From Gammaproteobacteria bacterium (GTDB lineage Bacteria; Pseudomonadota; Gammaproteobacteria; Pseudomonadales; Porticoccaceae): a DNA stretch of 64,000 nucleotides. The notes under the pieces are model-generated. The model saw only the letters and a list, made by a program, of their open reading frames with translations, ran no database searches and had not been told where the DNA came from. Made by a program: the position numbers and the translations under genes. Every line of letters starts with the position of its first letter. Position 1 is the stretch's first letter. The DNA is taken from contig JAGPUW010000018.1 in the NCBI GenBank assembly GCA_018069465.1, positions 1 through 64,000 of the forward strand, given 5' to 3'. This document shows positions 1 through 64,000 of this stretch, piece after piece.

Positions 1-522
1 GTAGACCTGGGTGGCAGTTTGGTTAAGGGGGTCGGTGCGGCTGGTGATCAGGCCCCGGGTGTCGTGACTAATGGTAGTTTGTGCCCCTGCCCCATCGGTA
101 AGGCGAGTGAGCTCGCCCCGGGCGCTGTAGTCGCTGTCGATAGCGGGATGGCTGCCGGTTTGCTGGGTATTGGGGTAACCACTGCTGTCGTAGGTGAAGG
201 CGGTGCTCACGGTGCTGGCATCGGTGGCGCTGTTGAGCAGGCCATCGGCACGATAGCTGCGGGTACTTTGCTGGTTGAGGCCATCCCGTGCACGAATGGG
301 GTGGTGTTGCGTATCGTAGTCAGTTTCGGCGCTGTGGTTGAGGGCATCGGTGACGCGGATCAACCGTTGTTCGGCGTCGTAGTCCAGCAGGCTGGCGTTG
401 CTGTTGGCGTTGCCGTTGGCGTCGATAATCTGTTCGAGGTTTTGGTCGCCATCGTAGCTCAGGGTGCTGACGTTGCCTCGTTGATCGGCTATTTCGATGT
501 CGGAATTAATTTGAGACTGACC
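1..522 (-). pseudogene. Orphan Rhs/YD-repeat fragment (headless, runs off left edge)
   Basis: The minus strand from 522 to 1 is open and encodes YD-repeat sequence such as TDALNHSAETDYD, SYRADGL and SHDTRGLITSRTDPLN. These match the middle of the core of the neighbouring large Rhs protein, for example SHDNRGLITSRTDPLN, at roughly half to two-thirds identity by eye. An in-frame TAG at 523-525 precedes it. I see no plausible start codon with a ribosome-binding site, so it begins in the middle of a repeat region. It lies directly downstream of the Rhs gene and its small membrane partner. This is the known arrangement of orphan Rhs C-terminal modules, in which a displaced core remnant still carries an older toxin tip. 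The tip, if present, lies outside the window. The overlapping plus-strand reading frame here is a shadow. Confidence 0.75.
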
Positions 523-538
523 CTAATACTCCTTTAAA

Positions 539-856
539 TTAACCATAAATGCCGAACGCTATCAATAAAGGCAGGGAAGTAAGAAAAATGGCAACACATA
601 ATACAAGCGCCCTCAAACCGCGATACCCCACAGGAACTGTTATCAAGCCAAGTTGCATAGGTTTATTAAAAATGTACTCAACAAAAACGGAGGCGCCGAC
701 AAGTACAGACAGTATAGGGATCAACATCTTTCCACTTGAGCCATACCCTTCAAAGCCGCCCCAAAACATAGTCGAAAGTGATCCACCACAAAGTAAAAAA
801 CCAAGAAAAAGCAAAACGATTTTTGCAGTCTTTTTTTGCACCTTATGCTTTACCAC
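539..856 (-). CDS. Small membrane protein, candidate immunity protein to the Rhs C-terminal domain
   Basis: A 105-residue protein with three predicted membrane segments, at about residues 11-30, 44-62 and 82-102. I recognise no family. The start is a GTG at 856 that overlaps the end of the Rhs gene (GTGGTAA), so translation of the two is probably coupled. A small gene placed immediately after a polymorphic Rhs C-terminus is the usual location of the cognate immunity gene, and it lies before an orphan Rhs fragment. The DNA from here through the Rhs tip looks richer in A+T than the Rhs core, as expected of an exchangeable tip module. The immunity role is inferred from position only. If the toxin acts on membranes, a membrane immunity protein would fit. 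Confidence 0.6.
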   Translation of the reverse strand: MVKHKVQKKTAKIVLLFLGFLLCGGSLSTMFWGGFEGYGSSGKMLIPILSVLVGASVFVEYIFNKPMQLGLITVPVGYRGLRALVLCVAIFLTSLPLLIAFGIYG

Positions 857-3800
857 CCTTCAGGCTTACCAGCTGAAACAGAACCCTTTTCCGACACTCT
901 GTTTGCCATATTGGATAAGGATACAGGAGTTACTGCAAGCGCTGATCCTGCCGCTACAGCGGATTCTGTGAGTTCTAATGCCACCTGTACCTTTTTCAGC
1001 AGGATGGATACAGATTTTTCTATAGCTAACGATGCGAATCCAGTCTTCCCATTTTGAGATGAATCCAAGCCCATGGAAAGAATCGTGAGCCCTGTTGCCG
1101 CTGCACCTATATAAGGGGCCAACGGGCCTGAAATAGGAGTCGCAATTGTTAAAGCATCACCGAAAGCTGCTGACGCATCTGCATATTCCTTTCGACCTGC
1201 CGCTTCAGAGGCTCTTTTGGTTACATAGTAATTGCCGTAAGGCCCATTTCCATAACCTGCATATAATCCACTAGGATCCACCAACATAACCGGATTCCCC
1301 CCCACATAGGCATAGAGGTTAATCCCCCCTGCCATGCCAATCGGGTCTTCACTGATAAAGCGACCTATCTCGGCATCGTAGTACCGTGCCCGCATGTAGT
1401 AAAGATCGCTGTCTTGGGCTTCGGTCATGACCCCGTATTGGCCGACGTAGGTAAAGGGCTGTGCGATCTGTTCTTGTTTGGCCATCAGTTGGCCATAGGG
1501 GTCGTAGGCGTATTTATTGACGACGTTTTGGTTAATGTCGGTGATGGCGACGGTATGCCCAGTGGCATCGTGGTGATAAACATAAAGCTGATTGGTCTGT
1601 GCATCCACAAAGGCCATTAATCCTAAGCCGTGGATGTAGTAGCGTGTAATGGTGCCACTGCTATTGGCTTCGGCGAGCAGGTTGCCTGCTGCATCGTAGA
1701 TGTATTGGGTGCTTATGCCGTTTCTGGTGGCACTGAGTCTGTTACCGACACCATCATATTGATAGCTATTGCTTTGCCCGTTGCTGTTGTAGCCGGTCAG
1801 GCGATGGGCACCATCGAAAATATAGCTATTGCTGGTGCTTGCGCCGGTAACGGTTTGGGTTTGTCCTTCGTTGTCATAGCTGAAGTTGATGGCTTCATTG
1901 GTGACTGCGGAGACCAGACGGTTTTTCTGGGCATTAAAACTTTGGCTGTGTGTGGCATTAATCAGTGTTTCAGGCAGGATGGGTTCGTTACTGATGGTGG
2001 CCTGAATGCGGTTGCCATTGGCATCGAGGGTGAAGCTGTAATCAGCCAGTAGTTGGCCACCGCTTTGATGGTGGGCAAGGTTGGTTAATCGGTCGGCATT
2101 GTCATAGTCGTAGGTGGTATAGCTGCCGTTGAAGTTGTCGACTTGAGTCAACCGGCTGGTGGCATCGTACGTGGTGCTGGCGGTTTTATTGAGCCAGTCA
2201 ATACTAATGCTGCCGACACGGTCGAGGGTATCGTAACTGTAGGAAACGGTTTTCCCATCGGGGTAGGTGATTTGTGTGAGGTTACTGACCTCGTCATAGC
2301 TGTATTGCACTTGATGACCGAGGGGGTCGGTGTGGCTGGTGAGCCGGTCTAGGACATCATAGGTATTTGAAGTGATGCCCAGTGGCCCTGTCATGCTACT
2401 TAAACGATCACGATTCAGGTCGTAATCAAAATCAACGCTAAAGCCGGAGACGGCGGGATGACTGGCCGTGGCGGCTCTTGCCGGGTAGCTAATCACATTC
2501 AACTTTTGGCTGGCGGTATAGGTGGCGCTGTAAGTGTCGCCGTTGCGGTCGGTTTGGCTGACCAGCTGCCCCAGAGCGTTGTAGCTCATGGTGGCGGTTT
2601 TATTGAGAGGATCCGTACGGCTGGTGATCAAACCGCGGTTATCATGGCTGAAGCTGGTAACTGCACCGGCCTGATCGGTGAGGCTAAGCAGGCGGCCAAT
2701 GCTGTCATAGCGGGTAAGCACGGCGGGATGGCTGCCGGTTTGACTGCTGGAGGGGAAGCCCTGACTGTCGTAGCTGTAGGTGCTTGTGGTGGCGCGGGGA
2801 TCTGTGGTGGTGGCAACCAGTCCATCGGCACGATAGCTTACGGTGGCTTCGTTATTCAATGCATCCCGTGCGGCGGTGCTGTGGTGCTCGGCATCAAAGT
2901 CGGTTTCGCTGCTATGGCCCAAGGCATCGGTGGCCTGGGTCAAACGATGCTGTGCATCGTAATTAAAACTTGTGAGCTGATTTAAAGGGTCGCGGGCTTC
3001 GATAAGGTTGTGATGATTATCGTAGACCAGAGTGCTGGTGCGGCCCTGAGTATCGGTAAAGGCGATGCCATGACCCTGGCCGTCATATTGGGTGGCCGTG
3101 CGGTGACCGAGGGCATCTTCTACACCGATGGCCCGCGTATTGTGATCAAAATAATAGGTCAGGCGATCGCCATCGGGCTTTTCTTCACTGGAGGATAAAC
3201 CCGTGTAGTGCAATTTGTAGGTGGCACTGCCTGTTTCCCGTGGTGCGACTTGTTGTACTACGCGATCAAAATCGTCGTAGGTGTTATCAACAATCATGGT
3301 GTTTTCAGGGTCAGTGACCGTGAGCATTCGACTCAAACTGTCGTAGCCGTATTGCCAGAGGGCATTTTCCAGGCCGGTGACGCTGGTTAAGGTATCGCCG
3401 CTATAGCCGTAGGTCAGCGTTCGCCCCGTTGAGTCGCTGACGGAGCTGAGCTGAGTACCACTGTAATTGAGGGTCAGCGTGCGACCGTAGCTGTCGGTGA
3501 CCTGGCTGAGTTGTTCACCGCTGTAGCTAAAGCTGAGGGTATTGCCGTCGATGTCGCTGATAGAGGCAATGGCATTATTGGCATTGAAGCTGAGTACCGT
3601 GCCAAAGCGCTGGCGCAGCTCAAAGGTGTTATCGCCTAAACGCAGCAGCTCGGCGCTAATCCCTGCGGGCGAGACAAAGCGGCCATCGGGCAGTTCTTTA
3701 AAGGTTAAAGCCTGGCTCCCCAAATGCAGGGTGACAGATTTATTGAGCAGTTGATCGGTGGCCCAGTCGGCGATCAGGGCGGCCACGGCCCAGTTTTCTA

Positions 3801-6800
3801 GCGCGGGTTGCGCGGGGGCCATCAAGTGCCGGGCGGCGTGGGCGGCGACCAGCAGCGGCAGCGCTTCAAAGGGGGTCTTGGTGCCCAGGGCCGATCCCAC
3901 ATCGCTGTGGATGGCGAGATGCAGATCATAGTTGTGGGTCCAGCCCTGCCCCAGACCCGCGCTGTTTTGGCCGACCTGCTGGCTGTTGTAGCTGCGACTG
4001 AAGCTTAAGCCCCGAGGGCCAGTACCGCCGAGGGCGAGATCCGTCATATTGGATAAAAAGGCACCGCTGCCGAGGTCGACGGGGTCGAGGGCGTGGACTT
4101 GCGCTACGGTCTGACTGGGCGTGTTTTCAGACCGAGATTCATTGCTAGTAACGCTCGGGGACACCGGCCCTGAGCTTGTACCCAACCCGCCATTCAATCC
4201 ACCGCCAATTATCATGCCGAGGCTGCGACTGCTGCCCGATACGAGATAATCCACATAGCCTTTGCCCGACCATTGATTGAGGCTCACCGCACCGTTTTCC
4301 GGGAGGATTAAAGTGTGCCCGGCATTCACCGCCGCCTGAAAGTTGGCCTTATCGCCCGCGCTGTAGTTGACCAGTTGGCCCTGCACGCTGGCGTAGTTGC
4401 CACTGTTGGCGAGGAAGAGCCGAGCGCCATTCTGGTTGTTGAGGGCAAAAATCTTGACGGTGGATACGGCGGCCTTATCTGCGCCCTGGGTTTGCTCCAG
4501 CACACTGTGCTCCATGGCGCTGGCAATAAGGCCGCTGGCCGGGAAAGAGCCCTCTTTGGCAGCGACGATGCGGGCGGAGGAGCTGACGTACTGGGCTTTG
4601 ACATCAACGTAGTAGCCTGCATTCTGCCCGGCGATACCAAAACGGTGGTGGCGAATGCCGCGCACCCCGCTCAGAGCCGCGAGCAAGTCATCGTTGAGCT
4701 GGGTTTGCTGCAACCAGGTCTGGCCGATGATATTGAGGGTTTCAGAGACCATTGCGGGGTCGTCCTCGGCCCTGCCTTCCAGGCTCATGCGACTGAGCAG
4801 GCGCTGGCGCTCGGCCAACAAGGTGCTGTGCTTATCACCACCAAAGGCGGAGGCCAGGACAAAGCTACCACCGCGATCCAGCTTAAAGGTCGTGGTTTGA
4901 TCGGCAAAGGCGCCACCGTTGGCAGCGTAGGGATGGTTGATGCTCAAGCTTAGGTCATTCAAATTGCCCGAGGGAGTGCCCTCGCTAACACTGAGCACAT
5001 CATCAATATAAATTTCGGCGACCCGATCAGCTTCAACCACGCCGCTCAAGTCGACGCTTTGTACACCGATAGAGCTGCCGTTGTAGCTGTAGTCGAAGGT
5101 CAACACGGCGTTTTTACGCCCCGCCGTTTGGCCAAGGCCGGTCAATTTAACACTGACATTAACAGAGCCACCGTTGGCAGGAATGCTCTGCGTACCCGCA
5201 CCACTGACAAAGGCAAAGGCGCTGGCATCGGCACCACTGAGGGTGCTGGTGATTTGGATGACAACAGTATTGGGATTATCCGGGTTCCAGGCAAAGGTCG
5301 GACCATCCCCACCAATAGCGACCGAGCCAAAATCGCTGGCACCCGCAGGCAGGGGGTCGATCACCACATTGTCCCCGGCATAGCGAATGCTCAGTTTGCG
5401 CCCGGCAATGTCCGGTATGTCGTAGAGGGCATCAATGCCGCCGTGTACCAGGTGCACCGTATGCACATAGGTGCTGGGCACAGTCGCCCAGGCGGCAAAA
5501 GTGGGGGCTACGGGCAATGGCAGCACCGTGGGTAATAGCGTGCTGTTATCAGGGATAATGCTATAGCCGCCGATCACCTCTTCGACCCGGGCGTTGGGGT
5601 AGTTCGCCTTGAGGTAGCTTTGAAAGGTGTTGGTCAGGGTCGATAGATAGGCCCCAAGTGCGCCCTCATTGAGGTTGGCAATGGAATCTGCTGTGACACT
5701 ACCACCGGCAGCGGCGAGCAAGCTGCCCTCGTCAAAGCCCATGGCGCTATCGAGATCAAGGGTGGGCGATGTCGTCGATAGTTTAAAGGCCGGATCCAGT
5801 GACACAACATTGGCGTTGATCGTCGCCTCTACCCACACATGATCAAACTCAATGCGGTTATTACTGTACCAGGCGACGGGCACGCCACCGTTGGCAAAAG
5901 TATTGACGATCAGCTGGGCATCGGCCTCCACACCCAACCAGTCTGCCAATTCTTGTAAGGCCTGGGGGTCGGTGGGCGAGACCGTAGCCAGGCCGTAGCG
6001 AAAGTTCGCCGTGTAGCCCGCCGCGCGCAATAATTCGATTAACAGGGCGGCCTGATCAAAGTCATTACCGGCGCGCTCGTGCAAGGTTAAATAAGGGCCT
6101 TTTAAAGCGCCGTAATAGGGGACGTATTCAAAATGGTTACGCACATATTGGTAAATGCGTCGCGGATCATTTTCCAGAGCTTCAGCCAATGCGCTGTAAT
6201 CGGATGCGGTGGCGAAGGCCGATTGTGCCGAAAACTGTAAGTCGGCATTCTGGTCGCCACCCACATCAGGTTCGCCAAGGATCTGCCGGGCCTCCTCCGC
6301 AGACACCGGCTCCGCTTCACTCTGATACCAGCCGGGGTCGGGCGCTGTTATCGCGCGCTGGCGCAGTGCTTTCTTTTTCTGGCCTGGCGCTGCGCCGCTG
6401 TGGCGTACGGCACTGGGCATCACCAAATTGGCAATATCCGGTGCAGCAACGGCGTTATCAACCAGGCCAGCGCACAGGCCGAGCACCAGGAACAAAACAA
6501 GAGGGCTGGAAGATCGAACCTTAGGTTTACCCAGCCAGCCCAGAGCACCGGCCAACAAGGCCAGCGCCCAGAGCGGTAAAAAGGGGATTTCTTCGCCGTT
6601 ATCATCGCTGCTGTTATTGTTAACGACGGGGTCAGTGCCGTTGAAAAACTCATCCACCGCAGTGACACCATCGCCATCGACATCCGAATTGGCATCGAGT
6701 GGATTCAGTGGATCGAGGCCATAGTACAGCTCCCAGGTATCGGGCATTTGGTCGTTGTCGTCGTCTGGGTCGGCAAAATCTGCCAGCAAATCGTCGTCGC

Positions 6801-7080
6801 TATCGGGGCTATTGGACACGGTTTGCACAGTGATATTACTCACCTCGTCGTAGACGTAGGCGATGCTCGGGCCGTCACCACGGCTGACTGTTTGTAGGCG
6901 ATTCAAGTCGTCGTAACTGTAGTCGATCGTTACCTGGGCTGAAGCCGCGAGAGAAAGGCACAGGCCCAAAGCCAGTAACACACGCTGCACGATGGCCCTG
7001 GCGGGCACACTTAGCGAGACATCCTGTCCCGGCGCTCGATTTGCGAGTTCAAGCCGCAATCTTGTTTTTACCCAGCCCAT
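850..7080 (-). CDS. Giant secreted Rhs/YD-repeat protein with N-terminal exosortase-type module, transglutaminase-like domain and variable C-terminus
   Basis: About 2076 residues. The chosen start is ATG 7080, 7 nt after a strong GGGGAG; a GTG sits one codon earlier. Domains in order: a signal peptide ending near AASAQ (about residue 50); a single YD repeat (53-90); Asp-rich calcium-type repeats (94-152); a hydrophobic segment IPFLPLWALALLAGALGWLG followed by basic residues (166-190); a second signal-like segment ending AVAAPD (194-214); and a transglutaminase-like domain (307-432) with Asp where the catalytic Cys is expected. An Rhs N-core follows near 1000, with YD repeats from about 1175 to 1895. 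The conserved core end RARYYDAEIGRFISEDPIG comes next, then a tip of about 138 residues after DPSGLY. Rhs proteins encapsulate and deliver C-terminal toxins. The tip here is alanine-rich and hydrophobic and matches no toxin I recognise. The overlapping downstream membrane gene may be its antidote, and the exosortase genes lie just upstream. Confidence 0.9.
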   Translation of the reverse strand: MGWVKTRLRLELANRAPGQDVSLSVPARAIVQRVLLALGLCLSLAASAQVTIDYSYDDLNRLQTVSRGDGPSIAYVYDEVSNITVQTVSNSPDSDDDLLADFADPDDDNDQMPDTWELYYGLDPLNPLDANSDVDGDGVTAVDEFFNGTDPVVNNNSSDDNGEEIPFLPLWALALLAGALGWLGKPKVRSSSPLVLFLVLGLCAGLVDNAVAAPDIANLVMPSAVRHSGAAPGQKKKALRQRAITAPDPGWYQSEAEPVSAEEARQILGEPDVGGDQNADLQFSAQSAFATASDYSALAEALENDPRRIYQYVRNHFEYVPYYGALKGPYLTLHERAGNDFDQAALLIELLRAAGYTANFRYGLATVSPTDPQALQELADWLGVEADAQLIVNTFANGGVPVAWYSNNRIEFDHVWVEATINANVVSLDPAFKLSTTSPTLDLDSAMGFDEGSLLAAAGGSVTADSIANLNEGALGAYLSTLTNTFQSYLKANYPNARVEEVIGGYSIIPDNSTLLPTVLPLPVAPTFAAWATVPSTYVHTVHLVHGGIDALYDIPDIAGRKLSIRYAGDNVVIDPLPAGASDFGSVAIGGDGPTFAWNPDNPNTVVIQITSTLSGADASAFAFVSGAGTQSIPANGGSVNVSVKLTGLGQTAGRKNAVLTFDYSYNGSSIGVQSVDLSGVVEADRVAEIYIDDVLSVSEGTPSGNLNDLSLSINHPYAANGGAFADQTTTFKLDRGGSFVLASAFGGDKHSTLLAERQRLLSRMSLEGRAEDDPAMVSETLNIIGQTWLQQTQLNDDLLAALSGVRGIRHHRFGIAGQNAGYYVDVKAQYVSSSARIVAAKEGSFPASGLIASAMEHSVLEQTQGADKAAVSTVKIFALNNQNGARLFLANSGNYASVQGQLVNYSAGDKANFQAAVNAGHTLILPENGAVSLNQWSGKGYVDYLVSGSSRSLGMIIGGGLNGGLGTSSGPVSPSVTSNESRSENTPSQTVAQVHALDPVDLGSGAFLSNMTDLALGGTGPRGLSFSRSYNSQQVGQNSAGLGQGWTHNYDLHLAIHSDVGSALGTKTPFEALPLLVAAHAARHLMAPAQPALENWAVAALIADWATDQLLNKSVTLHLGSQALTFKELPDGRFVSPAGISAELLRLGDNTFELRQRFGTVLSFNANNAIASISDIDGNTLSFSYSGEQLSQVTDSYGRTLTLNYSGTQLSSVSDSTGRTLTYGYSGDTLTSVTGLENALWQYGYDSLSRMLTVTDPENTMIVDNTYDDFDRVVQQVAPRETGSATYKLHYTGLSSSEEKPDGDRLTYYFDHNTRAIGVEDALGHRTATQYDGQGHGIAFTDTQGRTSTLVYDNHHNLIEARDPLNQLTSFNYDAQHRLTQATDALGHSSETDFDAEHHSTAARDALNNEATVSYRADGLVATTTDPRATTSTYSYDSQGFPSSSQTGSHPAVLTRYDSIGRLLSLTDQAGAVTSFSHDNRGLITSRTDPLNKTATMSYNALGQLVSQTDRNGDTYSATYTASQKLNVISYPARAATASHPAVSGFSVDFDYDLNRDRLSSMTGPLGITSNTYDVLDRLTSHTDPLGHQVQYSYDEVSNLTQITYPDGKTVSYSYDTLDRVGSISIDWLNKTASTTYDATSRLTQVDNFNGSYTTYDYDNADRLTNLAHHQSGGQLLADYSFTLDANGNRIQATISNEPILPETLINATHSQSFNAQKNRLVSAVTNEAINFSYDNEGQTQTVTGASTSNSYIFDGAHRLTGYNSNGQSNSYQYDGVGNRLSATRNGISTQYIYDAAGNLLAEANSSGTITRYYIHGLGLMAFVDAQTNQLYVYHHDATGHTVAITDINQNVVNKYAYDPYGQLMAKQEQIAQPFTYVGQYGVMTEAQDSDLYYMRARYYDAEIGRFISEDPIGMAGGINLYAYVGGNPVMLVDPSGLYAGYGNGPYGNYYVTKRASEAAGRKEYADASAAFGDALTIATPISGPLAPYIGAAATGLTILSMGLDSSQNGKTGFASLAIEKSVSILLKKVQVALELTESAVAAGSALAVTPVSLSNMANRVSEKGSVSAGKPEGW

Positions 7081-7213
7081 CACTTAACTCCCCATCCTAG
7101 AGAAAACACTTCCCTGTTAGCGCCAATCTGCTGACAAGGTATTATCAGGCAGCATGTAACCAGGGCTGATTATGGACAGCGCTTGTGGCAAAACGGTTGA
7201 AGTGAAGTGACGC

Positions 7214-7816
7214 TTAGATGACGAATTTATGAATCGGGAATTTGTTAAGGCTTACTTGCACACTGCGCACCAGACCGGCCCCCAACAGGGCCAGCGCCAG
7301 TCGCCCACCACTGTTCATAAAGTGCATACTTTGCACCAGTATTGAGGTGTTCAATCGAGCGGGGTCACGCGAGTAGAGCACCATGTCTTCAAGGGCACCG
7401 GCCAGTACTAGCGGCGTATCGAGGACTTCAATCAGCAACAGCACAGGCAGCGACAGCACGCAAAGCAGTACGTATTCCCAGTTCCGTTTGACGGGCCACA
7501 AAGGAATACTACTCAACAGCAATATTAGCGGCTGCAGGGCATGGCCTAGTAAGGTAGAACTCGATACGGGAATACCATCCGCCACGCCCTTCCCCGCCAA
7601 GTTGCGACGACCATCGGTGAGCGCATCGACTTTAACGAAAAGCTGCCCGCGCTCGCTATCAATGGTCATCGCCTCAACCGTAAAATAGGGTGTCAGGCAC
7701 TCAAATGACCAGGCGTAAGTCGGTAGCAGCGCCTTGACGAAAACATCGCCCCAGACCCAGGCCATGCTGTTGAGTGCAACAAAAACCAGTAGCGCACACA
7801 GCAAACGGGCTTTCAA
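7214..7816 (-). CDS. Exosortase H-associated membrane protein
   Basis: About 200 residues, with an N-terminal membrane anchor, a soluble central part and two or three further hydrophobic segments: LLCALLVFVALNSMAWVWG near the start, LQPLILLLSSIPLWPV in the middle and LLCVLSLPVLLLIEVL after it. I placed the start at TTG 7816, which has a strong GGAGG 7 nt upstream. A longer reading frame to 7900 would overlap the end of the exosortase gene and lacks such a site. The stop of the exosortase gene is 19 nt upstream, so the two genes form an operon. A membrane protein of this size regularly accompanies XrtH-type exosortases; its exact role is not established. It lies between the exosortase and the Rhs gene that carries an exosortase-like sorting motif, so all three may work together. 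Confidence 0.75.
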   Translation of the reverse strand: MKARLLCALLVFVALNSMAWVWGDVFVKALLPTYAWSFECLTPYFTVEAMTIDSERGQLFVKVDALTDGRRNLAGKGVADGIPVSSSTLLGHALQPLILLLSSIPLWPVKRNWEYVLLCVLSLPVLLLIEVLDTPLVLAGALEDMVLYSRDPARLNTSILVQSMHFMNSGGRLALALLGAGLVRSVQVSLNKFPIHKFVI

Positions 7817-7835
7817 GGTGAGGCCTCCACCGTAT

Positions 7836-8354
7836 TTATACTTGCGACGCCGACTCAACCCAGCGGATCCACCACAGATAAAACCCCGCCGCCACGGCAA
7901 TAATCAAGGTTGGTGCAATATAGCTGTGCAAGGCGTTAAACAAGGCTCGATTGTTTTGCAGTGCAAAGTACAACGCAACAATACGCGCCTGATTAGTGAC
8001 AAAAATGAGCGCCGTCGCCAGCACCATGCCCAGCAGTTTGTGGCGCCAGCGACTTTTGTAGGCCGCTATCGCCGCGATAATCAGGAACAGAGATTCCGTC
8101 CCCTCACAACCATTGAGCACAGACAGCGTTGAGTTACTGGAAAGCAGTTGATGTCCCACTGCTCTGACCTGCAGCTCGGGGGCAAGCTGTCTGATTAAAT
8201 AGGCGGCGGGCTTCACGGTCGCATAATCGATAACCACTGTTTCGACAGGGCCTCCGCTCGCTTGCTCGTAAGACCATTGCAGCAACAGGAAAAACCCGGC
8301 AAAAAGAACCAACAGCCGTAACGGCGCTGCTGCTGAGGCTTGAGACAAGGACAT
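7836..8354 (-). CDS. xrtH: Exosortase, XrtH-like transpeptidase
   Basis: A 172-residue polytopic membrane protein with the exosortase active-site pattern: Cys83 in NGCEGTESLF, Arg124 in TNQARIVALYF and His143 in ALHSYIAPT, each next to a membrane segment. Exosortases cleave C-terminal sorting signals of exported proteins in the inner membrane and are thought to transfer them to a surface anchor. Type H works on proteins ending in an IPTLxxWG-like motif. The small size, without the extra domains of EpsI-type exosortases, and the adjacent associated membrane protein point to type H. I chose ATG 8354 over a TTG at 8372; neither has a clear ribosome-binding site. The only candidate sorting signal I see in the window is the internal IPFLPLW segment of the downstream Rhs protein. 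Other substrates may be elsewhere in the genome. Confidence 0.85.
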   Translation of the reverse strand: MSLSQASAAAPLRLLVLFAGFFLLLQWSYEQASGGPVETVVIDYATVKPAAYLIRQLAPELQVRAVGHQLLSSNSTLSVLNGCEGTESLFLIIAAIAAYKSRWRHKLLGMVLATALIFVTNQARIVALYFALQNNRALFNALHSYIAPTLIIAVAAGFYLWWIRWVESASQV

Positions 8355-8648
8355 AAAAGAGACACCCGACAAAATAAAAAGGAGTTCACTAAAGGCGCGA
8401 GTATAGGCAGCCCTTCTTTAAAGATTTAAGTCAGATGAAAACAAAGCAATAACAACTCAGACCAGACACTGCAGACCAGAGCCCCAACAGTAGGTGAACG
8501 CGATTGGCCTTGCCCGCGACAGGCAGGCAAGCTTTCACGCAAGCCCATGCTAGGGTAGTATCACAGCGCAAATAATTCGAATGGCGGCCAGTGCGTGCTT
8601 GTCCCTTTGCAATAAGTGCTCGTCCCTTTTAAAGACAAGGATAGACTT

Positions 8649-10313
8649 GTGGCCCCACCCTCTGCGCTCGTTAAACCGAACACCCCCAAGCATCCCCGCT
8701 CCCTGTTTAAATACCTGCTCTGCACCCTCAGTTGCTTTCTTCTCATCGCCTGCGGCAACGGCGAAAACAATGTCAGCAGCGGCCTGCAAAGCCAAACCCT
8801 GCACTGGGGCAATGGCGCCGAACCCCAGGAGCTCGACCCCCATATTGTCACCGGCATTCCCGAGCACCACATTATTGTCGGTCTGCTTGAAGGGCTGGTG
8901 CTGAAAGACCCCAACACGCTGGAGCCGACGCCGGGCATGGCCGAGAGCTGGGATATCAGCGCCGATGGCAAAACCTATACCTTTCATATGCGCAGCACTG
9001 CCCGCTGGTCGAATGGCGACCCGGTCACCGCCGAGGACTTCGTCTGGTCGTGGTGGCGTGCCCTGCAACCGGCTCTGGGCAACCTCTACGCCTATATGTA
9101 CTACCCGATTCTTAATGCCGAAGCCTATGCCACCGGCAAGCTCGATGATTTTTCACAAGTTGGCGTTAAGGCGCTTGATGCCCAAACGCTGGTGGTGACA
9201 CTAGCTAATCCCACGCCCTACTTTCTGCAATTGCTCGACCACTATTCGATGTTTCCCGTGCACCGCGCCACCATCGAAAAATTTGGTGGCCCCGCCGAGC
9301 GTGGCACCCGTTGGACGCGGGCTGGCAACTTTGTTGGCAATGGCCCATTTATTCTCAAGCAATGGGATCTCAACCGGCTGGTAATGATTGAAAAAAGCCC
9401 AACTTATTACGATGCCGATAAAGTACGGCTTAAGGCGATTCGCTTTTACCCCACGGAAAACGTCTCCACCGAAGAGCGCATGTTTCGCGCTGGTCAGCTC
9501 CATGTCACCGGCTCACTGCCCGCCGATAAAATTGCCGTGTATAAAAAGACCAACCCGCAAGCCCTGCGTATCTCGCCCTATCTCGGCACTTATTTTTATC
9601 GCATTAACACCCGCGTTGCACACCTGGGCGACAAGCGCATACGCCGCGCTCTGGCGATGGCCGTTAATCGCCAGCAGATTATCGACACCGTGACCAAGGG
9701 TGGGCAAACCCCGGCCTTTACCTTCACACCGCCCAACACGCTCGGCTATACGGCGGAGGATGGCTTTGCTGAAGACATTGACGCTGCAAAAGCCCTGCTG
9801 GCAGAAGCGGGCTATGCCAATGGCGAGGGTTTTCCACCGACGGAGCTTCTCTATAACACCAGCGAGGGCCACCGCAAGCTCGCCGTTGCCATTCAGCAAA
9901 TGTGGAAAAAGAATCTTAATATCGACATCACCCTGAATAATCAGGACTGGAAGGTTTACCTCGACAGCGAGGCCTCGGGCAATTTCCAAATCTCCCGCGC
10001 TGGCTGGATTGGCGACTACGTTGACCCCAATACCTTCCTCGATATGTGGCTCAAAGAGGGCGGCAATAACCGCACCGGCTGGCACAACAATGAATACGAC
10101 CAACTGATTAGCGAAGCCGCACCCGCCGCCAAGGAACGCGAACAACGCTACGCCCACTTTCGCCGCGCTGAGGCGATTTTGATGGATGCCATGCCCATCA
10201 TCCCCATTTACACCTACAACAGCACCCACCTTGTGCATACCCATGTTAAAGGCATGCCGTCGAACATTCTCGACTACCCGCTGTATAAGCAAATCTATTT
10301 GAGCGAGGATTAA
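8649..10313 (+). CDS. oppA: Oligopeptide ABC transporter substrate-binding lipoprotein (OppA family)
   Basis: A periplasmic solute-binding protein of family SBP_bac_5, about 554 residues. It begins with a lipoprotein signal (LLCTLSCFLLIACG, Cys as the lipidated residue). Typical OppA features follow: LDPHIVTG, a motif near GLVLKDPNTLEPTPGMAESW, and TYTFHMRSTARWSNGDPVTAEDF. I placed the start at GTG 8649, with AAGG about 8 nt upstream. A GTG at 8616 in the same frame would add 11 residues and lengthen the region before the signal. It is the first gene of an operon with two permeases and a fused ATPase; the next gene begins 7 nt after its stop. It binds oligopeptides in the periplasm and hands them to the permease. 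Specificity cannot be read from the sequence. Confidence 0.93.
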   Translation: MAPPSALVKPNTPKHPRSLFKYLLCTLSCFLLIACGNGENNVSSGLQSQTLHWGNGAEPQELDPHIVTGIPEHHIIVGLLEGLVLKDPNTLEPTPGMAESWDISADGKTYTFHMRSTARWSNGDPVTAEDFVWSWWRALQPALGNLYAYMYYPILNAEAYATGKLDDFSQVGVKALDAQTLVVTLANPTPYFLQLLDHYSMFPVHRATIEKFGGPAERGTRWTRAGNFVGNGPFILKQWDLNRLVMIEKSPTYYDADKVRLKAIRFYPTENVSTEERMFRAGQLHVTGSLPADKIAVYKKTNPQALRISPYLGTYFYRINTRVAHLGDKRIRRALAMAVNRQQIIDTVTKGGQTPAFTFTPPNTLGYTAEDGFAEDIDAAKALLAEAGYANGEGFPPTELLYNTSEGHRKLAVAIQQMWKKNLNIDITLNNQDWKVYLDSEASGNFQISRAGWIGDYVDPNTFLDMWLKEGGNNRTGWHNNEYDQLISEAAPAAKEREQRYAHFRRAEAILMDAMPIIPIYTYNSTHLVHTHVKGMPSNILDYPLYKQIYLSED

Positions 10314-10320
10314 ACCCACC

Positions 10321-11259
10321 ATGGCTCGCTTTATTTTAATGCGCTTGTTGCAGGCGATACCGGTACTGCTGGTGGTGATTACGGTGACGTTTTTTCTCGT
10401 GCGCCTCGCCCCCGGCGGGCCTTTTAGCGCCGAAAAAGCCGTGCCGCCGGAGGTCTTAAAAGCCCTCGAAGCCCGCTACCATCTCGACCAGCCGGTGATA
10501 AACCAGTACTTCTCCTACCTCGGCGATCTGGCCCACGGCGACTTCGGCCCCTCGTTTAAATACCCCGGCCGCTCGGTCAATGAGATGATTGCCGCAGGGT
10601 TGCCCGCCACAGCCGAGCTGGGCCTGTACGCCATGTGCTTTGCGTTATTGATCGGCGCCAGCGCCGGGGTTATCGCCGCGCTAAAACCCAATAGCGCACA
10701 GGACTACATCCCCATGTCCACCGCTATGCTGGGTATTTGCCTGCCCTCATTTTTACTCGGCCCGCTGTTGATGCTGGTGTTTGGAGTGTGGCTGGAGTGG
10801 GTGCCGGTGTCGGGCTGGGGCGATATTCCCGGTGACAAAATTTTACCGGCGCTGACCCTCGCCTCCGGTTACACAGCCTATATCGCCCGCCTGTCACGGG
10901 GCGGCATGCTCGAAGTGATGTCCCAGGACTATATTCGCACCGCCCGCGCCAAGGGCCTGCCAGAGTGGAAGGTGGTGCTCAAACACGGCCTGCGCGGTGG
11001 CATGATCCCGGTCATCGCCTTTATCGGCCCCGCCTTTGCGGGCTTGCTCAGTGGCTCTTTTGTGGTCGAAACTATTTTTCAAATCCCCGGCCTCGGGCGC
11101 TTTTATGTACAGGCCGCCTTTAACCGCGACTACACGATGATTATGGGCACCACGGTCTTGTTTGCGACGCTGATTATTCTCTTTAATCTGCTCGCCGATA
11201 TTGTCGCCGTCTGGCTCAATCCGCGTCTGCGCGATCTCTACCGCAGTGGAGGCGCATAA
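10321..11259 (+). CDS. oppB: Oligopeptide ABC transporter permease, OppB type
   Basis: A 312-residue inner-membrane permease with about six membrane segments. It opens with MARFILMRLLQAIPVLLVV, the standard beginning of OppB/DppB proteins, and carries the EAA-loop sequence DYIRTARAKGLPEWKVVLKH near residue 200, which contacts the ATPase. It pairs with the next gene, starting 2 nt after this one, to form the transmembrane channel. The tight spacing (7 nt from oppA, 2 nt to oppC) supports a single transcript. Nothing appears missing or truncated compared with the family's usual length of about 306-336 residues. Confidence 0.94.
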   Translation: MARFILMRLLQAIPVLLVVITVTFFLVRLAPGGPFSAEKAVPPEVLKALEARYHLDQPVINQYFSYLGDLAHGDFGPSFKYPGRSVNEMIAAGLPATAELGLYAMCFALLIGASAGVIAALKPNSAQDYIPMSTAMLGICLPSFLLGPLLMLVFGVWLEWVPVSGWGDIPGDKILPALTLASGYTAYIARLSRGGMLEVMSQDYIRTARAKGLPEWKVVLKHGLRGGMIPVIAFIGPAFAGLLSGSFVVETIFQIPGLGRFYVQAAFNRDYTMIMGTTVLFATLIILFNLLADIVAVWLNPRLRDLYRSGGA

Positions 11260-11261
11260 AG

Positions 11262-12161
11262 ATGAACAGCACAGAGCTTAATAACAGCACCGATCAACAG
11301 GCGCCCGCCGAAAAAGGTAGCTCCCTGTGGCGCGATGCCTGGCACCGCCTGCAAAAGAACAAAATGGCCCTGCTCGGGCTGGGCGTCATGATCACGATGT
11401 GTATCGCCGCCCTGCTCACCCCGTGGATTACCGTCTACGCCTATGAAGAACAAAACCTCATGCTCGGTGCATCCCCACCCTCTGCCGAGCACTGGCTGGG
11501 CACCGACACCCTGGGCCGCGACCTGTTGACGCGCATCCTCTACGGCAGCCGCATCTCCCTGGCTGTGGGTTTTATTGCCACCGCAGTAGCCCTGCTGATC
11601 GGCGTGATTTACGGCACCATCGCCGGCTATATGGGTGGCAAAATTGATGCGGCAATGATGCGTCTGGTCGACATACTCTACGCCCTGCCCTTTATGATTT
11701 TTATTATTCTGTTAATGGTGATATTCGGGCGCAATATTTTGCTGCTGTTTCTCGCCATCGGCGCTGTTGAGTGGCTGACCATGGCCCGTATCGTGCGCGG
11801 GCAGGTGCAGTCACTGCGCCAGCAAGAGTTTGTCGAGGCCGCGGTGTCCATCGGACTCGGGCCGTGGGCGATTATCCGCCGCCACCTTATCCCCAACACA
11901 CTCGGCCCAGTCATCGTCTACACCACCTTGACCATTCCCAACGTGATGCTGCTAGAGTCTTTTTTAAGCTTTCTCGGTCTCGGCATTCAGCCACCGCAAA
12001 GCTCCTGGGGGCTGCTGATTTCCTACGGCGTCGAAACCATGGAGGAGTACCCCTGGCTACTGATCTTTCCCGGGCTGGCACTGTCGATTACGCTCTTCTC
12101 CCTCAACTTTCTCGGCGACGGTTTGCGCGATGCCCTCGACCCGCGCGCGGCCAGGGACTGA
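11262..12161 (+). CDS. oppC: Oligopeptide ABC transporter permease, OppC type
   Basis: A 299-residue inner-membrane permease. Its N-terminus has the OppC_N pattern (SSLWRDAWHRLQKNKMALLG), followed by WLGTDTLGRDLLTRILYGSR, which is conserved in OppC/DppC, and an EAA loop (QQEFVEAAVSIGLGPWAIIRRH) about two-thirds along. It dimerises with OppB. The stop codon is followed 6 nt later by the ATPase gene. The ribosome-binding site lies within the end of oppB, consistent with translational coupling in the operon. Confidence 0.94.
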   Translation: MNSTELNNSTDQQAPAEKGSSLWRDAWHRLQKNKMALLGLGVMITMCIAALLTPWITVYAYEEQNLMLGASPPSAEHWLGTDTLGRDLLTRILYGSRISLAVGFIATAVALLIGVIYGTIAGYMGGKIDAAMMRLVDILYALPFMIFIILLMVIFGRNILLLFLAIGAVEWLTMARIVRGQVQSLRQQEFVEAAVSIGLGPWAIIRRHLIPNTLGPVIVYTTLTIPNVMLLESFLSFLGLGIQPPQSSWGLLISYGVETMEEYPWLLIFPGLALSITLFSLNFLGDGLRDALDPRAARD

Positions 12162-12167
12162 GTAGTG

Positions 12168-13805
12168 ATGAGCGAAAACAAACAAGACAATATACTTAAA
12201 GTTAACAATCTATCTATTTGTTTTAAAACACGAAATGGATCGAGTAAAGCCGTTGCCGGGGTCAGCTTCGAGATCGCCCGTGGTGAAACACTGGCCATTG
12301 TTGGCGAGTCCGGCTCGGGTAAATCCGTCACCTGTTACAGCCTCTTAGGGCTAATTCCCCAACCCCCAGGTGTCATCGAAAGCGGTAGTGCTTTGTTCAA
12401 AATAAAGGGGCGAGAGTGCGACTTGTTACACAGTAACAAAGCCGTATTGCGCAGCTTGCTCGGCAATAAAATTGCGGTCATTTTTCAGGACCCAATGACC
12501 TGCCTCAACCCCTATTTAACGGTCGGCGAACAGCTGATAGAACCCTTGTGTCAGCACCAGAATATGGGCCGCAAGCAGGCCCGTGCGCGGGCCATTGAAC
12601 TGCTCGAAGAGGTCGGCATCAAAGAGGCAGCCTTGCGTTTTGGCAGCTACCCTCACGAATTTTCTGGCGGTATGCGCCAGCGAGTGATGATCGCCATGGC
12701 GCTGATCACCGAGCCCGAATTACTGATTGCCGATGAGCCCACTACGGCACTGGATGTCACCATTCAGGCGCAAATATTGGCCCTGCTGGATGACTTAAAA
12801 AAGCAACGCAATATCGCCCTTGTCTTCATCTCCCACGACCTCAGCGTGGTCGCCAATATTGCCGATCGAGTCGCGGTGATGCGCGGCGGAGAAATCGTCG
12901 AGACGGGCAGCACCGAGCAAATATTCAAACGGCCCCAGCACGCCTATACCCAACAACTCCTCGCCTCAGTGCCCAGCGGCCCCAAACCAGCACAGGCCTT
13001 TCAACCCAGCGGGGATGAGCGCCCGCTACTGGAAGTTGAACACCTGCAAACCGTTTTTGAACAGGGCAGTCGAGGCTTGTTCGCCCCCCGCCCGGCGCCG
13101 ACTATCGCCGTCAACGATGTGTCATTTGAGCTGCGCCGCCATGAAATTCTCGGCCTGGTCGGCGAATCCGGCTCCGGCAAATCGACACTGGGGCGCTCGG
13201 TGATTCAGCTGATTAAGCCGACAGCGGGCAGCGTGCGCCTCGATGGCCAAGAGCTGTGCCAGCTCAGCACCCGGCAACTGAAACCCCTGCGTCAGCGCAT
13301 GCAAATGATTTTTCAAGATCCCTACGCCTCGCTGAATCCACGCATGACAGTGTTCGACACCCTCGCCGAACCGCTGCTCTATCACCGCCTGGCCAAGCGT
13401 AAAACGGTCACGGCCCAGGTGTTAACGCTGATGGACGATGTTGGCCTCGCCCACAGCGACATTCGTAAATACCCCCACGAATTTTCCGGCGGCCAGCGCC
13501 AGCGTATCGCCATTGGCCGCGCCATCGCTACCAAGCCTGAATTGATTATTGCCGACGAGCCGGTATCGGCGCTGGATGTGACGATTCAGGCGCAAATCCT
13601 CGACTTAATACTGAGGCTTGTTGAGCGCCACAACTTAAGCATGCTGTTTATCTCCCACGACCTTTCGGTGGTCAGATATATTGCCGACCGCATACTGGTT
13701 ATGCACCAAGGGCAATTAATTGAGAGTGGTGACACTGAAGAACTGTGGGCTAATCCCCGCGAGAGTTATACCCAGCAGCTCTTTGCTGCTATTCCTCAAC
13801 TCTGA
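12168..13805 (+). CDS. Fused oligopeptide ABC transporter ATPase (OppD-OppF in one chain)
   Basis: About 545 residues with two complete ABC ATPase domains. The first (about residues 10-265) has Walker A GESGSGKS, signature FSGGMRQRV and Walker [13 protein letters not shown]. The second (about 285-540) has [18 protein letters not shown] and [12 protein letters not shown], and each half ends in an oligopeptide-type C-terminal extension. It corresponds to OppD followed by OppF in one polypeptide, as in the GsiA/YejF type. It energises import by the preceding permeases. ATG 12168 is chosen; a GTG is immediately in front of it. It is the last gene of the operon. The opening 60 bases are visibly richer in A+T than the rest of the operon. 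Confidence 0.94.
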
Positions 13806-13880
13806 GCGCTAAATAATAAAGGCAGGATGGACAGAGACAGGCAAGCGGTTACAATTGGCAATAGCAACAACATTTATCTT

Positions 13881-13960
13881 GTAGTTGATTTGCTAGCGTA
13901 GTTGATTTGCTAGCGTAATTGATTGGCTGGCGTAGTTGATTTGCCGATGTAGTTATTGGC
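13881..13960. repeat. 17-bp tandem repeat, four copies plus a partial
   Basis: The unit GTAGTTGATTTGCTAGC occurs twice exactly (13881-13897 and 13898-13914). Two diverged copies follow (13915-13931 and 13932-13948) and then a partial one (13949-13960). It lies between the fused Opp ATPase gene and a small unknown gene, immediately upstream of the latter. It could be a locus for strand slippage or a cluster of protein-binding sites. I see no known binding consensus. Confidence 0.9.
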
Positions 13961-13985
13961 TAAAAAAGTGGGATCAAGACAATTT

Positions 13986-14216
13986 ATGACTATTTATAAC
14001 AAGGCTGAACTCGACCAATTGCGGGTCGTGCGCAAGCGCATTAAAGAAGAGTTTGGCCGCGCGCCGACCCTCAACGCACCCAATTTACTGGAAGACATTC
14101 TCAACTACAGCAGCCGCTCAAAGGACGCCATCACCAAATCGCAGATTCGCCAGCTAATGGAAATCCTCGGCGAACCCTGGACTGAGCGCTTTATGGAATT
14201 ACATCAATTGTATTAA
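13986..14216 (+). CDS. Small conserved-looking protein of unknown function
   Basis: A 76-residue, soluble, mostly helical protein rich in Arg, Lys, Glu and Leu, beginning MTIYNKAELDQLRVVRKRI. It has no signal peptide and no Cys pairs. I recognise no family. ATG 13986 is chosen; a TTG at 13956 would extend it into the tandem repeat region. Its stop lies 4 nt from the stop of the convergent exonuclease gene, and its codon use looks like that of neighbouring genes, which supports it being real. It is preceded by the 17-bp tandem repeat array, which may affect its expression. Confidence 0.65.
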   Translation: MTIYNKAELDQLRVVRKRIKEEFGRAPTLNAPNLLEDILNYSSRSKDAITKSQIRQLMEILGEPWTERFMELHQLY

Positions 14217-14220
14217 GGAA

Positions 14221-14985
14221 CTACTCAGTCAAATCCAGCAATACTGGGCAGTGATCCGAGCCCATCACCTCATTGAGAATATCTGCGCCTTCAACCTTCG
14301 CCTGCAAGCTTTTTGACAGCAAAAAATAATCGATGCGCCAGCCAACATTATTAGCTCTGGCACCGGCGCGATAGCTCCACCAGCTGTATTTAACCTCCTC
14401 GGGATGCTGATCGCGAAAAGTATCCACAAAGCCCGCGGCGACAATATTGTCCAGCCCATCAATCTCCGCCTGGGTGTAGCCGGCACTTTTGTTGTAGTTG
14501 GGCTTGGGGCGCGCTAGGTCGATATCTTTGTGGGCGACATTCAAATCACCGCAGACCACCACCGGCTTCAGTGTTTCTAGCTGCTTTAAATAAGCGAGGA
14601 AGTCGGCGTCCCACTGCTGGCGATAGTCGAGCCGCTTCAAACCGTTACCGGAATTTGGCGTGTACACCGTGACCAGATAAAAGGCCTCAAACTCAGCGGC
14701 GATGACCCGGCCCTCCAAATCGTGCTCGGCAATGCCCATATCGTACTGCACTGACAAAGGCTCAACTTTCGACAATACCGCCGTGCCCGAATAACCTTTT
14801 TTCTCAGCAGAATTACTGTACAGGTGGTAGCCCTCAATCGTTGCCAGCGCCTCGACCACCTGCTCATCCTGGGCCTTGGTTTCTTGCAGGCAAAGCACAT
14901 CCGTCGCCATGTCCTGTAGCGCTTGAGCAAAATCTTTCTTCATGGCGGCTCGAATACCATTAACATTCCAGGAGACTAAACGCAT
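14221..14985 (-). CDS. xthA: Exodeoxyribonuclease III / AP endonuclease family
   Basis: A 254-residue DNA-repair nuclease of the exonuclease-endonuclease-phosphatase fold. It cleaves at abasic sites and removes 3' blocking groups in base-excision repair. Visible motifs are the N-terminal LVSWNVNGIRA, LQETKAQ (metal-binding Glu), YTPNSGNGLKRLDYR, VVCGDLNVAH, RIDYFLLS and the terminal GSDHCPVLLDL. The spacing and the NYNKSAGYTQAEI segment resemble the ExoA/APE1 branch more than E. coli ExoIII. The start at 14985 (MRLVSWN) is chosen because family members begin there; an upstream ATG at 15009 adds only eight poorly conserved residues. It is a single gene, convergent with the small unknown gene and downstream of the Wadjet operon. 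Confidence 0.93.
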   Translation of the reverse strand: MRLVSWNVNGIRAAMKKDFAQALQDMATDVLCLQETKAQDEQVVEALATIEGYHLYSNSAEKKGYSGTAVLSKVEPLSVQYDMGIAEHDLEGRVIAAEFEAFYLVTVYTPNSGNGLKRLDYRQQWDADFLAYLKQLETLKPVVVCGDLNVAHKDIDLARPKPNYNKSAGYTQAEIDGLDNIVAAGFVDTFRDQHPEEVKYSWWSYRAGARANNVGWRIDYFLLSKSLQAKVEGADILNEVMGSDHCPVLLDLTE

Positions 14986-15146
14986 CGACACTACATCCTC
15001 TAACATCACATTGAGTGGGTTTAAACAGTTTGCCTATGGTAAACCGAGGGCTCGACTTTCCAAACCCCTTTAAGCCCTGGCACAGACAAGGCTTCATTAA
15101 ATCGACACTTTGCAAACAGTGGCGCCGGGGCATTGGGGCCAACAGA

Positions 15147-16322
15147 TTAATCAGTGTGTAAATCGCCCATGCCGACCACTTCCTGATCGACAAACATCTT
15201 TGTCGAGCGCAACAGGGGTAAGAGAACATCATTCACATAGGCACAATGGCTTTGTCCGGGGTCCCGCTGGCGCTCTTTACCCGAGGCTTCACCACTGTGA
15301 CAAAGACCCTTCGAATGGTAACTCAACATCGCCCGATAACCCGGCTGCCAGGCCCTTATGTCCGTAAAATTCTGCCCCAGTGCAGCGAGTATCGCCATGC
15401 CAGAATAATCCAGATCACCCCAGAAATAGCAGGGGATGGCCTTGCTCCCCTGATTCAACCACCAGCGCTGAAAAGCCAGAAATTGACCCTCATCGTAGGG
15501 CTGCACATGACTAAACTGAGTGGCCCCCCGCTGACGAATACGACTAGAGGCACCGCGGAAACCCGCACTATTAATCAGAGTCATATTATTGAGCAGAGGA
15601 CTCTGACTCTGCGCCGCGACCAGTTGTAAAAACGTATCCTGATTTTCAACAAACAGGACTTGCCGGCTTGTTGCGGCCATAGCGACATGAATCAAGAGAG
15701 GCCGCGTTATTAAATACATATCAGCATTGGGCAATAAACGCCGCACCAGATCTTCCCGCGCATCGAGAAACTTTGAATCAGCCCAAAAGCACTTAGCCGA
15801 CAATGCTCGCAAGGTAATGGGCTCAAGTGGCAACTTGGCGGCCTGCACAAAACCTTTGACCACCTGCTCCGCTGTTTGCCCCTGACGCTGTATTGGCTTG
15901 GCGAGCAAGGCCGCACCACCGGCAATAAAGTACTGCGCGTTGCTCTCCACCGCTCTTTTCCAATTAGCGGCGTAGGACGCCTCCCGAGGGCGTTGCAGCC
16001 AATGCCGTAGCAGAGCCTCCCCCCCAGGCTCAAGAACTAAACGCGCTTTTTCATACACCTCGATACCGGGTCGTGGGCGCGCCATTTGAATCGAAAAAAT
16101 TGCGTATTCATCTTCATCAGCCAGATCGACTATCAAACTCCAATAATATTCAGTGTTTTCACTACTGAAATCAAAGAGTGGCGGCAGGGTTTTACGGTTC
16201 ACTTGCAGAGGCCGCACGCGCCCCTTGTCGATATTTGTAAGTAGTGTATTCAACAAAGCCAAAACAAAAGGCTCATGTAGATAAGCAGGCGGCGCACGAA
16301 AACTCGGCTCAGGCATTGCCAT
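15147..16322 (-). CDS. jetD: Wadjet system nuclease subunit JetD (MksG), Toprim fold
   Basis: 391 residues, the last gene of the four-gene JetABCD operon. JetD is the topoisomerase VI-like nuclease that cuts plasmid DNA after the JetABC condensin complex has extruded and bent it. The N-terminal half corresponds to the arm domain. The C-terminal half carries the Toprim signature: a glutamate in LFVENQDTFLQL (Glu226) and the Asp-x-Asp motif in YFWGDLDYSGM (residues 302-308), with a further acidic DQE near 379. The metal-binding residues are therefore intact and the nuclease is probably active. The start is 43 nt after the stop of jetC. No terminator is obvious in the 161 bp before the exonuclease gene. 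Confidence 0.9.
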   Translation of the reverse strand: MAMPEPSFRAPPAYLHEPFVLALLNTLLTNIDKGRVRPLQVNRKTLPPLFDFSSENTEYYWSLIVDLADEDEYAIFSIQMARPRPGIEVYEKARLVLEPGGEALLRHWLQRPREASYAANWKRAVESNAQYFIAGGAALLAKPIQRQGQTAEQVVKGFVQAAKLPLEPITLRALSAKCFWADSKFLDAREDLVRRLLPNADMYLITRPLLIHVAMAATSRQVLFVENQDTFLQLVAAQSQSPLLNNMTLINSAGFRGASSRIRQRGATQFSHVQPYDEGQFLAFQRWWLNQGSKAIPCYFWGDLDYSGMAILAALGQNFTDIRAWQPGYRAMLSYHSKGLCHSGEASGKERQRDPGQSHCAYVNDVLLPLLRSTKMFVDQEVVGMGDLHTD

Positions 16323-16365
16323 AGCCGAACGCGAACGACAGAACAGATTTACTAAAGCTCATGAC

Positions 16366-19300
16366 CTACAGATCATCCATAAAATCCAACATGGCCTGGT
16401 TGCGAATGGTTTTTCGATGCCGTGCCCACAGGGCTTTAATTTTTTCTTGATTGCACACCTTGCGGTCAACCAGCACATGGGTATCAAGCTCACCCACTTT
16501 TTCAGTAGCCGGGCATTTACTGAACACCACCTGGTTGGAAATTAAATCTAAAAATGGCCCCGATTTACTGGTGGGCATAATAAAAATCAACTGCAGGCCC
16601 AGGGCCTCGGTGAGATAGTGGATGACCTCCCGAGAGCGAGCTTCATCCATTTTCGAAAATGCTTCGTCGACCAATACCATGCGACAGTGCGAACTTCCCT
16701 CGTTATAACGAAAGGCCGAGGTTACCGCCGCGGAGCGAATAATATAGGCCGGTGTTTCCAGCTGCCCACCGGAGCCGGTGCCGTATTTGCTGAGGGCAAT
16801 GGGCTCTTTATTTTCCGGTTTTTTATAAATCTCATAACGCCGATAGAGACGATAATCACTGATGCGGCGCAGTTCACGCAAGGCTGCCTGTTCATCCTTG
16901 TCGAGTAACATAGCGACGAGCTTGTCTCTCACCAAACAAGATTGCGGGTTTAAGTCGGCATCGAACAGGGAGTTGCCATCACCCAGGTTGGGCAAGTTGA
17001 CCACCTCTTTAAAAAAGCGCCAGTACTCTTTAAATTCTGGCACCCATTGCCAGTCAAAATAGAAGCGCTCGCGGTCGGAGCCAAACACGTGGTGTTCGAG
17101 CTCTTTATTGAGCTCTTCCAAGACCCGCTTGCCATCATTGATGGCCTGATAAATGGAGTGGCAAAGATTGCTGACAAACGCGGTGTTAAAGCTATCGCGC
17201 AAGGTCGCCAGCTTTTCGGCTTTACCCACCAGGACATTATTTTTTAAGGCATTGTGAACGGCCTGTAGTTCACCGGCCATCTTGGCAATGCTTTGAAAGT
17301 ACTCGGCCGCGTGTTGCTCGCCATGGCCAATGGCGTAAATAATATTATGGGCGAGGGTCGCCATTTGATTGTGCTGCATAATGGCCTGGTACAGCGCCCT
17401 GTCATGCTGGTCGAGCTGCTTACAATAAGCGCTATTTTCCTCGACAAAGCTAAAATCGCCCTTCGCAGCACGGGCCTTTACTTCGGCCTCTTGCAGGGCC
17501 GCTTCACTATCGAACTCGGGATAATAGCTAGCGATACCCGTTACCCTGGCTTCACGCTCATCTCTATCTTCTTGCAGCCTTTCGAGTTCGGCCACGAAGG
17601 TGTCGATGGACACCGTAAGATTGCTCTTTTTCTCCTCTAAAGCACCGAGCCGACTATTCAGTTCACTGCCACCTTTATCAAGCGCATCGAACTCTAGCTG
17701 CACAGCTTGCATGCGCGTTTCAAGTTCTTCGAAGTCGCTTAAATCGAGGTTTTGTAGCTGTTCTTCACTGTGTTGTCGGGCGCGATACAGCGTCAACATT
17801 TCTGTTAACAAGTCAGCGCACTGCAGCGCTTTTATGCTTTCTATTAGCTCGTACAGTCGCGCCGCCTGGCGGTATTCATCCTCTTGTTGTTGGCGCTGGT
17901 GTTGTAGATCACTCAGCTCTTGGCGCTTCGCCTCTAATGCCCGCTGGCGCGCACCTTGGCCGAACACCAGGTCGGCGTCATTGAGATCACAGCGGAACAT
18001 GGCGTAGTTACCCGAACCCAGCCCGGTGCGGGTGACGCCCCGGCGGGTTCGTCGCAAGCCCTCTTCGTCCTGCACTCGCAAGACAGAACCGTAGGAGGCC
18101 TGCAAATAATATTCGACAATTTTATGATCAAACTCCATCAACTCAACAATGGAGTCTTGTGCCAAGGTGATTTTAGCGGCGTCGCGCTGGGCTTTTTCAC
18201 CCTGAATAACCCGGGCATTATTGCGACCGCCCTTCATGCCCCGCACCACGCGAATGGCCTCGGCCTCATATTCGGGCTCGACAATAATGGCAAAGCGCGC
18301 GCCACCCATATATCCCTCGATGGCCATTTGCCACTTCGGGTCAATAATTTCTACAAAGTCACAGAGCACTGCGGCACGGGCATCGGGGCATTGGCTATGG
18401 ATGGCCTTAAGAGCGGCTTCGACATGGGGCGGGTAATTAATTTTATTGTGTTCGAGGCGCTGAATTTCTACTTGCTTGCGCTCGTGGCGCTCCTTACTTT
18501 GACTCAGCTGGCGCTGCCTGTCATTACTCAGTGTTAGCACCTGGTCTCGGATGCTGCGCGGGCCGCTACTGCGCTCGGCACTGTGCAGAGCCAGAGCCAG
18601 GTCACTGTGATGCCGGTCGAGTTGTTTGACCTGTTCGAGCTTGTGCTCAAGCGCGCCAATGCCGACCCAGTCTTTGGTCATTAACTGTGGCATGTCGAGC
18701 CCGGAGTCCTCGGGGCCCTGTAATAAATTAGTGATCAGCAGGTTCAGCGCCTTGCTCTCCAGCGCCGGAATCTCCACCCCGAGGGAGCTGCTTTTTAAAC
18801 TCTGTTGCAGCTGGCGTATGGCTTGATAATTATGTGCAAATTGCGGCTCCTGCTCGAGTAAAGATCGGGCGCTAGCGACAAGGTTCTGCTCACAAGCTTC
18901 AAGCTCTTGTTCAAGTTGGTCTTTATCGCGCAGTGCGGCGATGCCACGGCGCTGGGCCGCGAGGTCGACTAATTGACTATTGGTGGCGCGCTTAAGCTCG
19001 GCATTGTCCTGTATGTCCCGCTCTGTTTGCCCAATGGCCTCAACGTTGAGGCGCTGCTGGTCTTTAATACCGAGATAGCCCTGCTGCTTGACCCACACCT
19101 GGCGGCTGAGCTCGCAGTACTGCCCCACACAATGGTCAAGCCAGTTGGCAATATAGGTGGCCGCATGGCTCTGCGCGACGTCGAGGTTTTCAAGCACCCG
19201 CTGTATCGCCCGTGTTTCTTCGTCCATGCTATGAATGGTTTTCATCAACTCTGAAACTTGACGAATATCTTCACTTAAATCTTTGGGTTCAAGAATTTCC

Positions 19301-20004
19301 CGCTCGACAAAAGCACTAATACTTTTTACCGGTTTATAGGCCATAAAATTGGCGAAGGTACGCGCCGCGTGCTTCGCTTCCCGGTCAGATATAGCGCCGG
19401 GCATACCGCGAAAAGCGCCATAGAGTCGACGTAAATAGGGGCCTTTTTTGTCGTAAATTTCTACCGCATCACTGCCGAATTGGCGCTTCAGACGATTGGC
19501 GATTTCTGGTAGCGGGACAATTAATTGTCCCGCCGGGTCCTCGCGAAGAAAATCCTGTAAACACAGCTGCTGGTTGGGAATAATTAAAAACAGCAACTCA
19601 TCTTGCCGCGCCTGACGACTGGCACTGGCGCTGTCTAAATGGGCACGCACACACATCACCGCCGTAAACGTCTCGCCCCCTTCGCCCTCGGTGGGATGGA
19701 ATACACCGGCCACGTAGCCGTCACAAGCATGGGGACGAGCATAACTACCATCATCACAACCCAGCACATACGAAGCCAGCGTGCGCACTTGCTTACCCCC
19801 GCGCCCTCTCTGGGTGGTTTCATCCTGCCCGGGGTTATAGGTGAACAGGTTTTCGTGAGCCGCCGTCATCAACGACTGCAGCCCATCGGCAGCGGTAGTT
19901 TTACCCGAACCATTGCCCCCAGAAAATAAATTAATGGGGCCAAAATCAAATTCAAGGGGCGGAATATTGCCCCAATTGATATAGATAACGCGCTTACAAA
20001 ACAT
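16366..20004 (-). CDS. jetC: Wadjet/MksB SMC-like ATPase subunit JetC
   Basis: 1212 residues, with the SMC architecture. The N-terminal Walker A is [11 protein letters not shown] (about 27-37). Long coiled-coil arms surround a central hinge region near residues 560-620. The C-terminal head carries the signature [12 protein letters not shown] (about 1074-1085) and Walker [13 protein letters not shown] (1109-1120). It is the motor of a condensin-like complex that extrudes DNA loops, and in Wadjet it recognises small closed circles. Its ATG overlaps the end of jetB by 11 nt, so the two are coupled. All ATPase motifs are present, so I see no sign of decay. Confidence 0.93.
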
Positions 20005-20704
20005 TGCTATCGCCCTCTTCGCTATTGTCCTGTTGCACGGGGCTGTTGTAAGCGTCCCTGGAATTTGTCTCTAAGCCCTCTGGCGAAGATAAATTCAACA
20101 ACACCTCGTCGTTAACGAAGCGGGTAATAGAGGGGTGGATACTTATCCAGCCCTCACCAAAGTCTAATTCGTGCTCGGTGTCGTAGCGGATTAAACGCAA
20201 TTGGCGCAGGCGTTTAAAAAGAGTTTTTCTCTCACTCGCCGTGTCGGGTAGCGGGCGCTTTAATAAATTCTTATAGGCAATGGCCAAGCCTTCTAGCGCC
20301 AACAAGACACAACCTTTGTCGTCCACCTGGCCATCACGCAGGGCCTTTTCATACTCGACCCGAAGCACCAAAATTAAGGCCACTTCTTGTTGGCTGGGGC
20401 GCTGGCGAAAACCGCTGTTAAAGGCGCTATGGTCATCGTCAGCCATACCCGGTACAACGGCACCGGGAGGAAAAATGCGCACGAAAGAAAAACGGCTGTC
20501 GTGTTGAATCCGTATTTTTATAACACTCAAATAATCCTCGACCAGGTCGCTGCACTGCAAGTAACGGTCGTAGAGCAGGCCTTCAATTTGGCTTTCATCA
20601 CGGCACAACACACCGTAGTCGAGCAGGCGAATCAACAATTGTGAAAACTCGTCAGCGTTAATACCAAGCTCGCTGAGCCCTTCTTCTATTTTTTCTGCAA
20701 ACAT
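19994..20704 (-). CDS. jetB: Wadjet/MksE subunit JetB (KITE-type accessory)
   Basis: 236 residues of winged-helix type sequence (DUF4194 family), the MksE equivalent, which binds the kleisin JetA and regulates the ATPase. It has no membrane segments. The conserved central part includes [24 protein letters not shown] and a helical region that ends with [13 protein letters not shown]. The last 30 residues are acidic and low in complexity. It begins 36 nt after the jetA stop and overlaps jetC by 11 nt. The assignment rests on operon position and size together with the sequence, since the family itself is poorly conserved. Confidence 0.87.
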
Positions 20705-20740
20705 AAATAACGTAACCTAAGCCCTGTCGGTGGGGAGTGT

Positions 20741-22300
20741 TTAAAGACTTGAATTGTTTCCTGAGGAAGATGAGTTCATCTGACTAGCACAGCCATCACC
20801 AAGCGGATCATCATCAGGACTGGTGTCACCCGATGAATCGTCACCTGTGTTTTTAGACAACAGTTCGATCGTAAACTCATCGTAATTCGCATAATACTCA
20901 CTGTCTGTCACCTGCCGTCCTGTGGCCTCGACCCGAAACACCAGGGCTGAACTGAGGTTATTGAGCGCCCCCACTTCAATAACGTGGGCCATGGCCAATA
21001 GCTCCTCAGCACTATCAATGGTCAGGGCACGGGTGGAAATACGCTGCCCGCCACGCAGTGCGTGCAGTACATAATCTTTTAAATGACTGTTGTTGACCAT
21101 GAAGGCCTGGTCCAGTAATTGTCGAATCATCAACTCTCGTTGTGCCTCTTGGTCAACGACTTGCGCTGTGGCCAAGACATTATCAACCCAAAGGCGGGAC
21201 TGGCGTTCCTGCAATTTAATGTGCTGGGGATCGACCAGATTGATTTTGAGGCTGGCCATCGAATCTGCAGCGCCATCCAGACGGGCAGCATATTGCTCGT
21301 CATTGAGGTCGGCCAGTTCGGCACACAGTGCCAACAAATCATTGTTGTGACGGCTGTTCATATAACTAAGTTGGCGAATAATAATATCGGCGCGTCGGGT
21401 AAAGCTGTGTAGCGCGCTGCGCAAGGCGGGCAACATAATCTCGGCCGCATTGCGCATACGCTGCTCAATGGTGTCGAGAATAAACCACAAATAAGACTGC
21501 TCATCGGCACAGAGATCGGGCACGGTACGCCGTAAACTACGCTCGATATCTTGTTTAAAGCCCTTGGGTTTGCGACGAATACGCGCCACCGTACGGCTAA
21601 TATCTTCGCGGTGTTTTTCAACGCTATCGGCCGACAGACGCACGGCAATGTCGGGCTGGAAGCGCTTTTCCATAAATTCAAAAAACTGTTCGGCGGCCTG
21701 CTGTGCCAATTGCTGAGACTCAACCTCGCGGATCAACTCGCGCTTGCGCTCATCGAGCTCGGCAATGACATCGGTGAAATCACTAATAATACGCTCGGAA
21801 TATTCGTAGGCGTCGAGCAGGTCATAGACTTCGCCCCGACTGAGCAAGGCCTCAAGAGCATTCAAGGTGTTGCGGGTATTGCGGTGTCGAGTACGAATTT
21901 GCCGAGTGTCGGCCTCGAGCAAAGCCAGGACAAACACCCGCCCCAGGCGCGTAAAAGGGAAACTTGAATGCAGGGTGGCCGTATCGACCTGGCGCTCCAG
22001 CCAACCACCCTCAAGTAATTGTTTGAGTACCCAGCTTGCCTGTTCACGATGGTTTTTAAAACGCGGCTCGACATCATCACCGCTCAGGGTTGTGAGCCCA
22101 TCATCAAGTACCTCAGCCTGAGGTCTGGCCAAGGCTTCGGTAAGAATTTCAACTAGCTGTTCACGACTCAAGGCCTGACCGTAGTCGGCCGTCGAGCTGT
22201 ACTGACGCTGGTAGAGGAGGCACAAACACTGCACCACCTGTTCGCGGTATTTACCGGTTAGGGGTTTAAAAAAGTGCCGGCGCGGCTCACTGAAAAACAT
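20741..22300 (-). CDS. jetA: Wadjet/MksF kleisin subunit JetA
   Basis: 519 residues, first gene of the operon. The N-terminus, MFFSEPRRHFFKPLTGKYRE, is typical of JetA/MksF. A long helical region with KLREVE-type heptads follows, and the acidic, serine-rich tail is disordered. It acts as the kleisin that bridges the JetC heads and recruits JetB. The ATG at 22300 has no recognisable Shine-Dalgarno in front of it. A small terminator-like hairpin and a possible promoter lie within 45 nt upstream on the same strand, so translation may start on a very short leader. Confidence 0.88.
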   Translation of the reverse strand: MFFSEPRRHFFKPLTGKYREQVVQCLCLLYQRQYSSTADYGQALSREQLVEILTEALARPQAEVLDDGLTTLSGDDVEPRFKNHREQASWVLKQLLEGGWLERQVDTATLHSSFPFTRLGRVFVLALLEADTRQIRTRHRNTRNTLNALEALLSRGEVYDLLDAYEYSERIISDFTDVIAELDERKRELIREVESQQLAQQAAEQFFEFMEKRFQPDIAVRLSADSVEKHREDISRTVARIRRKPKGFKQDIERSLRRTVPDLCADEQSYLWFILDTIEQRMRNAAEIMLPALRSALHSFTRRADIIIRQLSYMNSRHNNDLLALCAELADLNDEQYAARLDGAADSMASLKINLVDPQHIKLQERQSRLWVDNVLATAQVVDQEAQRELMIRQLLDQAFMVNNSHLKDYVLHALRGGQRISTRALTIDSAEELLAMAHVIEVGALNNLSSALVFRVEATGRQVTDSEYYANYDEFTIELLSKNTGDDSSGDTSPDDDPLGDGCASQMNSSSSGNNSSL

Positions 22301-22324
22301 AGGGGTATCATCGTAAAGCTGACT

Positions 22325-22343
22325 AAAAAAGGCTCAACGAGCC
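22325..22343 (-). terminator. Terminator-like hairpin in the jetABCD leader
   Basis: On the minus strand GGCTC-GTT-GAGCC is followed directly by six T residues, ending about 25 nt before the jetA start. The stem is only 5 bp, so it is weak. It could be a leader attenuator, or part of a promoter if transcription starts after it. Confidence 0.35.
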
Positions 22344-22553
22344 ACTGAGGGGAAGGTAATCAGCCAGGTACTCTAGCCTAAAACCATCGGTCTGGGTATC
22401 GACAACAGCCCTGCAAGCCCTTCAGCGCAAATATCACTAAAATGAAGCGCCGACAGAGCGAGTGGCTCCGGCCTTATTATCTGCATTCAGGCTGCGTTAC
22501 ACTGGCTGTCATTAAATCAATACAGGAAGCCGCCCCGAGCGGGACATAATAAT

Positions 22554-23309
22554 ATGAGCAGCTCCGACAAAACACCTGAAAAGCACGCCAGCGACCCCTA
22601 CGCTGACCTTATCAAACCCGGTGATAAGCCGATTACCGAAGAGGCCATTCCCGCTGCAACGGTGGTTTTACTACGCGATAGCGATGACGGCATTGAAACG
22701 CTGATGCTACGCAAAAACAAAAATATTCGCTTCGGTGGCATGTGGGTTTTCCCCGGTGGGCGCATCGATGCCGATGATTACCCCGCCAGTGGTGATAAAA
22801 CCGAAGCCGCCCGTTATGCTGCGGCGCGAGAAACTCACGAAGAAGCCGGCATTCACGCTGACCCGGATGACTTCATCTGGTTCTCTCACTGGACACCGCC
22901 ACCGATCACGCCAAAGCGCTTTACTACCTGGTTTTTTGCCGCCCGCGTGCCCGAGCACAAAGAGATTATTATCGACGGTGGCGAGATCCACGACCACCAG
23001 TGGGTTAATCCGCGGGATGCTATTGCGCGCCACACCGAACGCACCCTCGACTTCGTGCCCCCCACCTGGGTGACACTGCACTACCTGGCGAAATACGCTT
23101 CTGTCGATGAACTACTCAGCGTATTTGCATCGCGCCCCCCCAAAATCTACGAGACCCACCTTGGTAAAACGGAGGACGGCGACCGGGTCGCCATTTGGCA
23201 CGGTGATGCCGGCTACGAGGCCTGGGATGCAAAAATTGAAGGCGAGCGCCACCGCATTACCATGGCGAAAAGTGGTTTTATTTTTGAAAATTCGACCGAG
23301 GAATATTAA
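22554..23309 (+). CDS. NUDIX hydrolase
   Basis: 251 residues. The NUDIX box is present with an insertion typical of the longer family members: FPGGRIDADDYP, then AAARETHEEAGI, giving the REUXEEXGU metal-binding core around residues 85-95. This class of larger NUDIX proteins (NUDT19/RP2-like) includes coenzyme A diphosphatases. With many acyl-CoA enzymes nearby a CoA-ester or nucleotide diphosphate substrate is possible, but it is not shown by the sequence. It is a single gene, divergent from the Wadjet operon, and ends in a long hairpin at 23317-23352. Confidence 0.88.
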   Translation: MSSSDKTPEKHASDPYADLIKPGDKPITEEAIPAATVVLLRDSDDGIETLMLRKNKNIRFGGMWVFPGGRIDADDYPASGDKTEAARYAAARETHEEAGIHADPDDFIWFSHWTPPPITPKRFTTWFFAARVPEHKEIIIDGGEIHDHQWVNPRDAIARHTERTLDFVPPTWVTLHYLAKYASVDELLSVFASRPPKIYETHLGKTEDGDRVAIWHGDAGYEAWDAKIEGERHRITMAKSGFIFENSTEEY

Positions 23310-23316
23310 CAGCAAA

Positions 23317-23352
23317 GGATAAGCGGCTTGACGACTGTCGTCCCGCTTATCC
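23317..23352 (+). terminator. Long hairpin after the NUDIX gene
   Basis: The outer arms GGATAAGCGG and CCGCTTATCC enclose inner arms GACGAC and GTCGTC, giving a 36-nt, almost fully paired hairpin. No T-run follows on the plus strand, so it may be a pausing or stability element rather than a classic terminator. Confidence 0.5.
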
Positions 23353-23448
23353 CCTGACCTTACAAAAAAGCACCGTATCAACAAATATCACTTGCCACTA
23401 TTAATAATAAATTTTTGCAATATGCGTTAATAAGATAAACGCCCGCCT

Positions 23449-24357
23449 TTATCTCGGCCGCAAAGTACGAAACACATGACGCATAATATCGTTGGCTGAA
23501 TCAAAAGGAGCAGCCTGGCTCATGTCTGTAATTTTATCGTAATTGGCCTGTATCTCTTCCGGCGTTGGAATTTCACCACCACCTAGCACAACGCCCGCGC
23601 CTTCGACTATTTGCACCTTGGCATAATAGCCCGCACCCGCTTCAACCACATCGCCCGAGGTGGTATTTTCTTCGGCGCAAAACCAGGCCACGATGGGCGT
23701 GACAAACTCCGGCTTAACCAAAGGTTTAATTTTGTCAGACATAATCTCTTCGGTCATGCGCGTAAGGGCCATCGGTGCCAGAGTATTGATGTTGATATTA
23801 AACTTTCGCCCCTCGTGCTTGAGCGCATTCATCAAACCAAAAACACCCATTTTTGCCGCTGCATAGTTGCCCTGACCAAAATTGCCGAACAAGCCGGCCG
23901 ATGAGGTCGTCATAACAATGCGCCCGTAATTGGCGTCCTTCATATGGGGCCAGGCTGCCAGGGTGCAGTAGGCTGAGCCGGACAAGTGCACATCCACCAC
24001 CGCATCAAAATCCTCAGGCTGTAATTTGGCAAAAGATTTATCGCGTAAATTACCGGCATTATTAATTAAAATATCAATTTGGCCATAATTATCGATGGCC
24101 GTTTGAATAATGTTCGCGGCACCTTCTGGCGTGGCCACCGAGTCGGCATTGGCCACCGCTTCACCACCCGCCGCTTTAATTTCATCGACGACTTCCTCAC
24201 CCGCCGAGGCCGAGGCACCGCTACCATCAACGGCACCGCCCAAATCGTTAACCACTACTTTAGCGCCCCGCGACGCTAAAAACAGGGCGTGACTGCGACC
24301 GAGGCCAGAGCCAGCACCGGTTATTACCGCGACGCGATTGTCATATCGAATAGTCAT
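23449..24357 (-). CDS. Short-chain dehydrogenase/reductase, (3R)-hydroxyacyl-CoA dehydrogenase-like
   Basis: 302 residues. A classical SDR with the NAD-binding motif TGAGSGLGRSHA, the structural NNAG motif in LINNAGNLRDKSF, and the catalytic Ser-Tyr-Lys in MTTSSAGLFGNFGQGNYAAAK. The insertion VVVNDLGGAVDGSGASASAGEEVVDEI and the C-terminal tail resemble the dehydrogenase domain of peroxisomal multifunctional enzyme 2 (HSD17B4). That suggests oxidation of 3-hydroxyacyl-CoA or a steroid hydroxyl. It is divergent from the acyl-CoA dehydrogenase pair. The leader contains a repeated TTTATTTTCC element that supplies two AAGGA-like sites on the coding strand. Confidence 0.88.
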   Translation of the reverse strand: MTIRYDNRVAVITGAGSGLGRSHALFLASRGAKVVVNDLGGAVDGSGASASAGEEVVDEIKAAGGEAVANADSVATPEGAANIIQTAIDNYGQIDILINNAGNLRDKSFAKLQPEDFDAVVDVHLSGSAYCTLAAWPHMKDANYGRIVMTTSSAGLFGNFGQGNYAAAKMGVFGLMNALKHEGRKFNININTLAPMALTRMTEEIMSDKIKPLVKPEFVTPIVAWFCAEENTTSGDVVEAGAGYYAKVQIVEGAGVVLGGGEIPTPEEIQANYDKITDMSQAAPFDSANDIMRHVFRTLRPR

Positions 24358-24359
24358 AC

Positions 24360-24379
24360 TTTATTTTCCTTTATTTTCC
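24360..24379 (-). repeat. Two 10-bp repeats carrying SD-like AAGGA in the SDR leader
   Basis: TTTATTTTCC occurs twice in tandem immediately upstream of the SDR start. Read on the minus strand this gives GGAAAATAAA twice, so two purine-rich, ribosome-binding-like sites lie in front of the ATG. Confidence 0.7.
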
Positions 24380-24577
24380 TTTATTTATTTTATTAATGAT
24401 TTTTAGGATTAAACATTTTAGAGCTGATGATTTGAGAGTCGATAATTTTCAGGCTAAAAATCCGCCATTAGCAGCGGTCATCATAACCAGCTGACAGACA
24501 TTTGGCACCACTCAATGTTACTATTCCATCGCAACACGATCGCACAGCGGCGACGATAAATATAAATAGGGTAAGTT

Positions 24578-25813
24578 ATGTCACAGCAAGCTAAGAAGGA
24601 CACACCCGAGCAGGCCGAGTTTCGCGCTTACTGCCGCGACTGGTTAAGTCAGCACGACGAGGGGACACCCTCGGTCAGACTCCCCCAGTCCGCCATCGAA
24701 ATCATGCACAGCGAACAGCTCAGTTTTTTGCGCAAGTGGCAGAGTGAAGCCTATGAAGCCGGCTTAATAGGCTGCGACTACCCCATCGCCGAGGGCGGTG
24801 GCGGGCGCAAAGACTGCCAGATGGTAGCCAATCAAGAAATGGCCCGAGCGGGCAAACCCTTTCTACCGAATATTCTTGGCCTCGGCATGGCCGCACCGAC
24901 CATGCACTTCCACGCGCAAGCGGCATTAAAAGAACGCCTATTACCGGGCTTGTTTTCCTGTAAAGATGTTTGGTGCCAGGGCTTTAGTGAACCCGGCGCC
25001 GGTTCTGATCTGGCCAATGTGCAAACCTTCGCCGAGCGCAAAGGTGACAAGTGGATTATTAACGGCCATAAAGTGTGGACCTCTCTCGCCCACTTTGCCG
25101 ACTGGATGATTCTTTTACTGCGCACCGACAAATCGAGCAAGTACGATGGCCTGTCCTACTTTGTAGTGCCTATTAAATCGGCACTGGGCAAGGGCGTCAC
25201 CGTTCGGCCCTTAATTAAAATAACCGGTGAAACCGGCTTTAACGAAGTGTTTTTCGACAATCTGGAAATCGGCGACGACTATCGGCTCGACGAAATTGGC
25301 AAGGGCTGGCAAGTCGCCCAAACAACCTTGCTCCACGAGCGCGGCGCGGGGCCGATGCTGACGCCCTCCAGTGGTCGCGGCAGCGCTAAAAGCAGTGCCA
25401 TTGGCGATGCCTATGCATTAATCAATCTCGCTAAAAACGCCACTCGCGATGGCGAAAGTGCCGCCGATGACCCCTTGCTGCGCGACCAGATTATGCAGAT
25501 GATTATTCGCCAGGAAGGCTCTAAACAGGGGGCCCGCCGCGCTAAAGTGGAAGGTCTGTGTGAGCACCCCATGCGCATTCCGCTACAGGCCAAACTGGTG
25601 ATGTCGGAAATTCGCCAGGACACATCAGCCCTCGCCATCGATATACTCGGCGCCCAGAGCACCCTTTATATCAATGATGAAAACGCCCCCGCGGGAGGCG
25701 AGTGGCCACTGGCTTATATGAATTCTTACGGCATCACCATTGCCGCCGGCGCCAGTGAAATTCAGCGCAATATTCTCGGCGAGCGGATATTGGGCATGGC
25801 CAAATCAAAATAA
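24578..25813 (+). CDS. Acyl-CoA dehydrogenase, subunit 1 of a probable heteromer
   Basis: 411 residues of the FAD-dependent acyl-CoA dehydrogenase family. It has the flavin and substrate motif FSEPGAGSDLANVQT near residue 146, KVWTSLAHFADWMILLLRT, and a strong C-terminal motif AAGASEIQRNILGERILGMAK. The region that normally reads RxQFGxPLxxxQ is replaced by RDQIMQMIIRQEGSKQG. The neighbouring second dehydrogenase has that motif but lacks a good FSEPGAGSD segment. The two chains therefore look complementary, as in alpha2-beta2 acyl-CoA dehydrogenases of steroid side-chain degradation. It starts at ATG 24578 with AGGG upstream and is followed 39 nt later by the partner. Confidence 0.9.
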   Translation: MSQQAKKDTPEQAEFRAYCRDWLSQHDEGTPSVRLPQSAIEIMHSEQLSFLRKWQSEAYEAGLIGCDYPIAEGGGGRKDCQMVANQEMARAGKPFLPNILGLGMAAPTMHFHAQAALKERLLPGLFSCKDVWCQGFSEPGAGSDLANVQTFAERKGDKWIINGHKVWTSLAHFADWMILLLRTDKSSKYDGLSYFVVPIKSALGKGVTVRPLIKITGETGFNEVFFDNLEIGDDYRLDEIGKGWQVAQTTLLHERGAGPMLTPSSGRGSAKSSAIGDAYALINLAKNATRDGESAADDPLLRDQIMQMIIRQEGSKQGARRAKVEGLCEHPMRIPLQAKLVMSEIRQDTSALAIDILGAQSTLYINDENAPAGGEWPLAYMNSYGITIAAGASEIQRNILGERILGMAKSK

Positions 25814-25852
25814 CCAAAATAATTAAAAACCTGTTTTTAAAGAAGATTTAAA

Positions 25853-26995
25853 ATGACTCAAGCTAAAAACTTTGCCTTTGGCGAAGATGAAAAATTACTG
25901 CGCGATACCGCTCGTAAATTTCTTCAGGATAATTTGCCGACCGACAAACTCCACCAGCTGGTGGCCAGTGATCCAGATCCCTACCGTGAGTCGCTCAGCC
26001 TCTGGGACAAGAACCTTTGGCAGCAGATTGTCGAACTCGGTTGGACCACTGTCATTGTGCCCGAAGCGGACGGCGGCATGGGCATGAGCCTGGTCGCCCT
26101 CTGCGCCCTGGTGGAAGAAACCGGCAGGGTTAGCCTGCCCTCACCTTTTATTGCCACCAGCTGCGCCAGTCTGGTATTGCGTGAATGCCACTCCCCCGCC
26201 GCCGGTCACTGGCTGGGCGAAATAGCCGGAGGCAGCACTGCCACCCTGGCTTGCACACCGAAAAATGGCTCATGGTTAGCCGCAGATTGTGATGTCGAGC
26301 TCGTCGATGGCAAGCTCAGCGGCAGCGCCTGGTTTGTACAGGATGCCCGCAAAGTCGACAACTTGATTGTGCAAGCCAAAACTAGCAAAGGCACTGCCCT
26401 GTATAAAGTTTCCACCCACTGTGAAGGGCTCAACATCGTCGCCGATGCCATTATCGACCTCACCCGAGACCAGGCTCACATTCACTTTAACAATGTGCCG
26501 GTTGGCGACGCGCAACGCTTGAGTGATGATGCCCGTGCCGTACTCGAGCGCGCCGAACCCGGCCTGCTGACCCTAGTGGCCGCCGACATGTGTGGCGCCG
26601 GGGAGTGGCAACTGCAAACCACCGTCGAATACATGAAGGTCAGAGAACAGTTCGGCCACCCACTGGGTTATTTTCAGGCTTTGAAACACCCTCTGGTCAA
26701 TTTAATGATTATGATCGATCAGGCTAAATCTCTGACCTATAACGCCGCCAGTGCCATCGATAGCGAGCCGCAGAATGCCGCTAAATTTGCGCGCATGGCC
26801 AAAGCCTCTGCCTCGGAGATGGCGGCTTTCGCCTCGAACCGCTCGATTCAGTTTCACGGCGGTATCGGTTTTACCTGGGAGTGTTTTGTACATCTGTACT
26901 GCAAGCGCCAAAAACACAATCAGGTGCTCTACGGCGATGCCAAATACCAGCGAGCCAAACTGGCGGAAATATTGATGGGGCCGATATCGGCATAG
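25853..26995 (+). CDS. Acyl-CoA dehydrogenase, subunit 2 of a probable heteromer
   Basis: 380 residues. The middle domain is degenerate compared with the family: instead of a clear FxEPxxGSD motif it has LACTPKNGSWLAADCDVELV. The C-terminal FAD-contacting motif VREQFGHPLGYFQALKH and the QFHGGIGFTWECFVHLYCKR region are intact. The degenerate half matches the intact half of the upstream chain, so I infer a shared active site and FAD pocket. The substrate is unknown; a branched or steroid-derived acyl-CoA would fit the family. Its gene ends in a bidirectional terminator at 27143-27172, shared with the convergent periplasmic gene. Confidence 0.88.
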   Translation: MTQAKNFAFGEDEKLLRDTARKFLQDNLPTDKLHQLVASDPDPYRESLSLWDKNLWQQIVELGWTTVIVPEADGGMGMSLVALCALVEETGRVSLPSPFIATSCASLVLRECHSPAAGHWLGEIAGGSTATLACTPKNGSWLAADCDVELVDGKLSGSAWFVQDARKVDNLIVQAKTSKGTALYKVSTHCEGLNIVADAIIDLTRDQAHIHFNNVPVGDAQRLSDDARAVLERAEPGLLTLVAADMCGAGEWQLQTTVEYMKVREQFGHPLGYFQALKHPLVNLMIMIDQAKSLTYNAASAIDSEPQNAAKFARMAKASASEMAAFASNRSIQFHGGIGFTWECFVHLYCKRQKHNQVLYGDAKYQRAKLAEILMGPISA

Positions 26996-27142
26996 CGGCT
27001 GAGCAAGTCAGGCTGGGCGTCTTAAAAAGTGGCGCGGCAACTTTCTTGATAACTTGCGTAAAAACTTTATTGATCACTTTATTGATAACAACAGACTAAA
27101 CGAAGGCAAATTAAGCAAAGCCTCCAAAATATCAGCCAAATT

Positions 27143-27172
27143 AAAAAGGCAGCCAAACCTGGCTGCCTTTTT
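27143..27172. terminator. Bidirectional intrinsic terminator
   Basis: A perfect stem GGCAGCC/GGCTGCC (27148-27154 and 27161-27167) is flanked by AAAAA and TTTTT. It lies between the convergent acyl-CoA dehydrogenase (plus) and periplasmic protein (minus) genes. Confidence 0.9.
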
Positions 27173-27235
27173 AATGGCTAACGTCGCGCAAGGGCGAAGC
27201 CCTATCTGACAAGAGCCCTCACCTCATAAGAAGCT

Positions 27236-27724
27236 CTATTTCATTAGAGGGATTTCTGAGGCCAATTTAAGGGTATAAACAGCGTTAATTCTATTTTCAA
27301 TCTGGAAAACACGGAACACCTTGGCGGGCGCTACAGCTTTGCGAAACTTTTTCACATAACTTTTCTTAATCTTCAGGCGCTTATCATCGAGCTTCAGCTT
27401 GGCATCGGTGATCTCAATCGCCTTTTCATCTGTCATCGCCGAGTAGTTTTTCGCAAAGTCCTTAATCAGACTAAAGGTTCCATCCCCGACCTTATTCACT
27501 TCCGCTCGGTACTCTCTGTATAAAGGCCAGAATGCCTCTGCTTCAGCCGAAGTGAAGTTCATATTCTCAGCAACCAAAGCCGCGCGCTTAGTACCGGCAA
27601 CCTGGCGCACCAGAGCCACCTGGCTCTCAATGGCCGCCAACTGCTGGTCGGCAACAACTGGCGTTTGTGCTTGCGCTGCAAAGGACAGGGCTAATGCCAT
27701 AAGCAAACTTAGTCTTTTTTTCAC
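27236..27724 (-). CDS. Small periplasmic helical protein, Spy/CpxP-like in size
   Basis: 162 residues with a clear signal peptide (KKRLSLLMALALSFAAQAQ). The mature part is a highly charged helical protein, rich in Lys and Ala, with LDDKRLKIKKSYVKKFRKAV near the middle and FQIENRINAVYTL near the end. It resembles the Spy/CpxP-type periplasmic stress proteins in size and composition, but I cannot see their diagnostic LTxxQ motif. I chose GTG 27724 because GGAG lies 9 nt upstream; ATG 27739 is possible but overlaps that site. A bidirectional terminator follows it. Confidence 0.8.
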   Translation of the reverse strand: MKKRLSLLMALALSFAAQAQTPVVADQQLAAIESQVALVRQVAGTKRAALVAENMNFTSAEAEAFWPLYREYRAEVNKVGDGTFSLIKDFAKNYSAMTDEKAIEITDAKLKLDDKRLKIKKSYVKKFRKAVAPAKVFRVFQIENRINAVYTLKLASEIPLMK

Positions 27725-27943
27725 GTGGTCTATCTCCATATACGATTAAGTGAATGCGCTCAATATGAGCGCGCTAAAGTCTACTACAAGCAGAAATCAG
27801 GAGCGAGATTTTGATTTAATCATCCAGCCACAGCTATCGGCTAAAAAACACCCACAGCGCATTGCACTCAAAGCCTAAGTACTGGAGAATCGCAGCCGTA
27901 ACATTTTTGTCATATGAAGTTGTGTTCGATAGACGAGGTTGGC

Positions 27944-29038
27944 ATGCACTACGCTCAAATTACGGGATGGGGTCGCTACCTGCCACCGGCAATATTAACC
28001 AACGAAGACATCGCCACGGTCGTCGATACCTCCAGCGAGTGGATCAGCTCGCGCACCGGTATTAAGGCGCGGCGCATCAGCCATGTAAGGAATGTCGACC
28101 TGGCCCACGTTGCCGCCGAACGGGCACTGGCCTGCGCGGGTATTAGCGCACTCGATGTCGACGTTATTGCCTACGCCACCACCACGCCCGACGAAATTAT
28201 CCCCAATACTGCATCGATGTTGCAGGGCAAACTGGGGGCCTCTAACGCCGCCTGCTTCGACCTCAACGCCGCTTGCACCGCCTTTCTTTACAGCTTCAAC
28301 ATGGTCTCGGATATGATCCGCGCCGGCTCAATTAAGACGGCTCTGATAGTCGGCTCCGAACGCCTCAGTTCATTAATGGACTGGGCCAACAAGCGCGACT
28401 CCGCCGTACTCTTTGGCGATGGCGCCGGTGCTGTGGTACTGCAGGCCTCCGAGCAGAAGAGTGGCTTTTTTCAGGGCAAACTGGGCTGTGTGCAAGATAC
28501 CCGCGAATTACTGGCGATGCCCGACTTCGGCATGCACGCCGTCGCCCAACACCGCCCGCTGGATGTATCCCTTGATTTTTCCGGCCGTGAAATCTTCCGC
28601 AACGCGGTCAATGGCATGGCCGCTGCCTGCACCGATGTGCTGCAAAACTCTGGGCTCACGCTCGACGATATCGACCTGGTGATTCCCCACCAGGCCAATA
28701 CCCGCATTATTGAGGCCCTGGCCAAACGTCTTGGAATCCCCATGGACAAAGTCGTGGTCACCCTTGAAAACTACGCCAACACCTCAACCAGCAGCATCCC
28801 CATCGCCCTCTGTGAAGCGCTCGAAGATGGCCGCGTCAAACCCGGCATGACCATCCTCATCGTCGCCTTTGGTGCCGGTTTAACCTGGGGGGCGTCACTC
28901 TTTACCTGGGCTGACAGAGTGTTACCTTTGGGTGAGAGCGATGTCGAACTGCCCACCACTGACAAGACCGGGCTGGAATTAATTCTCGAAGCTATAGAGG
29001 TGCGAGAGCAGGCAGCACAGCGCAACGAGACGAAGTAG
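27944..29038 (+). CDS. 3-oxoacyl-ACP synthase III family protein (FabH-like)
   Basis: 364 residues of the thiolase fold, with the catalytic triad of KAS III enzymes: Cys111 in DLNAACTAFLYS, His in VIPHQANTRI and Asn in ENYANTSTSSIP. The N-terminal GWGRYLPPAILTN and ISSRTGIKARR are family signatures. It starts at ATG 27944, with GAGG 7 nt upstream; an ATG at 27914 lacks a good site. It condenses an acyl-CoA with malonyl-ACP. A tail of about 40 residues extends beyond the usual FabH end. It is alone here rather than in a fab cluster, so a specialised role is possible. Confidence 0.88.
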   Translation: MHYAQITGWGRYLPPAILTNEDIATVVDTSSEWISSRTGIKARRISHVRNVDLAHVAAERALACAGISALDVDVIAYATTTPDEIIPNTASMLQGKLGASNAACFDLNAACTAFLYSFNMVSDMIRAGSIKTALIVGSERLSSLMDWANKRDSAVLFGDGAGAVVLQASEQKSGFFQGKLGCVQDTRELLAMPDFGMHAVAQHRPLDVSLDFSGREIFRNAVNGMAAACTDVLQNSGLTLDDIDLVIPHQANTRIIEALAKRLGIPMDKVVVTLENYANTSTSSIPIALCEALEDGRVKPGMTILIVAFGAGLTWGASLFTWADRVLPLGESDVELPTTDKTGLELILEAIEVREQAAQRNETK

Positions 29039-29141
29039 AAACGCCTTCAAGCCGTCTCGTTGAACTGCTAACATCAGCCACCACTTCCCGTCATTCTGCG
29101 GGCCTAAACGTCAGGTCCGCAGCAGCTAATCAGGTTCGTCC

Positions 29142-32100
29142 ATGTCAGAGCAGGCCCCAGCACCCCTCCCCCCACAAGCGCCCGCTTTCATCCATTTACA
29201 CCTGCACAGTGAATACTCCATTGCCGATAGCACCATTGGCATCAAATCCTTAATCGGCAAAGTGCGCGAGCTCGATATGCCCGCCGTTGCCGTCGGCGAC
29301 ATCTGTAATTTCTTCGCTCTGGTGAAGTTTTACAAGGCCGCGCAGGGTGGGGGTATCAAGCCCATTTGCGGTAGTGACCTGACCATTGCCGGTGACAAAC
29401 CCGACGACCCACAAAGCCAGATTACCCTGCTGGTGCAAAATAAAGTTGGCTATCAAAACCTCACCCAACTGATTTCCCGCGCCTACCTCGAAGGCCAGGT
29501 ACATGGGCTGCCCTGCATTCGTCGCAGTTGGCTGCAAGAATTCGGCGACGGTTTGATTGTCCTGTGTGGCAACAAAAGCGATATCGGCGTGGCACTGGCG
29601 ACAGGACGCGATAAGCAGGCACAGCGTTTATTGCAGGACTGGATGGGCGACTTCCCCGCTAGCGTTTATCTCGAACTGGTACGCTGCAAGCGCCCCGGCG
29701 AAGAAAGCTTTGTACACAGTGCGGTAGCCCTGGCGCAGCAACTCGATTGCCCGGTAGTCGCCAGTAATGACGTGCGCTTTATCAGCCAGGATCAATTTGA
29801 AGCCCACGAGGCCAGAGTCTGCATTGTCGAGGGCCGCACCCTCGATGACCCGCGCCGCGAGCGCCGCTACAGCGACCAGCAATATCTGAAATCCGTCAGC
29901 GAAATGCAGAGCCTGTTTGCCGACATTCCCGAGGCCCTGGAAAACACCGTCGAGATTGCCAAGCGCTGCAATCTGACGCTCACCCTGGGCAAACCGCAAC
30001 TGCCGGAATACCCCATCCCCGAAGGCATGACCACCGAGGCCTACTTTCGCCAGTTATCCGAGCAGGGGCTGAGCCGACGCCTGGAGAGCATCACCCTCAA
30101 GCCCGAAGTCGGGCAAAGCCTTCAAGACTATAGCGACCGCCTCGACTTCGAGCTCAATATCATTAACCAGATGGGCTTTCCCGGCTACTTCCTGATCGTC
30201 ATGGATTTCATCCGCTGGGCCAAAGAGCACGATATTCCCGTTGGCCCCGGTCGCGGCTCCGGTGCCGGTTCGCTGGTCGCCTACGCCCTGGAAATTACCG
30301 ATCTCGACCCCCTCGAATACGACCTGCTATTTGAGCGCTTTCTCAACCCCGAACGGGTCTCCATGCCCGATTTCGATATCGACTTCTGCATGGACAATCG
30401 CGACCGGGTGATTGCCTATGTCGCCGACCGCTACGGTCGCAAGGCCGTTTCGCAGATCATCACCTTTGGCACCATGGCGGCGAAGGCGGTGGTGCGCGAT
30501 GTCGCCCGCGCCCAGGGTAAGTCTTACGGCCTGGCCGATCGTTTATCGAAAATGATCCCCTTTGAAATTGGCATCACCCTGCAAAAAGCCTTTGATCAGG
30601 AGGAGATACTCAGGGACTTTCTTGAACAGGACGAAGAGGCCCAGGAAATTTGGGAGATGGCCCTGCAGCTCGAAGGCCTGACCCGCAATGTCGGCAAGCA
30701 CGCCGGTGGTGTGGTGATCGCCCCTACCCAGCTAACGGATTTCTCCGCCCTGTACTGCGACGAAAGCGGCGAAGGCCTGGTCACCCAGTACGATAAAGAC
30801 GATGTCGAAGACGTCGGGCTGGTGAAGTTCGACTTCCTCGGCCTGCGCACCCTGACCATTATTGACTGGGCTCTAGACAACGCCAATGTTCAGAATGAAC
30901 GAGACGGCAAGCCCCCGGTGGTGATTAAAGACATCCCCCTCGACGATCCAGGCAGCTATCAACTCCTGCAGCGCGCCGAAACAACGGCGGTGTTTCAGCT
31001 GGAGTCCCGAGGCATGAAGGATTTGATTAAGCGCCAGTTGCCGAGCCGCTTTGAAGACATCATCGCACTGGTGGCCCTGTTTCGACCCGGCCCCCTGCAG
31101 TCGGGCATGGTCGACGATTTTATCAACCGCAAACACGGTCGCCAGGAAGTCGCCTACCCCCACCCCAAGTACCAGCACCCCGACCTGAAACCGGTTCTCG
31201 AACCGACCTACGGCGTCATCCTTTATCAGGAACAGGTGATGCAAATCGCCCAGGTACTCGGCGGTTACACACTCGGCGAAGCCGATATGTTGCGCCGCGC
31301 GATGGGCAAGAAAAAGGCCGAAGAAATGGCCCGCCAACGGCAACTCTTTGTCGATGGCGCGGCCAACAACAATGTCAGCAATGAGCTGGCGGAAAACATT
31401 TTCGACTTAATGGAAAAGTTTGCCGGTTACGGATTCAATAAATCCCACTCGGCGGCCTATGCTCTGCTCGCCTATCAAACTGCCTGGCTGAAAGTCCACT
31501 ACCCCGCCGCCTTTATGGCCGCCGTACTGTCCGCCGATATGCAAAACACCGACAAGGTGGTGACGCTGATCGATGAGTGTCGAGCGATGAAACTCGTCGT
31601 CACGCCGCCCGATGTCAATATCGGGCAATTCCAGTTTTCCGTCTCCCTTGAATCAGCCGTGGTCTACGGGCTCGGTGCCATCAAGGGCCTCGGCGAAGGG
31701 CCCGTCGCCAGTATCCTTGAGGCCCGCAGTAGTGGCGGCCCCTTTAAAGATCTGTTCGATTTTTGCACCCGCATCGATGCCCGCAAAGTCAACAAACGCG
31801 CTCTCGAAGCGCTGATTCGCTCCGGCGCACTCGATAAAATCGGCCCCAATGACGATCCCGGCTACAGTCGCGCAGTGATGCTCGCGGCCATGGAAGAGGC
31901 GGTGAAACTGGCCGACCAGCACAGTAAAAATGCCGCCAGCGGCATGGTCGATTTATTTGGCGCCACACCCGCCGAGAGCGCGCCAGAAATCGGCTACTCC
32001 GCCTTTACTCAAGTGCGTCGTTTCCGCTTGCGCGACCGCCTGCAGGGCGAGTGGGATACTCTGGGGCTCTACCTCACCGGACACCCCATTGAAGAATACG

Positions 32101-32660
32101 TCGGCGAGTTGAGCCACTTTATTAGCTGTCGGCTCAAAGCCCTGCAACCCTCCAGAAGTGTGCAAATCGTTGCCGGGCTAGTGCTCGACATTCGCACCAT
32201 CAAAACCAGTCGCGGCGTGATGGGCGTGATGACCATCGACGATGACAGCGCCCGCATCGACGTCACCATTTTTTCTGAACAATACAACGCCTGTCGCGAC
32301 AACATCAGCAAGGGCACCATGGTGGTGGTCAATGGCGTACTCAGCGAGGACGAATACACGGGCGGCCTGAAAATGCGCGCCCAGCAAGTGCGAACACTGA
32401 TCGAAGCTCGACAGGCTATGCTCAAGGGCCTGAGCATAGATCTCTCTGGCAGCACCATGACCCTGGCAACCGTCGACAATCTCGAGCAATTACTCAAACC
32501 CTATAACAGCGGCCAGTGTAGCGTTAAAGTGAAATACCGCTGTCGCGGCGCCGAGGGGGAATTCGCACTGGGTGAGAAATGGGCGATACAGCCAGAGGAT
32601 GATTTACTGCATCATCTGCGAGACAGCTTCGGTGCCGGCAATTTACAACTACTCTACTAA
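29142..32660 (+). CDS. dnaE: DNA polymerase III alpha subunit
   Basis: 1172 residues, the catalytic subunit of the replicative polymerase. The N-terminal PHP domain begins FIHLHLHSEYS (about 16-26). The polymerase core carries VGPGRGSGAGSLVAYAL near 368 and the catalytic acidic motif PDFDIDFCMDNRD near 407-419. A helix-hairpin-helix region follows, and an OB-fold domain starts near 1005 (VQIVAGLVLDIRTIK). Length and motifs match the DnaE1 type of Proteobacteria. It lies directly upstream of accA, as in E. coli. Confidence 0.97.
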   Translation: MSEQAPAPLPPQAPAFIHLHLHSEYSIADSTIGIKSLIGKVRELDMPAVAVGDICNFFALVKFYKAAQGGGIKPICGSDLTIAGDKPDDPQSQITLLVQNKVGYQNLTQLISRAYLEGQVHGLPCIRRSWLQEFGDGLIVLCGNKSDIGVALATGRDKQAQRLLQDWMGDFPASVYLELVRCKRPGEESFVHSAVALAQQLDCPVVASNDVRFISQDQFEAHEARVCIVEGRTLDDPRRERRYSDQQYLKSVSEMQSLFADIPEALENTVEIAKRCNLTLTLGKPQLPEYPIPEGMTTEAYFRQLSEQGLSRRLESITLKPEVGQSLQDYSDRLDFELNIINQMGFPGYFLIVMDFIRWAKEHDIPVGPGRGSGAGSLVAYALEITDLDPLEYDLLFERFLNPERVSMPDFDIDFCMDNRDRVIAYVADRYGRKAVSQIITFGTMAAKAVVRDVARAQGKSYGLADRLSKMIPFEIGITLQKAFDQEEILRDFLEQDEEAQEIWEMALQLEGLTRNVGKHAGGVVIAPTQLTDFSALYCDESGEGLVTQYDKDDVEDVGLVKFDFLGLRTLTIIDWALDNANVQNERDGKPPVVIKDIPLDDPGSYQLLQRAETTAVFQLESRGMKDLIKRQLPSRFEDIIALVALFRPGPLQSGMVDDFINRKHGRQEVAYPHPKYQHPDLKPVLEPTYGVILYQEQVMQIAQVLGGYTLGEADMLRRAMGKKKAEEMARQRQLFVDGAANNNVSNELAENIFDLMEKFAGYGFNKSHSAAYALLAYQTAWLKVHYPAAFMAAVLSADMQNTDKVVTLIDECRAMKLVVTPPDVNIGQFQFSVSLESAVVYGLGAIKGLGEGPVASILEARSSGGPFKDLFDFCTRIDARKVNKRALEALIRSGALDKIGPNDDPGYSRAVMLAAMEEAVKLADQHSKNAASGMVDLFGATPAESAPEIGYSAFTQVRRFRLRDRLQGEWDTLGLYLTGHPIEEYVGELSHFISCRLKALQPSRSVQIVAGLVLDIRTIKTSRGVMGVMTIDDDSARIDVTIFSEQYNACRDNISKGTMVVVNGVLSEDEYTGGLKMRAQQVRTLIEARQAMLKGLSIDLSGSTMTLATVDNLEQLLKPYNSGQCSVKVKYRCRGAEGEFALGEKWAIQPEDDLLHHLRDSFGAGNLQLLY

Positions 32661-32790
32661 GGAGCCTGGCTGATAAAGAAATTGCAGCAAAATGCCAGTT
32701 CGATGTATCGATTGAATAAACTATCTGTATAATTTGGACGTCTATCTCCCCGGCCCAGCGCTAAATAAAGCAAGCGGAATTAAAGTAATT

Positions 32791-33744
32791 ATGAATCTTG
32801 ACTACCTGGACTTTGAACAGCCCATTGCCGAACTCGAGGCTAAAATTGAAGAGCTGCAACTGGTCGGCAACGACAATGCGCTGAATATTGCCGATGAGAT
32901 AATAAAATTACGCGGTAAATCCCTGAAGTTGACGGAGAGCATTTTCTCCGGCCTCTCCTCCTGGCAAATCGTTCAGGTGGCTCGCCATCCCCTGCGCCCC
33001 CACACCAAAGACTATATTGGCAGGTTATTTACTGAGTTTGACGAATTACACGGCGACCGCCATTTTGGTGACGACAAAGCCATTATTGGTGGCGTTGCGC
33101 GACTCGATGGCAAACCGGTGATGGTCATTGGCGAGGAAAAAGGCCGTGGCGTGAGTGAAAAAGTCGCGCGCAATTTCGGCATGCCCAAGCCCGAAGGTTA
33201 TCGCAAGGCACTGCGCTTAATGGAAATGGCCGAGCGTTTTAAAATGCCCATCCTGACCCTTATCGACACCCCCGGTGCCTACCCCGGCATCGACTCGGAA
33301 GAGCGCGGCATTAGTGAATCTATCGCCCAGAACCTGGCCGTGATGTCACGTTTGAAAACACCCATTATCGCCACGGTCATCGGCGAGGGCAGCTCCGGTG
33401 GCGCCATTGCCATCGGCGTTAGTGACTGGCTGAATATGCTGCAATACTCGACCTATTTCGTTATCTCGCCAGAGGGCTGTGCCAATATTATCTGGAAGAC
33501 CGCTGAAAAAGCGCCACTGGCGGCCGAGGCCATGGGTGTCACCTCCAGTGTTCTCGAAGAGCTGGGGATTGCCGATGAAACCATTCCCGAGCCTCTGGGC
33601 GGTGCTCATCGCGATGTCGACGCTATGGCGGGAATCCTGCAAGGCCGTTTGATCGAGCAGCTCGACCGGCTGCAGCGCGAGCCTCTCGATCAGCTTGTCG
33701 AAAAACGCTTTAATCGCTTAATGTCCTACGGCAGCACTAGTTAA
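32791..33744 (+). CDS. accA: Acetyl-CoA carboxylase carboxyltransferase subunit alpha
   Basis: 317 residues. Together with AccD it transfers carboxyl from biotin to acetyl-CoA in the first step of fatty acid synthesis. Conserved segments include [35 protein letters not shown] and [15 protein letters not shown], the carboxyltransferase signatures. The chosen start, ATG 32791 ([11 protein letters not shown]), matches the family; a further upstream ATG at 32734 gives an unrelated extension. It follows dnaE by 130 bp, as in E. coli. A probable terminator is at 33759-33785. Confidence 0.96.
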
Positions 33745-33758
33745 ACCCGAAAGCCAAA

Positions 33759-33785
33759 CAGCCCCGCCAGCAACAGGCTGGGCTG
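33759..33785 (+). terminator. Probable terminator of accA
   Basis: The arms CAGCCCCGCC and GGCTGGGCTG pair with one mismatch around a 7-nt loop, and a T-rich stretch follows. It lies 15 nt after the accA stop. Confidence 0.55.
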
Positions 33786-33873
33786 CTTTACTGTTCTATT
33801 CTGTACTCACATCACTGCACTGTCCCGTACAAGCTAAGCCCTGAACGCCTGCGCACAGCTCCGCGCCATTCAA

Positions 33874-34689
33874 TCAAAGCACTGACAAGCCGTGAGGGGT
33901 CGCTAATTTAATACGCCATTGCGGCTTACCGCGATACTTTGATGAATACACCCAGCCTTCAACTTCCAGGCGCTTACCTCGCCAACTATTAACAGTGGCT
34001 TTATCAAAGTAGCGCTGGTTTTCCGGGTAGATCACCGCCACAAAACCGTCCTCGAAATTAATCCACCAGGCTTTGGCAAAGCTCACTTTGCGCACCGTGC
34101 CGCGCACCCGCTGATAACCACCCCGCTCAATATTTTTCGCGCCAACATATTGGGCTAAAGTGCTCTGCCACAAGCCCTTTTGCCCGCGCCGGGCACTTTT
34201 TTCTGCACCGACAAAACAAGGCAGCAAACCCAGGTTGGGTGGTATCGCCACATGCCAACCCAGCCCCTGCTTCAGCAGCAGCGCCGAGAGGCTTTGGCCG
34301 TCGATGAAAACATAGCCCAGCTGTCGACCGTAGGCATCGGTTTGCTCGCGACCGAGGACAAGACGTAAATCTCGCTGCCGGGCACCACTGGCTTGCAGCG
34401 CACTTTGCACTGCCTGCTTCGCCGCCAGTGCCAGAGCCTCATCGGGCTGACCCTTGCGACCGCGCTCGGGCGTGTTGATGCCAATCAAACGTATGCGACG
34501 ACCATCGCTCAAGGTCAAGGTGTCGCCGTCATAGGCATATTGGACGGCGATGCGTTCACCACGACCGGCATCGAGATCAGCCAGCGTGCAATTGCCGCCC
34601 AGGGCGGGGGCAGAAGAAATAAGGAAACAGGAAAAAATCGAGACCAAAAAAAATGCGCTCCGAGCGTGAACTCTGAGCGCATTCTTCAT
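33874..34689 (-). CDS. Secreted thermonuclease-like protein (SNase domain)
   Basis: 271 residues. A signal peptide (RSAFFLVSIFSCFLISSAPALG) precedes a staphylococcal nuclease fold. YAYDGDTLTLSDGRRIRLIGINTPERG carries the Asp/Thr calcium-site residues and the first catalytic Arg. DAYGRQLGYVFIDG and ARRGQKGLW are the later conserved blocks. A C-terminal extension (about 75 residues, VRGTVRKVSF onward) resembles an OB-fold domain. The start is placed at 34689; a longer frame would run back through rpmE. The gap from rpmE is 24 nt, so the two are probably co-transcribed. It is likely a periplasmic or secreted nuclease. Confidence 0.85.
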   Translation of the reverse strand: MKNALRVHARSAFFLVSIFSCFLISSAPALGGNCTLADLDAGRGERIAVQYAYDGDTLTLSDGRRIRLIGINTPERGRKGQPDEALALAAKQAVQSALQASGARQRDLRLVLGREQTDAYGRQLGYVFIDGQSLSALLLKQGLGWHVAIPPNLGLLPCFVGAEKSARRGQKGLWQSTLAQYVGAKNIERGGYQRVRGTVRKVSFAKAWWINFEDGFVAVIYPENQRYFDKATVNSWRGKRLEVEGWVYSSKYRGKPQWRIKLATPHGLSVL

Positions 34690-34714
34690 TGGCTTGTCAG
34701 CCAGCTGGCTAAAT

Positions 34715-34933
34715 TTACTTTTTGCCGCTGCTGATACCGCCAAAACGCTGGTTGAAACGGTCGATTCGACCACCGGCATCTGCTGTCTTCTGCTTGCCCG
34801 TGTAAAAGGGGTGACACTGTGAACAGACGTCGAGGTGAATGGTATCGACCCGAGTTGAACCAACTTCGATAACATTACCGCAGCTGCAGGTTGCCGTCAG
34901 CTTGCCGTAAGCGGGATGTATTTCAGCTTTCAT
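34715..34933 (-). CDS. rpmE: Ribosomal protein L31 (zinc-binding form)
   Basis: 72 residues, matching bacterial L31 from the start [10 protein letters not shown]. It retains both Cys pairs (Cys16/Cys18 in TCSCGN and Cys37/Cys40 in [14 protein letters not shown]), which makes it the zinc form rather than the Zn-free paralogue. The ATG at 34933 has GAGG 10 nt upstream. It is a component of the 50S subunit, next to the 5S rRNA region. It is followed by the SNase gene. Confidence 0.97.
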
Positions 34934-35266
34934 TTTACTTGCCTCATTGTTGCAGGGTTGTTGCACACCGCCACTCGAACTAAAACAGCCTTGAATATAA
35001 GCGTTTCGTCCGGCACCGTACGCATACTTGCAGGAGCGCGCATGTTACCAGAAAAACCCTGTGGTTCAAGCACAAAGTCAACAGATTTCAAGGGCTTGAT
35101 TGGCCAATGGCCGCGCCCCGTGAATAGCCAGACTGGCGATTGCACACGGCGCCACTTCACCCGACAATAGCCACCTCAGGACACCTGCTCCAGAGCCCTG
35201 ACGAATGACTAATTACTGCTCACCTACGACGAGAAAACATCACCACTCAAGCATGATCAACCAGCC
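34934..35266. other. Divergent intergenic region between rpmE and priA
   Basis: 333 bp with no gene I can support. It must hold the promoters of both genes. A 10-bp palindrome ATTGGCCAAT is visible at about 35099-35108, but I recognise no regulator site. The reading frames here are shadows without codon bias. Confidence 0.6.
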
Positions 35267-37480
35267 ATGACAGAGACACTATTTTATCAAGTTGCCGTGC
35301 AGTCGCCACTGCGCCGACTCTTTGATTATCTGCCACCCAGCGGTTTTGGCCCGACACTCCCAGTGGGTGTGCGCGTTACCGTGCCCTTTGGTAAAAGGGC
35401 GGTGACGGGCATAGTCGTATCCAGCACATCGAGCAGCGACTACCCGGCGGACAAACTCAAATCGATTAGCGCCATACTCGACACAGCACCCCTCTTGCCC
35501 CCCGTGCTTTTCGAGGTGCTGCTCTGGGCCGCCCGCTATTATCAACACCCCCTCGGCGAGGTACTCGCCAGCGCCCTGCCGACATTGTTGCGCAAGGGCG
35601 GCGACCTGCCCCAGCAAAGCTTTTGGCGTTTGAGCACTCACGGCAAAGGGCTACCTGCTGATGCCCTGCGCCGCGCACCGAGCCAGCAAGCGCTATTGCA
35701 ATTGTTGCAAGTGCACGACCAGCTCAGTCGCGAGGCTATCGATGCCGCCGGTATTAGCACGGCCACTATTCGCAGTCTAAAAAACAAAGCGCTAATCGAG
35801 AACTTTAGCAGCACCGTATCGGGTCAGGGTTTTGATGCCAACGGCGAGCTGGACTTGCTGGGCGAAGCGCCACTGAGCCTCTCCCCCGACCAACAAGCCG
35901 CGCTCGGGCACATTGAATTTCATACGTACAACAGCTATTTAATTGATGGCGAAACCGGCTCGGGCAAGACCGAGGTGTATTTGCAGGCCATTGCCAACGT
36001 GCTGCGCCACGGCCGTCAGGCCCTGGTGTTGATTCCCGAAATCAATCTTAGCCCCCAAACACTGGCCCGCTTCCGCGCCCGCTTTAATTGCCCCATTGCC
36101 TTAATTCACTCCGGCCTCAGCGAGCGGCAGCGACTGGAGGCCTGGTGGGCGGCCGCTAACGGCAGTGCCGGCATTGTTATTGGCACCCGCTCCGCCGCCT
36201 TTGTGCCCTTGCAGTCACCGGGCATTATTATTGTCGACGAAGAACACGATAGCTCCTTTAAGCAGCAGGAGGGCTTTCGCTACTCCGCCCGCGATGTTGC
36301 CGTGATGCGCGCCAATCGGGAGAACATCCCCCTGCTGCTCGGCTCGGCCACCCCCTCCCTTGAGAGCCTGTACAACTGCACCCAGCAACGCTATCACCAC
36401 CTCTCGATAAAAGGCCGTCACGGCGGTGCGGTGCAGGCGCAATGGCAGCTGGTAGATATCTGCCACAGCCAGCTCAATACCGGCTTTTCCCAGAGCGCTA
36501 TTAACGCCATCGAGACCCAGTTAGCCGAGGGCAACCAGATTCTCGTCTTCCTCAATCGCCGGGGCTTTGCACCAACGCTGATGTGTCACGATTGTGGCTG
36601 GGTCGCCAACTGTAAGCACTGCGATGCCCACCTAACAGTGCATACCCACAAACCCGGCCTCCACTGCCACCACTGCGAATCGCGCCATGCACTGCCACAA
36701 GCCTGCCCAGACTGTGCCAGCCAGCAACTGAATTATCTGGGTCAGGGCACTGAGCGCAGTGAAGCCACCCTGCAGGCGCTATTCCCCGCAGCCAAGGTGC
36801 ATCGTGTCGACAGAGACACAACGGGCAATAAACGCGCGATGGAGGGCCTGCTAGAGGAGATCAATACAAATGAACCCTGTATTTTGGTCGGTACGCAAAT
36901 GCTCGCCAAGGGCCACCATTTTCCGGGGGTCACACTGGTGGTGGTACTCGATGCCGATACCAGCTTGTTTAGTGCCGATTTTCGCGCTTTGGAAAAAATG
37001 GGCCAGCTCATCACCCAAGTTGCCGGGCGCGCCGGACGCGGCGAAAAACCGGGTGTGGTGATGATACAAAGCCATCATTGTGAGCACCCCGTATTTGAGC
37101 TCTTGAGCCAACACAGCTACGGAAAATTTGCCCAACATTTATTGCGCGAACGCCAGTTCAGCGCCATGCCGCCCTTTACCAATGCCGCGTTAATTCGCGC
37201 TGAATTTCACCAGGGTGGTGAGGCTCTCGGCTTGCTGCATAAAGCTCGCGACTATCTTGAGAGCCAGGTACCGTCGAGCCCAGCGCTGCGCTATCTCGGC
37301 CCCTTTCCCGCCGCCATGGAAAAACGCGGCGGTCGCTATCGCTATCAACTGACCCTTATCGGCGTCGAGCGACGCGCCCTGCACCAGCTGCTGGGCGCAC
37401 TCAGCCATTGGTTTGAACAGCAAAAAGAGGCCCGCAAAGTGAGATGGTCAATCGATGTCGACCCTCAGGATTCAATATAA
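35267..37480 (+). CDS. priA: Primosomal protein N', replication restart helicase
   Basis: 737 residues. The N-terminal 3'-DNA-binding domain (LRRLFDYLPPSG, VTVPFGKRAVTGIV) is followed by a superfamily 2 helicase core with Walker A DGETGSGKTEVY (about 226-237) and Walker B IIVDEEHDSSFKQQ (about 322-335). The two-zinc module lies near 439-483: CHDCGWVANCKHC, then HCHHC and CPDC. Motif V/VI regions LVGTQMLAKGHHF and QVAGRAGRGEKPG complete it. It recognises stalled forks and reloads DnaB. It is followed by a SPOR-domain gene, an arrangement common in Gammaproteobacteria. Confidence 0.97.
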   Translation: MTETLFYQVAVQSPLRRLFDYLPPSGFGPTLPVGVRVTVPFGKRAVTGIVVSSTSSSDYPADKLKSISAILDTAPLLPPVLFEVLLWAARYYQHPLGEVLASALPTLLRKGGDLPQQSFWRLSTHGKGLPADALRRAPSQQALLQLLQVHDQLSREAIDAAGISTATIRSLKNKALIENFSSTVSGQGFDANGELDLLGEAPLSLSPDQQAALGHIEFHTYNSYLIDGETGSGKTEVYLQAIANVLRHGRQALVLIPEINLSPQTLARFRARFNCPIALIHSGLSERQRLEAWWAAANGSAGIVIGTRSAAFVPLQSPGIIIVDEEHDSSFKQQEGFRYSARDVAVMRANRENIPLLLGSATPSLESLYNCTQQRYHHLSIKGRHGGAVQAQWQLVDICHSQLNTGFSQSAINAIETQLAEGNQILVFLNRRGFAPTLMCHDCGWVANCKHCDAHLTVHTHKPGLHCHHCESRHALPQACPDCASQQLNYLGQGTERSEATLQALFPAAKVHRVDRDTTGNKRAMEGLLEEINTNEPCILVGTQMLAKGHHFPGVTLVVVLDADTSLFSADFRALEKMGQLITQVAGRAGRGEKPGVVMIQSHHCEHPVFELLSQHSYGKFAQHLLRERQFSAMPPFTNAALIRAEFHQGGEALGLLHKARDYLESQVPSSPALRYLGPFPAAMEKRGGRYRYQLTLIGVERRALHQLLGALSHWFEQQKEARKVRWSIDVDPQDSI

Positions 37481-37565
37481 CTTAATACGTATAATCAATA
37501 GCTTACGAAGATATTTTAAGAAAAAAATTAAAAATAATTAGCGCTCATTTTACGAAGCGAATACA

Positions 37566-38186
37566 ATGGCAACTGACCACACAGCACAGGCTGATATGTC
37601 TCGAGATTACGCAAAAAAAACCGCCAATAAGGCCCCAGCCAAACGTGGCAGTTCCCGCAAGAATGTCCGCACCAAGGCCAGCAACAAAGCCCCGGCACAG
37701 TCGCCGCGCTGGCTGTGGCTGTGCAGCGGCTTTCTGCTGGGTATTTTATCAATGGGCCTGATCCAACTGTGGAAAACGCCACAGCAAGATATTAGCCGCG
37801 CACTCGATGAAGTCACTGGCACCACTGCCGCCAAAAATCAGCAGCCCCATTTTGATTTTTACACCCAGTTGCGCGACGCTGAAATTGTCGTACCCGATAG
37901 CCCCCCCGATGCCCTGAGAAAAGCAGGCGGCGAAAAGGGCCAGGATGAAGTCTTTATCTTGCAGGCGGGGTCGTTCAAAAACCCACGGGATGCCGATAGC
38001 TTACGCGTCAGCCTCATTCTCTTAAACCTCAATGCCCAGGTCGAAAAAACCCATTCCAGCAAGGGTGGCACCTGGCATCGCGTTTTAGTCGGGCCCTTTC
38101 AATCGAGCTCAAAACTGGCCCATGCCCGCTCTACCCTCTTGCAAAATGGTATTGATAATCTGGTCTTAAAGCGGCCCAAGAATTAG
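37566..38186 (+). CDS. SPOR-domain membrane protein (FtsN-like)
   Basis: 206 residues: a basic cytoplasmic tail (KKTANKAPAKRGSSRKNVRTK), one membrane segment (WLWLCSGFLLGILSMGLIQLW), a linker, and a C-terminal SPOR domain (VFILQAGSFKNPRDADSLRVSL and WHRVLVGPFQSSS). SPOR domains bind denuded septal peptidoglycan, and FtsN-like proteins activate septal synthesis. The start could instead be ATG 37596 (MSRDYAKK); neither has a strong ribosome-binding site. The 86-bp gap upstream is A+T-rich and contains a TATAAT sequence at 37490, so it may have its own promoter. Confidence 0.85.
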   Translation: MATDHTAQADMSRDYAKKTANKAPAKRGSSRKNVRTKASNKAPAQSPRWLWLCSGFLLGILSMGLIQLWKTPQQDISRALDEVTGTTAAKNQQPHFDFYTQLRDAEIVVPDSPPDALRKAGGEKGQDEVFILQAGSFKNPRDADSLRVSLILLNLNAQVEKTHSSKGGTWHRVLVGPFQSSSKLAHARSTLLQNGIDNLVLKRPKN

Positions 38187-38222
38187 CGCCACTCGTTTAT
38201 AAAACAGGGCCAAGATAAGGCT

Positions 38223-39329
38223 TTATGCGTCGCTAAATTTAACGCGCTGATTAACACCGGTTAGCAATTCGTAGGCGATGGTTTCACTGGCCTCAGCAAT
38301 CCTTTCAACAGGCAGGCCCTCGCCCCAAAGCGTAACGGCATCACCTATCTTCGCGGTAGGGTTGTCGCCTAGATCGACCGTCAATAAATCCATCGATACC
38401 CGCCCCGCGACTGTGGCCGCTTTGCCATTGACCAGCACCGGGCAACCATTGCTGGCGTGGCGGGGATAGCCGTCACCATAACCGGCAGCGACCACAGCTA
38501 TGCGCGATGAGGTAGCTTGTGAACCGGGCGCTCGCCAGACTTCTCCGTAACCCACGGCCTCCCCCCCCGCCACGGTTTGCAGGGCAATAATGCGCGAGCG
38601 CAAAGTCATCACCGGGCGCAGCTCTACGCCTGCCGGCAGAGGCACATTGCCACTCAATGGATTCACCCCATAGAGCATCACCCCCGGTCGCACCCAGTCA
38701 AAATGCATATCGGGCCGGGTTAGCAAAGCGGCAGAATTGGCCAGACTCAAGCTCTCATCGGCGCGCAGCTCCAGTGCCGCGAGGGTAGTTTGAAAACGCG
38801 CCAATTGCCGTTGGTTTTGAGGGGCTGGTGGATCATCGGCACAGGCCAGATGAGAAATAAACGTCAAGTTGCCAACCTGCTCTGCCGCACGTAAGCGCTC
38901 TGCCGCTCGGCAAAACGCATCGACTGTAAAGCCTAAGCGGTGCATGCCGGTATCGAGTTTCAGCCAGACATCGACAGGGCGCGGCAATGTCGTATCGAGC
39001 AAGATTTGCAATTGCTCAACAGAATGGATCACCGTGCCCAAACCATAGCGCGCCACTTCACGTATTTCAGCGCGACCAAAAACACCACTTAACAGGACGA
39101 TGGGACTGTCGATACCCGAATTACGCAACTCCACAGCTTCCTCGAGACTAGCCACCCCAAAGGCATCGGCAAGGGAACCCAGTGCCCCCGCGACCCGAAT
39201 GGCTCCGTGGCCGTAGGCATTGGCTTTAACCACCGCCATAATTTTCGCACCCGGCGTCAAGGCTCGAGCCTGAGCGAAATTGTGTTGCAAGTTGGCCAGC
39301 GAGATAAGCGCTTCGATCGGGCGAGTCAT
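38223..39329 (-). CDS. alr: Alanine racemase
   Basis: 368 residues. A PLP enzyme that interconverts L- and D-alanine for peptidoglycan. The PLP-binding lysine is Lys35 in VVKANAYGHGA, and the second catalytic residue is Tyr284 in AAGYGDGYPRHASNG. LKLDTGMHRLGF is the other family signature. It starts at ATG 39329, MTRPIEALISLANLQHN. It is a single gene, convergent with the SPOR gene, whose stop is 37 nt away. It is not next to dnaB, as alr often is. Confidence 0.95.
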   Translation of the reverse strand: MTRPIEALISLANLQHNFAQARALTPGAKIMAVVKANAYGHGAIRVAGALGSLADAFGVASLEEAVELRNSGIDSPIVLLSGVFGRAEIREVARYGLGTVIHSVEQLQILLDTTLPRPVDVWLKLDTGMHRLGFTVDAFCRAAERLRAAEQVGNLTFISHLACADDPPAPQNQRQLARFQTTLAALELRADESLSLANSAALLTRPDMHFDWVRPGVMLYGVNPLSGNVPLPAGVELRPVMTLRSRIIALQTVAGGEAVGYGEVWRAPGSQATSSRIAVVAAGYGDGYPRHASNGCPVLVNGKAATVAGRVSMDLLTVDLGDNPTAKIGDAVTLWGEGLPVERIAEASETIAYELLTGVNQRVKFSDA

Positions 39330-39544
39330 AAAATCCAGCAGGTAGGAGGGAGTAAACGTCAGTGCGCGCTCAGTAAATTAGTACCTGAGACCAGGCACGC
39401 ATAGTCTCAGGGCGAGAATGTAGAAGCAAGCCTCGGCAAGCCGGTAAATCAACGCTGCACTTTTGTTTAAGCTCAGGTTCGCGGGTATACTTCGCTGCCA
39501 AAATTACCACCAAACCTTTCTACATTCTATTTCAGGAGAAACCT

Positions 39545-40726
39545 ATGGCCGCCGACTGGGCTAGCTTTAACTGGGAAGACCCCTTTCTTATCGAAGAGCA
39601 ACTGAGCGAAGACGAGCGCATGATTATGCACAGCGCCCGCCAGTACGCCCAGGACAAGCTGCTACCCCGCGTGCAAATGGCTTTTCGCGATGAGCGCATG
39701 GACCGGGAGATCTTCAACGAGATGGGCGATCTGGGCCTGCTCGGTTCGACTATCGATGGCTACGGCTGCCCCGGTGTCAACTACGTTAGCTACGGTTTGA
39801 TCGCCCGCGAAGTTGAACGCATCGACTCGGGCTACCGCTCGATGATGAGCGTGCAATCCAGTCTGGTGATGCACCCCATCTACACCTACGGCACCGAGGC
39901 CCAGCGGGAAAAGTACTTGCCCAAACTGGCCAGCGGCGAATGGGTGGGCTGCTTCGGCCTCACCGAGCCCGACCACGGCTCCGACCCCGGCGGCATGAAA
40001 ACCCGCGCCAAATCCGTCGCTGGTGGCTACAGCCTCAGCGGTAACAAAATGTGGATTACCAACTCGCCCATCGCCGATGTGTTTGTGGTGTGGGCCAAAA
40101 CCGACGACGGTATTATTCGCGGTTTTGTGCTGGAAAAAGGCATGAAGGGGCTGTCTGCGCCGAAGATCGAAGGCAAGCTCGCCCTGCGCGCCTCGGTCAC
40201 TGGTGAGATTGTGATGGATGAAGTCCTCGTCTCAGAAGATCACCTGCTACCCAACGTGAAGGGTTTAAAAGGCCCCTTCGGCTGCCTTAACAGCGCACGG
40301 CTGGGTATTTCCTGGGGCGCTCTGGGTGCTGCTGAAACGTGCTGGCAAACCGCGCGGCAGTACGTGCTCGACCGCAAACAGTTTGATCGTCCACTCGCGG
40401 CCAACCAGCTGATACAAATGAAGCTGGCCAATATGCAAACGGAAATCCACCTCGGCTTGCTCGGCTCTCTCAATGCCACACGTTTGAAAGATAAGGGACA
40501 ACTGGCCCCCGAATTAATCTCCATGATGAAGCGCAATAACTGCTCAAAGTCGCTGGATATTGCCCGCGTCGCTCGCGATATGCTCGGCGGTAATGGCATC
40601 TCCGATGAGTTTCCGATTATGCGTCATATGATGAACCTCGAAGTGGTCAACACCTATGAGGGCACAGCGGATATTCACGCGCTGATTTTAGGTCGCGCTC
40701 AGACTGGAATTCAGGCGTTTTTCTAA
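39545..40726 (+). CDS. gcdH: Glutaryl-CoA dehydrogenase
   Basis: 393 residues of the acyl-CoA dehydrogenase family with the decarboxylating type's signatures: [39 protein letters not shown], and the catalytic Glu in [22 protein letters not shown]. It converts glutaryl-CoA to crotonyl-CoA plus CO2 in lysine, tryptophan or other aromatic degradation. The start has AGGAG 7 nt upstream. No glutaryl-CoA regulator or CoA-transferase is adjacent, unlike the common arrangement. Confidence 0.93.
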
Positions 40727-40739
40727 AGGCCAACCCAGC

Positions 40740-41168
40740 TTATTCAAGCCGGTCGAATGCGCCAGCCCCTGGCCCCAGGGGTTGGCCGTAACTAAACTCA
40801 ACATAATTGCCGTTGGGGTCGCGCAGGCCGCAGTAGTAGCCGACCGGAAAACCTTCATCTCGCGGCGGCCACACCAGGCAATTGCGCTCCCGTCCCAGCT
40901 CGGCAATAGCATCGACAGCGGCTCGGCTATCCAGGGCAAAACCAAAATGCCTATAGTCAGTAGCAGACAGCTCAAGGTTCTGCCCGCCATTCATCAGTAC
41001 AAAAATAAAATCACTTTCTCGGCCCGGCTCCGCCATCCACACAATGCGCTGCTCAGCGGCTGTGCGTGAATGCACGATGCTCATACCGCAACACTGTTGA
41101 TAAAAATCGATACAGGCATCGATATCGACAAGGTGCAGGGCGATATGGGTCATCCGTGGAGTGTGCAT
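40740..41168 (-). CDS. VOC-family (glyoxalase/dioxygenase-like) protein
   Basis: 142 residues, one glyoxalase-fold unit. The repeated beta-alpha-beta-beta-beta pattern is seen with metal-ligand candidates His at MTHIALHLVDID, His in RHFGFALDS, and Glu at YCGLRDPNGNYVEFSYG. The start at ATG 41168 follows a strong GGGAGG. It could be a lactoylglutathione lyase-like or epimerase-like enzyme; the exact reaction cannot be told. It converges with gcdH, 13 bp apart, and may or may not share the same pathway. Confidence 0.85.
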   Translation of the reverse strand: MHTPRMTHIALHLVDIDACIDFYQQCCGMSIVHSRTAAEQRIVWMAEPGRESDFIFVLMNGGQNLELSATDYRHFGFALDSRAAVDAIAELGRERNCLVWPPRDEGFPVGYYCGLRDPNGNYVEFSYGQPLGPGAGAFDRLE

Positions 41169-41316
41169 AGCGAGCCTCCCTTTGTTGCGCAGGCCTATTA
41201 ATTAGTTATAGGCCAGATTCAGCCAATAACTAAACCAACAATTGAGCACCGATAAGCATTTGCACCGCAGGCCTGCGCCTCAACAGGCAATCGAGAGAAG
41301 CACCGGCCCCTTGCAA

Positions 41317-42507
41317 TCAGCGCGTTAAAATACTCAATGTTGTGGCCGCAGTATCGTCCCCGATCCAGCCACCACCATTTTGTGCGAGGGCCACTTTCGC
41401 GCCCTCAACCTGGCGCTTGCCGCAACGACCCCGCAGCTGATTAGTGAGCTCTACCAACTGAGCACAACCCGTGGCACCCACCGGGTGGCCTTTAGCCACT
41501 AAACCACCGCTGGTATTGACCGGCACGCGGCCACCGAGGTCAGTCTCGCCATCGCGAATCATCTGCACGCCCGCGCCCGGTTTGCACAGGCCCAGCTCTT
41601 CGATATACATCAATTCGGCAGGTGAGGCTGCATCGTGCAGTTCAACCACATCGACATCTTCCGGGCCGACACCGGCCATGGCATAGGCTTTTTCACCGGC
41701 CCTGTCGTTACAGCTGCGACCACCGGGCTGGCCTGAAACCAGAGTGATGGTCTCGGCGGTAACGGTATCGCAGCCGTGCTTGCGGGCAAAGTCTTCCGAG
41801 GTAAACACCAGTACCGCCGAGCCGTCGCCAATGGGCGAGCACATGGCCAGCGTTAAGGGGTCGACAATCAAACGCGTCGCAAGAATCTCTTCAACTGACA
41901 TTACTTTCTGAAACTGCGCCTTGGGATTGAGTGAACCAAACTTGTGGGATTTAGCGGCAACGCGGGCAAAGTCCTCCATCGTCGCGCCAGTCTGGGCCAT
42001 GTATTTGCGTGCTTTTCCAGCATAGACATCCATAAAGCCAGAGCGGCCGGGTTCACTACCGGCGGTGAGTGGATCATCAGAACCGGTCTCGGCCTTAATT
42101 TCTTCGAGATCCATGGCTGCAATCAAGGCTTTAAAAGTGAGCATTTTGTCTTTGTGGGTCATTTTCTCAGTGCCAATGGCGAGGGCGACCTCGCTTTGCC
42201 CCGAGGCCACCGACAACCAGGCCAGGTGGGCAGCGGTAGAAGCCGAGGCACAGGCATTTTCGACGTTGATAATCGGCTTGCCCATGAGGCCCGATTCACG
42301 CAGAGCTATTTGCCCGGGGATCATTTCCTGCCCGGTCAATAAGCCACCCACAGCATTGCCAAAAAAGATGGTATCGACGTGATCGGTATTAATCGCGGCA
42401 TCGAGCATCGCTTCATTTAAGGCCTCGGTGGTCAGACTGCGTAGTGTTGCATCCATACGCTTGCCAAAATGGGTCATTCCCGTGCCAGCTATTTTTACTT
42501 TACGCAT
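41317..42507 (-). CDS. Thiolase-family protein (SCP2/SCP-x thiolase-like)
   Basis: 396 residues. The acyl-accepting Cys is Cys86 in NVENACASASTAAHL. Later motifs are ELHDAASPAELMYIEELGL, PVNTSGGLVAKGHPVGATG and ALAQNGGGWIGDDTAA, close to the SCP-x branch rather than to FadA or PhaA. It probably cleaves 3-oxoacyl-CoA in degradation of branched or steroid-type acids, though a nonthiolytic role cannot be excluded. The start is placed at ATG 42507, after TGGGGA; a GTG at 42522 adds five residues and covers that site. The leader contains a 9-bp tandem repeat. Confidence 0.9.
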   Translation of the reverse strand: MRKVKIAGTGMTHFGKRMDATLRSLTTEALNEAMLDAAINTDHVDTIFFGNAVGGLLTGQEMIPGQIALRESGLMGKPIINVENACASASTAAHLAWLSVASGQSEVALAIGTEKMTHKDKMLTFKALIAAMDLEEIKAETGSDDPLTAGSEPGRSGFMDVYAGKARKYMAQTGATMEDFARVAAKSHKFGSLNPKAQFQKVMSVEEILATRLIVDPLTLAMCSPIGDGSAVLVFTSEDFARKHGCDTVTAETITLVSGQPGGRSCNDRAGEKAYAMAGVGPEDVDVVELHDAASPAELMYIEELGLCKPGAGVQMIRDGETDLGGRVPVNTSGGLVAKGHPVGATGCAQLVELTNQLRGRCGKRQVEGAKVALAQNGGGWIGDDTAATTLSILTR

Positions 42508-42533
42508 TATTTTTCCCCACAATTCCAGTGTTA

Positions 42534-42560
42534 AGTCGTTCTAGTCGTTCTAGTCGTTGT
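42534..42560 (-). repeat. 9-bp tandem repeat, three copies
   Basis: AGTCGTTCT occurs at 42534-42542 and 42543-42551, then AGTCGTTGT at 42552-42560. It lies in the leader of the thiolase gene. It could be a regulator site or a slippage locus. Confidence 0.85.
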
Positions 42561-42607
42561 ATTAAACAGCTACAAAATCGAACAGATCAAGGGCAGCACT
42601 ATAGACC

Positions 42608-43537
42608 CTATGAGGTTTTGAGAAAACGCTGAATTTCTGGCAGCGCGCGGTGTACGCTTTGCTTGCCCTCGTCGATACATTCGCCAGCCCGATAGAACTC
42701 CAACAAGCCGATATCGGCCAACTCCGGGGTAATCAAAATATCGGGTGGCTCCCCCACCATACGGCTGCGAGTAATGCGATCTTGAATAATGTTAATAGAG
42801 CTGGCGATGGTTTCGAATACTCGCGGCGCTTTCTCATCCGCTGTTGCACCTGTCGAATTTTGTTTAAGGCTACCCAGGGCCCAGGGTAATTTGTCACTCC
42901 AGCGCGTTTCTGCTTCCTCAGCATTAGTGCGACCGGGCTTATCAATATGTCGGCCAAGCAGATTGCCATTGAGATTCACGGCGATAACGAAATCGGCGCC
43001 CAGGGCTCGGCAAACTGATACGGGTACCGGGTTAACCAGCCCGCCATCAACCAGCCAACGATTCTTATGCCGCACCGGGGGAAACAGACCGGGAAGAGCG
43101 ATCGATGCCCACACTGCATCGAGTAATCGCCCCTCGGTAAACCAGATTTCCCGACCACTGCTTAAATCGGTGGCCACAGACGCAAAAGTGCGTTGCAGAT
43201 CGGAGATAAGAAATTCTTCATCGCCAATGAATTGCCTTAGCACTTTTTGCAAACGTTGCTTATTGATAACGCCGTTAAGAGAGGTATCTAAACTGGCAAA
43301 GCGGGCGATTTCAAGCAGGCTTAAGGACCGCACCCAATCTTCAAGGGATGTTATTTTATTCGCCGCATAGGATGCACCCACCAGGGCACCAATCGAACAA
43401 CCGCAAATAATATCCGGTTCAATACCATGGGCCTGCAGAGCTTCTATGACACCGATATGAGACCAACCCCGCGCAGAACCACTACCCAGGGCCAGACCAA
43501 TTTTTACTTTATTGTCAGAAGGATCAGCAGAAGACAT
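42608..43537 (-). CDS. Patatin-like phospholipase (RssA-like)
   Basis: 309 residues. The N-terminal oxyanion loop is GLALGSGSARGWSHIGV. The nucleophile is Ser48 in IICGCSIGALVG (GxSxG), and the catalytic Asp is in RWLVDGGLVNPVPVS (Asp of the DGG motif). These mark a serine lipid acyl hydrolase. The last 90 residues, rich in Ser, Arg and Glu, are less conserved. It has no signal peptide and so is cytosolic or membrane-associated. A terminator at 43614-43639 separates it from the upstream methyltransferase gene. Confidence 0.92.
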   Translation of the reverse strand: MSSADPSDNKVKIGLALGSGSARGWSHIGVIEALQAHGIEPDIICGCSIGALVGASYAANKITSLEDWVRSLSLLEIARFASLDTSLNGVINKQRLQKVLRQFIGDEEFLISDLQRTFASVATDLSSGREIWFTEGRLLDAVWASIALPGLFPPVRHKNRWLVDGGLVNPVPVSVCRALGADFVIAVNLNGNLLGRHIDKPGRTNAEEAETRWSDKLPWALGSLKQNSTGATADEKAPRVFETIASSINIIQDRITRSRMVGEPPDILITPELADIGLLEFYRAGECIDEGKQSVHRALPEIQRFLKTS

Positions 43538-43613
43538 AATTTAGACGCTGTGTACTCTTAAAGTCTGTAGAAACGAATATTATTGGCAGAGAAAGATGAT
43601 CCCTACAAACAGC

Positions 43614-43639
43614 AAAACGGCGCATCACTGCGCCGTTTT
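43614..43639 (-). terminator. Intrinsic terminator after the methyltransferase gene
   Basis: A perfect AAAACGGCGC/GCGCCGTTTT stem (10 bp) with a 6-nt loop, and T-runs on both strands. It ends transcription from the upstream minus-strand methyltransferase gene. Confidence 0.85.
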
Positions 43640-43715
43640 TAAATAATCACTAATTAAGCTTTTTTATTGTCTTTTTATCAAGAAATAAATTCTCGTCAAA
43701 GAGCTATAAAATCGC

Positions 43716-44390
43716 TTAGGGCTTTTGTGCTGAGAGCACCATAGCATCAACTTTTAATGTTTTACCTTCTAATTCGATATCATCCTCTTCAAAATACTCA
43801 CTGCCGGCCAGTCGCCAGCCAACGGCTGTCATCGCCGCTTCGATCTCTGCTTTCTCACGTAACTTAAAACCGTGCTGTGTAAAACTATGCGCTTTCATTG
43901 TGTCAGAGGTGCGCATCCCCACAGCGACTCGCCCACCTGGCTTCAACCAGCGATCAAATAGAGTAAATAGCGCCTCTATGTCATCGATAAAATAAATAAT
44001 ATTGACACCAAAAATACCATCGACAGAACCTTCCTCAATGGGAGCATCAAAGCAATCCTCATTGTGCACTGTCATTTTACATTCGGCATACTCAGCTAAA
44101 TTGTCTCTCACTTGTTGCGCCATATCAGCAGAGCGTTCAACCGCTTGATAGTGGCCATCACTTTCGAGGGTATAGGTCAGGCTAAAAGACAACATGCCAT
44201 TGCCAGGGCCAATTTCAACAATATTCTGCCCCGCTTCGGGAATAAGACAATCGATGGTACAGGCTGTCACCAGGGCGTTTGCTCTATTCATATCTGACGC
44301 CAGTGCTTTACCTCGATCACCCTCTGGGTTTGAATGCTGGGCAGCCATTGCGCGATCATCTTGATTTCCGGCTTTATCATCTGTGCTCAT
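43716..44390 (-). CDS. Class I SAM-dependent methyltransferase
   Basis: 224 residues. The SAM-binding motif I is IVEIGPGNGMLSFSLTY, and NEDCFDAPIEEGSVDGIFGVNIIYFIDD follows as the motif II/III region. GGRVAVGMRTSD is the motif before the substrate part. It has no signal peptide or membrane segment. The substrate is not evident. It starts at ATG 44390 after AAGGTGAG. It is a monocistronic gene with a strong terminator after it. Confidence 0.9.
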   Translation of the reverse strand: MSTDDKAGNQDDRAMAAQHSNPEGDRGKALASDMNRANALVTACTIDCLIPEAGQNIVEIGPGNGMLSFSLTYTLESDGHYQAVERSADMAQQVRDNLAEYAECKMTVHNEDCFDAPIEEGSVDGIFGVNIIYFIDDIEALFTLFDRWLKPGGRVAVGMRTSDTMKAHSFTQHGFKLREKAEIEAAMTAVGWRLAGSEYFEEDDIELEGKTLKVDAMVLSAQKP

Positions 44391-44548
44391 TGCTCACCTT
44401 TCCTCACTTTCAGACTGAATTTCATAGTACCCAGAGCCAACACACTGCCAGGCACTGTGCCCAACAAAACTCCTCTACTATCGTAGGTCTCTAACGCTTT
44501 TTACATATCCAACTTTAATAAAATCGTTCATCTTGGCCATAACCTTAC

Positions 44549-45166
44549 TTATAAGGACTTATCTACAGCTTGAGCATGAACGATAAAACGTTGCCGTGAA
44601 CGAGATGTAGAACTGTTAAATGGCCAGCACGTCACCAGAACCAGGCTTCGAATATTGTTATTGGCCGCTATCAAAGCATCTTCATCGACTACCTGCATAC
44701 TGCTAATGCGATAAACTGTGTGCTGCCCCTCCCAGTTTTGTAAAATTATCTCCTCCCCCTCCTGTAAATACTGCAAAAACCGAAAATGCGTATCGCGATG
44801 ACCGGAAATAACGACCACGCCATCAGCCCCCGGTTGGGCGCTAGACGAGGTGTGCCCCGGCCCAAAGGCCAGAGCCTGACCACTGTCACCAGCCAGTACG
44901 GTTTGTGCCACACCCTGAGAGGGAACCTGCATGTGAGCAACGGGCCAGGTATCGGCCCAGAACCAGGGTTTATACTCGCTGCCTGTTAGCAGGCTTTGCT
45001 GCCAGGCACGATTAATTAAATATTGACCGAGCTCGGCTTTAAGAAAAATATAGCCTCCCTTCATCCATAAACCAGTACCGATTAATAACAAAATCAGGCT
45101 GATAATTTTTAATCCAACACCAATCCTGCCTCTTGCTTGCAGGCCACCTGCTTTCGCTATTAACAC
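44549..45166 (-). CDS. Class GN sortase of the dedicated sortase system
   Basis: 205 residues with an N-terminal membrane anchor (IGVGLKIISLILLLIGTGLW) and a sortase fold. The catalytic residues are His123 in VISGHRDTHFRF, Cys180 in LVLVTCWPFN, and an Arg near 191-193. It is a Gram-negative sortase that cleaves a C-terminal sorting signal of a single partner protein and, by analogy, transfers it. The start is GTG 45166, which overlaps the stop of the target gene (GTGTTAA, 7 nt), indicating tight coupling. It is the last gene of the four-gene minus-strand block. Confidence 0.92.
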   Translation of the reverse strand: MLIAKAGGLQARGRIGVGLKIISLILLLIGTGLWMKGGYIFLKAELGQYLINRAWQQSLLTGSEYKPWFWADTWPVAHMQVPSQGVAQTVLAGDSGQALAFGPGHTSSSAQPGADGVVVISGHRDTHFRFLQYLQEGEEIILQNWEGQHTVYRISSMQVVDEDALIAANNNIRSLVLVTCWPFNSSTSRSRQRFIVHAQAVDKSL

Positions 45167-47247
45167 AGTTCAAGTTGAGAATTGCGGGAGTAGTGGCGAG
45201 ACAGCCAAAGAAGCCCCAGCGCCAGTAGTAACACGACAAAGCCCGCCGAGATGAAGTCATACACTCCCGTTGCGGTGCGCGCCAAAGAAAACTGCCTGCC
45301 CTTTGGCGCATTAGCTTTAATGGCCTGACTGTGAAGCCCCTCAGTCTCTGGCCTGACCGGTGTTTTGTCCACTGCCACTAAACTGGTAAACGGCGTCACC
45401 AAGTGATGGCGCAAGGCTATGTCGATGACTTCATTGCGCAAAGTTTGCCTGCCTTTCTCATCGCGTAGTATCAATCTTTCATCCAGCAGTGATTCAATTT
45501 TCTTCCGTGCCCATGCCACATGAATACCGCCCTGCTCTGGGGCCATACTCAGTGGTACCCGCTGCTGCCAGACCTGGCCCTGACGCCGCCCTCGCAGCGT
45601 TATGTGCTCGGCCAGATTATCTGCTTTTATAGCGACGATTAAAGGCTCGCCGGCGTACAGATCAGTTATCAATGCAGGGCTTATATCGATATTTTCACCA
45701 CGCAATTGCAATTTAATATCGCTCATAACCGGCACGTCAATACGTTCAAAAAACTGTGTTATTTTTTCCTCCACCTCATTAATTTTACCGATATGTACAA
45801 ATGTGCCTCGGCCCATTTTGGCCGCCTTGCGCATGAAATAATGGTTGGGGGCAGAGCCAATACCAATGGTAAACAAGCGACTATTGCCGAGCCTGGATTT
45901 TATTGTGGCGAATAATTGCGCCTCGTTACTGATAGCCCCATCGGTGAGAAACAATACCTGCCGCAAGCGTCCATCGCTGTTGTTATCGACACAGGGGCCG
46001 CACAAAGCCAGGTCCAGTGCCCTACCCATTTCTGTGCCACCACGAGCCTCTAGATTCTCGACAAAATGCCGAGCACTGGCGATATTTTTCGCACTTGCCT
46101 CTCGCTCCGCGTCAAACAAAGACCAGCTCTCAGAGTTGAATTCAATAATATTAAAACGGTCGTTTTCATCGAGCCGCGCAATAGCCCACAACAGGGCGCG
46201 CCTGGCCTGACGCAGAGATTCCCCACCCATAGACCCAGAGGTATCAATAACATAAACAATGTCGCGAGCCTGGCGATATTGTTCCAGCTCGATCTGGGGC
46301 GGCATCACCTGTAACAAGGCATATTCCTGCCCCCCAAAGCGCTGTGTAAACGCGTGAACCTGAGGTACTGCCAACTCCCGCCCCTGCCACTCGACAACAA
46401 AATCGGCATTGGCAGCGTGTGTTTGCGGATCGAGACGCAACTGCCAATGGCTGTCATCAACACGGATTTTGCTCACCGGGTGGTAGCGACTTTCAACATC
46501 ATCGAGTTCAAAACCCGCCTGTAAATCAATCCAGATTTCCGTCGCATTATTATTGGCAGCGTCCTGTGCCATGGGCATCAGGGTGGCGGGGCCGTCACTT
46601 ATTGCCATGTCCCTTTTGTCGAGCGGATGCTTCGCTGTGTAGCGCGGTGTCATACTCATTGGATAGTGCAAGCTGTAGCGCGTACCCCGACGAATCACTT
46701 GCTGTTGATATTCAAGCACCACCGTCAGCTCTTCACCGGGCGGCACATTGGCTACATGGGTACTGAAGATATTGGGCCGGTGTTGTTCGACGAGAGCCGC
46801 GTGTTGACCTGCCTGTCGAGCCTGCTGATATATTTGTTGTGCCGCTTCGCACTCTTGTATTTCTCCTTCGATCACGCGCTCGCCAATTTGCATTTGCAAA
46901 TGATCCACAGCGCTATCTGGCGGTAGTGGAAAGGTATAAACCGCTTCGGCCCAGGCATCAGAGGGATTACTGAAAGTCTGCGCCAACCGCACCCGAGCGA
47001 TAGGCCCGGTAATATGGATATCCACCTTGCTGTGTAACTGCGGCACGATGACTTCAGCGCGCCCATCGGCATAATTGAGCGCCAACATAGCACTGCCCAA
47101 TAGCCCCGGCTCTGCGCCACTGTCCACCTCACCCAGTGTATGAGCACTTGCGGCAAGTAGAGGCAGTGCGAATAACAGGCAGCTTCGCGTGCGTAAACGA
47201 CGCAATAATCGCAGTGTTGAGGCGAGGCAACGAATGACATAATTCAT
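45160..47247 (-). CDS. Sortase target protein with VIT and vWA domains
   Basis: 695 residues. A signal peptide (LRTRSCLLFALPLLAASAHT) is followed by a VIT domain (about 55-185, with AEAVYTFPLPPDSAVDHLQM). A von Willebrand A domain contains the MIDAS motif DTSGS (335-339), with TDG in VLFLTDGAIS. The C-terminus has a sorting-signal arrangement: a short motif LARTATG, a hydrophobic segment (FISAGFVVLLLALGLLWL) and a basic tail SRHYSR. It is the substrate of the adjacent class GN sortase. The motif lacks the proline of the LPxT form. ATGA overlap with pdsO upstream. It is exported and anchored, probably as a large surface or periplasmic adhesin. Confidence 0.92.
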   Translation of the reverse strand: MNYVIRCLASTLRLLRRLRTRSCLLFALPLLAASAHTLGEVDSGAEPGLLGSAMLALNYADGRAEVIVPQLHSKVDIHITGPIARVRLAQTFSNPSDAWAEAVYTFPLPPDSAVDHLQMQIGERVIEGEIQECEAAQQIYQQARQAGQHAALVEQHRPNIFSTHVANVPPGEELTVVLEYQQQVIRRGTRYSLHYPMSMTPRYTAKHPLDKRDMAISDGPATLMPMAQDAANNNATEIWIDLQAGFELDDVESRYHPVSKIRVDDSHWQLRLDPQTHAANADFVVEWQGRELAVPQVHAFTQRFGGQEYALLQVMPPQIELEQYRQARDIVYVIDTSGSMGGESLRQARRALLWAIARLDENDRFNIIEFNSESWSLFDAEREASAKNIASARHFVENLEARGGTEMGRALDLALCGPCVDNNSDGRLRQVLFLTDGAISNEAQLFATIKSRLGNSRLFTIGIGSAPNHYFMRKAAKMGRGTFVHIGKINEVEEKITQFFERIDVPVMSDIKLQLRGENIDISPALITDLYAGEPLIVAIKADNLAEHITLRGRRQGQVWQQRVPLSMAPEQGGIHVAWARKKIESLLDERLILRDEKGRQTLRNEVIDIALRHHLVTPFTSLVAVDKTPVRPETEGLHSQAIKANAPKGRQFSLARTATGVYDFISAGFVVLLLALGLLWLSRHYSRNSQLELC

Positions 47248-47951
47248 TGCTTATCTCCCCTGGCGTGCAGCTCAGCGACCACCGTTTCGTATTGATTAGC
47301 ATCATCAGTCGTCACTCCAGCATCAGTCGTCTTTTCCCCATTGCCAATCAGTACCACCTCAATACGCCTATTGGCGATGCGCCCATCCAGTGTCGAGTTA
47401 TCGGCGATGGCCTGGGTTTCCCCATGCGCTTCAATCACCAGCAAGCCCACTTCTACACCCAACTCTTCAAAACGCTCGGCAACCCGATTGGCGCGGCGAA
47501 TTGACAGCAACATATTGCTTAACTCAGAGCCCTCGCTGTCGGTATGTCCGTGTATCTGCAACTCAGCCACGTAATCCCATTGGCGCGATTGATCGATAAT
47601 GCGCAACACATAATCATCGAGTTGATCCGGGGCAAAATCTCCACTGCGTGCAACAGGAATAATAAAGCGCCTCTCACTCACACTCGCCAGTGGATAGACT
47701 AATGGCGAGTGTGAGTGAGAGGCCTGAGGAGAGACTTGTCGAAGGGATAAAACAGGCGCGTCCTCGACGCGGCTTTGAACAGAAGTAGGGGCCGTCGCAG
47801 TGCCGCCGGCTACCGGTGTAATTACGGTATTTGTGGCCGACTCCGGCCTTGCTCCCCCACTTAGCTGGCAAGCCTCTAGTGACAATACGCCCGTCAGCAA
47901 TAGGGCGAACAAACTCACCCGCCTCGGCAAATCAAGCTCATATTTATTCAT
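47244..47951 (-). CDS. pdsO: Sortase-associated OmpA-like lipoprotein PdsO
   Basis: 235 residues. A lipoprotein-like signal with ACQLSGG after a hydrophobic stretch is followed by a low-complexity linker and a C-terminal OmpA-like peptidoglycan-binding domain: LQIHGHTDSEGSELSNMLLS, RRANRVAERFEELGV and RIANRRIEVVLI. OmpA-like domains bind meso-diaminopimelate of the peptidoglycan. The gene overlaps the preceding 62-aa gene by 8 nt and the target gene by 4 nt. Codons about 76-94 contain a perfect 21-bp inverted repeat at 47669-47723. The dedicated sortase system regularly includes such a protein. Confidence 0.88.
   Translation of the reverse strand: MNKYELDLPRRVSLFALLLTGVLSLEACQLSGGARPESATNTVITPVAGGTATAPTSVQSRVEDAPVLSLRQVSPQASHSHSPLVYPLASVSERRFIIPVARSGDFAPDQLDDYVLRIIDQSRQWDYVAELQIHGHTDSEGSELSNMLLSIRRANRVAERFEELGVEVGLLVIEAHGETQAIADNSTLDGRIANRRIEVVLIGNGEKTTDAGVTTDDANQYETVVAELHARGDKQ
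47669..47723. repeat. Perfect 21-bp inverted repeat inside pdsO
   Basis: GCCTCTCACTCACACTCGCCA at 47669-47689 is complementary, without mismatch, to 47703-47723, with a 13-nt loop between. It encodes SHSHSPL and ASVSERR stretches on the pdsO strand. In mRNA it would form a strong stem. On the pdsO strand a moderately T-rich sequence (GCTTTATTATT) follows it. Confidence 0.95.
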
Positions 47952-48132
47952 GACTCTTGCTCTCCCCCTGTAAAACTAGAGCCAGTTGCACGGGGGCAAG
48001 CCCGGGCACCTCTTCGAGAGGCTGTCGATACAAACGTTGACAGGGGTAGTCACAGTGATAGGGCACCAGTTGAGCCAGCACCTGAGGCTGGCTATCGAGC
48101 AGGTCATCACTAATCGCTACAAATTTTTTCAT
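47944..48132 (-). CDS. 62-residue protein at the head of the sortase operon
   Basis: A small protein, MKKFVAISDDLLDSQPQVLAQ as the opening, with two cysteines in VPYHCDYPCQRLYR and a Gln/Leu-rich tail. ATG 48132 is chosen because GAGGAAGG is just upstream; longer versions to 48177 are less likely. Its stop overlaps the pdsO start by 8 nt. It has no signal or membrane segment. I recognise no family. Its position as first gene of a tightly overlapping sortase operon, divergent from the regulators, suggests a dedicated role, perhaps regulatory or as a leader peptide. Confidence 0.6.
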   Translation of the reverse strand: MKKFVAISDDLLDSQPQVLAQLVPYHCDYPCQRLYRQPLEEVPGLAPVQLALVLQGESKSHE

Positions 48133-48294
48133 CACACCCTTCCTCTTCATCGGTTTAGAGTTATTAAAGCCAAACAAACTGCAGGATTAATGGCTCAAAA
48201 ATGGAGAAGTGATGGATTTGTTGTCGCTAAAACGGATCTCATTAAAACGAAAAGGTATGCTAGTTGCCGACACCCTATATGAAGAGAAGCGCGC

Positions 48295-48996
48295 TTGAGT
48301 TATCAGATCGCCATTGTCGAGGACGACCCCGACCAGCGACACAACTACGCCACAGCACTGCAAAAGCAGGGTTATGAGATCAGTGCCTACGCCGACAGAG
48401 CAAGCGCCCGTGAGGCGATGAGCGAGACGATGCCCGACCTGGTGGTGCTCGATATTATTCTCGGCAATGAAATCGATGCCGGCTTTCAACTGTGTCGAGA
48501 GCTACTCGCCATTGACGCCAGTTTGCCGGTGTTGTTTTTGACCGAACGGGTCGATGAAATCGACAAAATATCCGGCCTGCGCCTCGGTGCCTGGGACTAC
48601 CAGCCAAAACCCGTCAGCCTTGGTTTTCTGGTCGAGCGCGTCGCCTCCCTGCTACGCTTAAAAGCCCTGCGCGACCAGCCCGCTACAACAACTCGCAGGG
48701 TTCGACAAAGCGGACAATTATCGATAGACGAAGATGCCATGCAGGTTCACTGGCGCCAACAATTACTTGAACTGACCATTACCGAATTTCGCCTTATCGC
48801 CGCACTGGCTCGCAGGCCCGGCTACCCCGTTGCCTACGAGGCCCTAATGCAGGCCACCATTCAGCAATATGTCACCCGCAATACCATCAATACCCACATG
48901 CGTAATATTCGCCGCAAATTCTGCGCCCTCGACGCCAGCTTTGCCTGTATCGGCAATGAATATGGTCACGGCTATCGCTGGGTCACCGAAAGCTAA
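48295..48996 (+). CDS. pdsR: Dedicated sortase system response regulator PdsR
   Basis: 233 residues, an OmpR-type regulator. The receiver domain has the phospho-acceptor Asp53 in LVVLDIILGNEID and the Lys-102 region YQPKPVS; the winged-helix DNA-binding domain includes TEFRLIAALARRPGYPV and RNTINTHMRNIRRKF. It starts with TTG 48295, preceded by a purine-rich stretch. It is the first gene of the divergent regulatory operon, 6 nt from pdsS, and presumably controls the sortase block from the 162-bp region between the two operons. Confidence 0.9.
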   Translation: MSYQIAIVEDDPDQRHNYATALQKQGYEISAYADRASAREAMSETMPDLVVLDIILGNEIDAGFQLCRELLAIDASLPVLFLTERVDEIDKISGLRLGAWDYQPKPVSLGFLVERVASLLRLKALRDQPATTTRRVRQSGQLSIDEDAMQVHWRQQLLELTITEFRLIAALARRPGYPVAYEALMQATIQQYVTRNTINTHMRNIRRKFCALDASFACIGNEYGHGYRWVTES

Positions 48997-49002
48997 ACGG
49001 CG

Positions 49003-51171
49003 ATGAAAGTTGGCTCACGTATTATCGGCCCCCGCCTGGGTAGCAAATTATTGCTGGCCGGTTGCGTGCTACTGCTTATTCCCTGGTTGGGGCTGCAATC
49101 TCTGCGGGCCATGCAGCAGTTTTTAACCGAGGGCCAGGCCGAAGCGCAACTCCTCACGGCCAGTGGCATCGCCGCCCTGCTACACGGACGCAGAGAGCTG
49201 TTTGACGACAATCCCGAAAGTACTAGCCAACTGGCCGAACTGCCGCTCTACCCACTGCCCGGACGCATACTACTCGATGGTTTTGCCGAAGACTGGCAGG
49301 GGCTGGAGCAACACAGCAAGCATTATGGCGAGGCACCCGGCCCGACGTTTTCGCTGATTCTCGGAGAAAATAAACAGCGTATTTACGGCCTCTTAAAAGT
49401 CCGCGATACAACGCCGGTTTATCGCCACCCCGCCTACTTAAGGCTCGACCACAGTGACCATTTGCGTATTTATTTTAAGAGCGCCAACAATGGTGAGGGG
49501 CGCTTACTGATCACCTTTGAGGGCAGCGGCAAAATCACCGCTTATGGCGTCGATGAAGACTGGCGAATCGCCACACCGGGCAGCCCCGATTACCGCCTGC
49601 AAGGCCATGTGGGTATCGATGCCGATGGCTACAACATTGAATTCAGTCTGCCCCTGTCAATGTTAGGTGAGCAGCGCCAGTTGGGACTGGCCGTGGTCGA
49701 TGTCGACGACCCCCAGCGGCGTAGCATCGCCCACATTAGCCGCACCTTTGCGGAGATTAATCGGGGGGACTATAAGCAGGGCAACTATAAGCAGGGCAAC
49801 TACAACCGGGTATTTATCCGCTCCGTCGCCACAGAAGCTATTATTCAAGGCCTGCAAAGAGAAGAAGCACAAATTTGGGTATTTGATCGCGCCCTGCATG
49901 TACGCGCTATCGCCGGTGGTTTGACGGACCAAACGGAGGACTACCTCAACCTGGAAGATCAGCGCTCCACCCCCCTGTGGCAGAGCTTTATCGACGCCAT
50001 ATTGGGTAAGCTGGTTGGTGCCACCAGCCAGCGACTGGAGGATTTCGACCCTCTGCAAACACTCAGCCGCGACGATGCGCTATTACACAAAGCTATCGCC
50101 GGTGTTGGCAGCACGCAACGCCGGCCCTCTCTCGATGGCCGCCATGAAATTATCGCCGCCGCCCAGCCTGTTCGCGATGGCGATAGTGTTATCGGCGTGG
50201 TCTTAATTGAGCAAAGCACGGCGACTATTTTGAGCCTACAACGCCTCTCTCTGCAGCATATCGCCCTCTTATCACTACTCAGTTTAAGTGCCATCGTCAT
50301 CGTCTTGTTACTGTTTTCAGCGCGCCTCACCTGGCGCATTACGCGGCTGGGTAGTGATACCAACACGGCCAGCGATGAATGGGGGCGCATGCAGCAGCGT
50401 GTCGATATTCGCGGCACCCATGCCGGTGACGAAATTGGCGACCTGAGTCGCAATATTGAGCAGCTGCTTGCCCGGCTTAATCGCTACCAACAATTTCTGA
50501 GCGCCATCCCCCGCACCCTGCGTCACGAAATCAACAACCCCCTCAACACTGCTGCCACCTCTCTTGAACACCTGCAAACACAAGGTGGGGATATGACGTA
50601 TGTGGACAGCGCACAGCGAGGTTTACAGCGCATTAGTGCCATCGTCGACAGCCTGGCAGAGGCGGCAAGCCTTGAAGACGCATTGAGCGGTGATGAGGTA
50701 TCGCCCCTTAATTTAACGGCTTTAATCACTATTTATGTCAAGCACCTGAGTAGTCGCTGCCCGCACAAAATAGAGCTGATCAGCCCCGAGCAGGATGTGT
50801 GGATAGAGGGTTCAGACATTCATATTGAGCAATTGCTCGACAAGCTACTGGACAACGCCATCGACTTTTCCACCCCCGGCAAAAATATTGAAGTGAGCCT
50901 CAGCACCGACAAAAACCACTGTTTTTTACGGGTTAAAAACTACGGGCCAGTGATAACGCAGGCCGAATCAACAGAGCTTTTTCAGCTCTTTCACAGTCGC
51001 CGCAAGCCCGAACAAAGCGATAGTAAGGAGCAACACCTCGGCCTTGGGCTGTATATCGCACGACTTATTTGCGAGCGTCACGGCGGTGATTTAGGGGTAA
51101 AAAATCTCAGTAGTGATGAGGGTGTGATTTTCACCGCCACTCTGCCACTGACTGATCTTGAGCATAAATAG
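49003..51171 (+). CDS. pdsS: Dedicated sortase system sensor histidine kinase PdsS
   Basis: 722 residues. A first membrane segment (LLLAGCVLLLIPWLGLQSL) is followed by a large extracytoplasmic domain (about 80-310). Its fold resembles carbohydrate-binding CBM9-like domains: ILLDGFAEDWQGLEQHS, YGLLKVRDTTPVY, VGIDADGYNIEFSLPLSML. A second membrane segment (about 418-440), a HAMP-like linker, the phospho-acceptor His near 508 in RHEINNPLNTAAT and an HATPase region (LLDNAIDFS, LGLGLYIARLI) follow. A 15-bp exact tandem repeat (49771-49800) makes residues KQGNY repeat near 257-266. It senses an envelope signal and phosphorylates PdsR. It overlaps the reading frame of the following YrbL-like gene. 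Confidence 0.9.
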   Translation: MKVGSRIIGPRLGSKLLLAGCVLLLIPWLGLQSLRAMQQFLTEGQAEAQLLTASGIAALLHGRRELFDDNPESTSQLAELPLYPLPGRILLDGFAEDWQGLEQHSKHYGEAPGPTFSLILGENKQRIYGLLKVRDTTPVYRHPAYLRLDHSDHLRIYFKSANNGEGRLLITFEGSGKITAYGVDEDWRIATPGSPDYRLQGHVGIDADGYNIEFSLPLSMLGEQRQLGLAVVDVDDPQRRSIAHISRTFAEINRGDYKQGNYKQGNYNRVFIRSVATEAIIQGLQREEAQIWVFDRALHVRAIAGGLTDQTEDYLNLEDQRSTPLWQSFIDAILGKLVGATSQRLEDFDPLQTLSRDDALLHKAIAGVGSTQRRPSLDGRHEIIAAAQPVRDGDSVIGVVLIEQSTATILSLQRLSLQHIALLSLLSLSAIVIVLLLFSARLTWRITRLGSDTNTASDEWGRMQQRVDIRGTHAGDEIGDLSRNIEQLLARLNRYQQFLSAIPRTLRHEINNPLNTAATSLEHLQTQGGDMTYVDSAQRGLQRISAIVDSLAEAASLEDALSGDEVSPLNLTALITIYVKHLSSRCPHKIELISPEQDVWIEGSDIHIEQLLDKLLDNAIDFSTPGKNIEVSLSTDKNHCFLRVKNYGPVITQAESTELFQLFHSRRKPEQSDSKEQHLGLGLYIARLICERHGGDLGVKNLSSDEGVIFTATLPLTDLEHK

Positions 51172-51283
51172 ACTCCCCCACACTATCGTTTATAATCGCC
51201 GTCGCTATCGAGTGCAGCACTTCGCCCTAATAGCCAGCCAGACACAAACGACCCTACAACCCATAGCTGTCCCGGGACAAAAA

Positions 51284-51895
51284 ATGATTTTACTCAATGC
51301 CTCACACTTCGTCGGCAAGGGTTTACACCGAGAGTGTTATCGCCACCCCGACGACACGCAACTTTGCGTCAAGGTTGTCGTCGCCGGTGATTTATCGGAG
51401 AGTAAGCGCGAACAAAGCTACTATAAACTGTTACAGAAAAGAGATATCTGCTGGGACATACTACCCCGCTTCCACGGCCTAATCGAAACCAATATGGGTA
51501 CGGGGGCAGTCTTTGATCTGATTAGAGATTACGATGAAGAGGTATCAAAAACACTGGCACACTATCTGTCTTACGAGCAGCTTGCGGCCTCAGAAAACGC
51601 GGGTCTATCCCAGGCCATCACTGTTTTTAAACAAGAGTTACATCGTCAGGCCATTATTACCATGACGATTTCACCCAAAAATATTATGTATAAAAAAACC
51701 AGTGCCAATAGTGGTCGCCTGATTATTATTGATAATATAGGAAACTCTGATTTCATCCCTATATGCAGCTACGTTACTTATTTGGCAAAGAAGAAAATCG
51801 CCCGTAAATTACTGCGTTTTGAAGACACTGTCTTAAAAATGTGTGGCCATAATAAAGCGCTGAGCAAGCATTTATTATCTGAATTCAGGGCCTAA
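51284..51895 (+). CDS. YrbL-family (PhoP network) protein
   Basis: 203 residues, starting at ATG 51284 (MILLNASHFVGKGLHRECYR), which aligns with the E. coli YrbL start (MIRL); an upstream ATG at 51158 overlaps pdsS. Motifs are ECYRHPDDTQLCVKVV, RFHGLIETNMGTGAVFDLI, and IIIDNIGNS. The family has a protein-kinase-like fold and in E. coli belongs to the PhoP regulon. The gene lies directly after pdsS, so it may belong to the PdsRS operon. Its function is unknown; a role in lipopolysaccharide or envelope modification is only a family-based guess. Confidence 0.87.
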   Translation: MILLNASHFVGKGLHRECYRHPDDTQLCVKVVVAGDLSESKREQSYYKLLQKRDICWDILPRFHGLIETNMGTGAVFDLIRDYDEEVSKTLAHYLSYEQLAASENAGLSQAITVFKQELHRQAIITMTISPKNIMYKKTSANSGRLIIIDNIGNSDFIPICSYVTYLAKKKIARKLLRFEDTVLKMCGHNKALSKHLLSEFRA

Positions 51896-52027
51896 CCATA
51901 AATTTCAAATAAATAGCAATCGCAACGAAATGGCGCCTACCCGTATTCAAAAATAAAGTAAGGAAAAACCTCACTCAACGCTCAGGGCCACCGTTAAGCA
52001 CTTAGGTCTCGCCCTTATTAGCAAGAC

Positions 52028-52954
52028 CTAAGCCCCCTCTTCCACTCTGTTTCGGCCATTATTTTTGGCTTTATAAACCGCTTCATCAGCGCGATTCAAT
52101 AACTCCGTAAAGCTCTCGCCAGCGGCAGCGAATTGGGCAACGCCAAAACTGGCGGTGACGGCGACGCCCTGTATACGTCTGCTCTCAAGACTTTGGCGCA
52201 ACAATTCGGCTTTCTCCATGGCGTCGGCCAGACCACAGGCGTCGAGTAAAATAACGAATTCTTCGCCGCCAAAGCGGGCGACAACATCCTCCGCCCGGCT
52301 TTTTTCAAGGAAAACATCAGCCACCTCACACAGCACCGCATCACCCACCGTGTGGCCGTACTCATCATTTACCGCTTTAAAGTGGTCGACATCGACCATC
52401 ACTAAACACAGGGCTTGTTGATGCCGATGGGCCTGACTCATTCTTTTATTCGCCACATCGATCAGGAAGTGGCGATTGTACAAACCCGTCAATTGGTCGC
52501 GCATGGCCAGTCGACGCAGCTCATCACTCTGTTTTTTAAGGGTAATATGGGTGTTAATACGCGCTTCGACGATGGCCGGCGAGTAGGGCTTGGTAATATA
52601 GTCCACCGCACCCAGGGTCAAACCCAGCTCCTCGTCTGCCGCCTGGTCTTTACCGGTGACAAAAATGACGGGGATTTTCTGAGTTTTATCCTGTGCCTTT
52701 AATTGCCGACAAACTTCGTAGCCATCGATATCGGGCATTTGAATATCCAGCAAAATCAGGTCGGGCTGGGGATCAGCCTGGGCCAATTCAAGGCAGCGCA
52801 GCCCACCCGTCGCCACCTTTATTTGATAACTGTGTTTGAGTAAGCCGGCAAGTAATTGAATATTACCGGGCGCGTCATCGACAATTAAAATAATGGGCTT
52901 TTCTTCTGCCTGCTGATTTTTTACCGACGTAGTTTGTAGCAACTTAGTTTCCAT
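52028..52954 (-). CDS. Response regulator diguanylate cyclase (REC-GGDEF)
   Basis: 308 residues. The receiver domain has the acidic pair DDAPGN and the phospho-acceptor Asp70 in DLILLDIQMPDIDGYE. The GGDEF domain contains ARFGGEEFVILL with the active-site motif GGEEF and an upstream RAED inhibitory (I-site) motif five residues before it, so it should make c-di-GMP and be feedback-inhibited. It lies 54 bp after the hybrid kinase gene and is probably co-transcribed with it. GGAGG precedes the start at ATG 52954. Confidence 0.95.
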   Translation of the reverse strand: METKLLQTTSVKNQQAEEKPIILIVDDAPGNIQLLAGLLKHSYQIKVATGGLRCLELAQADPQPDLILLDIQMPDIDGYEVCRQLKAQDKTQKIPVIFVTGKDQAADEELGLTLGAVDYITKPYSPAIVEARINTHITLKKQSDELRRLAMRDQLTGLYNRHFLIDVANKRMSQAHRHQQALCLVMVDVDHFKAVNDEYGHTVGDAVLCEVADVFLEKSRAEDVVARFGGEEFVILLDACGLADAMEKAELLRQSLESRRIQGVAVTASFGVAQFAAAGESFTELLNRADEAVYKAKNNGRNRVEEGA

Positions 52955-53008
52955 CCGCTATGCCTCCACCAGAGTATTACCCACTTAACGCTTCCCGGTG
53001 ATTCTAGA

Positions 53009-56000
53009 TCACTTTACCTGAGCTAATTGTTTCGTGAGTTCGCCAATTGAAATAAGGGCACTGTCCAGGTCAAACTGGTTTAACTGCTCCACTAGCTGTT
53101 GTAACAATGCTTGTTCACTCGTCTGCTGGCAAGACGCTTTGAATATTTCGAGATCGCCGCTGTCAACATAGTCACCCTGTTTTAGCTTTTCAGCCAATTC
53201 AGTGAGTTGAGCAATGGTCTGTGCCTGGGTATCTGGCGATGTGCTTTGCAAGCCAACATCATGGCTAAGCTCCACCTGCTGTTCGGCCAAATACTGCTGA
53301 AAAATAGCATCCAAATGTTCAAACTGCTCGTTGAACACTGGCCAGTTTAAGCGCAGCTCAGCCTGGTTTTTTGTACCAGCATGCTGCTCCAACTCGGTGG
53401 CAAGTTGCTGTAAGCGCTGAGCGCTGAGATTACCGGCAACGCCTTTAATGGTATGGGCCAAACTTGCCACGCTGTCCATATCCGCAGCGGTAATGGCCTC
53501 GCCTAACATAATCATTTGCGCTGGCATATCGTGAATAAATTGTTGGATTATGGTCAGCAACAGTGTCTCATTGCCGCGGACTCGTTTTAACAGGTCCGCT
53601 CTATCCCAGTCACTATATTGTGCAGGCTGGCCCCCCTCTACACGCTGTCCGCTATCTTCACCAAGATCCTTATTCAATGGGGCGCCATTCGTTACCGGGC
53701 CATTTTCTTCAACGTTGTGTGGCTGAGTTTGAGTCGCATAGCGAAGCAGGTAGCTCTCCAGTATTTCGGGGTCGATGGGCTTGGCAATGTAGTCATCCAT
53801 ACCCGCTGCGATACATTTATCCCTGTCCCCGGCCATCGCATTGGCCGTCATTGCCACAATCGTCATCTCCCGGTAGCGCTCACCGGCATCGCCATGGCGA
53901 ATTTTAGCCGTGGTTTCATAGCCGTCGAGCACCGGCATTTGACAGTCCATTAGCATCAGGGTGTAGGGCTTATCCTGCGGCGCCTGCTCGAGCATAGACA
54001 GGGCGATGGCGCCATTATCGGCAATGTCGGGGATGTAACCGATATCCTCCAACATACCCATCGCAACGTGCTGGTTGATCACATTGTCCTCTGCCAACAG
54101 CAGGCGCAGGGGCTTTATTTTTTGCTGACTTACCAAGCTATTCTCATCCGCGGGCTGACTGAGGCTTTGCAGGTAGTTATGTGTCACCAGTGGCTTGGCG
54201 GCGAGTAAAGCTTCCCCCCCACCCAGTACCACGGCCAGAGCGTCGAACAAGTCAGAGGTGGTCGTTGGCTTGGAAAAATAGGCGGCAAAACCCAGGTCGG
54301 CAAAAAACTGCGCATCACCGGACTCATTCATTGAGGTCATCATGATCAGTTGTGTACTGGTAAATCGCGCATCAGCACGTATTGCCGCACCCAAAGCGGC
54401 ACCATCCATTTCAGGCATCTGCATATCGACAATCGCAATCGGGAAGGGCTCTTCCGACTGCTCATCGATAATTGCCAGAGCCCTTGCCGCGCTGTCGGCC
54501 TCAGTCACATAGGCCCCCCAAATACTCAGTTGCTCTTGCAGCACTTCGCGGTTGGTTGCATTGTCATCGACAATTAATATACGCACCCCGTGCAGGTCGA
54601 CTCGTGGCCTGACGATTGCTGCCTTATCACTAACCCCCATAGCAAGGGTAAAGCTAAAACAACTGCCTTTATCGATTTCACTGGTAACAGAAATCGTACC
54701 GCCCATTAATTCACAAAGATTTTTCACAATGGACAAGCCCAAACCAGTGCCGCCGAATTTTCTGGTGGTGGATGCGTCGACCTGAGAAAAGGAATCAAAC
54801 AGATGTTCGACTTTATCGGCGGGAATACCAATACCCGTATCACTAACAGAGGCCGACAATAACATCTCTCCGGACGCACTCTTTTCCAGTGCGGCGCGAA
54901 TTACCACCTCGCCATCTGTGGTGAATTTAAGGGCATTGCCAATCAGATTAGTCAGTAACTGCCGCACCCGGGTGGGGTCACCTTTGACTCGCGACTGGTC
55001 AATTTTTGAAACGTCGAGAACAATCTCTAAACCCTTGCTTTGTGCTTGCAGTGCCATGCTTTCGGCAAGATCTCCAAAGAGTTGGCGCAGGTCAAAGTCT
55101 ATATATTCCAGTTCTAATTTACCGGCTTCAATTTTGGAAAAGTCGAGGATGTCATTGATCAGGGTGAGTAGGGCTTGCGCACTGGAGCTCGCCAGGCGCA
55201 CCTGGTGGATCTGCTTGGCGTTGAGCTCAGTACCCGATAGCAAGCTCAACATACCCAATACCCCATTCATCGGGGTGCGAATTTCATGGCTCATATTGGC
55301 CAGAAAATCACTCTTGGCCACGGTGGCGTATTCCGCTGCCTCTTTGGCTCGCAGCAACTCAGCATCCATGCGGGTCTTGGCGGTAATATCCGCAAAACTC
55401 CACACCTGGCCTCGCTTGTCCTCGGGTAAAAGCAGGTCTTTCGAGGTGTATTCAAGAATACGGCCATCTTTAAATTCAATAGCGCCTGCTGAAAAAAGAC
55501 CGTCACTGGCCTGTACACCCTGTACTGTTTCGGCAAAACTCTCGCCATCGATCAACAACTCACCGATGTTACCCAGCATGGAGCTTACATCGCCAAAAAT
55601 CACCTGCTCTTCAGAAAAGCCCCAAAGCTCAATAAAACGCTGATTGTAGTGTATGGGTTTATTGTGCTCGTTCATGACCACGATACCCATATCCGTGGCT
55701 TCAAGGGTGGCCTCAACAACACGCAGCGAATTTTCGCTATTTAACTCAGCCTGTTTGCGCCCAGTGATGTCAGTGCGAATGGCGATAAAGCTGGTGGTTT
55801 CACCTTGTGAATCGATAAACGGCAAAATCGTGCTGTCCACCCAATAAAGGTGGCCATCCTTCGCTTTGTTGCAAACTTCTTCATGCCACACCTCACCGCG
55901 GCCCAGGGTCTGGTACATTTCGATGAAAAAGGATTTGGGGTGATAGCCCGAATTTAATAGACGATGATTTTGCCCCAGCAACTCCTCTCTACTGTAGCCA

Positions 56001-57370
56001 CTAATTGCGACAAACTTGTCATTAATAAAAGTAATGGTGCCTGCTGGGTCGGTGATAGCCACAATGGAGTGCTGATCCAGTGCGAACTTTTGTGCTTCCA
56101 ACTCCAGTAATGCGGCCCTTGTTTGCTCATTACTGCTGATCAATTCACCTTCAAACTCCTGACGCGCCTCGAGCATTTGATTAAAAGCCGTAGCCAGCTG
56201 TCCGATCTCATTGGCACTGGAAATTGCGACCGGCTCGCTCAACTGCCCGCTCGTCACTCGCTGACTGGCGGCCAGCAACTCCAGCACCGGGCTGGTGATA
56301 CGCCGAGCGGCCAAGATCGCCAGGCCAAGAACAATAAAGAACATCCCGGCTAAAAGCCCGATAGTCATTGTGCCGATCCAGTGCACCGGTGCCAGTGCCT
56401 CGGCTTCATCAACCTCGGACACTAACAGCCAGTTGACATCGCCAATTTGCACCGGGTGGCTGATACCCAGCACCGGCTGCGCAAAGGGACCAGGATAAGT
56501 GAACACCTTTTCTTGATGATCGATAGAAGTATCAGCCAGTTCCTTCTTCCATTGCAGCGCGGGACGGGTCCCAATTGCCCGTCCCATTAGGTCATCCAGA
56601 GTATCGACTTTACTGCGCAGCTTGAGGTCTGTACCAAGTAGATAACTGACCTGGGAAGCATGGGGGGACTCATTGCCGAGCATCAATGTGGTAAAGGCCG
56701 AGGCCTTAATTTGCAGAGCGAAAACACCGACTTTATCGCCCTCACTATCAATCAATGGCGCCGTTAAAAACCCGGCCACGGTATTGTGGCTCGGCGCATA
56801 GCGCTCCAGGTCAGAAAACAACATCGTGCCTGTCTCCAGGCTTTGGCGAACACTCTTTGCAAAGCGGGTGTGTTGCAGGGGGCCACTCAATAAGTTACTA
56901 CCAAGATCCGCCTCTGCGGCAACGCTGTAAAGGACATTACCCTGTAGATCAATCAAGAAAATATCATAAATATAATCGTAGGCCTGGGTGAGCTGGATAA
57001 AGTGAGCCTTTTTTTCCTCACCAATTCTTGCCCAACGATAGCTGGTAACGTAGTGACTGGCACTTTCACCGCTCGCTGCAAAGTCCTGCGCCAGGCTTTC
57101 CAAAAAGTGGACATTTTGGGGGCTTTCCGCCTGAATCCGTAAATCGGCAAAGCGGAAGCTAAACCAGTTATCAATGAAACGGGCTTTCTGGGCAGCGTGT
57201 CCCTGCAGGGTAACAACAGCGGCCTCACTCAAGGCCTTACCACCCTGCTGATAACCGACCATGCACACCAGCGTCAACGGCAGTAGGGAAATCAGTAAAA
57301 ACCAGGCCAACATAGTGCGGGTTAGACCCTGCTTTAAAATATTATTCGCCCGGCCTGAAAAACGCTTCAT
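53009..57370 (-). CDS. Large hybrid sensor histidine kinase with two receivers and HPt
   Basis: 1453 residues from ATG 57370. Domains in order: membrane segment (about 20-40), a long periplasmic sensor (about 40-335), a second membrane segment (GTMTIGLLAGMFFIVLGLAIL), HAMP (365-420), two PAS domains (about 430-545 and 555-665), HisKA with NMSHEIRTPMNGVLGML, HATPase (GTGLGLSIVKNLCELMGG), two receivers (IAIVDMQMPEMDG and LMLMDCQMPVLDG), and an HPt domain with LAHTIKGVAGNLS. It is a complete phosphorelay in one chain. Its ATG overlaps the stop of the upstream substrate-binding fragment (ATGA), so the two are translationally linked. The next gene is a REC-GGDEF protein, the likely output. Confidence 0.95.
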   Translation of the reverse strand: MKRFSGRANNILKQGLTRTMLAWFLLISLLPLTLVCMVGYQQGGKALSEAAVVTLQGHAAQKARFIDNWFSFRFADLRIQAESPQNVHFLESLAQDFAASGESASHYVTSYRWARIGEEKKAHFIQLTQAYDYIYDIFLIDLQGNVLYSVAAEADLGSNLLSGPLQHTRFAKSVRQSLETGTMLFSDLERYAPSHNTVAGFLTAPLIDSEGDKVGVFALQIKASAFTTLMLGNESPHASQVSYLLGTDLKLRSKVDTLDDLMGRAIGTRPALQWKKELADTSIDHQEKVFTYPGPFAQPVLGISHPVQIGDVNWLLVSEVDEAEALAPVHWIGTMTIGLLAGMFFIVLGLAILAARRITSPVLELLAASQRVTSGQLSEPVAISSANEIGQLATAFNQMLEARQEFEGELISSNEQTRAALLELEAQKFALDQHSIVAITDPAGTITFINDKFVAISGYSREELLGQNHRLLNSGYHPKSFFIEMYQTLGRGEVWHEEVCNKAKDGHLYWVDSTILPFIDSQGETTSFIAIRTDITGRKQAELNSENSLRVVEATLEATDMGIVVMNEHNKPIHYNQRFIELWGFSEEQVIFGDVSSMLGNIGELLIDGESFAETVQGVQASDGLFSAGAIEFKDGRILEYTSKDLLLPEDKRGQVWSFADITAKTRMDAELLRAKEAAEYATVAKSDFLANMSHEIRTPMNGVLGMLSLLSGTELNAKQIHQVRLASSSAQALLTLINDILDFSKIEAGKLELEYIDFDLRQLFGDLAESMALQAQSKGLEIVLDVSKIDQSRVKGDPTRVRQLLTNLIGNALKFTTDGEVVIRAALEKSASGEMLLSASVSDTGIGIPADKVEHLFDSFSQVDASTTRKFGGTGLGLSIVKNLCELMGGTISVTSEIDKGSCFSFTLAMGVSDKAAIVRPRVDLHGVRILIVDDNATNREVLQEQLSIWGAYVTEADSAARALAIIDEQSEEPFPIAIVDMQMPEMDGAALGAAIRADARFTSTQLIMMTSMNESGDAQFFADLGFAAYFSKPTTTSDLFDALAVVLGGGEALLAAKPLVTHNYLQSLSQPADENSLVSQQKIKPLRLLLAEDNVINQHVAMGMLEDIGYIPDIADNGAIALSMLEQAPQDKPYTLMLMDCQMPVLDGYETTAKIRHGDAGERYREMTIVAMTANAMAGDRDKCIAAGMDDYIAKPIDPEILESYLLRYATQTQPHNVEENGPVTNGAPLNKDLGEDSGQRVEGGQPAQYSDWDRADLLKRVRGNETLLLTIIQQFIHDMPAQMIMLGEAITAADMDSVASLAHTIKGVAGNLSAQRLQQLATELEQHAGTKNQAELRLNWPVFNEQFEHLDAIFQQYLAEQQVELSHDVGLQSTSPDTQAQTIAQLTELAEKLKQGDYVDSGDLEIFKASCQQTSEQALLQQLVEQLNQFDLDSALISIGELTKQLAQVK

Positions 57371-57830
57371 CGAAGGCACTTTAATTTCCCGTAAGTTAAG
57401 ACAAGCCGCTGTTTGATCAGTGCATTAACAGCCAAAGCATTGCCGTCGCGATGCATCAAACCCAGCCAGCGAAAATTGGGCCGTTGCTGATACATATCTA
57501 CGGCCAGTGGTGCCATCACATAGGCCATGTCGGCCTCTCCCGATTGAAAACAGGCGCGCAGAAGATTCCAGTTGTCCATTTTCTGGATTTGGAAGTCGGC
57601 AAATTGCATTTGCTCTCGAAAGCGACGATGGCGGCATAGTGATCGGCGAGGGGGGTATACAGAGCTTTAACAAGCTGGCGCTGCTCAGCGGCGTAGACAT
57701 TGACTGATAGAAACAACAATAAAATAAGTGCAAGTCTTCTAGATACAAGCTGTCGCACACATCTTGTCGATATTAAAAAGAAGAGCCCGGGCAGCGACTG
57801 CAAGCGACCTTGTCGCACATCCTCAGTCAT
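57367..57830 (-). pseudogene. Frameshifted substrate-binding protein fragment upstream of the hybrid kinase
   Basis: Two frames together read as one protein. The first has a signal peptide (LALILLLFLSVNVYAAEQ) and LVKALYTPLADHYAAIVAF. After a frame change near 57627 the second continues FREQMQFADFQIQKMDNWNL, then GEADMAYVMAPLAVDMYQQ and HRDGNALAVNAL. This resembles the N-terminal part of an ABC-type periplasmic binding protein of the NMT1/CmpA kind. It ends abruptly at about 150 residues, with the stop overlapping the kinase start. The frame change and truncation mark it as broken, unless it is a sequencing error. If real and once intact, it may have supplied the kinase with its ligand. Confidence 0.65.
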
Positions 57831-57923
57831 AGGCTTTCCCCCTTAATTTACAGAGTTTAAGGCTAGACGCATCCATTAAATCAGCATAGCTAGCAAACGG
57901 CAAAATGAGACAGGGGTCTCAAA

Positions 57924-57954
57924 AAAAATGGCAGCCCAGAGGCTGCCATTTTTT
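57924..57954 (-). terminator. Bidirectional-looking terminator after the monooxygenase gene
   Basis: TGGCAGCC/GGCTGCCA stem (8 bp) with a 4-nt loop, A-run on one side and T-run on the other. It follows the stop of the minus-strand monooxygenase gene by about 40 nt. Confidence 0.9.
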
Positions 57955-57994
57955 ACTTCCGCTATACCAGCGACGGTTACTAAGTGCTCATCGA

Positions 57995-59617
57995 CTATTT
58001 CAGCACGAAACCTTCGTAGTCTTTAGAGGCAACATCATCACATTTTTCTTTGTAGCGTGGCGCTCCACCCGCATAGAGCATAAACATGCGCTTCTTGGTC
58101 GGATCATTCACATTGACACCCATAAACCAGGAATCCGCAGTCGGGAATAGGGTCATCTGAGCGAGCTCGTCAACGTGAACCGTCCAGTCGTCTTCAGCCT
58201 TTTGTGTAGGCTGAATTTCATTCAGGTCTTTATCACGCATGTGAGTCACCAAATCGCTAACCCACTCAACATTTTGCTCGATACAGCGCGGAATATTACA
58301 GAAAGTCGCACCGTTGTGTGGGCCCACCAAGGTGAACAGATTGGGGAAACCCGTGGTTTGCATACCCAGGTACGTGCTGGGGCCGTCAGCCCATTTGTCG
58401 ACCAATTTTTCACCACCAATACCGGCGATATCAATACGGCGCAGTGCACCGGTGACGGCATCAAAACCCGTGGCATAGATCAGCACGTCGACGTCGTACT
58501 GCTTGTCGCTGCACTTAATACCTGCCGGTACGATTTCTTCGATGGGCGTTTTATTGAGGTCTATCAGGTGGACGTTGTCCTGGTTGTAGCACTCAAAATA
58601 CTTCGTTTCCATCGGTACACGGCGCGTGCCAAAGCCGTGATCTTTGGGGATCAACAACTCGGCAACGGCGGGGTCAGTTACGCGCTGGCGGATTTTCTTG
58701 GCAATGAACTTGGTAATAATGTCATTGGCTTCGGGGCTGGTCATAATGTCGGAAAAATTACCCAACCAAATACCGAAACCGGGCTCTGCGTAGAGTTTCT
58801 CAAAGAGAGCTTCGCGCTCTTCCTCGGAAACGTCCAGCGCTGAACGCTCGTCAAAAGCATGCAGAAAGCCGCCAAACGTGGCATTGCACTGTTCGAAAAT
58901 AGCCTGGGCATTGGCTTTGTTGTGAGCCGTCTCTTCTGCATCGATGGGGCCATTATTCAAGGGCGCACACCAGTTGGGCGCCAATTGGAAGACGGTTAAC
59001 TCTGCTGCGGTTTTGGCGATTTCCTGAATCACCTGCACACCCGTGGCACCGGTACCAATAACACCGACTTTCAAGCCGCTGAAGTCATTGGCTTTCCAGC
59101 CGCTATCGCCTAAGGGCCAACGCGCTGTATGGCAGGACTCACCAGCAAAGGTGTCACGACCGGGAATGCCCGGCAGTGTAAAGGCAGACAGGGGGCCTGT
59201 AGCGGAAACCAGGAATTTGGCGCGAGCTGTGCTGCCGTCGTCGAGTTCAACTTCCCACTCGGTAGCCGCTTCGTCATAACTGGCTTTGGCGACGCGGGCA
59301 TTGAATTGAATGTCTTTGCGCAGGTCGAATTTGTCGGCGACAAAGTTAAGGTAGCGCTTGGTTTCAGGCTGGGGCGCAAAACGCTCGGTCCAGGTCCAGT
59401 CTTTGATAATTTCTTCAGACCAGGAATAGGCATAGGTGTAACTCTCGGAATCAAAACGACAGCCCGGGTAGTTGTTCCAGTGCCAGGTGCCGCCGACGCC
59501 GTCGCCGGTTTCAAAAACCTTAACCTTGAAACCCTGCTGACGGAGGGTGTAAAGCTGGTACATACCAGCAATACCAGCGCCCATTACAATGGCGTCGTAT
59601 GTATTCGATGATGTCAT
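57995..59617 (-). CDS. Flavin monooxygenase, Baeyer-Villiger type
   Basis: 540 residues. The FAD-binding motif is IVMGAGIAGMYQLYTL, the NADPH-binding motif is VGVIGTGATGVQVIQE, and the Baeyer-Villiger fingerprint FAGESCHTARWP (157-168) is complete. GVGGTWHWNNYPGCRFDSES is also typical of this class. It inserts oxygen next to a ketone using NADPH and O2, as for cyclohexanone or steroid ketones. GAGG precedes ATG 59617. It is a single gene with a strong terminator. The RND transporter operon is divergent from it, so the two may share a control region. Confidence 0.93.
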   Translation of the reverse strand: MTSSNTYDAIVMGAGIAGMYQLYTLRQQGFKVKVFETGDGVGGTWHWNNYPGCRFDSESYTYAYSWSEEIIKDWTWTERFAPQPETKRYLNFVADKFDLRKDIQFNARVAKASYDEAATEWEVELDDGSTARAKFLVSATGPLSAFTLPGIPGRDTFAGESCHTARWPLGDSGWKANDFSGLKVGVIGTGATGVQVIQEIAKTAAELTVFQLAPNWCAPLNNGPIDAEETAHNKANAQAIFEQCNATFGGFLHAFDERSALDVSEEEREALFEKLYAEPGFGIWLGNFSDIMTSPEANDIITKFIAKKIRQRVTDPAVAELLIPKDHGFGTRRVPMETKYFECYNQDNVHLIDLNKTPIEEIVPAGIKCSDKQYDVDVLIYATGFDAVTGALRRIDIAGIGGEKLVDKWADGPSTYLGMQTTGFPNLFTLVGPHNGATFCNIPRCIEQNVEWVSDLVTHMRDKDLNEIQPTQKAEDDWTVHVDELAQMTLFPTADSWFMGVNVNDPTKKRMFMLYAGGAPRYKEKCDDVASKDYEGFVLK

Positions 59618-59973
59618 GTTTTACCTCGTTAAATATCTCTGAACAATAAATATTACTTAAGCATTTGTGACCTTGTAATCGATGCTCTATCAACTAAAAA
59701 AGCTACCCACAGGCCTTATAAGCACTTAATTTACAAGCAGTTGTGAGTAATTCACCCGGCCTGGTTAATCAAGTGGCTGCGCATCATAGCACCCCCTCCC
59801 CAAGGCCCAAAACTGCCCTGATAAATTCAACAGCTGGCGTAAACCAGGGCTGGGCTACTTTAATGGCCGTGGGAAAATTATCACTTGAGCTGGCCCTGAC
59901 TTGAGGGCTTAATAGCAGTAAAGAATAAGCCTATAAAACTCAAATTGGCTAGCGATAAGGACGTCACTGCCCC
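59618..59973. other. Divergent intergenic region between the monooxygenase and the RND operon
   Basis: 356 bp. I see no gene in it. Promoters for both flanking operons must lie here. The region near 59690-59730 is A+T-rich. No convincing operator, riboswitch or hairpin was found by eye. Confidence 0.6.
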
Positions 59974-62382
59974 GTGGAAATAGCTGTTAACAAACACTCT
60001 CAGGCCTGGCGATTTTTCTGGGCTAGCACGACCTACCCTCGCATCAGCCTTTGCCTGAGCATCTGCCTGATCCTCATCTTTGCCCGCTTTTTACCGACAT
60101 TGGTAAAAGATACCCGCAGCGATGCCTTTATGCCGGTCGATCACCCGGCCCTGCTACTCAGTAAAAAAGCCCGTGAAACCTTTGGCCTGGGTGACCCAAT
60201 GGCCATCGCCATTATTAACACCGGCCCCGAGGGCGTGTTTAACCCCCACACCCTGCAACTGCTTGACTGGCTGACTAGTGAGCTGGAAAGTATTGACAAC
60301 CTCGACCCCGAAGGCATTCGCAGTCTGGCCACCGAAAACAATATTATTGGCACTACAGAGGGTATGGAGGTCGAACCCTTCTTCGAAACCCTGCCCACCA
60401 CTGCCGCCGATGCGGCGGCGATTAAAGCGGCGGCCATGGCCTTCCCTCTCTACGTGGGTACCCTGGTGGCAGAGGATGGTTCAGGGACGATTATTATTGC
60501 CGAGCAGCTCGATGTCGATCAGGCACAAGCTACCTATCAGGCACTGATGGCATTAGCCAGCCGCGCTGATCTCAACAGTGACGAGCATATTCATATCGCC
60601 GGAGAAGGCGCGCTAATGGGGTATTTCGGCACCTATATTGATGCCGACGCGTCGCGCATTTTACCCCTCTCGGCCACGGTCATTATCGCTTTGTGCTGCG
60701 TCGCCTTTGGCACCCTGCGCGGCGCTTTAATCCCGAGCTTTGTGGTGCTCGCCACCGTCTCATCCGCTGTTGGCCTAATGGCCGCACTCGGTGTTAGTTT
60801 TTTTATTATCACCAACGCCCTGCCGGTAGTATTGATTGGCATTGCCGTCGCCGACTCCATACACATCCTCACCGAGTACTACGAAGCCGCTGCCCAGCAT
60901 CCGACTGACAGCCCTCGGGAATTAGTCGCCACCACCATGAGCCGCATCTGGCGCCCCATCACCCTGACATCGCTGACCACCACCGCCGGTTTCTTCGGTC
61001 TCAGCATCGCCTCAATGATGCCGCCAATGAAATACTTTGGCCTCTTCGCGCTGTTTGGAGTCGGCATCGCCTGGCTCTACTCAATGTTTATCGTTCCCGC
61101 GCTATTGAGCCTGCTCAAGCCGCAAGCGAGTCGCGCTTACCACAAGGCCATTATTGATAGCACAGAACCCGAGCCCTCCAGTGATCAGCTGACGAGCGAC
61201 GTAAAGAGAGAGCAGTTAGATGGCTTCGCCAGAATCGTCTGTTGGCTCGGCAAGCTTACCCTTGGCCACCCAAGATCGTTTTTGTTGTTGGGTGTACTCA
61301 CCGTCACTGCGGGTATACACGGCGGCCTTAAAATAGAAATGGACGAGTCCTTAATTCAGGCCTTTCAACAGGACGAGCCGATTATTATCGCCAACGAGGC
61401 CGTCAACAAGGCCTTCGACGGCACTTATTTTCTCGATGTAATGGTCGAAACCCCCAATAGCGAAGACCTTTTCAAACCCGAAAACCTGCACAAAATCGAA
61501 GCTCTGCAGACCCATATGGAAGGCCACCCTTTCGTTAAGGGCAGCACCTCGGTGGTCGATTACTTAAAGCAAATGAACCGCGCCATGCACGCCGATGCCC
61601 CCGAGGCCTATCGCCTGCCAGATAGTGTCGAACTCAGCGCCCAGTACTTTTTACTTTATTCCGTCACCGCTGACCCCACAGACTTTCACGACATTATTGA
61701 TTACGACTACCGCGTGGCCAATATTCGTATCAGCCTCGAAAAGGAAAATTACAAGACCATTGCCCCCGTCATCGAATACCTCAATGACTATTTGCACAAT
61801 ACCTTTAATGGGCCGCAGATTAGTGCACAGCCTACTGGGCGAGCCAATATCAATTACGAATGGATGCAGCGCCTCAGCGATGGCCACCTCCTCGGTCTAT
61901 CGGTCACTCTGGCTCTGGTCTTTATGATGGCCACGCTGAGCTTTCGCTCCCTCACTGCCGGCCTGTTTTGCCTGGCACCCATCGCCACCACCATTTTCGG
62001 CGTTTATGCCTATATGGGCTACGCAGGGGTTGCACTTTCCGTTAGCTCCTCAATGTTTGCCGCTATCGCCATCGGCCTCGGCGTCGACTTTTCTATACAT
62101 ACCGTCGAGCGACTGCAAGTGCTTATAACGCGAGCTGATGTGGTGACAGATCAAACACTGATGGCGCTATTCCCCTCCACCGGGCGCGCGCTGCTGTTCA
62201 ATTTCCTGACCCTGGCCTCCGGCTTTGGCATCCTTATTTTTAGTAAAGTGGTCATCCTGCAGGAGTTTGGCATTTGTGTTTCTCTGGCGATCACCATGAG
62301 CTTTCTCGCCAGTATAATTTTATTACCGGCGATGGCAAAAACATTCCAACCGCAGTTTTTAGGTTATCCTGACAATAAATAA
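59974..62382 (+). CDS. RND-superfamily (MMPL-like) transporter
   Basis: 802 residues with about 12 membrane segments in two halves. The two large extracytoplasmic loops (residues about 50-220 and 455-640) and the repeated bundle pattern are clear. Motifs include VVLIGIAVADSIHILTEYYE near 290 and IAIGLGVDFSIHTVERL near 698, the sterol-sensing-like family signatures. It starts at GTG 59974, with AAGGA upstream at 59957. Family members export lipids, hopanoids or steroids. It is the first gene of an operon with a LolA-like periplasmic protein and a DUF1302-type outer-membrane protein, so an envelope lipid-transfer pathway is likely. Confidence 0.92.
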   Translation: MEIAVNKHSQAWRFFWASTTYPRISLCLSICLILIFARFLPTLVKDTRSDAFMPVDHPALLLSKKARETFGLGDPMAIAIINTGPEGVFNPHTLQLLDWLTSELESIDNLDPEGIRSLATENNIIGTTEGMEVEPFFETLPTTAADAAAIKAAAMAFPLYVGTLVAEDGSGTIIIAEQLDVDQAQATYQALMALASRADLNSDEHIHIAGEGALMGYFGTYIDADASRILPLSATVIIALCCVAFGTLRGALIPSFVVLATVSSAVGLMAALGVSFFIITNALPVVLIGIAVADSIHILTEYYEAAAQHPTDSPRELVATTMSRIWRPITLTSLTTTAGFFGLSIASMMPPMKYFGLFALFGVGIAWLYSMFIVPALLSLLKPQASRAYHKAIIDSTEPEPSSDQLTSDVKREQLDGFARIVCWLGKLTLGHPRSFLLLGVLTVTAGIHGGLKIEMDESLIQAFQQDEPIIIANEAVNKAFDGTYFLDVMVETPNSEDLFKPENLHKIEALQTHMEGHPFVKGSTSVVDYLKQMNRAMHADAPEAYRLPDSVELSAQYFLLYSVTADPTDFHDIIDYDYRVANIRISLEKENYKTIAPVIEYLNDYLHNTFNGPQISAQPTGRANINYEWMQRLSDGHLLGLSVTLALVFMMATLSFRSLTAGLFCLAPIATTIFGVYAYMGYAGVALSVSSSMFAAIAIGLGVDFSIHTVERLQVLITRADVVTDQTLMALFPSTGRALLFNFLTLASGFGILIFSKVVILQEFGICVSLAITMSFLASIILLPAMAKTFQPQFLGYPDNK

Positions 62383-62451
62383 AAATGATTTTATCTTTTA
62401 AAGATGCTCCGCCATTTATTGAAGTCAACGCTTGAAAAAAGGAAGACTTTT

Positions 62452-63273
62452 TTGAAACCACTACTCTTACTTATCAGTCTGTTAATTCTTTACCCCAGCG
62501 CCGGTTTTGCTGAAGACTCAGCCAATGGTGGGGACAGCGCCCTGCCAGACGGCGAGGAAGTGGCTGCACACATTAATAGCCGCGATGAAGGTCAGGCCGT
62601 CAGTCGCAAGCTCAGTATTGAAATGCGCGACAGGCGCGGCAAAACCCGCCAGCGAGAAACCATGAGCTATCGCAAATATTACGCGGAGGAAAAACGCACC
62701 GTTATTTTTTATCTTGCCCCAAAAAATATTAAAGATACTGCTTTTTTAACGTACGACTATATCGCCCCCGAGCGGGAAGATAATCAATGGCTCTACTTGC
62801 CCGCTCTACGTAAAGTCAAGCGTATATCGGCATCGGACCGGGGGGATTATTTCCTCGGCACCGACATGACCTATGAAGATATAAAGCTTGAAACCAGAGT
62901 CTCAACAGCTGACTTTAGTTTTCAGACCCTCGGCAGCTGTGATGCTGACGGCAAGCCCGGCCTGCAAATTGACGGCACGCCGAGAACAGCAGACATTGCC
63001 CGCGAACTGGGTTATAGCAAAACCCTTTCCTGTGTCGATAGTGAAATCTGGATGGTTCGCAAAAGCCAGTTTTGGGATATAAAAGGCAAGTTACTAAAAA
63101 CCATTACTATCAGCAATATTGAGCAGATTCAGGGTATTTGGACCCAGCAAAAGATTGACGTTGAAAATCATAAAACCGGGCACTCGACGAGCCTGGTTTT
63201 TAGCGCTGTCGATTACCAAAGTGCCGTGCCAGACGACCTTTTCACCACTAACGCCATTAAACGCGGGCTCTAA
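62452..63273 (+). CDS. LolA-like outer-membrane lipoprotein-sorting protein
   Basis: About 273 residues. A signal peptide (LLLLISLLILYPSAGFA) is followed by a beta-rich domain of the LolA-like family: RKLSIEMRDRRGKTRQRETM, TVIFYLAPKNIKDTAFLTYDY and DNQWLYLPALRKVKRISASD. These proteins occur next to RND transporters and may carry lipids across the periplasm. I placed the start at TTG 62452, with GGAAG 6 nt before it and a compact signal peptide; ATG 62404 gives 16 more residues. It begins 69 nt after the RND stop and 8 nt before the next gene's start. Confidence 0.85.
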   Translation: MKPLLLLISLLILYPSAGFAEDSANGGDSALPDGEEVAAHINSRDEGQAVSRKLSIEMRDRRGKTRQRETMSYRKYYAEEKRTVIFYLAPKNIKDTAFLTYDYIAPEREDNQWLYLPALRKVKRISASDRGDYFLGTDMTYEDIKLETRVSTADFSFQTLGSCDADGKPGLQIDGTPRTADIARELGYSKTLSCVDSEIWMVRKSQFWDIKGKLLKTITISNIEQIQGIWTQQKIDVENHKTGHSTSLVFSAVDYQSAVPDDLFTTNAIKRGL

Positions 63274-63281
63274 GTTTACCC

Positions 63282-64000
63282 GTGTCAGCACTCACTGGTC
63301 TCGGCCTTGTGCCAGCAGCTGCACAGTCATTGATACGAAAAAGCGGCAGTTATTTGGCGGCGATTATTAGCGCTGCGTTGACTCTACTGAGCCCTTCACT
63401 ACACGCAGTCGAGTTACAAAGCTCTGTTATTAGCAGTGTTCTGTGGAGTGCCGATAGTGGCAGTTTAAAACGGCAAAATTTTCAGTTCAGCCTCGAGCCA
63501 GAGTTCATCCTGCGCTTTGATCAGCAAATAAAACTCACCGCCCTGAGCCGACTGCGCAGTATTAGCCTCAATGCCCTGGCGCCGGAAAAAGTCACCGACG
63601 CTGCCTACAGCCCCTACAGTAAACCTCTTTTTATTGGCAACAGTAGTGAATTTGAGCTGCGCGAATTCTACCTCGAAGTGCCCAGCGATAATTATTATTT
63701 TACCCTCGGCAAACAACAGGTGGTGTGGGGTAAGGCGGACGGTTTAAAGGTGCTCGACATCGTCAACCCCCAGTCTTATCGCGAATTTATTCTGGAAGAT
63801 TTTGACGACTCGCGCATTCCACAATGGATGGTCAATATCGAGACCAGTCTCGGTGCATGGGACGCACAGTTTTTGTGGATACCCGATCAAAGTTATCACG
63901 TACTGGGGGACGAGGGCTCTCTATACACGCCCACCTCCCCCCTGTTGCTGCCAAAATCACAGGGCGGCGCTAGCGTTGAGGTAGAACCCTTTAAGCGCCC
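63282..64000 (+). CDS. DUF1302-type outer-membrane protein (partial, runs off right edge)
   Basis: An open frame from GTG 63282 without a stop before the window end, 239 codons visible. A signal-type segment (SYLAAIISAALTLLSPSLHA) comes first. Next is a beta-rich part with GKQQVVWGKADGLKVLDIVN and YREFILEDFDDSRIPQWMV, a region characteristic of the DUF1302 family. Such proteins are predicted outer-membrane barrels commonly found with RND and LolA-like genes in lipid- or steroid-degrading Gammaproteobacteria. It begins 8 nt after the LolA-like stop and belongs to the same operon. The remainder of the gene lies outside the window. Confidence 0.82.
   Translation, partial: MSALTGLGLVPAAAQSLIRKSGSYLAAIISAALTLLSPSLHAVELQSSVISSVLWSADSGSLKRQNFQFSLEPEFILRFDQQIKLTALSRLRSISLNALAPEKVTDAAYSPYSKPLFIGNSSEFELREFYLEVPSDNYYFTLGKQQVVWGKADGLKVLDIVNPQSYREFILEDFDDSRIPQWMVNIETSLGAWDAQFLWIPDQSYHVLGDEGSLYTPTSPLLLPKSQGGASVEVEPFKR

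What the first reader, a model, noticed from the sequence alone, without database searches (positions are those of the whole stretch)
6460..8354. Exosortase-type sorting signal lies inside, not at the end of, an Rhs protein next to an XrtH exosortase
Residues 166-186 (IPFLPLWALALLAGALGWLG plus basic residues) look like an IPTL-type sorting signal. Residues 194-214 look like a second signal peptide. Between the first signal peptide and this signal are one YD repeat and calcium-type repeats, so the first 190 residues resemble a complete small exosortase substrate. The exosortase and its associated protein are the next genes upstream. The full ORF then continues through a transglutaminase-like domain and an Rhs core. 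Established: exosortases act on C-terminal motifs. Inference: the gene is a fusion of an exosortase substrate and a secreted Rhs protein, or the exosortase cuts internally to release one part.
Basis: partly seen in the sequence, partly recalled or inferred. Interest (0 to 1): 0.7.

Follow-up and report, generated by a model that had tools for sequence, protein, structure and literature searches.

The report
Exosortase substrate fused to Rhs protein
Two surface-protein genes that sit side by side in related bacteria have here become one gene, leaving an exosortase cutting signal in the middle that would let the cell split the long protein back into an anchor part and a secreted Rhs part.

Summary
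The 2077-aa Rhs ORF (window 7083→850, -) carries an exosortase-type sorting signal at residues 164-190, followed directly by a second signal-peptide-like segment (194-214). The adjacent exosortase is XrtM-like rather than XrtH (102.7 vs 62.3 bits, both below cut-off). A subtilase in the same genome ends in NGEEIPFLPTWAFMVLAGIIIRGLIR, a terminal copy of the signal.

Among 12 related Rhs proteins, 2 are fused with the internal signal (window, L091). In 2 (L146, L148) the small YD/calcium-repeat protein is a separate gene with a terminal signal, the Rhs gene starts 1-4 nt later, and XrtM lies 4-5 kb downstream. Six have a separate partner without the signal. Short exosortases occur in 4 of 4 genomes with the signal and 1 of 7 without, two of those 7 showing no partner. 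An unrelated Rhs protein beside another exosortase has the same internal module (L059).

Best reading: a polyprotein cut by exosortase and signal peptidase. Archaeal HVO_0405 and NCBIfam "midcut-by-XrtH" are precedents, so this is a new variant of a known kind. The fusion is shown; the cuts are inferred.

The parts
850..7083 (-). Fused ORF, 2077 aa: small YD/calcium-repeat half, exosortase signal, second signal peptide, transglutaminase-like domain, Rhs
6940..7005 (-). First signal peptide (residues about 27-48)
   Evidence: hydrophobic peak; coordinates
6808..6939 (-). YD-repeat part of the small half (residues 49-92)
   Evidence: PF05593; aligns with the separate small proteins
6604..6807 (-). 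Aspartate-rich calcium-type (TSP3-like) repeats (residues 93-160)
   Evidence: aligns with the TSP3 parts of L146/L148; weak NF047639 match
6526..6594 (-). Internal exosortase sorting signal EEIPFLPLWALALLAGALGWLGK (residues 164-186)
6505..6528 (-). Basic linker KPKVRSSS (186-193): tail of the sorting signal and n-region of the second signal peptide; no ATG, GTG or TTG codon in it
6442..6504 (-). Second signal-peptide-like segment with AVA-A (194-214)
5794..6195 (-). Transglutaminase-like domain (297-430); GNDFDQA, with Asp where the catalytic Cys would be expected
   Evidence: PF01841 1.4e-7; alignment; the place of the catalytic Cys is recalled
1264..1506 (-). Rhs-associated core (1860-1940)
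   Evidence: TIGR03696 86.8 bits
850..1278 (-). Variable C-terminal part after the core (from DPSGLY)
   Evidence: 53% identity over 129 aa to the tail of the L142 Rhs protein
539..856 (-). 105-aa membrane protein, candidate immunity partner of the Rhs tail
   Evidence: 40% identity to the 100-aa gene just after the L142 Rhs gene
7214..7900 (-). Exosortase-associated membrane protein
   Evidence: relatives beside other short exosortases
7836..8372 (-). XrtM-like exosortase, with conserved Cys89, Arg130, His149

Best explanation
The gene is a fusion of two neighbouring genes: a small exported exosortase substrate (YD repeat, calcium-type repeats, C-terminal sorting signal) and a separately exported transglutaminase-like/Rhs protein. 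Shown: relatives have these as two adjacent genes; the fused form keeps both the sorting signal and a second signal-peptide-like segment, which share one basic cluster. Inferred: the N-terminus is exported by Sec; the IPFLPLW helix crosses the membrane with its basic end inside; the second hydrophobic segment turns back out; the XrtM-like exosortase cuts at the IPFLP end and hands the small half to an envelope anchor; signal peptidase I cuts near AVA-A and frees the Rhs half. The products would equal the two proteins of the relatives, made 1:1. The small half is probably the anchor subunit of the Rhs protein: in relatives without the signal it is a lipoprotein or ends in calcium-type repeats.
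For: Split genes in L146 and L148, with terminal VPAVPDLGLLIMALALALITARLTKKQGV and VPAVPAEGLLLMAVALWRIAARLNQKNRGL, and the signal-peptide/TG/Rhs gene 4 and 1 nt later. XrtM over cut-off (213.6 and 173.1 bits) on the same strand 5.3 and 4.3 kb after the Rhs ORF. More distant TG/Rhs genes stand in the same neighbourhood as a separate IPxLPxW/IPxPxW-CTERM gene and a short exosortase in L037, L039 and L041; in L041 the TG gene starts 17 nt after the CTERM gene. Second fused homologue L091, in a genome with XrtM at 128.0 bits. Lipoprotein partners with no signal, twice, in a genome with no short exosortase. Short exosortase in 4/4 genomes with the signal vs 1/7 without. Subtilase in the same genome ending NGEEIPFLPTWAFMVLAGIIIRGLIR. 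In a 16-genome scan the window's genome has two signals at E up to 1, that subtilase (itself a row of the model) and the internal one (not in the model). Independent internal module in the L059 Rhs protein, the only signal found in that genome. An archaeosortase is reported to cut a fusion protein, HVO_0405, at a central site (PMC7157517, passages).
Against: No cleavage evidence. The window's exosortase is under the XrtM cut-off (102.7 vs 125). L091's signal is weak (8.0 bits; E 0.0146), its second hydrophobic segment shallow (1.55), and its exosortase is on another contig. The second segment resembles the L138 signal peptide only weakly on its own (p 0.0066 against shuffles, but one unrelated window protein scores the same). 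G688 has a short exosortase although its Rhs partner lacks the signal, though it has another terminal signal elsewhere. G398, with the most similar exosortase fetched, shows no signal at E up to 1 (87% complete). Only 4 of 29 stretches around short exosortases held an Rhs/TG relative. The fused window and L091 proteins are not sisters in the tree, so fusion arose twice or was later undone. The association test counts related genomes as independent.
Confidence: 0.72

Rival explanations
1. The two hydrophobic segments form an uncut membrane hairpin that ties the small half and the Rhs half to the inner membrane.
For: Two membrane-length segments around a short basic loop.
Against: The first segment matches terminal exosortase signals of other genomes and of the same genome; relatives make two proteins.
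Confidence: 0.11
2. Only the exosortase cuts; the second segment stays uncleaved and anchors the Rhs half in the membrane by its N-terminus.
For: Weak similarity of the second segment to a signal peptide of a relative; shallow second segment in L091.
Against: AVA-A site in the window; in L138, L146, L148 and L093 the same protein starts with a signal-peptide-like stretch, judged by eye.
Confidence: 0.1
3. The fusion is an assembly error or a recent non-functional run-through of a lost stop codon.
For: The source is a draft genome of 49 contigs and no reads are held.
Against: A homologue from another family and an unrelated Rhs protein have the same arrangement; the basic linker of the window has no ATG, GTG or TTG start.
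Confidence: 0.05
4. The segment is an ordinary transmembrane helix that resembles a sorting signal by chance.
For: TIGR04174 score below cut-off when the protein is scanned.
Against: 28.3 bits vs 7.8 for the next window ORF with an independent profile; association with short exosortases.
Confidence: 0.02

Closest known systems
Haloferax volcanii HVO_0405 (archaeosortase A substrate with a central tripartite signal)
   Same: A gene that arose by fusion of two independent genes and has a centrally located cleavage site processed in an ArtA-dependent way (PMC7157517, passages read; the 2017 J Bacteriol paper on it was seen only in that paper's reference list).
   Different: Archaeon and ArtA there; here a bacterial exosortase, a second signal-peptide-like segment right after the signal, and an Rhs second half. 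No cleavage data here.
NCBIfam NF033207 midcut-by-XrtH protein
   Same: Exosortase-type helix, basic loop, second hydrophobic segment, then a further domain; G015 has eight matches over cut-off, four of which I read. The name states a cut in mid-protein.
   Different: The window scores 15.4 bits against a cut-off of 45. The four read are 202-210 aa; this module is embedded in a 2077-aa Rhs protein with an XrtM-like enzyme.
XrtM exosortases (TIGR04300) with IPxLPxW-type C-terminal signals
   Same: Best-scoring model for the enzyme; terminal IPFLPxW signals in G101, G239, G588 and in the window's own genome.
   Different: Score below cut-off; the signal here is internal.
Rhs/YD-repeat polymorphic toxins
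   Same: YD repeats, Rhs core, variable tail and a small membrane protein next door.
   Different: Carries an exosortase signal and a probably non-catalytic transglutaminase-like domain; toxicity untested.

Membership tests
XrtM (TIGR04300) | score at or above curated cut-off 125 | tested here: not met
   102.7 bits
XrtM (TIGR04300) | Cys, Arg, His of the exosortase/archaeosortase active site (identity of these residues recalled) | tested here: met
   C89, R130, H149 invariant in 9 aligned sequences
XrtH (TIGR04177) | score at or above curated cut-off 86 | tested here: not met
   62.3 bits
IPTL-CTERM (TIGR04174) | score at or above cut-off 20.5 | tested here: inconclusive
   14.6 and 17.2 bits; 21.0 in the six-frame search
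IPTL-CTERM (TIGR04174) | location at the C-terminus | tested here: not met
   1892 residues follow
IPTL-CTERM (TIGR04174) | tripartite motif, helix, basic residues | tested here: met
   the tripartite rule for such signals is in passages of PMC3237569
midcut-by-XrtH (NF033207) | score at or above cut-off 45 | tested here: not met
   15.4 bits
midcut-by-XrtH (NF033207) | signal helix, basic loop, second hydrophobic segment in mid-protein (my reading of four members) | tested here: met
   by eye against members of G015
HVO_0405-type fusion | two formerly separate genes fused around a tripartite signal | tested here: met
HVO_0405-type fusion | cleavage dependent on the sorting enzyme | not testable with these tools
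   needs an experiment
Rhs proteins (TIGR03696) | Rhs-associated core over cut-off 32.5 | tested here: met
   86.8 bits
Polymorphic toxin system | toxic C-terminal domain with immunity protein | not tested
   only a neighbouring membrane protein with one relative in the same position was seen

The most novel reading that the evidence does not exclude
Some bacteria make an Rhs protein and its anchor subunit as one polyprotein that is split by an exosortase and signal peptidase acting on a shared helix-loop-signal-peptide module. This arrangement arose more than once (window/G677 lineage and, inside the YD repeats themselves, G262), and the anchor of the Rhs partner is exchangeable between exosortase signal, lipobox and calcium-repeat endings.
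Probability: 0.55. Interest if true: 0.75.

Novelty: new variant of a known kind. Interest (0 to 1): 0.62.

Why it matters
With a C-terminal signal only a short tail is removed, so processing is hard to see. Here one cut would turn a chain of roughly 220 kDa (estimated from the length) into two well separated pieces, which makes bacterial exosortase activity directly testable by blot, as HVO_0405 did for archaeosortase A (PMC7157517, passages). It also links a surface Rhs protein with a partner whose likely anchoring device differs between relatives, and so gives a testable reason why some XrtM genes sit beside Rhs genes.

Tried and rejected
The first genome scan, with the exosortase protein as query, found no relatives; the exosortase alignment A1 had no stretch conserved enough to search with. 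That scan looks only for places matching two short patterns, so its 17 loci are not a census; 6 of the 17 (26-35% identity, L149-L154) were not examined for gene order.

XrtH membership was considered and rejected: XrtM scores higher. NF033207 membership was considered and not claimed (15.4 vs 45 bits). A survey for further internal modules with alignment A3 in 398 genomes of the phylum gave matches at E up to 0.01 in 47 genomes. I looked at 28 of the 30 loci made; the one left out besides the window's own was L221, and further matches had no locus. Four (L193, L195, L198, L199) are clear C-terminal signals. L197 has an IPxLPxW-like stretch inside a membrane protein without a basic loop. L194, L196 and L206 show internal helices without the full motif and were not followed. 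The rest showed no signal in the frames I printed. The 1857-aa ORF of G367 has a terminal signal.

The claim that the second segment is homologous to the signal peptide of L138 by itself was tested and is weak; it rests mainly on position, just before the shared PDPGWYQ start of the domain. A single origin of the signal-bearing state is not supported by the tree (in five rows the search motif was absent and the first 1200 residues were used).

Searches of the paper library for exosortase with XrtM, IPTL-CTERM, XrtH or midcut found 0 papers each. In the search exosortase/PEP-CTERM/IPTL, the 20 listed of 39 had no occurrence of IPTL. In the search exosortase/Rhs/YD repeat, one of the 10 listed of 38 holds exosortase, an Akkermansia proteome paper that I did not open. 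Searches with polyprotein or mid-protein listed nothing on internal exosortase signals by title and abstract start, though the latter led to PMC7157517; a search for HVO_0405 added nothing that I read. Subscription papers are mostly not held, so this does not show absence from print.

Full report
What is in the window. The ORF 850-7083 on the minus strand encodes 2077 aa. In order it has a signal peptide (about 27-48), a YD-repeat part (49-92), an aspartate-rich calcium-type part (93-160), EEIPFLPLWALALLAGALGWLG (164-185), a basic loop KPKVRSSS (186-193), a hydrophobic segment with AVA-A (194-214), a transglutaminase-like domain, YD repeats and an Rhs-associated core. Upstream on the same strand lie a 178-aa exosortase and a 228-aa associated membrane protein. 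The exosortase is closest to XrtM (102.7 bits; cut-off 125) and not XrtH (62.3; cut-off 86), and keeps Cys89, Arg130 and His149.

Is the signal more than chance? TIGR04174 gives 14.6 to 21.0 bits around its cut-off of 20.5, depending on the search, and this is its only hit in the genome at E up to 10. A profile built from 15 C-terminal signals of 12 other genomes with a short exosortase-family gene scores it 28.3 bits; the next of 45 mechanically chosen window ORFs scores 7.8. In the 1160 ORFs of all stretches fetched by then, the hits above it are terminal signals (mostly rows of the model itself) and truncated copies of the window ORF, and the hits from it down to about 13 bits are again sorting-type sequence. 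The same genome encodes a subtilase whose last residues are NGEEIPFLPTWAFMVLAGIIIRGLIR (G000:C21, L224). A scan of 16 genomes with a 12-row signal alignment found two signals at E up to 1 in the window's genome: the subtilase (a row of the model) and the internal Rhs one (not in the model, E 6.9e-5).

The two halves as separate genes. One search returned 17 loci, 11 of them close (49-64% identity). With the window that makes 12 proteins in 11 genomes; L139, L140 and L141 correspond to the already fetched L091, L092 and L093. Fused with internal signal: window and L091 (L091 is cut at its far end by the contig). Split with a terminal signal on the upstream gene: L146 (Methylobacter sp. KS41; gap 4 nt) and L148 (Methylocaldum sp. 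14B; gap 1 nt). Split, partner without signal: L138, L142, L143 and L144, whose partners end in calcium-type repeats (dockerin models over cut-off for L138; by eye for the other three), and two copies in G424 (L093; L102 with L092) whose partners look like lipoproteins. L147 shows no partner, and in L145 the gene begins 125 bases from a contig end. In the split cases the second gene starts with a signal-peptide-like stretch, judged by eye; for L092 it is seen on the overlapping contig L102.

Other exosortase neighbourhoods. In 29 stretches around short exosortases of the class and order, a TG or Rhs relative was found in 4 (L037, L039, L041, L059) and not in 25, some of which are short contigs. 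In L037, L039 and L041 a separate gene with a terminal sorting signal lies in the same cluster; in L041 it ends 17 nt before the TG gene. So the enzyme also serves other proteins, such as subtilases.

Co-occurrence with the enzyme. Taking short as an open frame of at most 200 aa, the general exosortase model found one in G000, G685 (L091), G691 (L146) and G693 (L148), 4 of 4 genomes with the signal, and in 1 of 7 without it (G688 yes; G684, G686, G687, G689, G690, G692 no). One-sided Fisher p = 0.015; leaving out G690 and G692, where no partner is visible, it is 1 of 5 and p = 0.040. The genomes are related, so these values are only a guide. All 11 genomes also hold a longer exosortase, so the general family does not discriminate. 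In G691 and G693 the short enzyme is XrtM over cut-off (213.6 and 173.1 bits) with its partner gene, 5.3 and 4.3 kb after the Rhs ORF on the same strand. In G685 XrtM (128.0 bits) is on another contig. G688 has a terminal signal on another protein. G398, whose exosortase is the most similar of those fetched (59.7% over 149 residues), had no signal at E up to 1.

An independent case. In G262 an Rhs protein of 1523 aa, divergent from a short exosortase, contains DDEIPTLGEWGMILLGGVLLIVLARRSRTPGPAAWLLLALAGTVLLLTTPDARAGD from residue 1031, between YD repeats. It is the only signal found in that genome at E up to 1. G015 has eight matches to NF033207 midcut-by-XrtH over cut-off; the four I read have exosortase-type helix, basic loop, second helix and a further domain. 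I saw no further module in the loci inspected from 398 phylum genomes, so the arrangement is probably rare.

Mechanism. Shown: fusion, both signals kept, association with XrtM. Inferred: two-step processing by exosortase and signal peptidase. In the window the basic linker holds no ATG, GTG or TTG; the first alternative start, TTG, lies inside the second hydrophobic segment. The Rhs half therefore cannot easily start by itself. In L091 there are ATG codons in the linker, so internal initiation is not excluded there. The basic cluster would serve both the sorting signal and the second signal peptide. Since the small partner ends in a sorting signal or calcium-type repeats, or starts with a lipobox, in different relatives, I think it is the anchor subunit of the Rhs protein; this is inference.

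Evolution. In the tree of the 12 proteins the four signal-bearing ones need four changes, and the window pairs with L138 (85/87), not with L091. Fusion was thus gained twice or lost in between.

Comparison with the known. [quoted passage not shown] PMC3237569 (passages) gives the tripartite rule of motif, helix and basic cluster at the C-terminus for PEP-CTERM and sortase signals. The concept of an internal cut is therefore known in archaea and is implied by the NCBIfam name midcut-by-XrtH. New here, as far as my searches reach, are the bacterial XrtM-like case, the embedded second signal peptide, the Rhs half, and a natural series of split and fused genes that follows the enzyme.

Noticed in passing
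window 539-856 (-): 105-aa membrane protein just after the Rhs tail, 40% identical to the gene after the L142 Rhs gene, whose tail is 53% identical to the window's: a candidate toxin-tail/immunity pair.
   Followed up: partly
window 5794-6195 (-): The transglutaminase-like domain has GNDFDQA, with Asp where I recall the catalytic Cys to be, in all 4 aligned sequences: probably a non-catalytic domain.
   Followed up: partly
L224 535-1962 (own genome, G000:C21): Subtilase with a terminal IPFLPTW signal, on another contig than the exosortase gene; subtilases carry such a signal also in G101, G239, G318 and G693.
   Followed up: partly
window 7214-7900 (-): A membrane protein of about 200-230 aa accompanies many short exosortases: 21 ORFs in 20 of 38 loci scanned, 11 of these 20 being in the model. 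The window member has no NCBIfam match.
   Followed up: partly
L059 10414-17624: Rhs protein with internal signal, followed by ORFs that resemble its later YD-repeat part, as if spare Rhs ends.
   Followed up: no
L034 1999-2887: Truncated 99-aa exosortase with a partner gene, about 7 kb from a complete exosortase/partner pair: perhaps a decayed second copy.
   Followed up: no
L041, L040, L094, L034, L049: Proteins ending in VPLPA-like sorting signals (by eye; name recalled) lie near the short exosortases too.
   Followed up: no
L049 (G398): Exosortase 59.7% identical to the window's with partner gene, but no Rhs relative in the 20-kb stretch (which holds 656 N) and no detectable signal in the genome.
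   Followed up: no
L194, L196, L206: Internal helix pairs weakly matching the module profile without the full motif, seen in the phylum survey.
   Followed up: no
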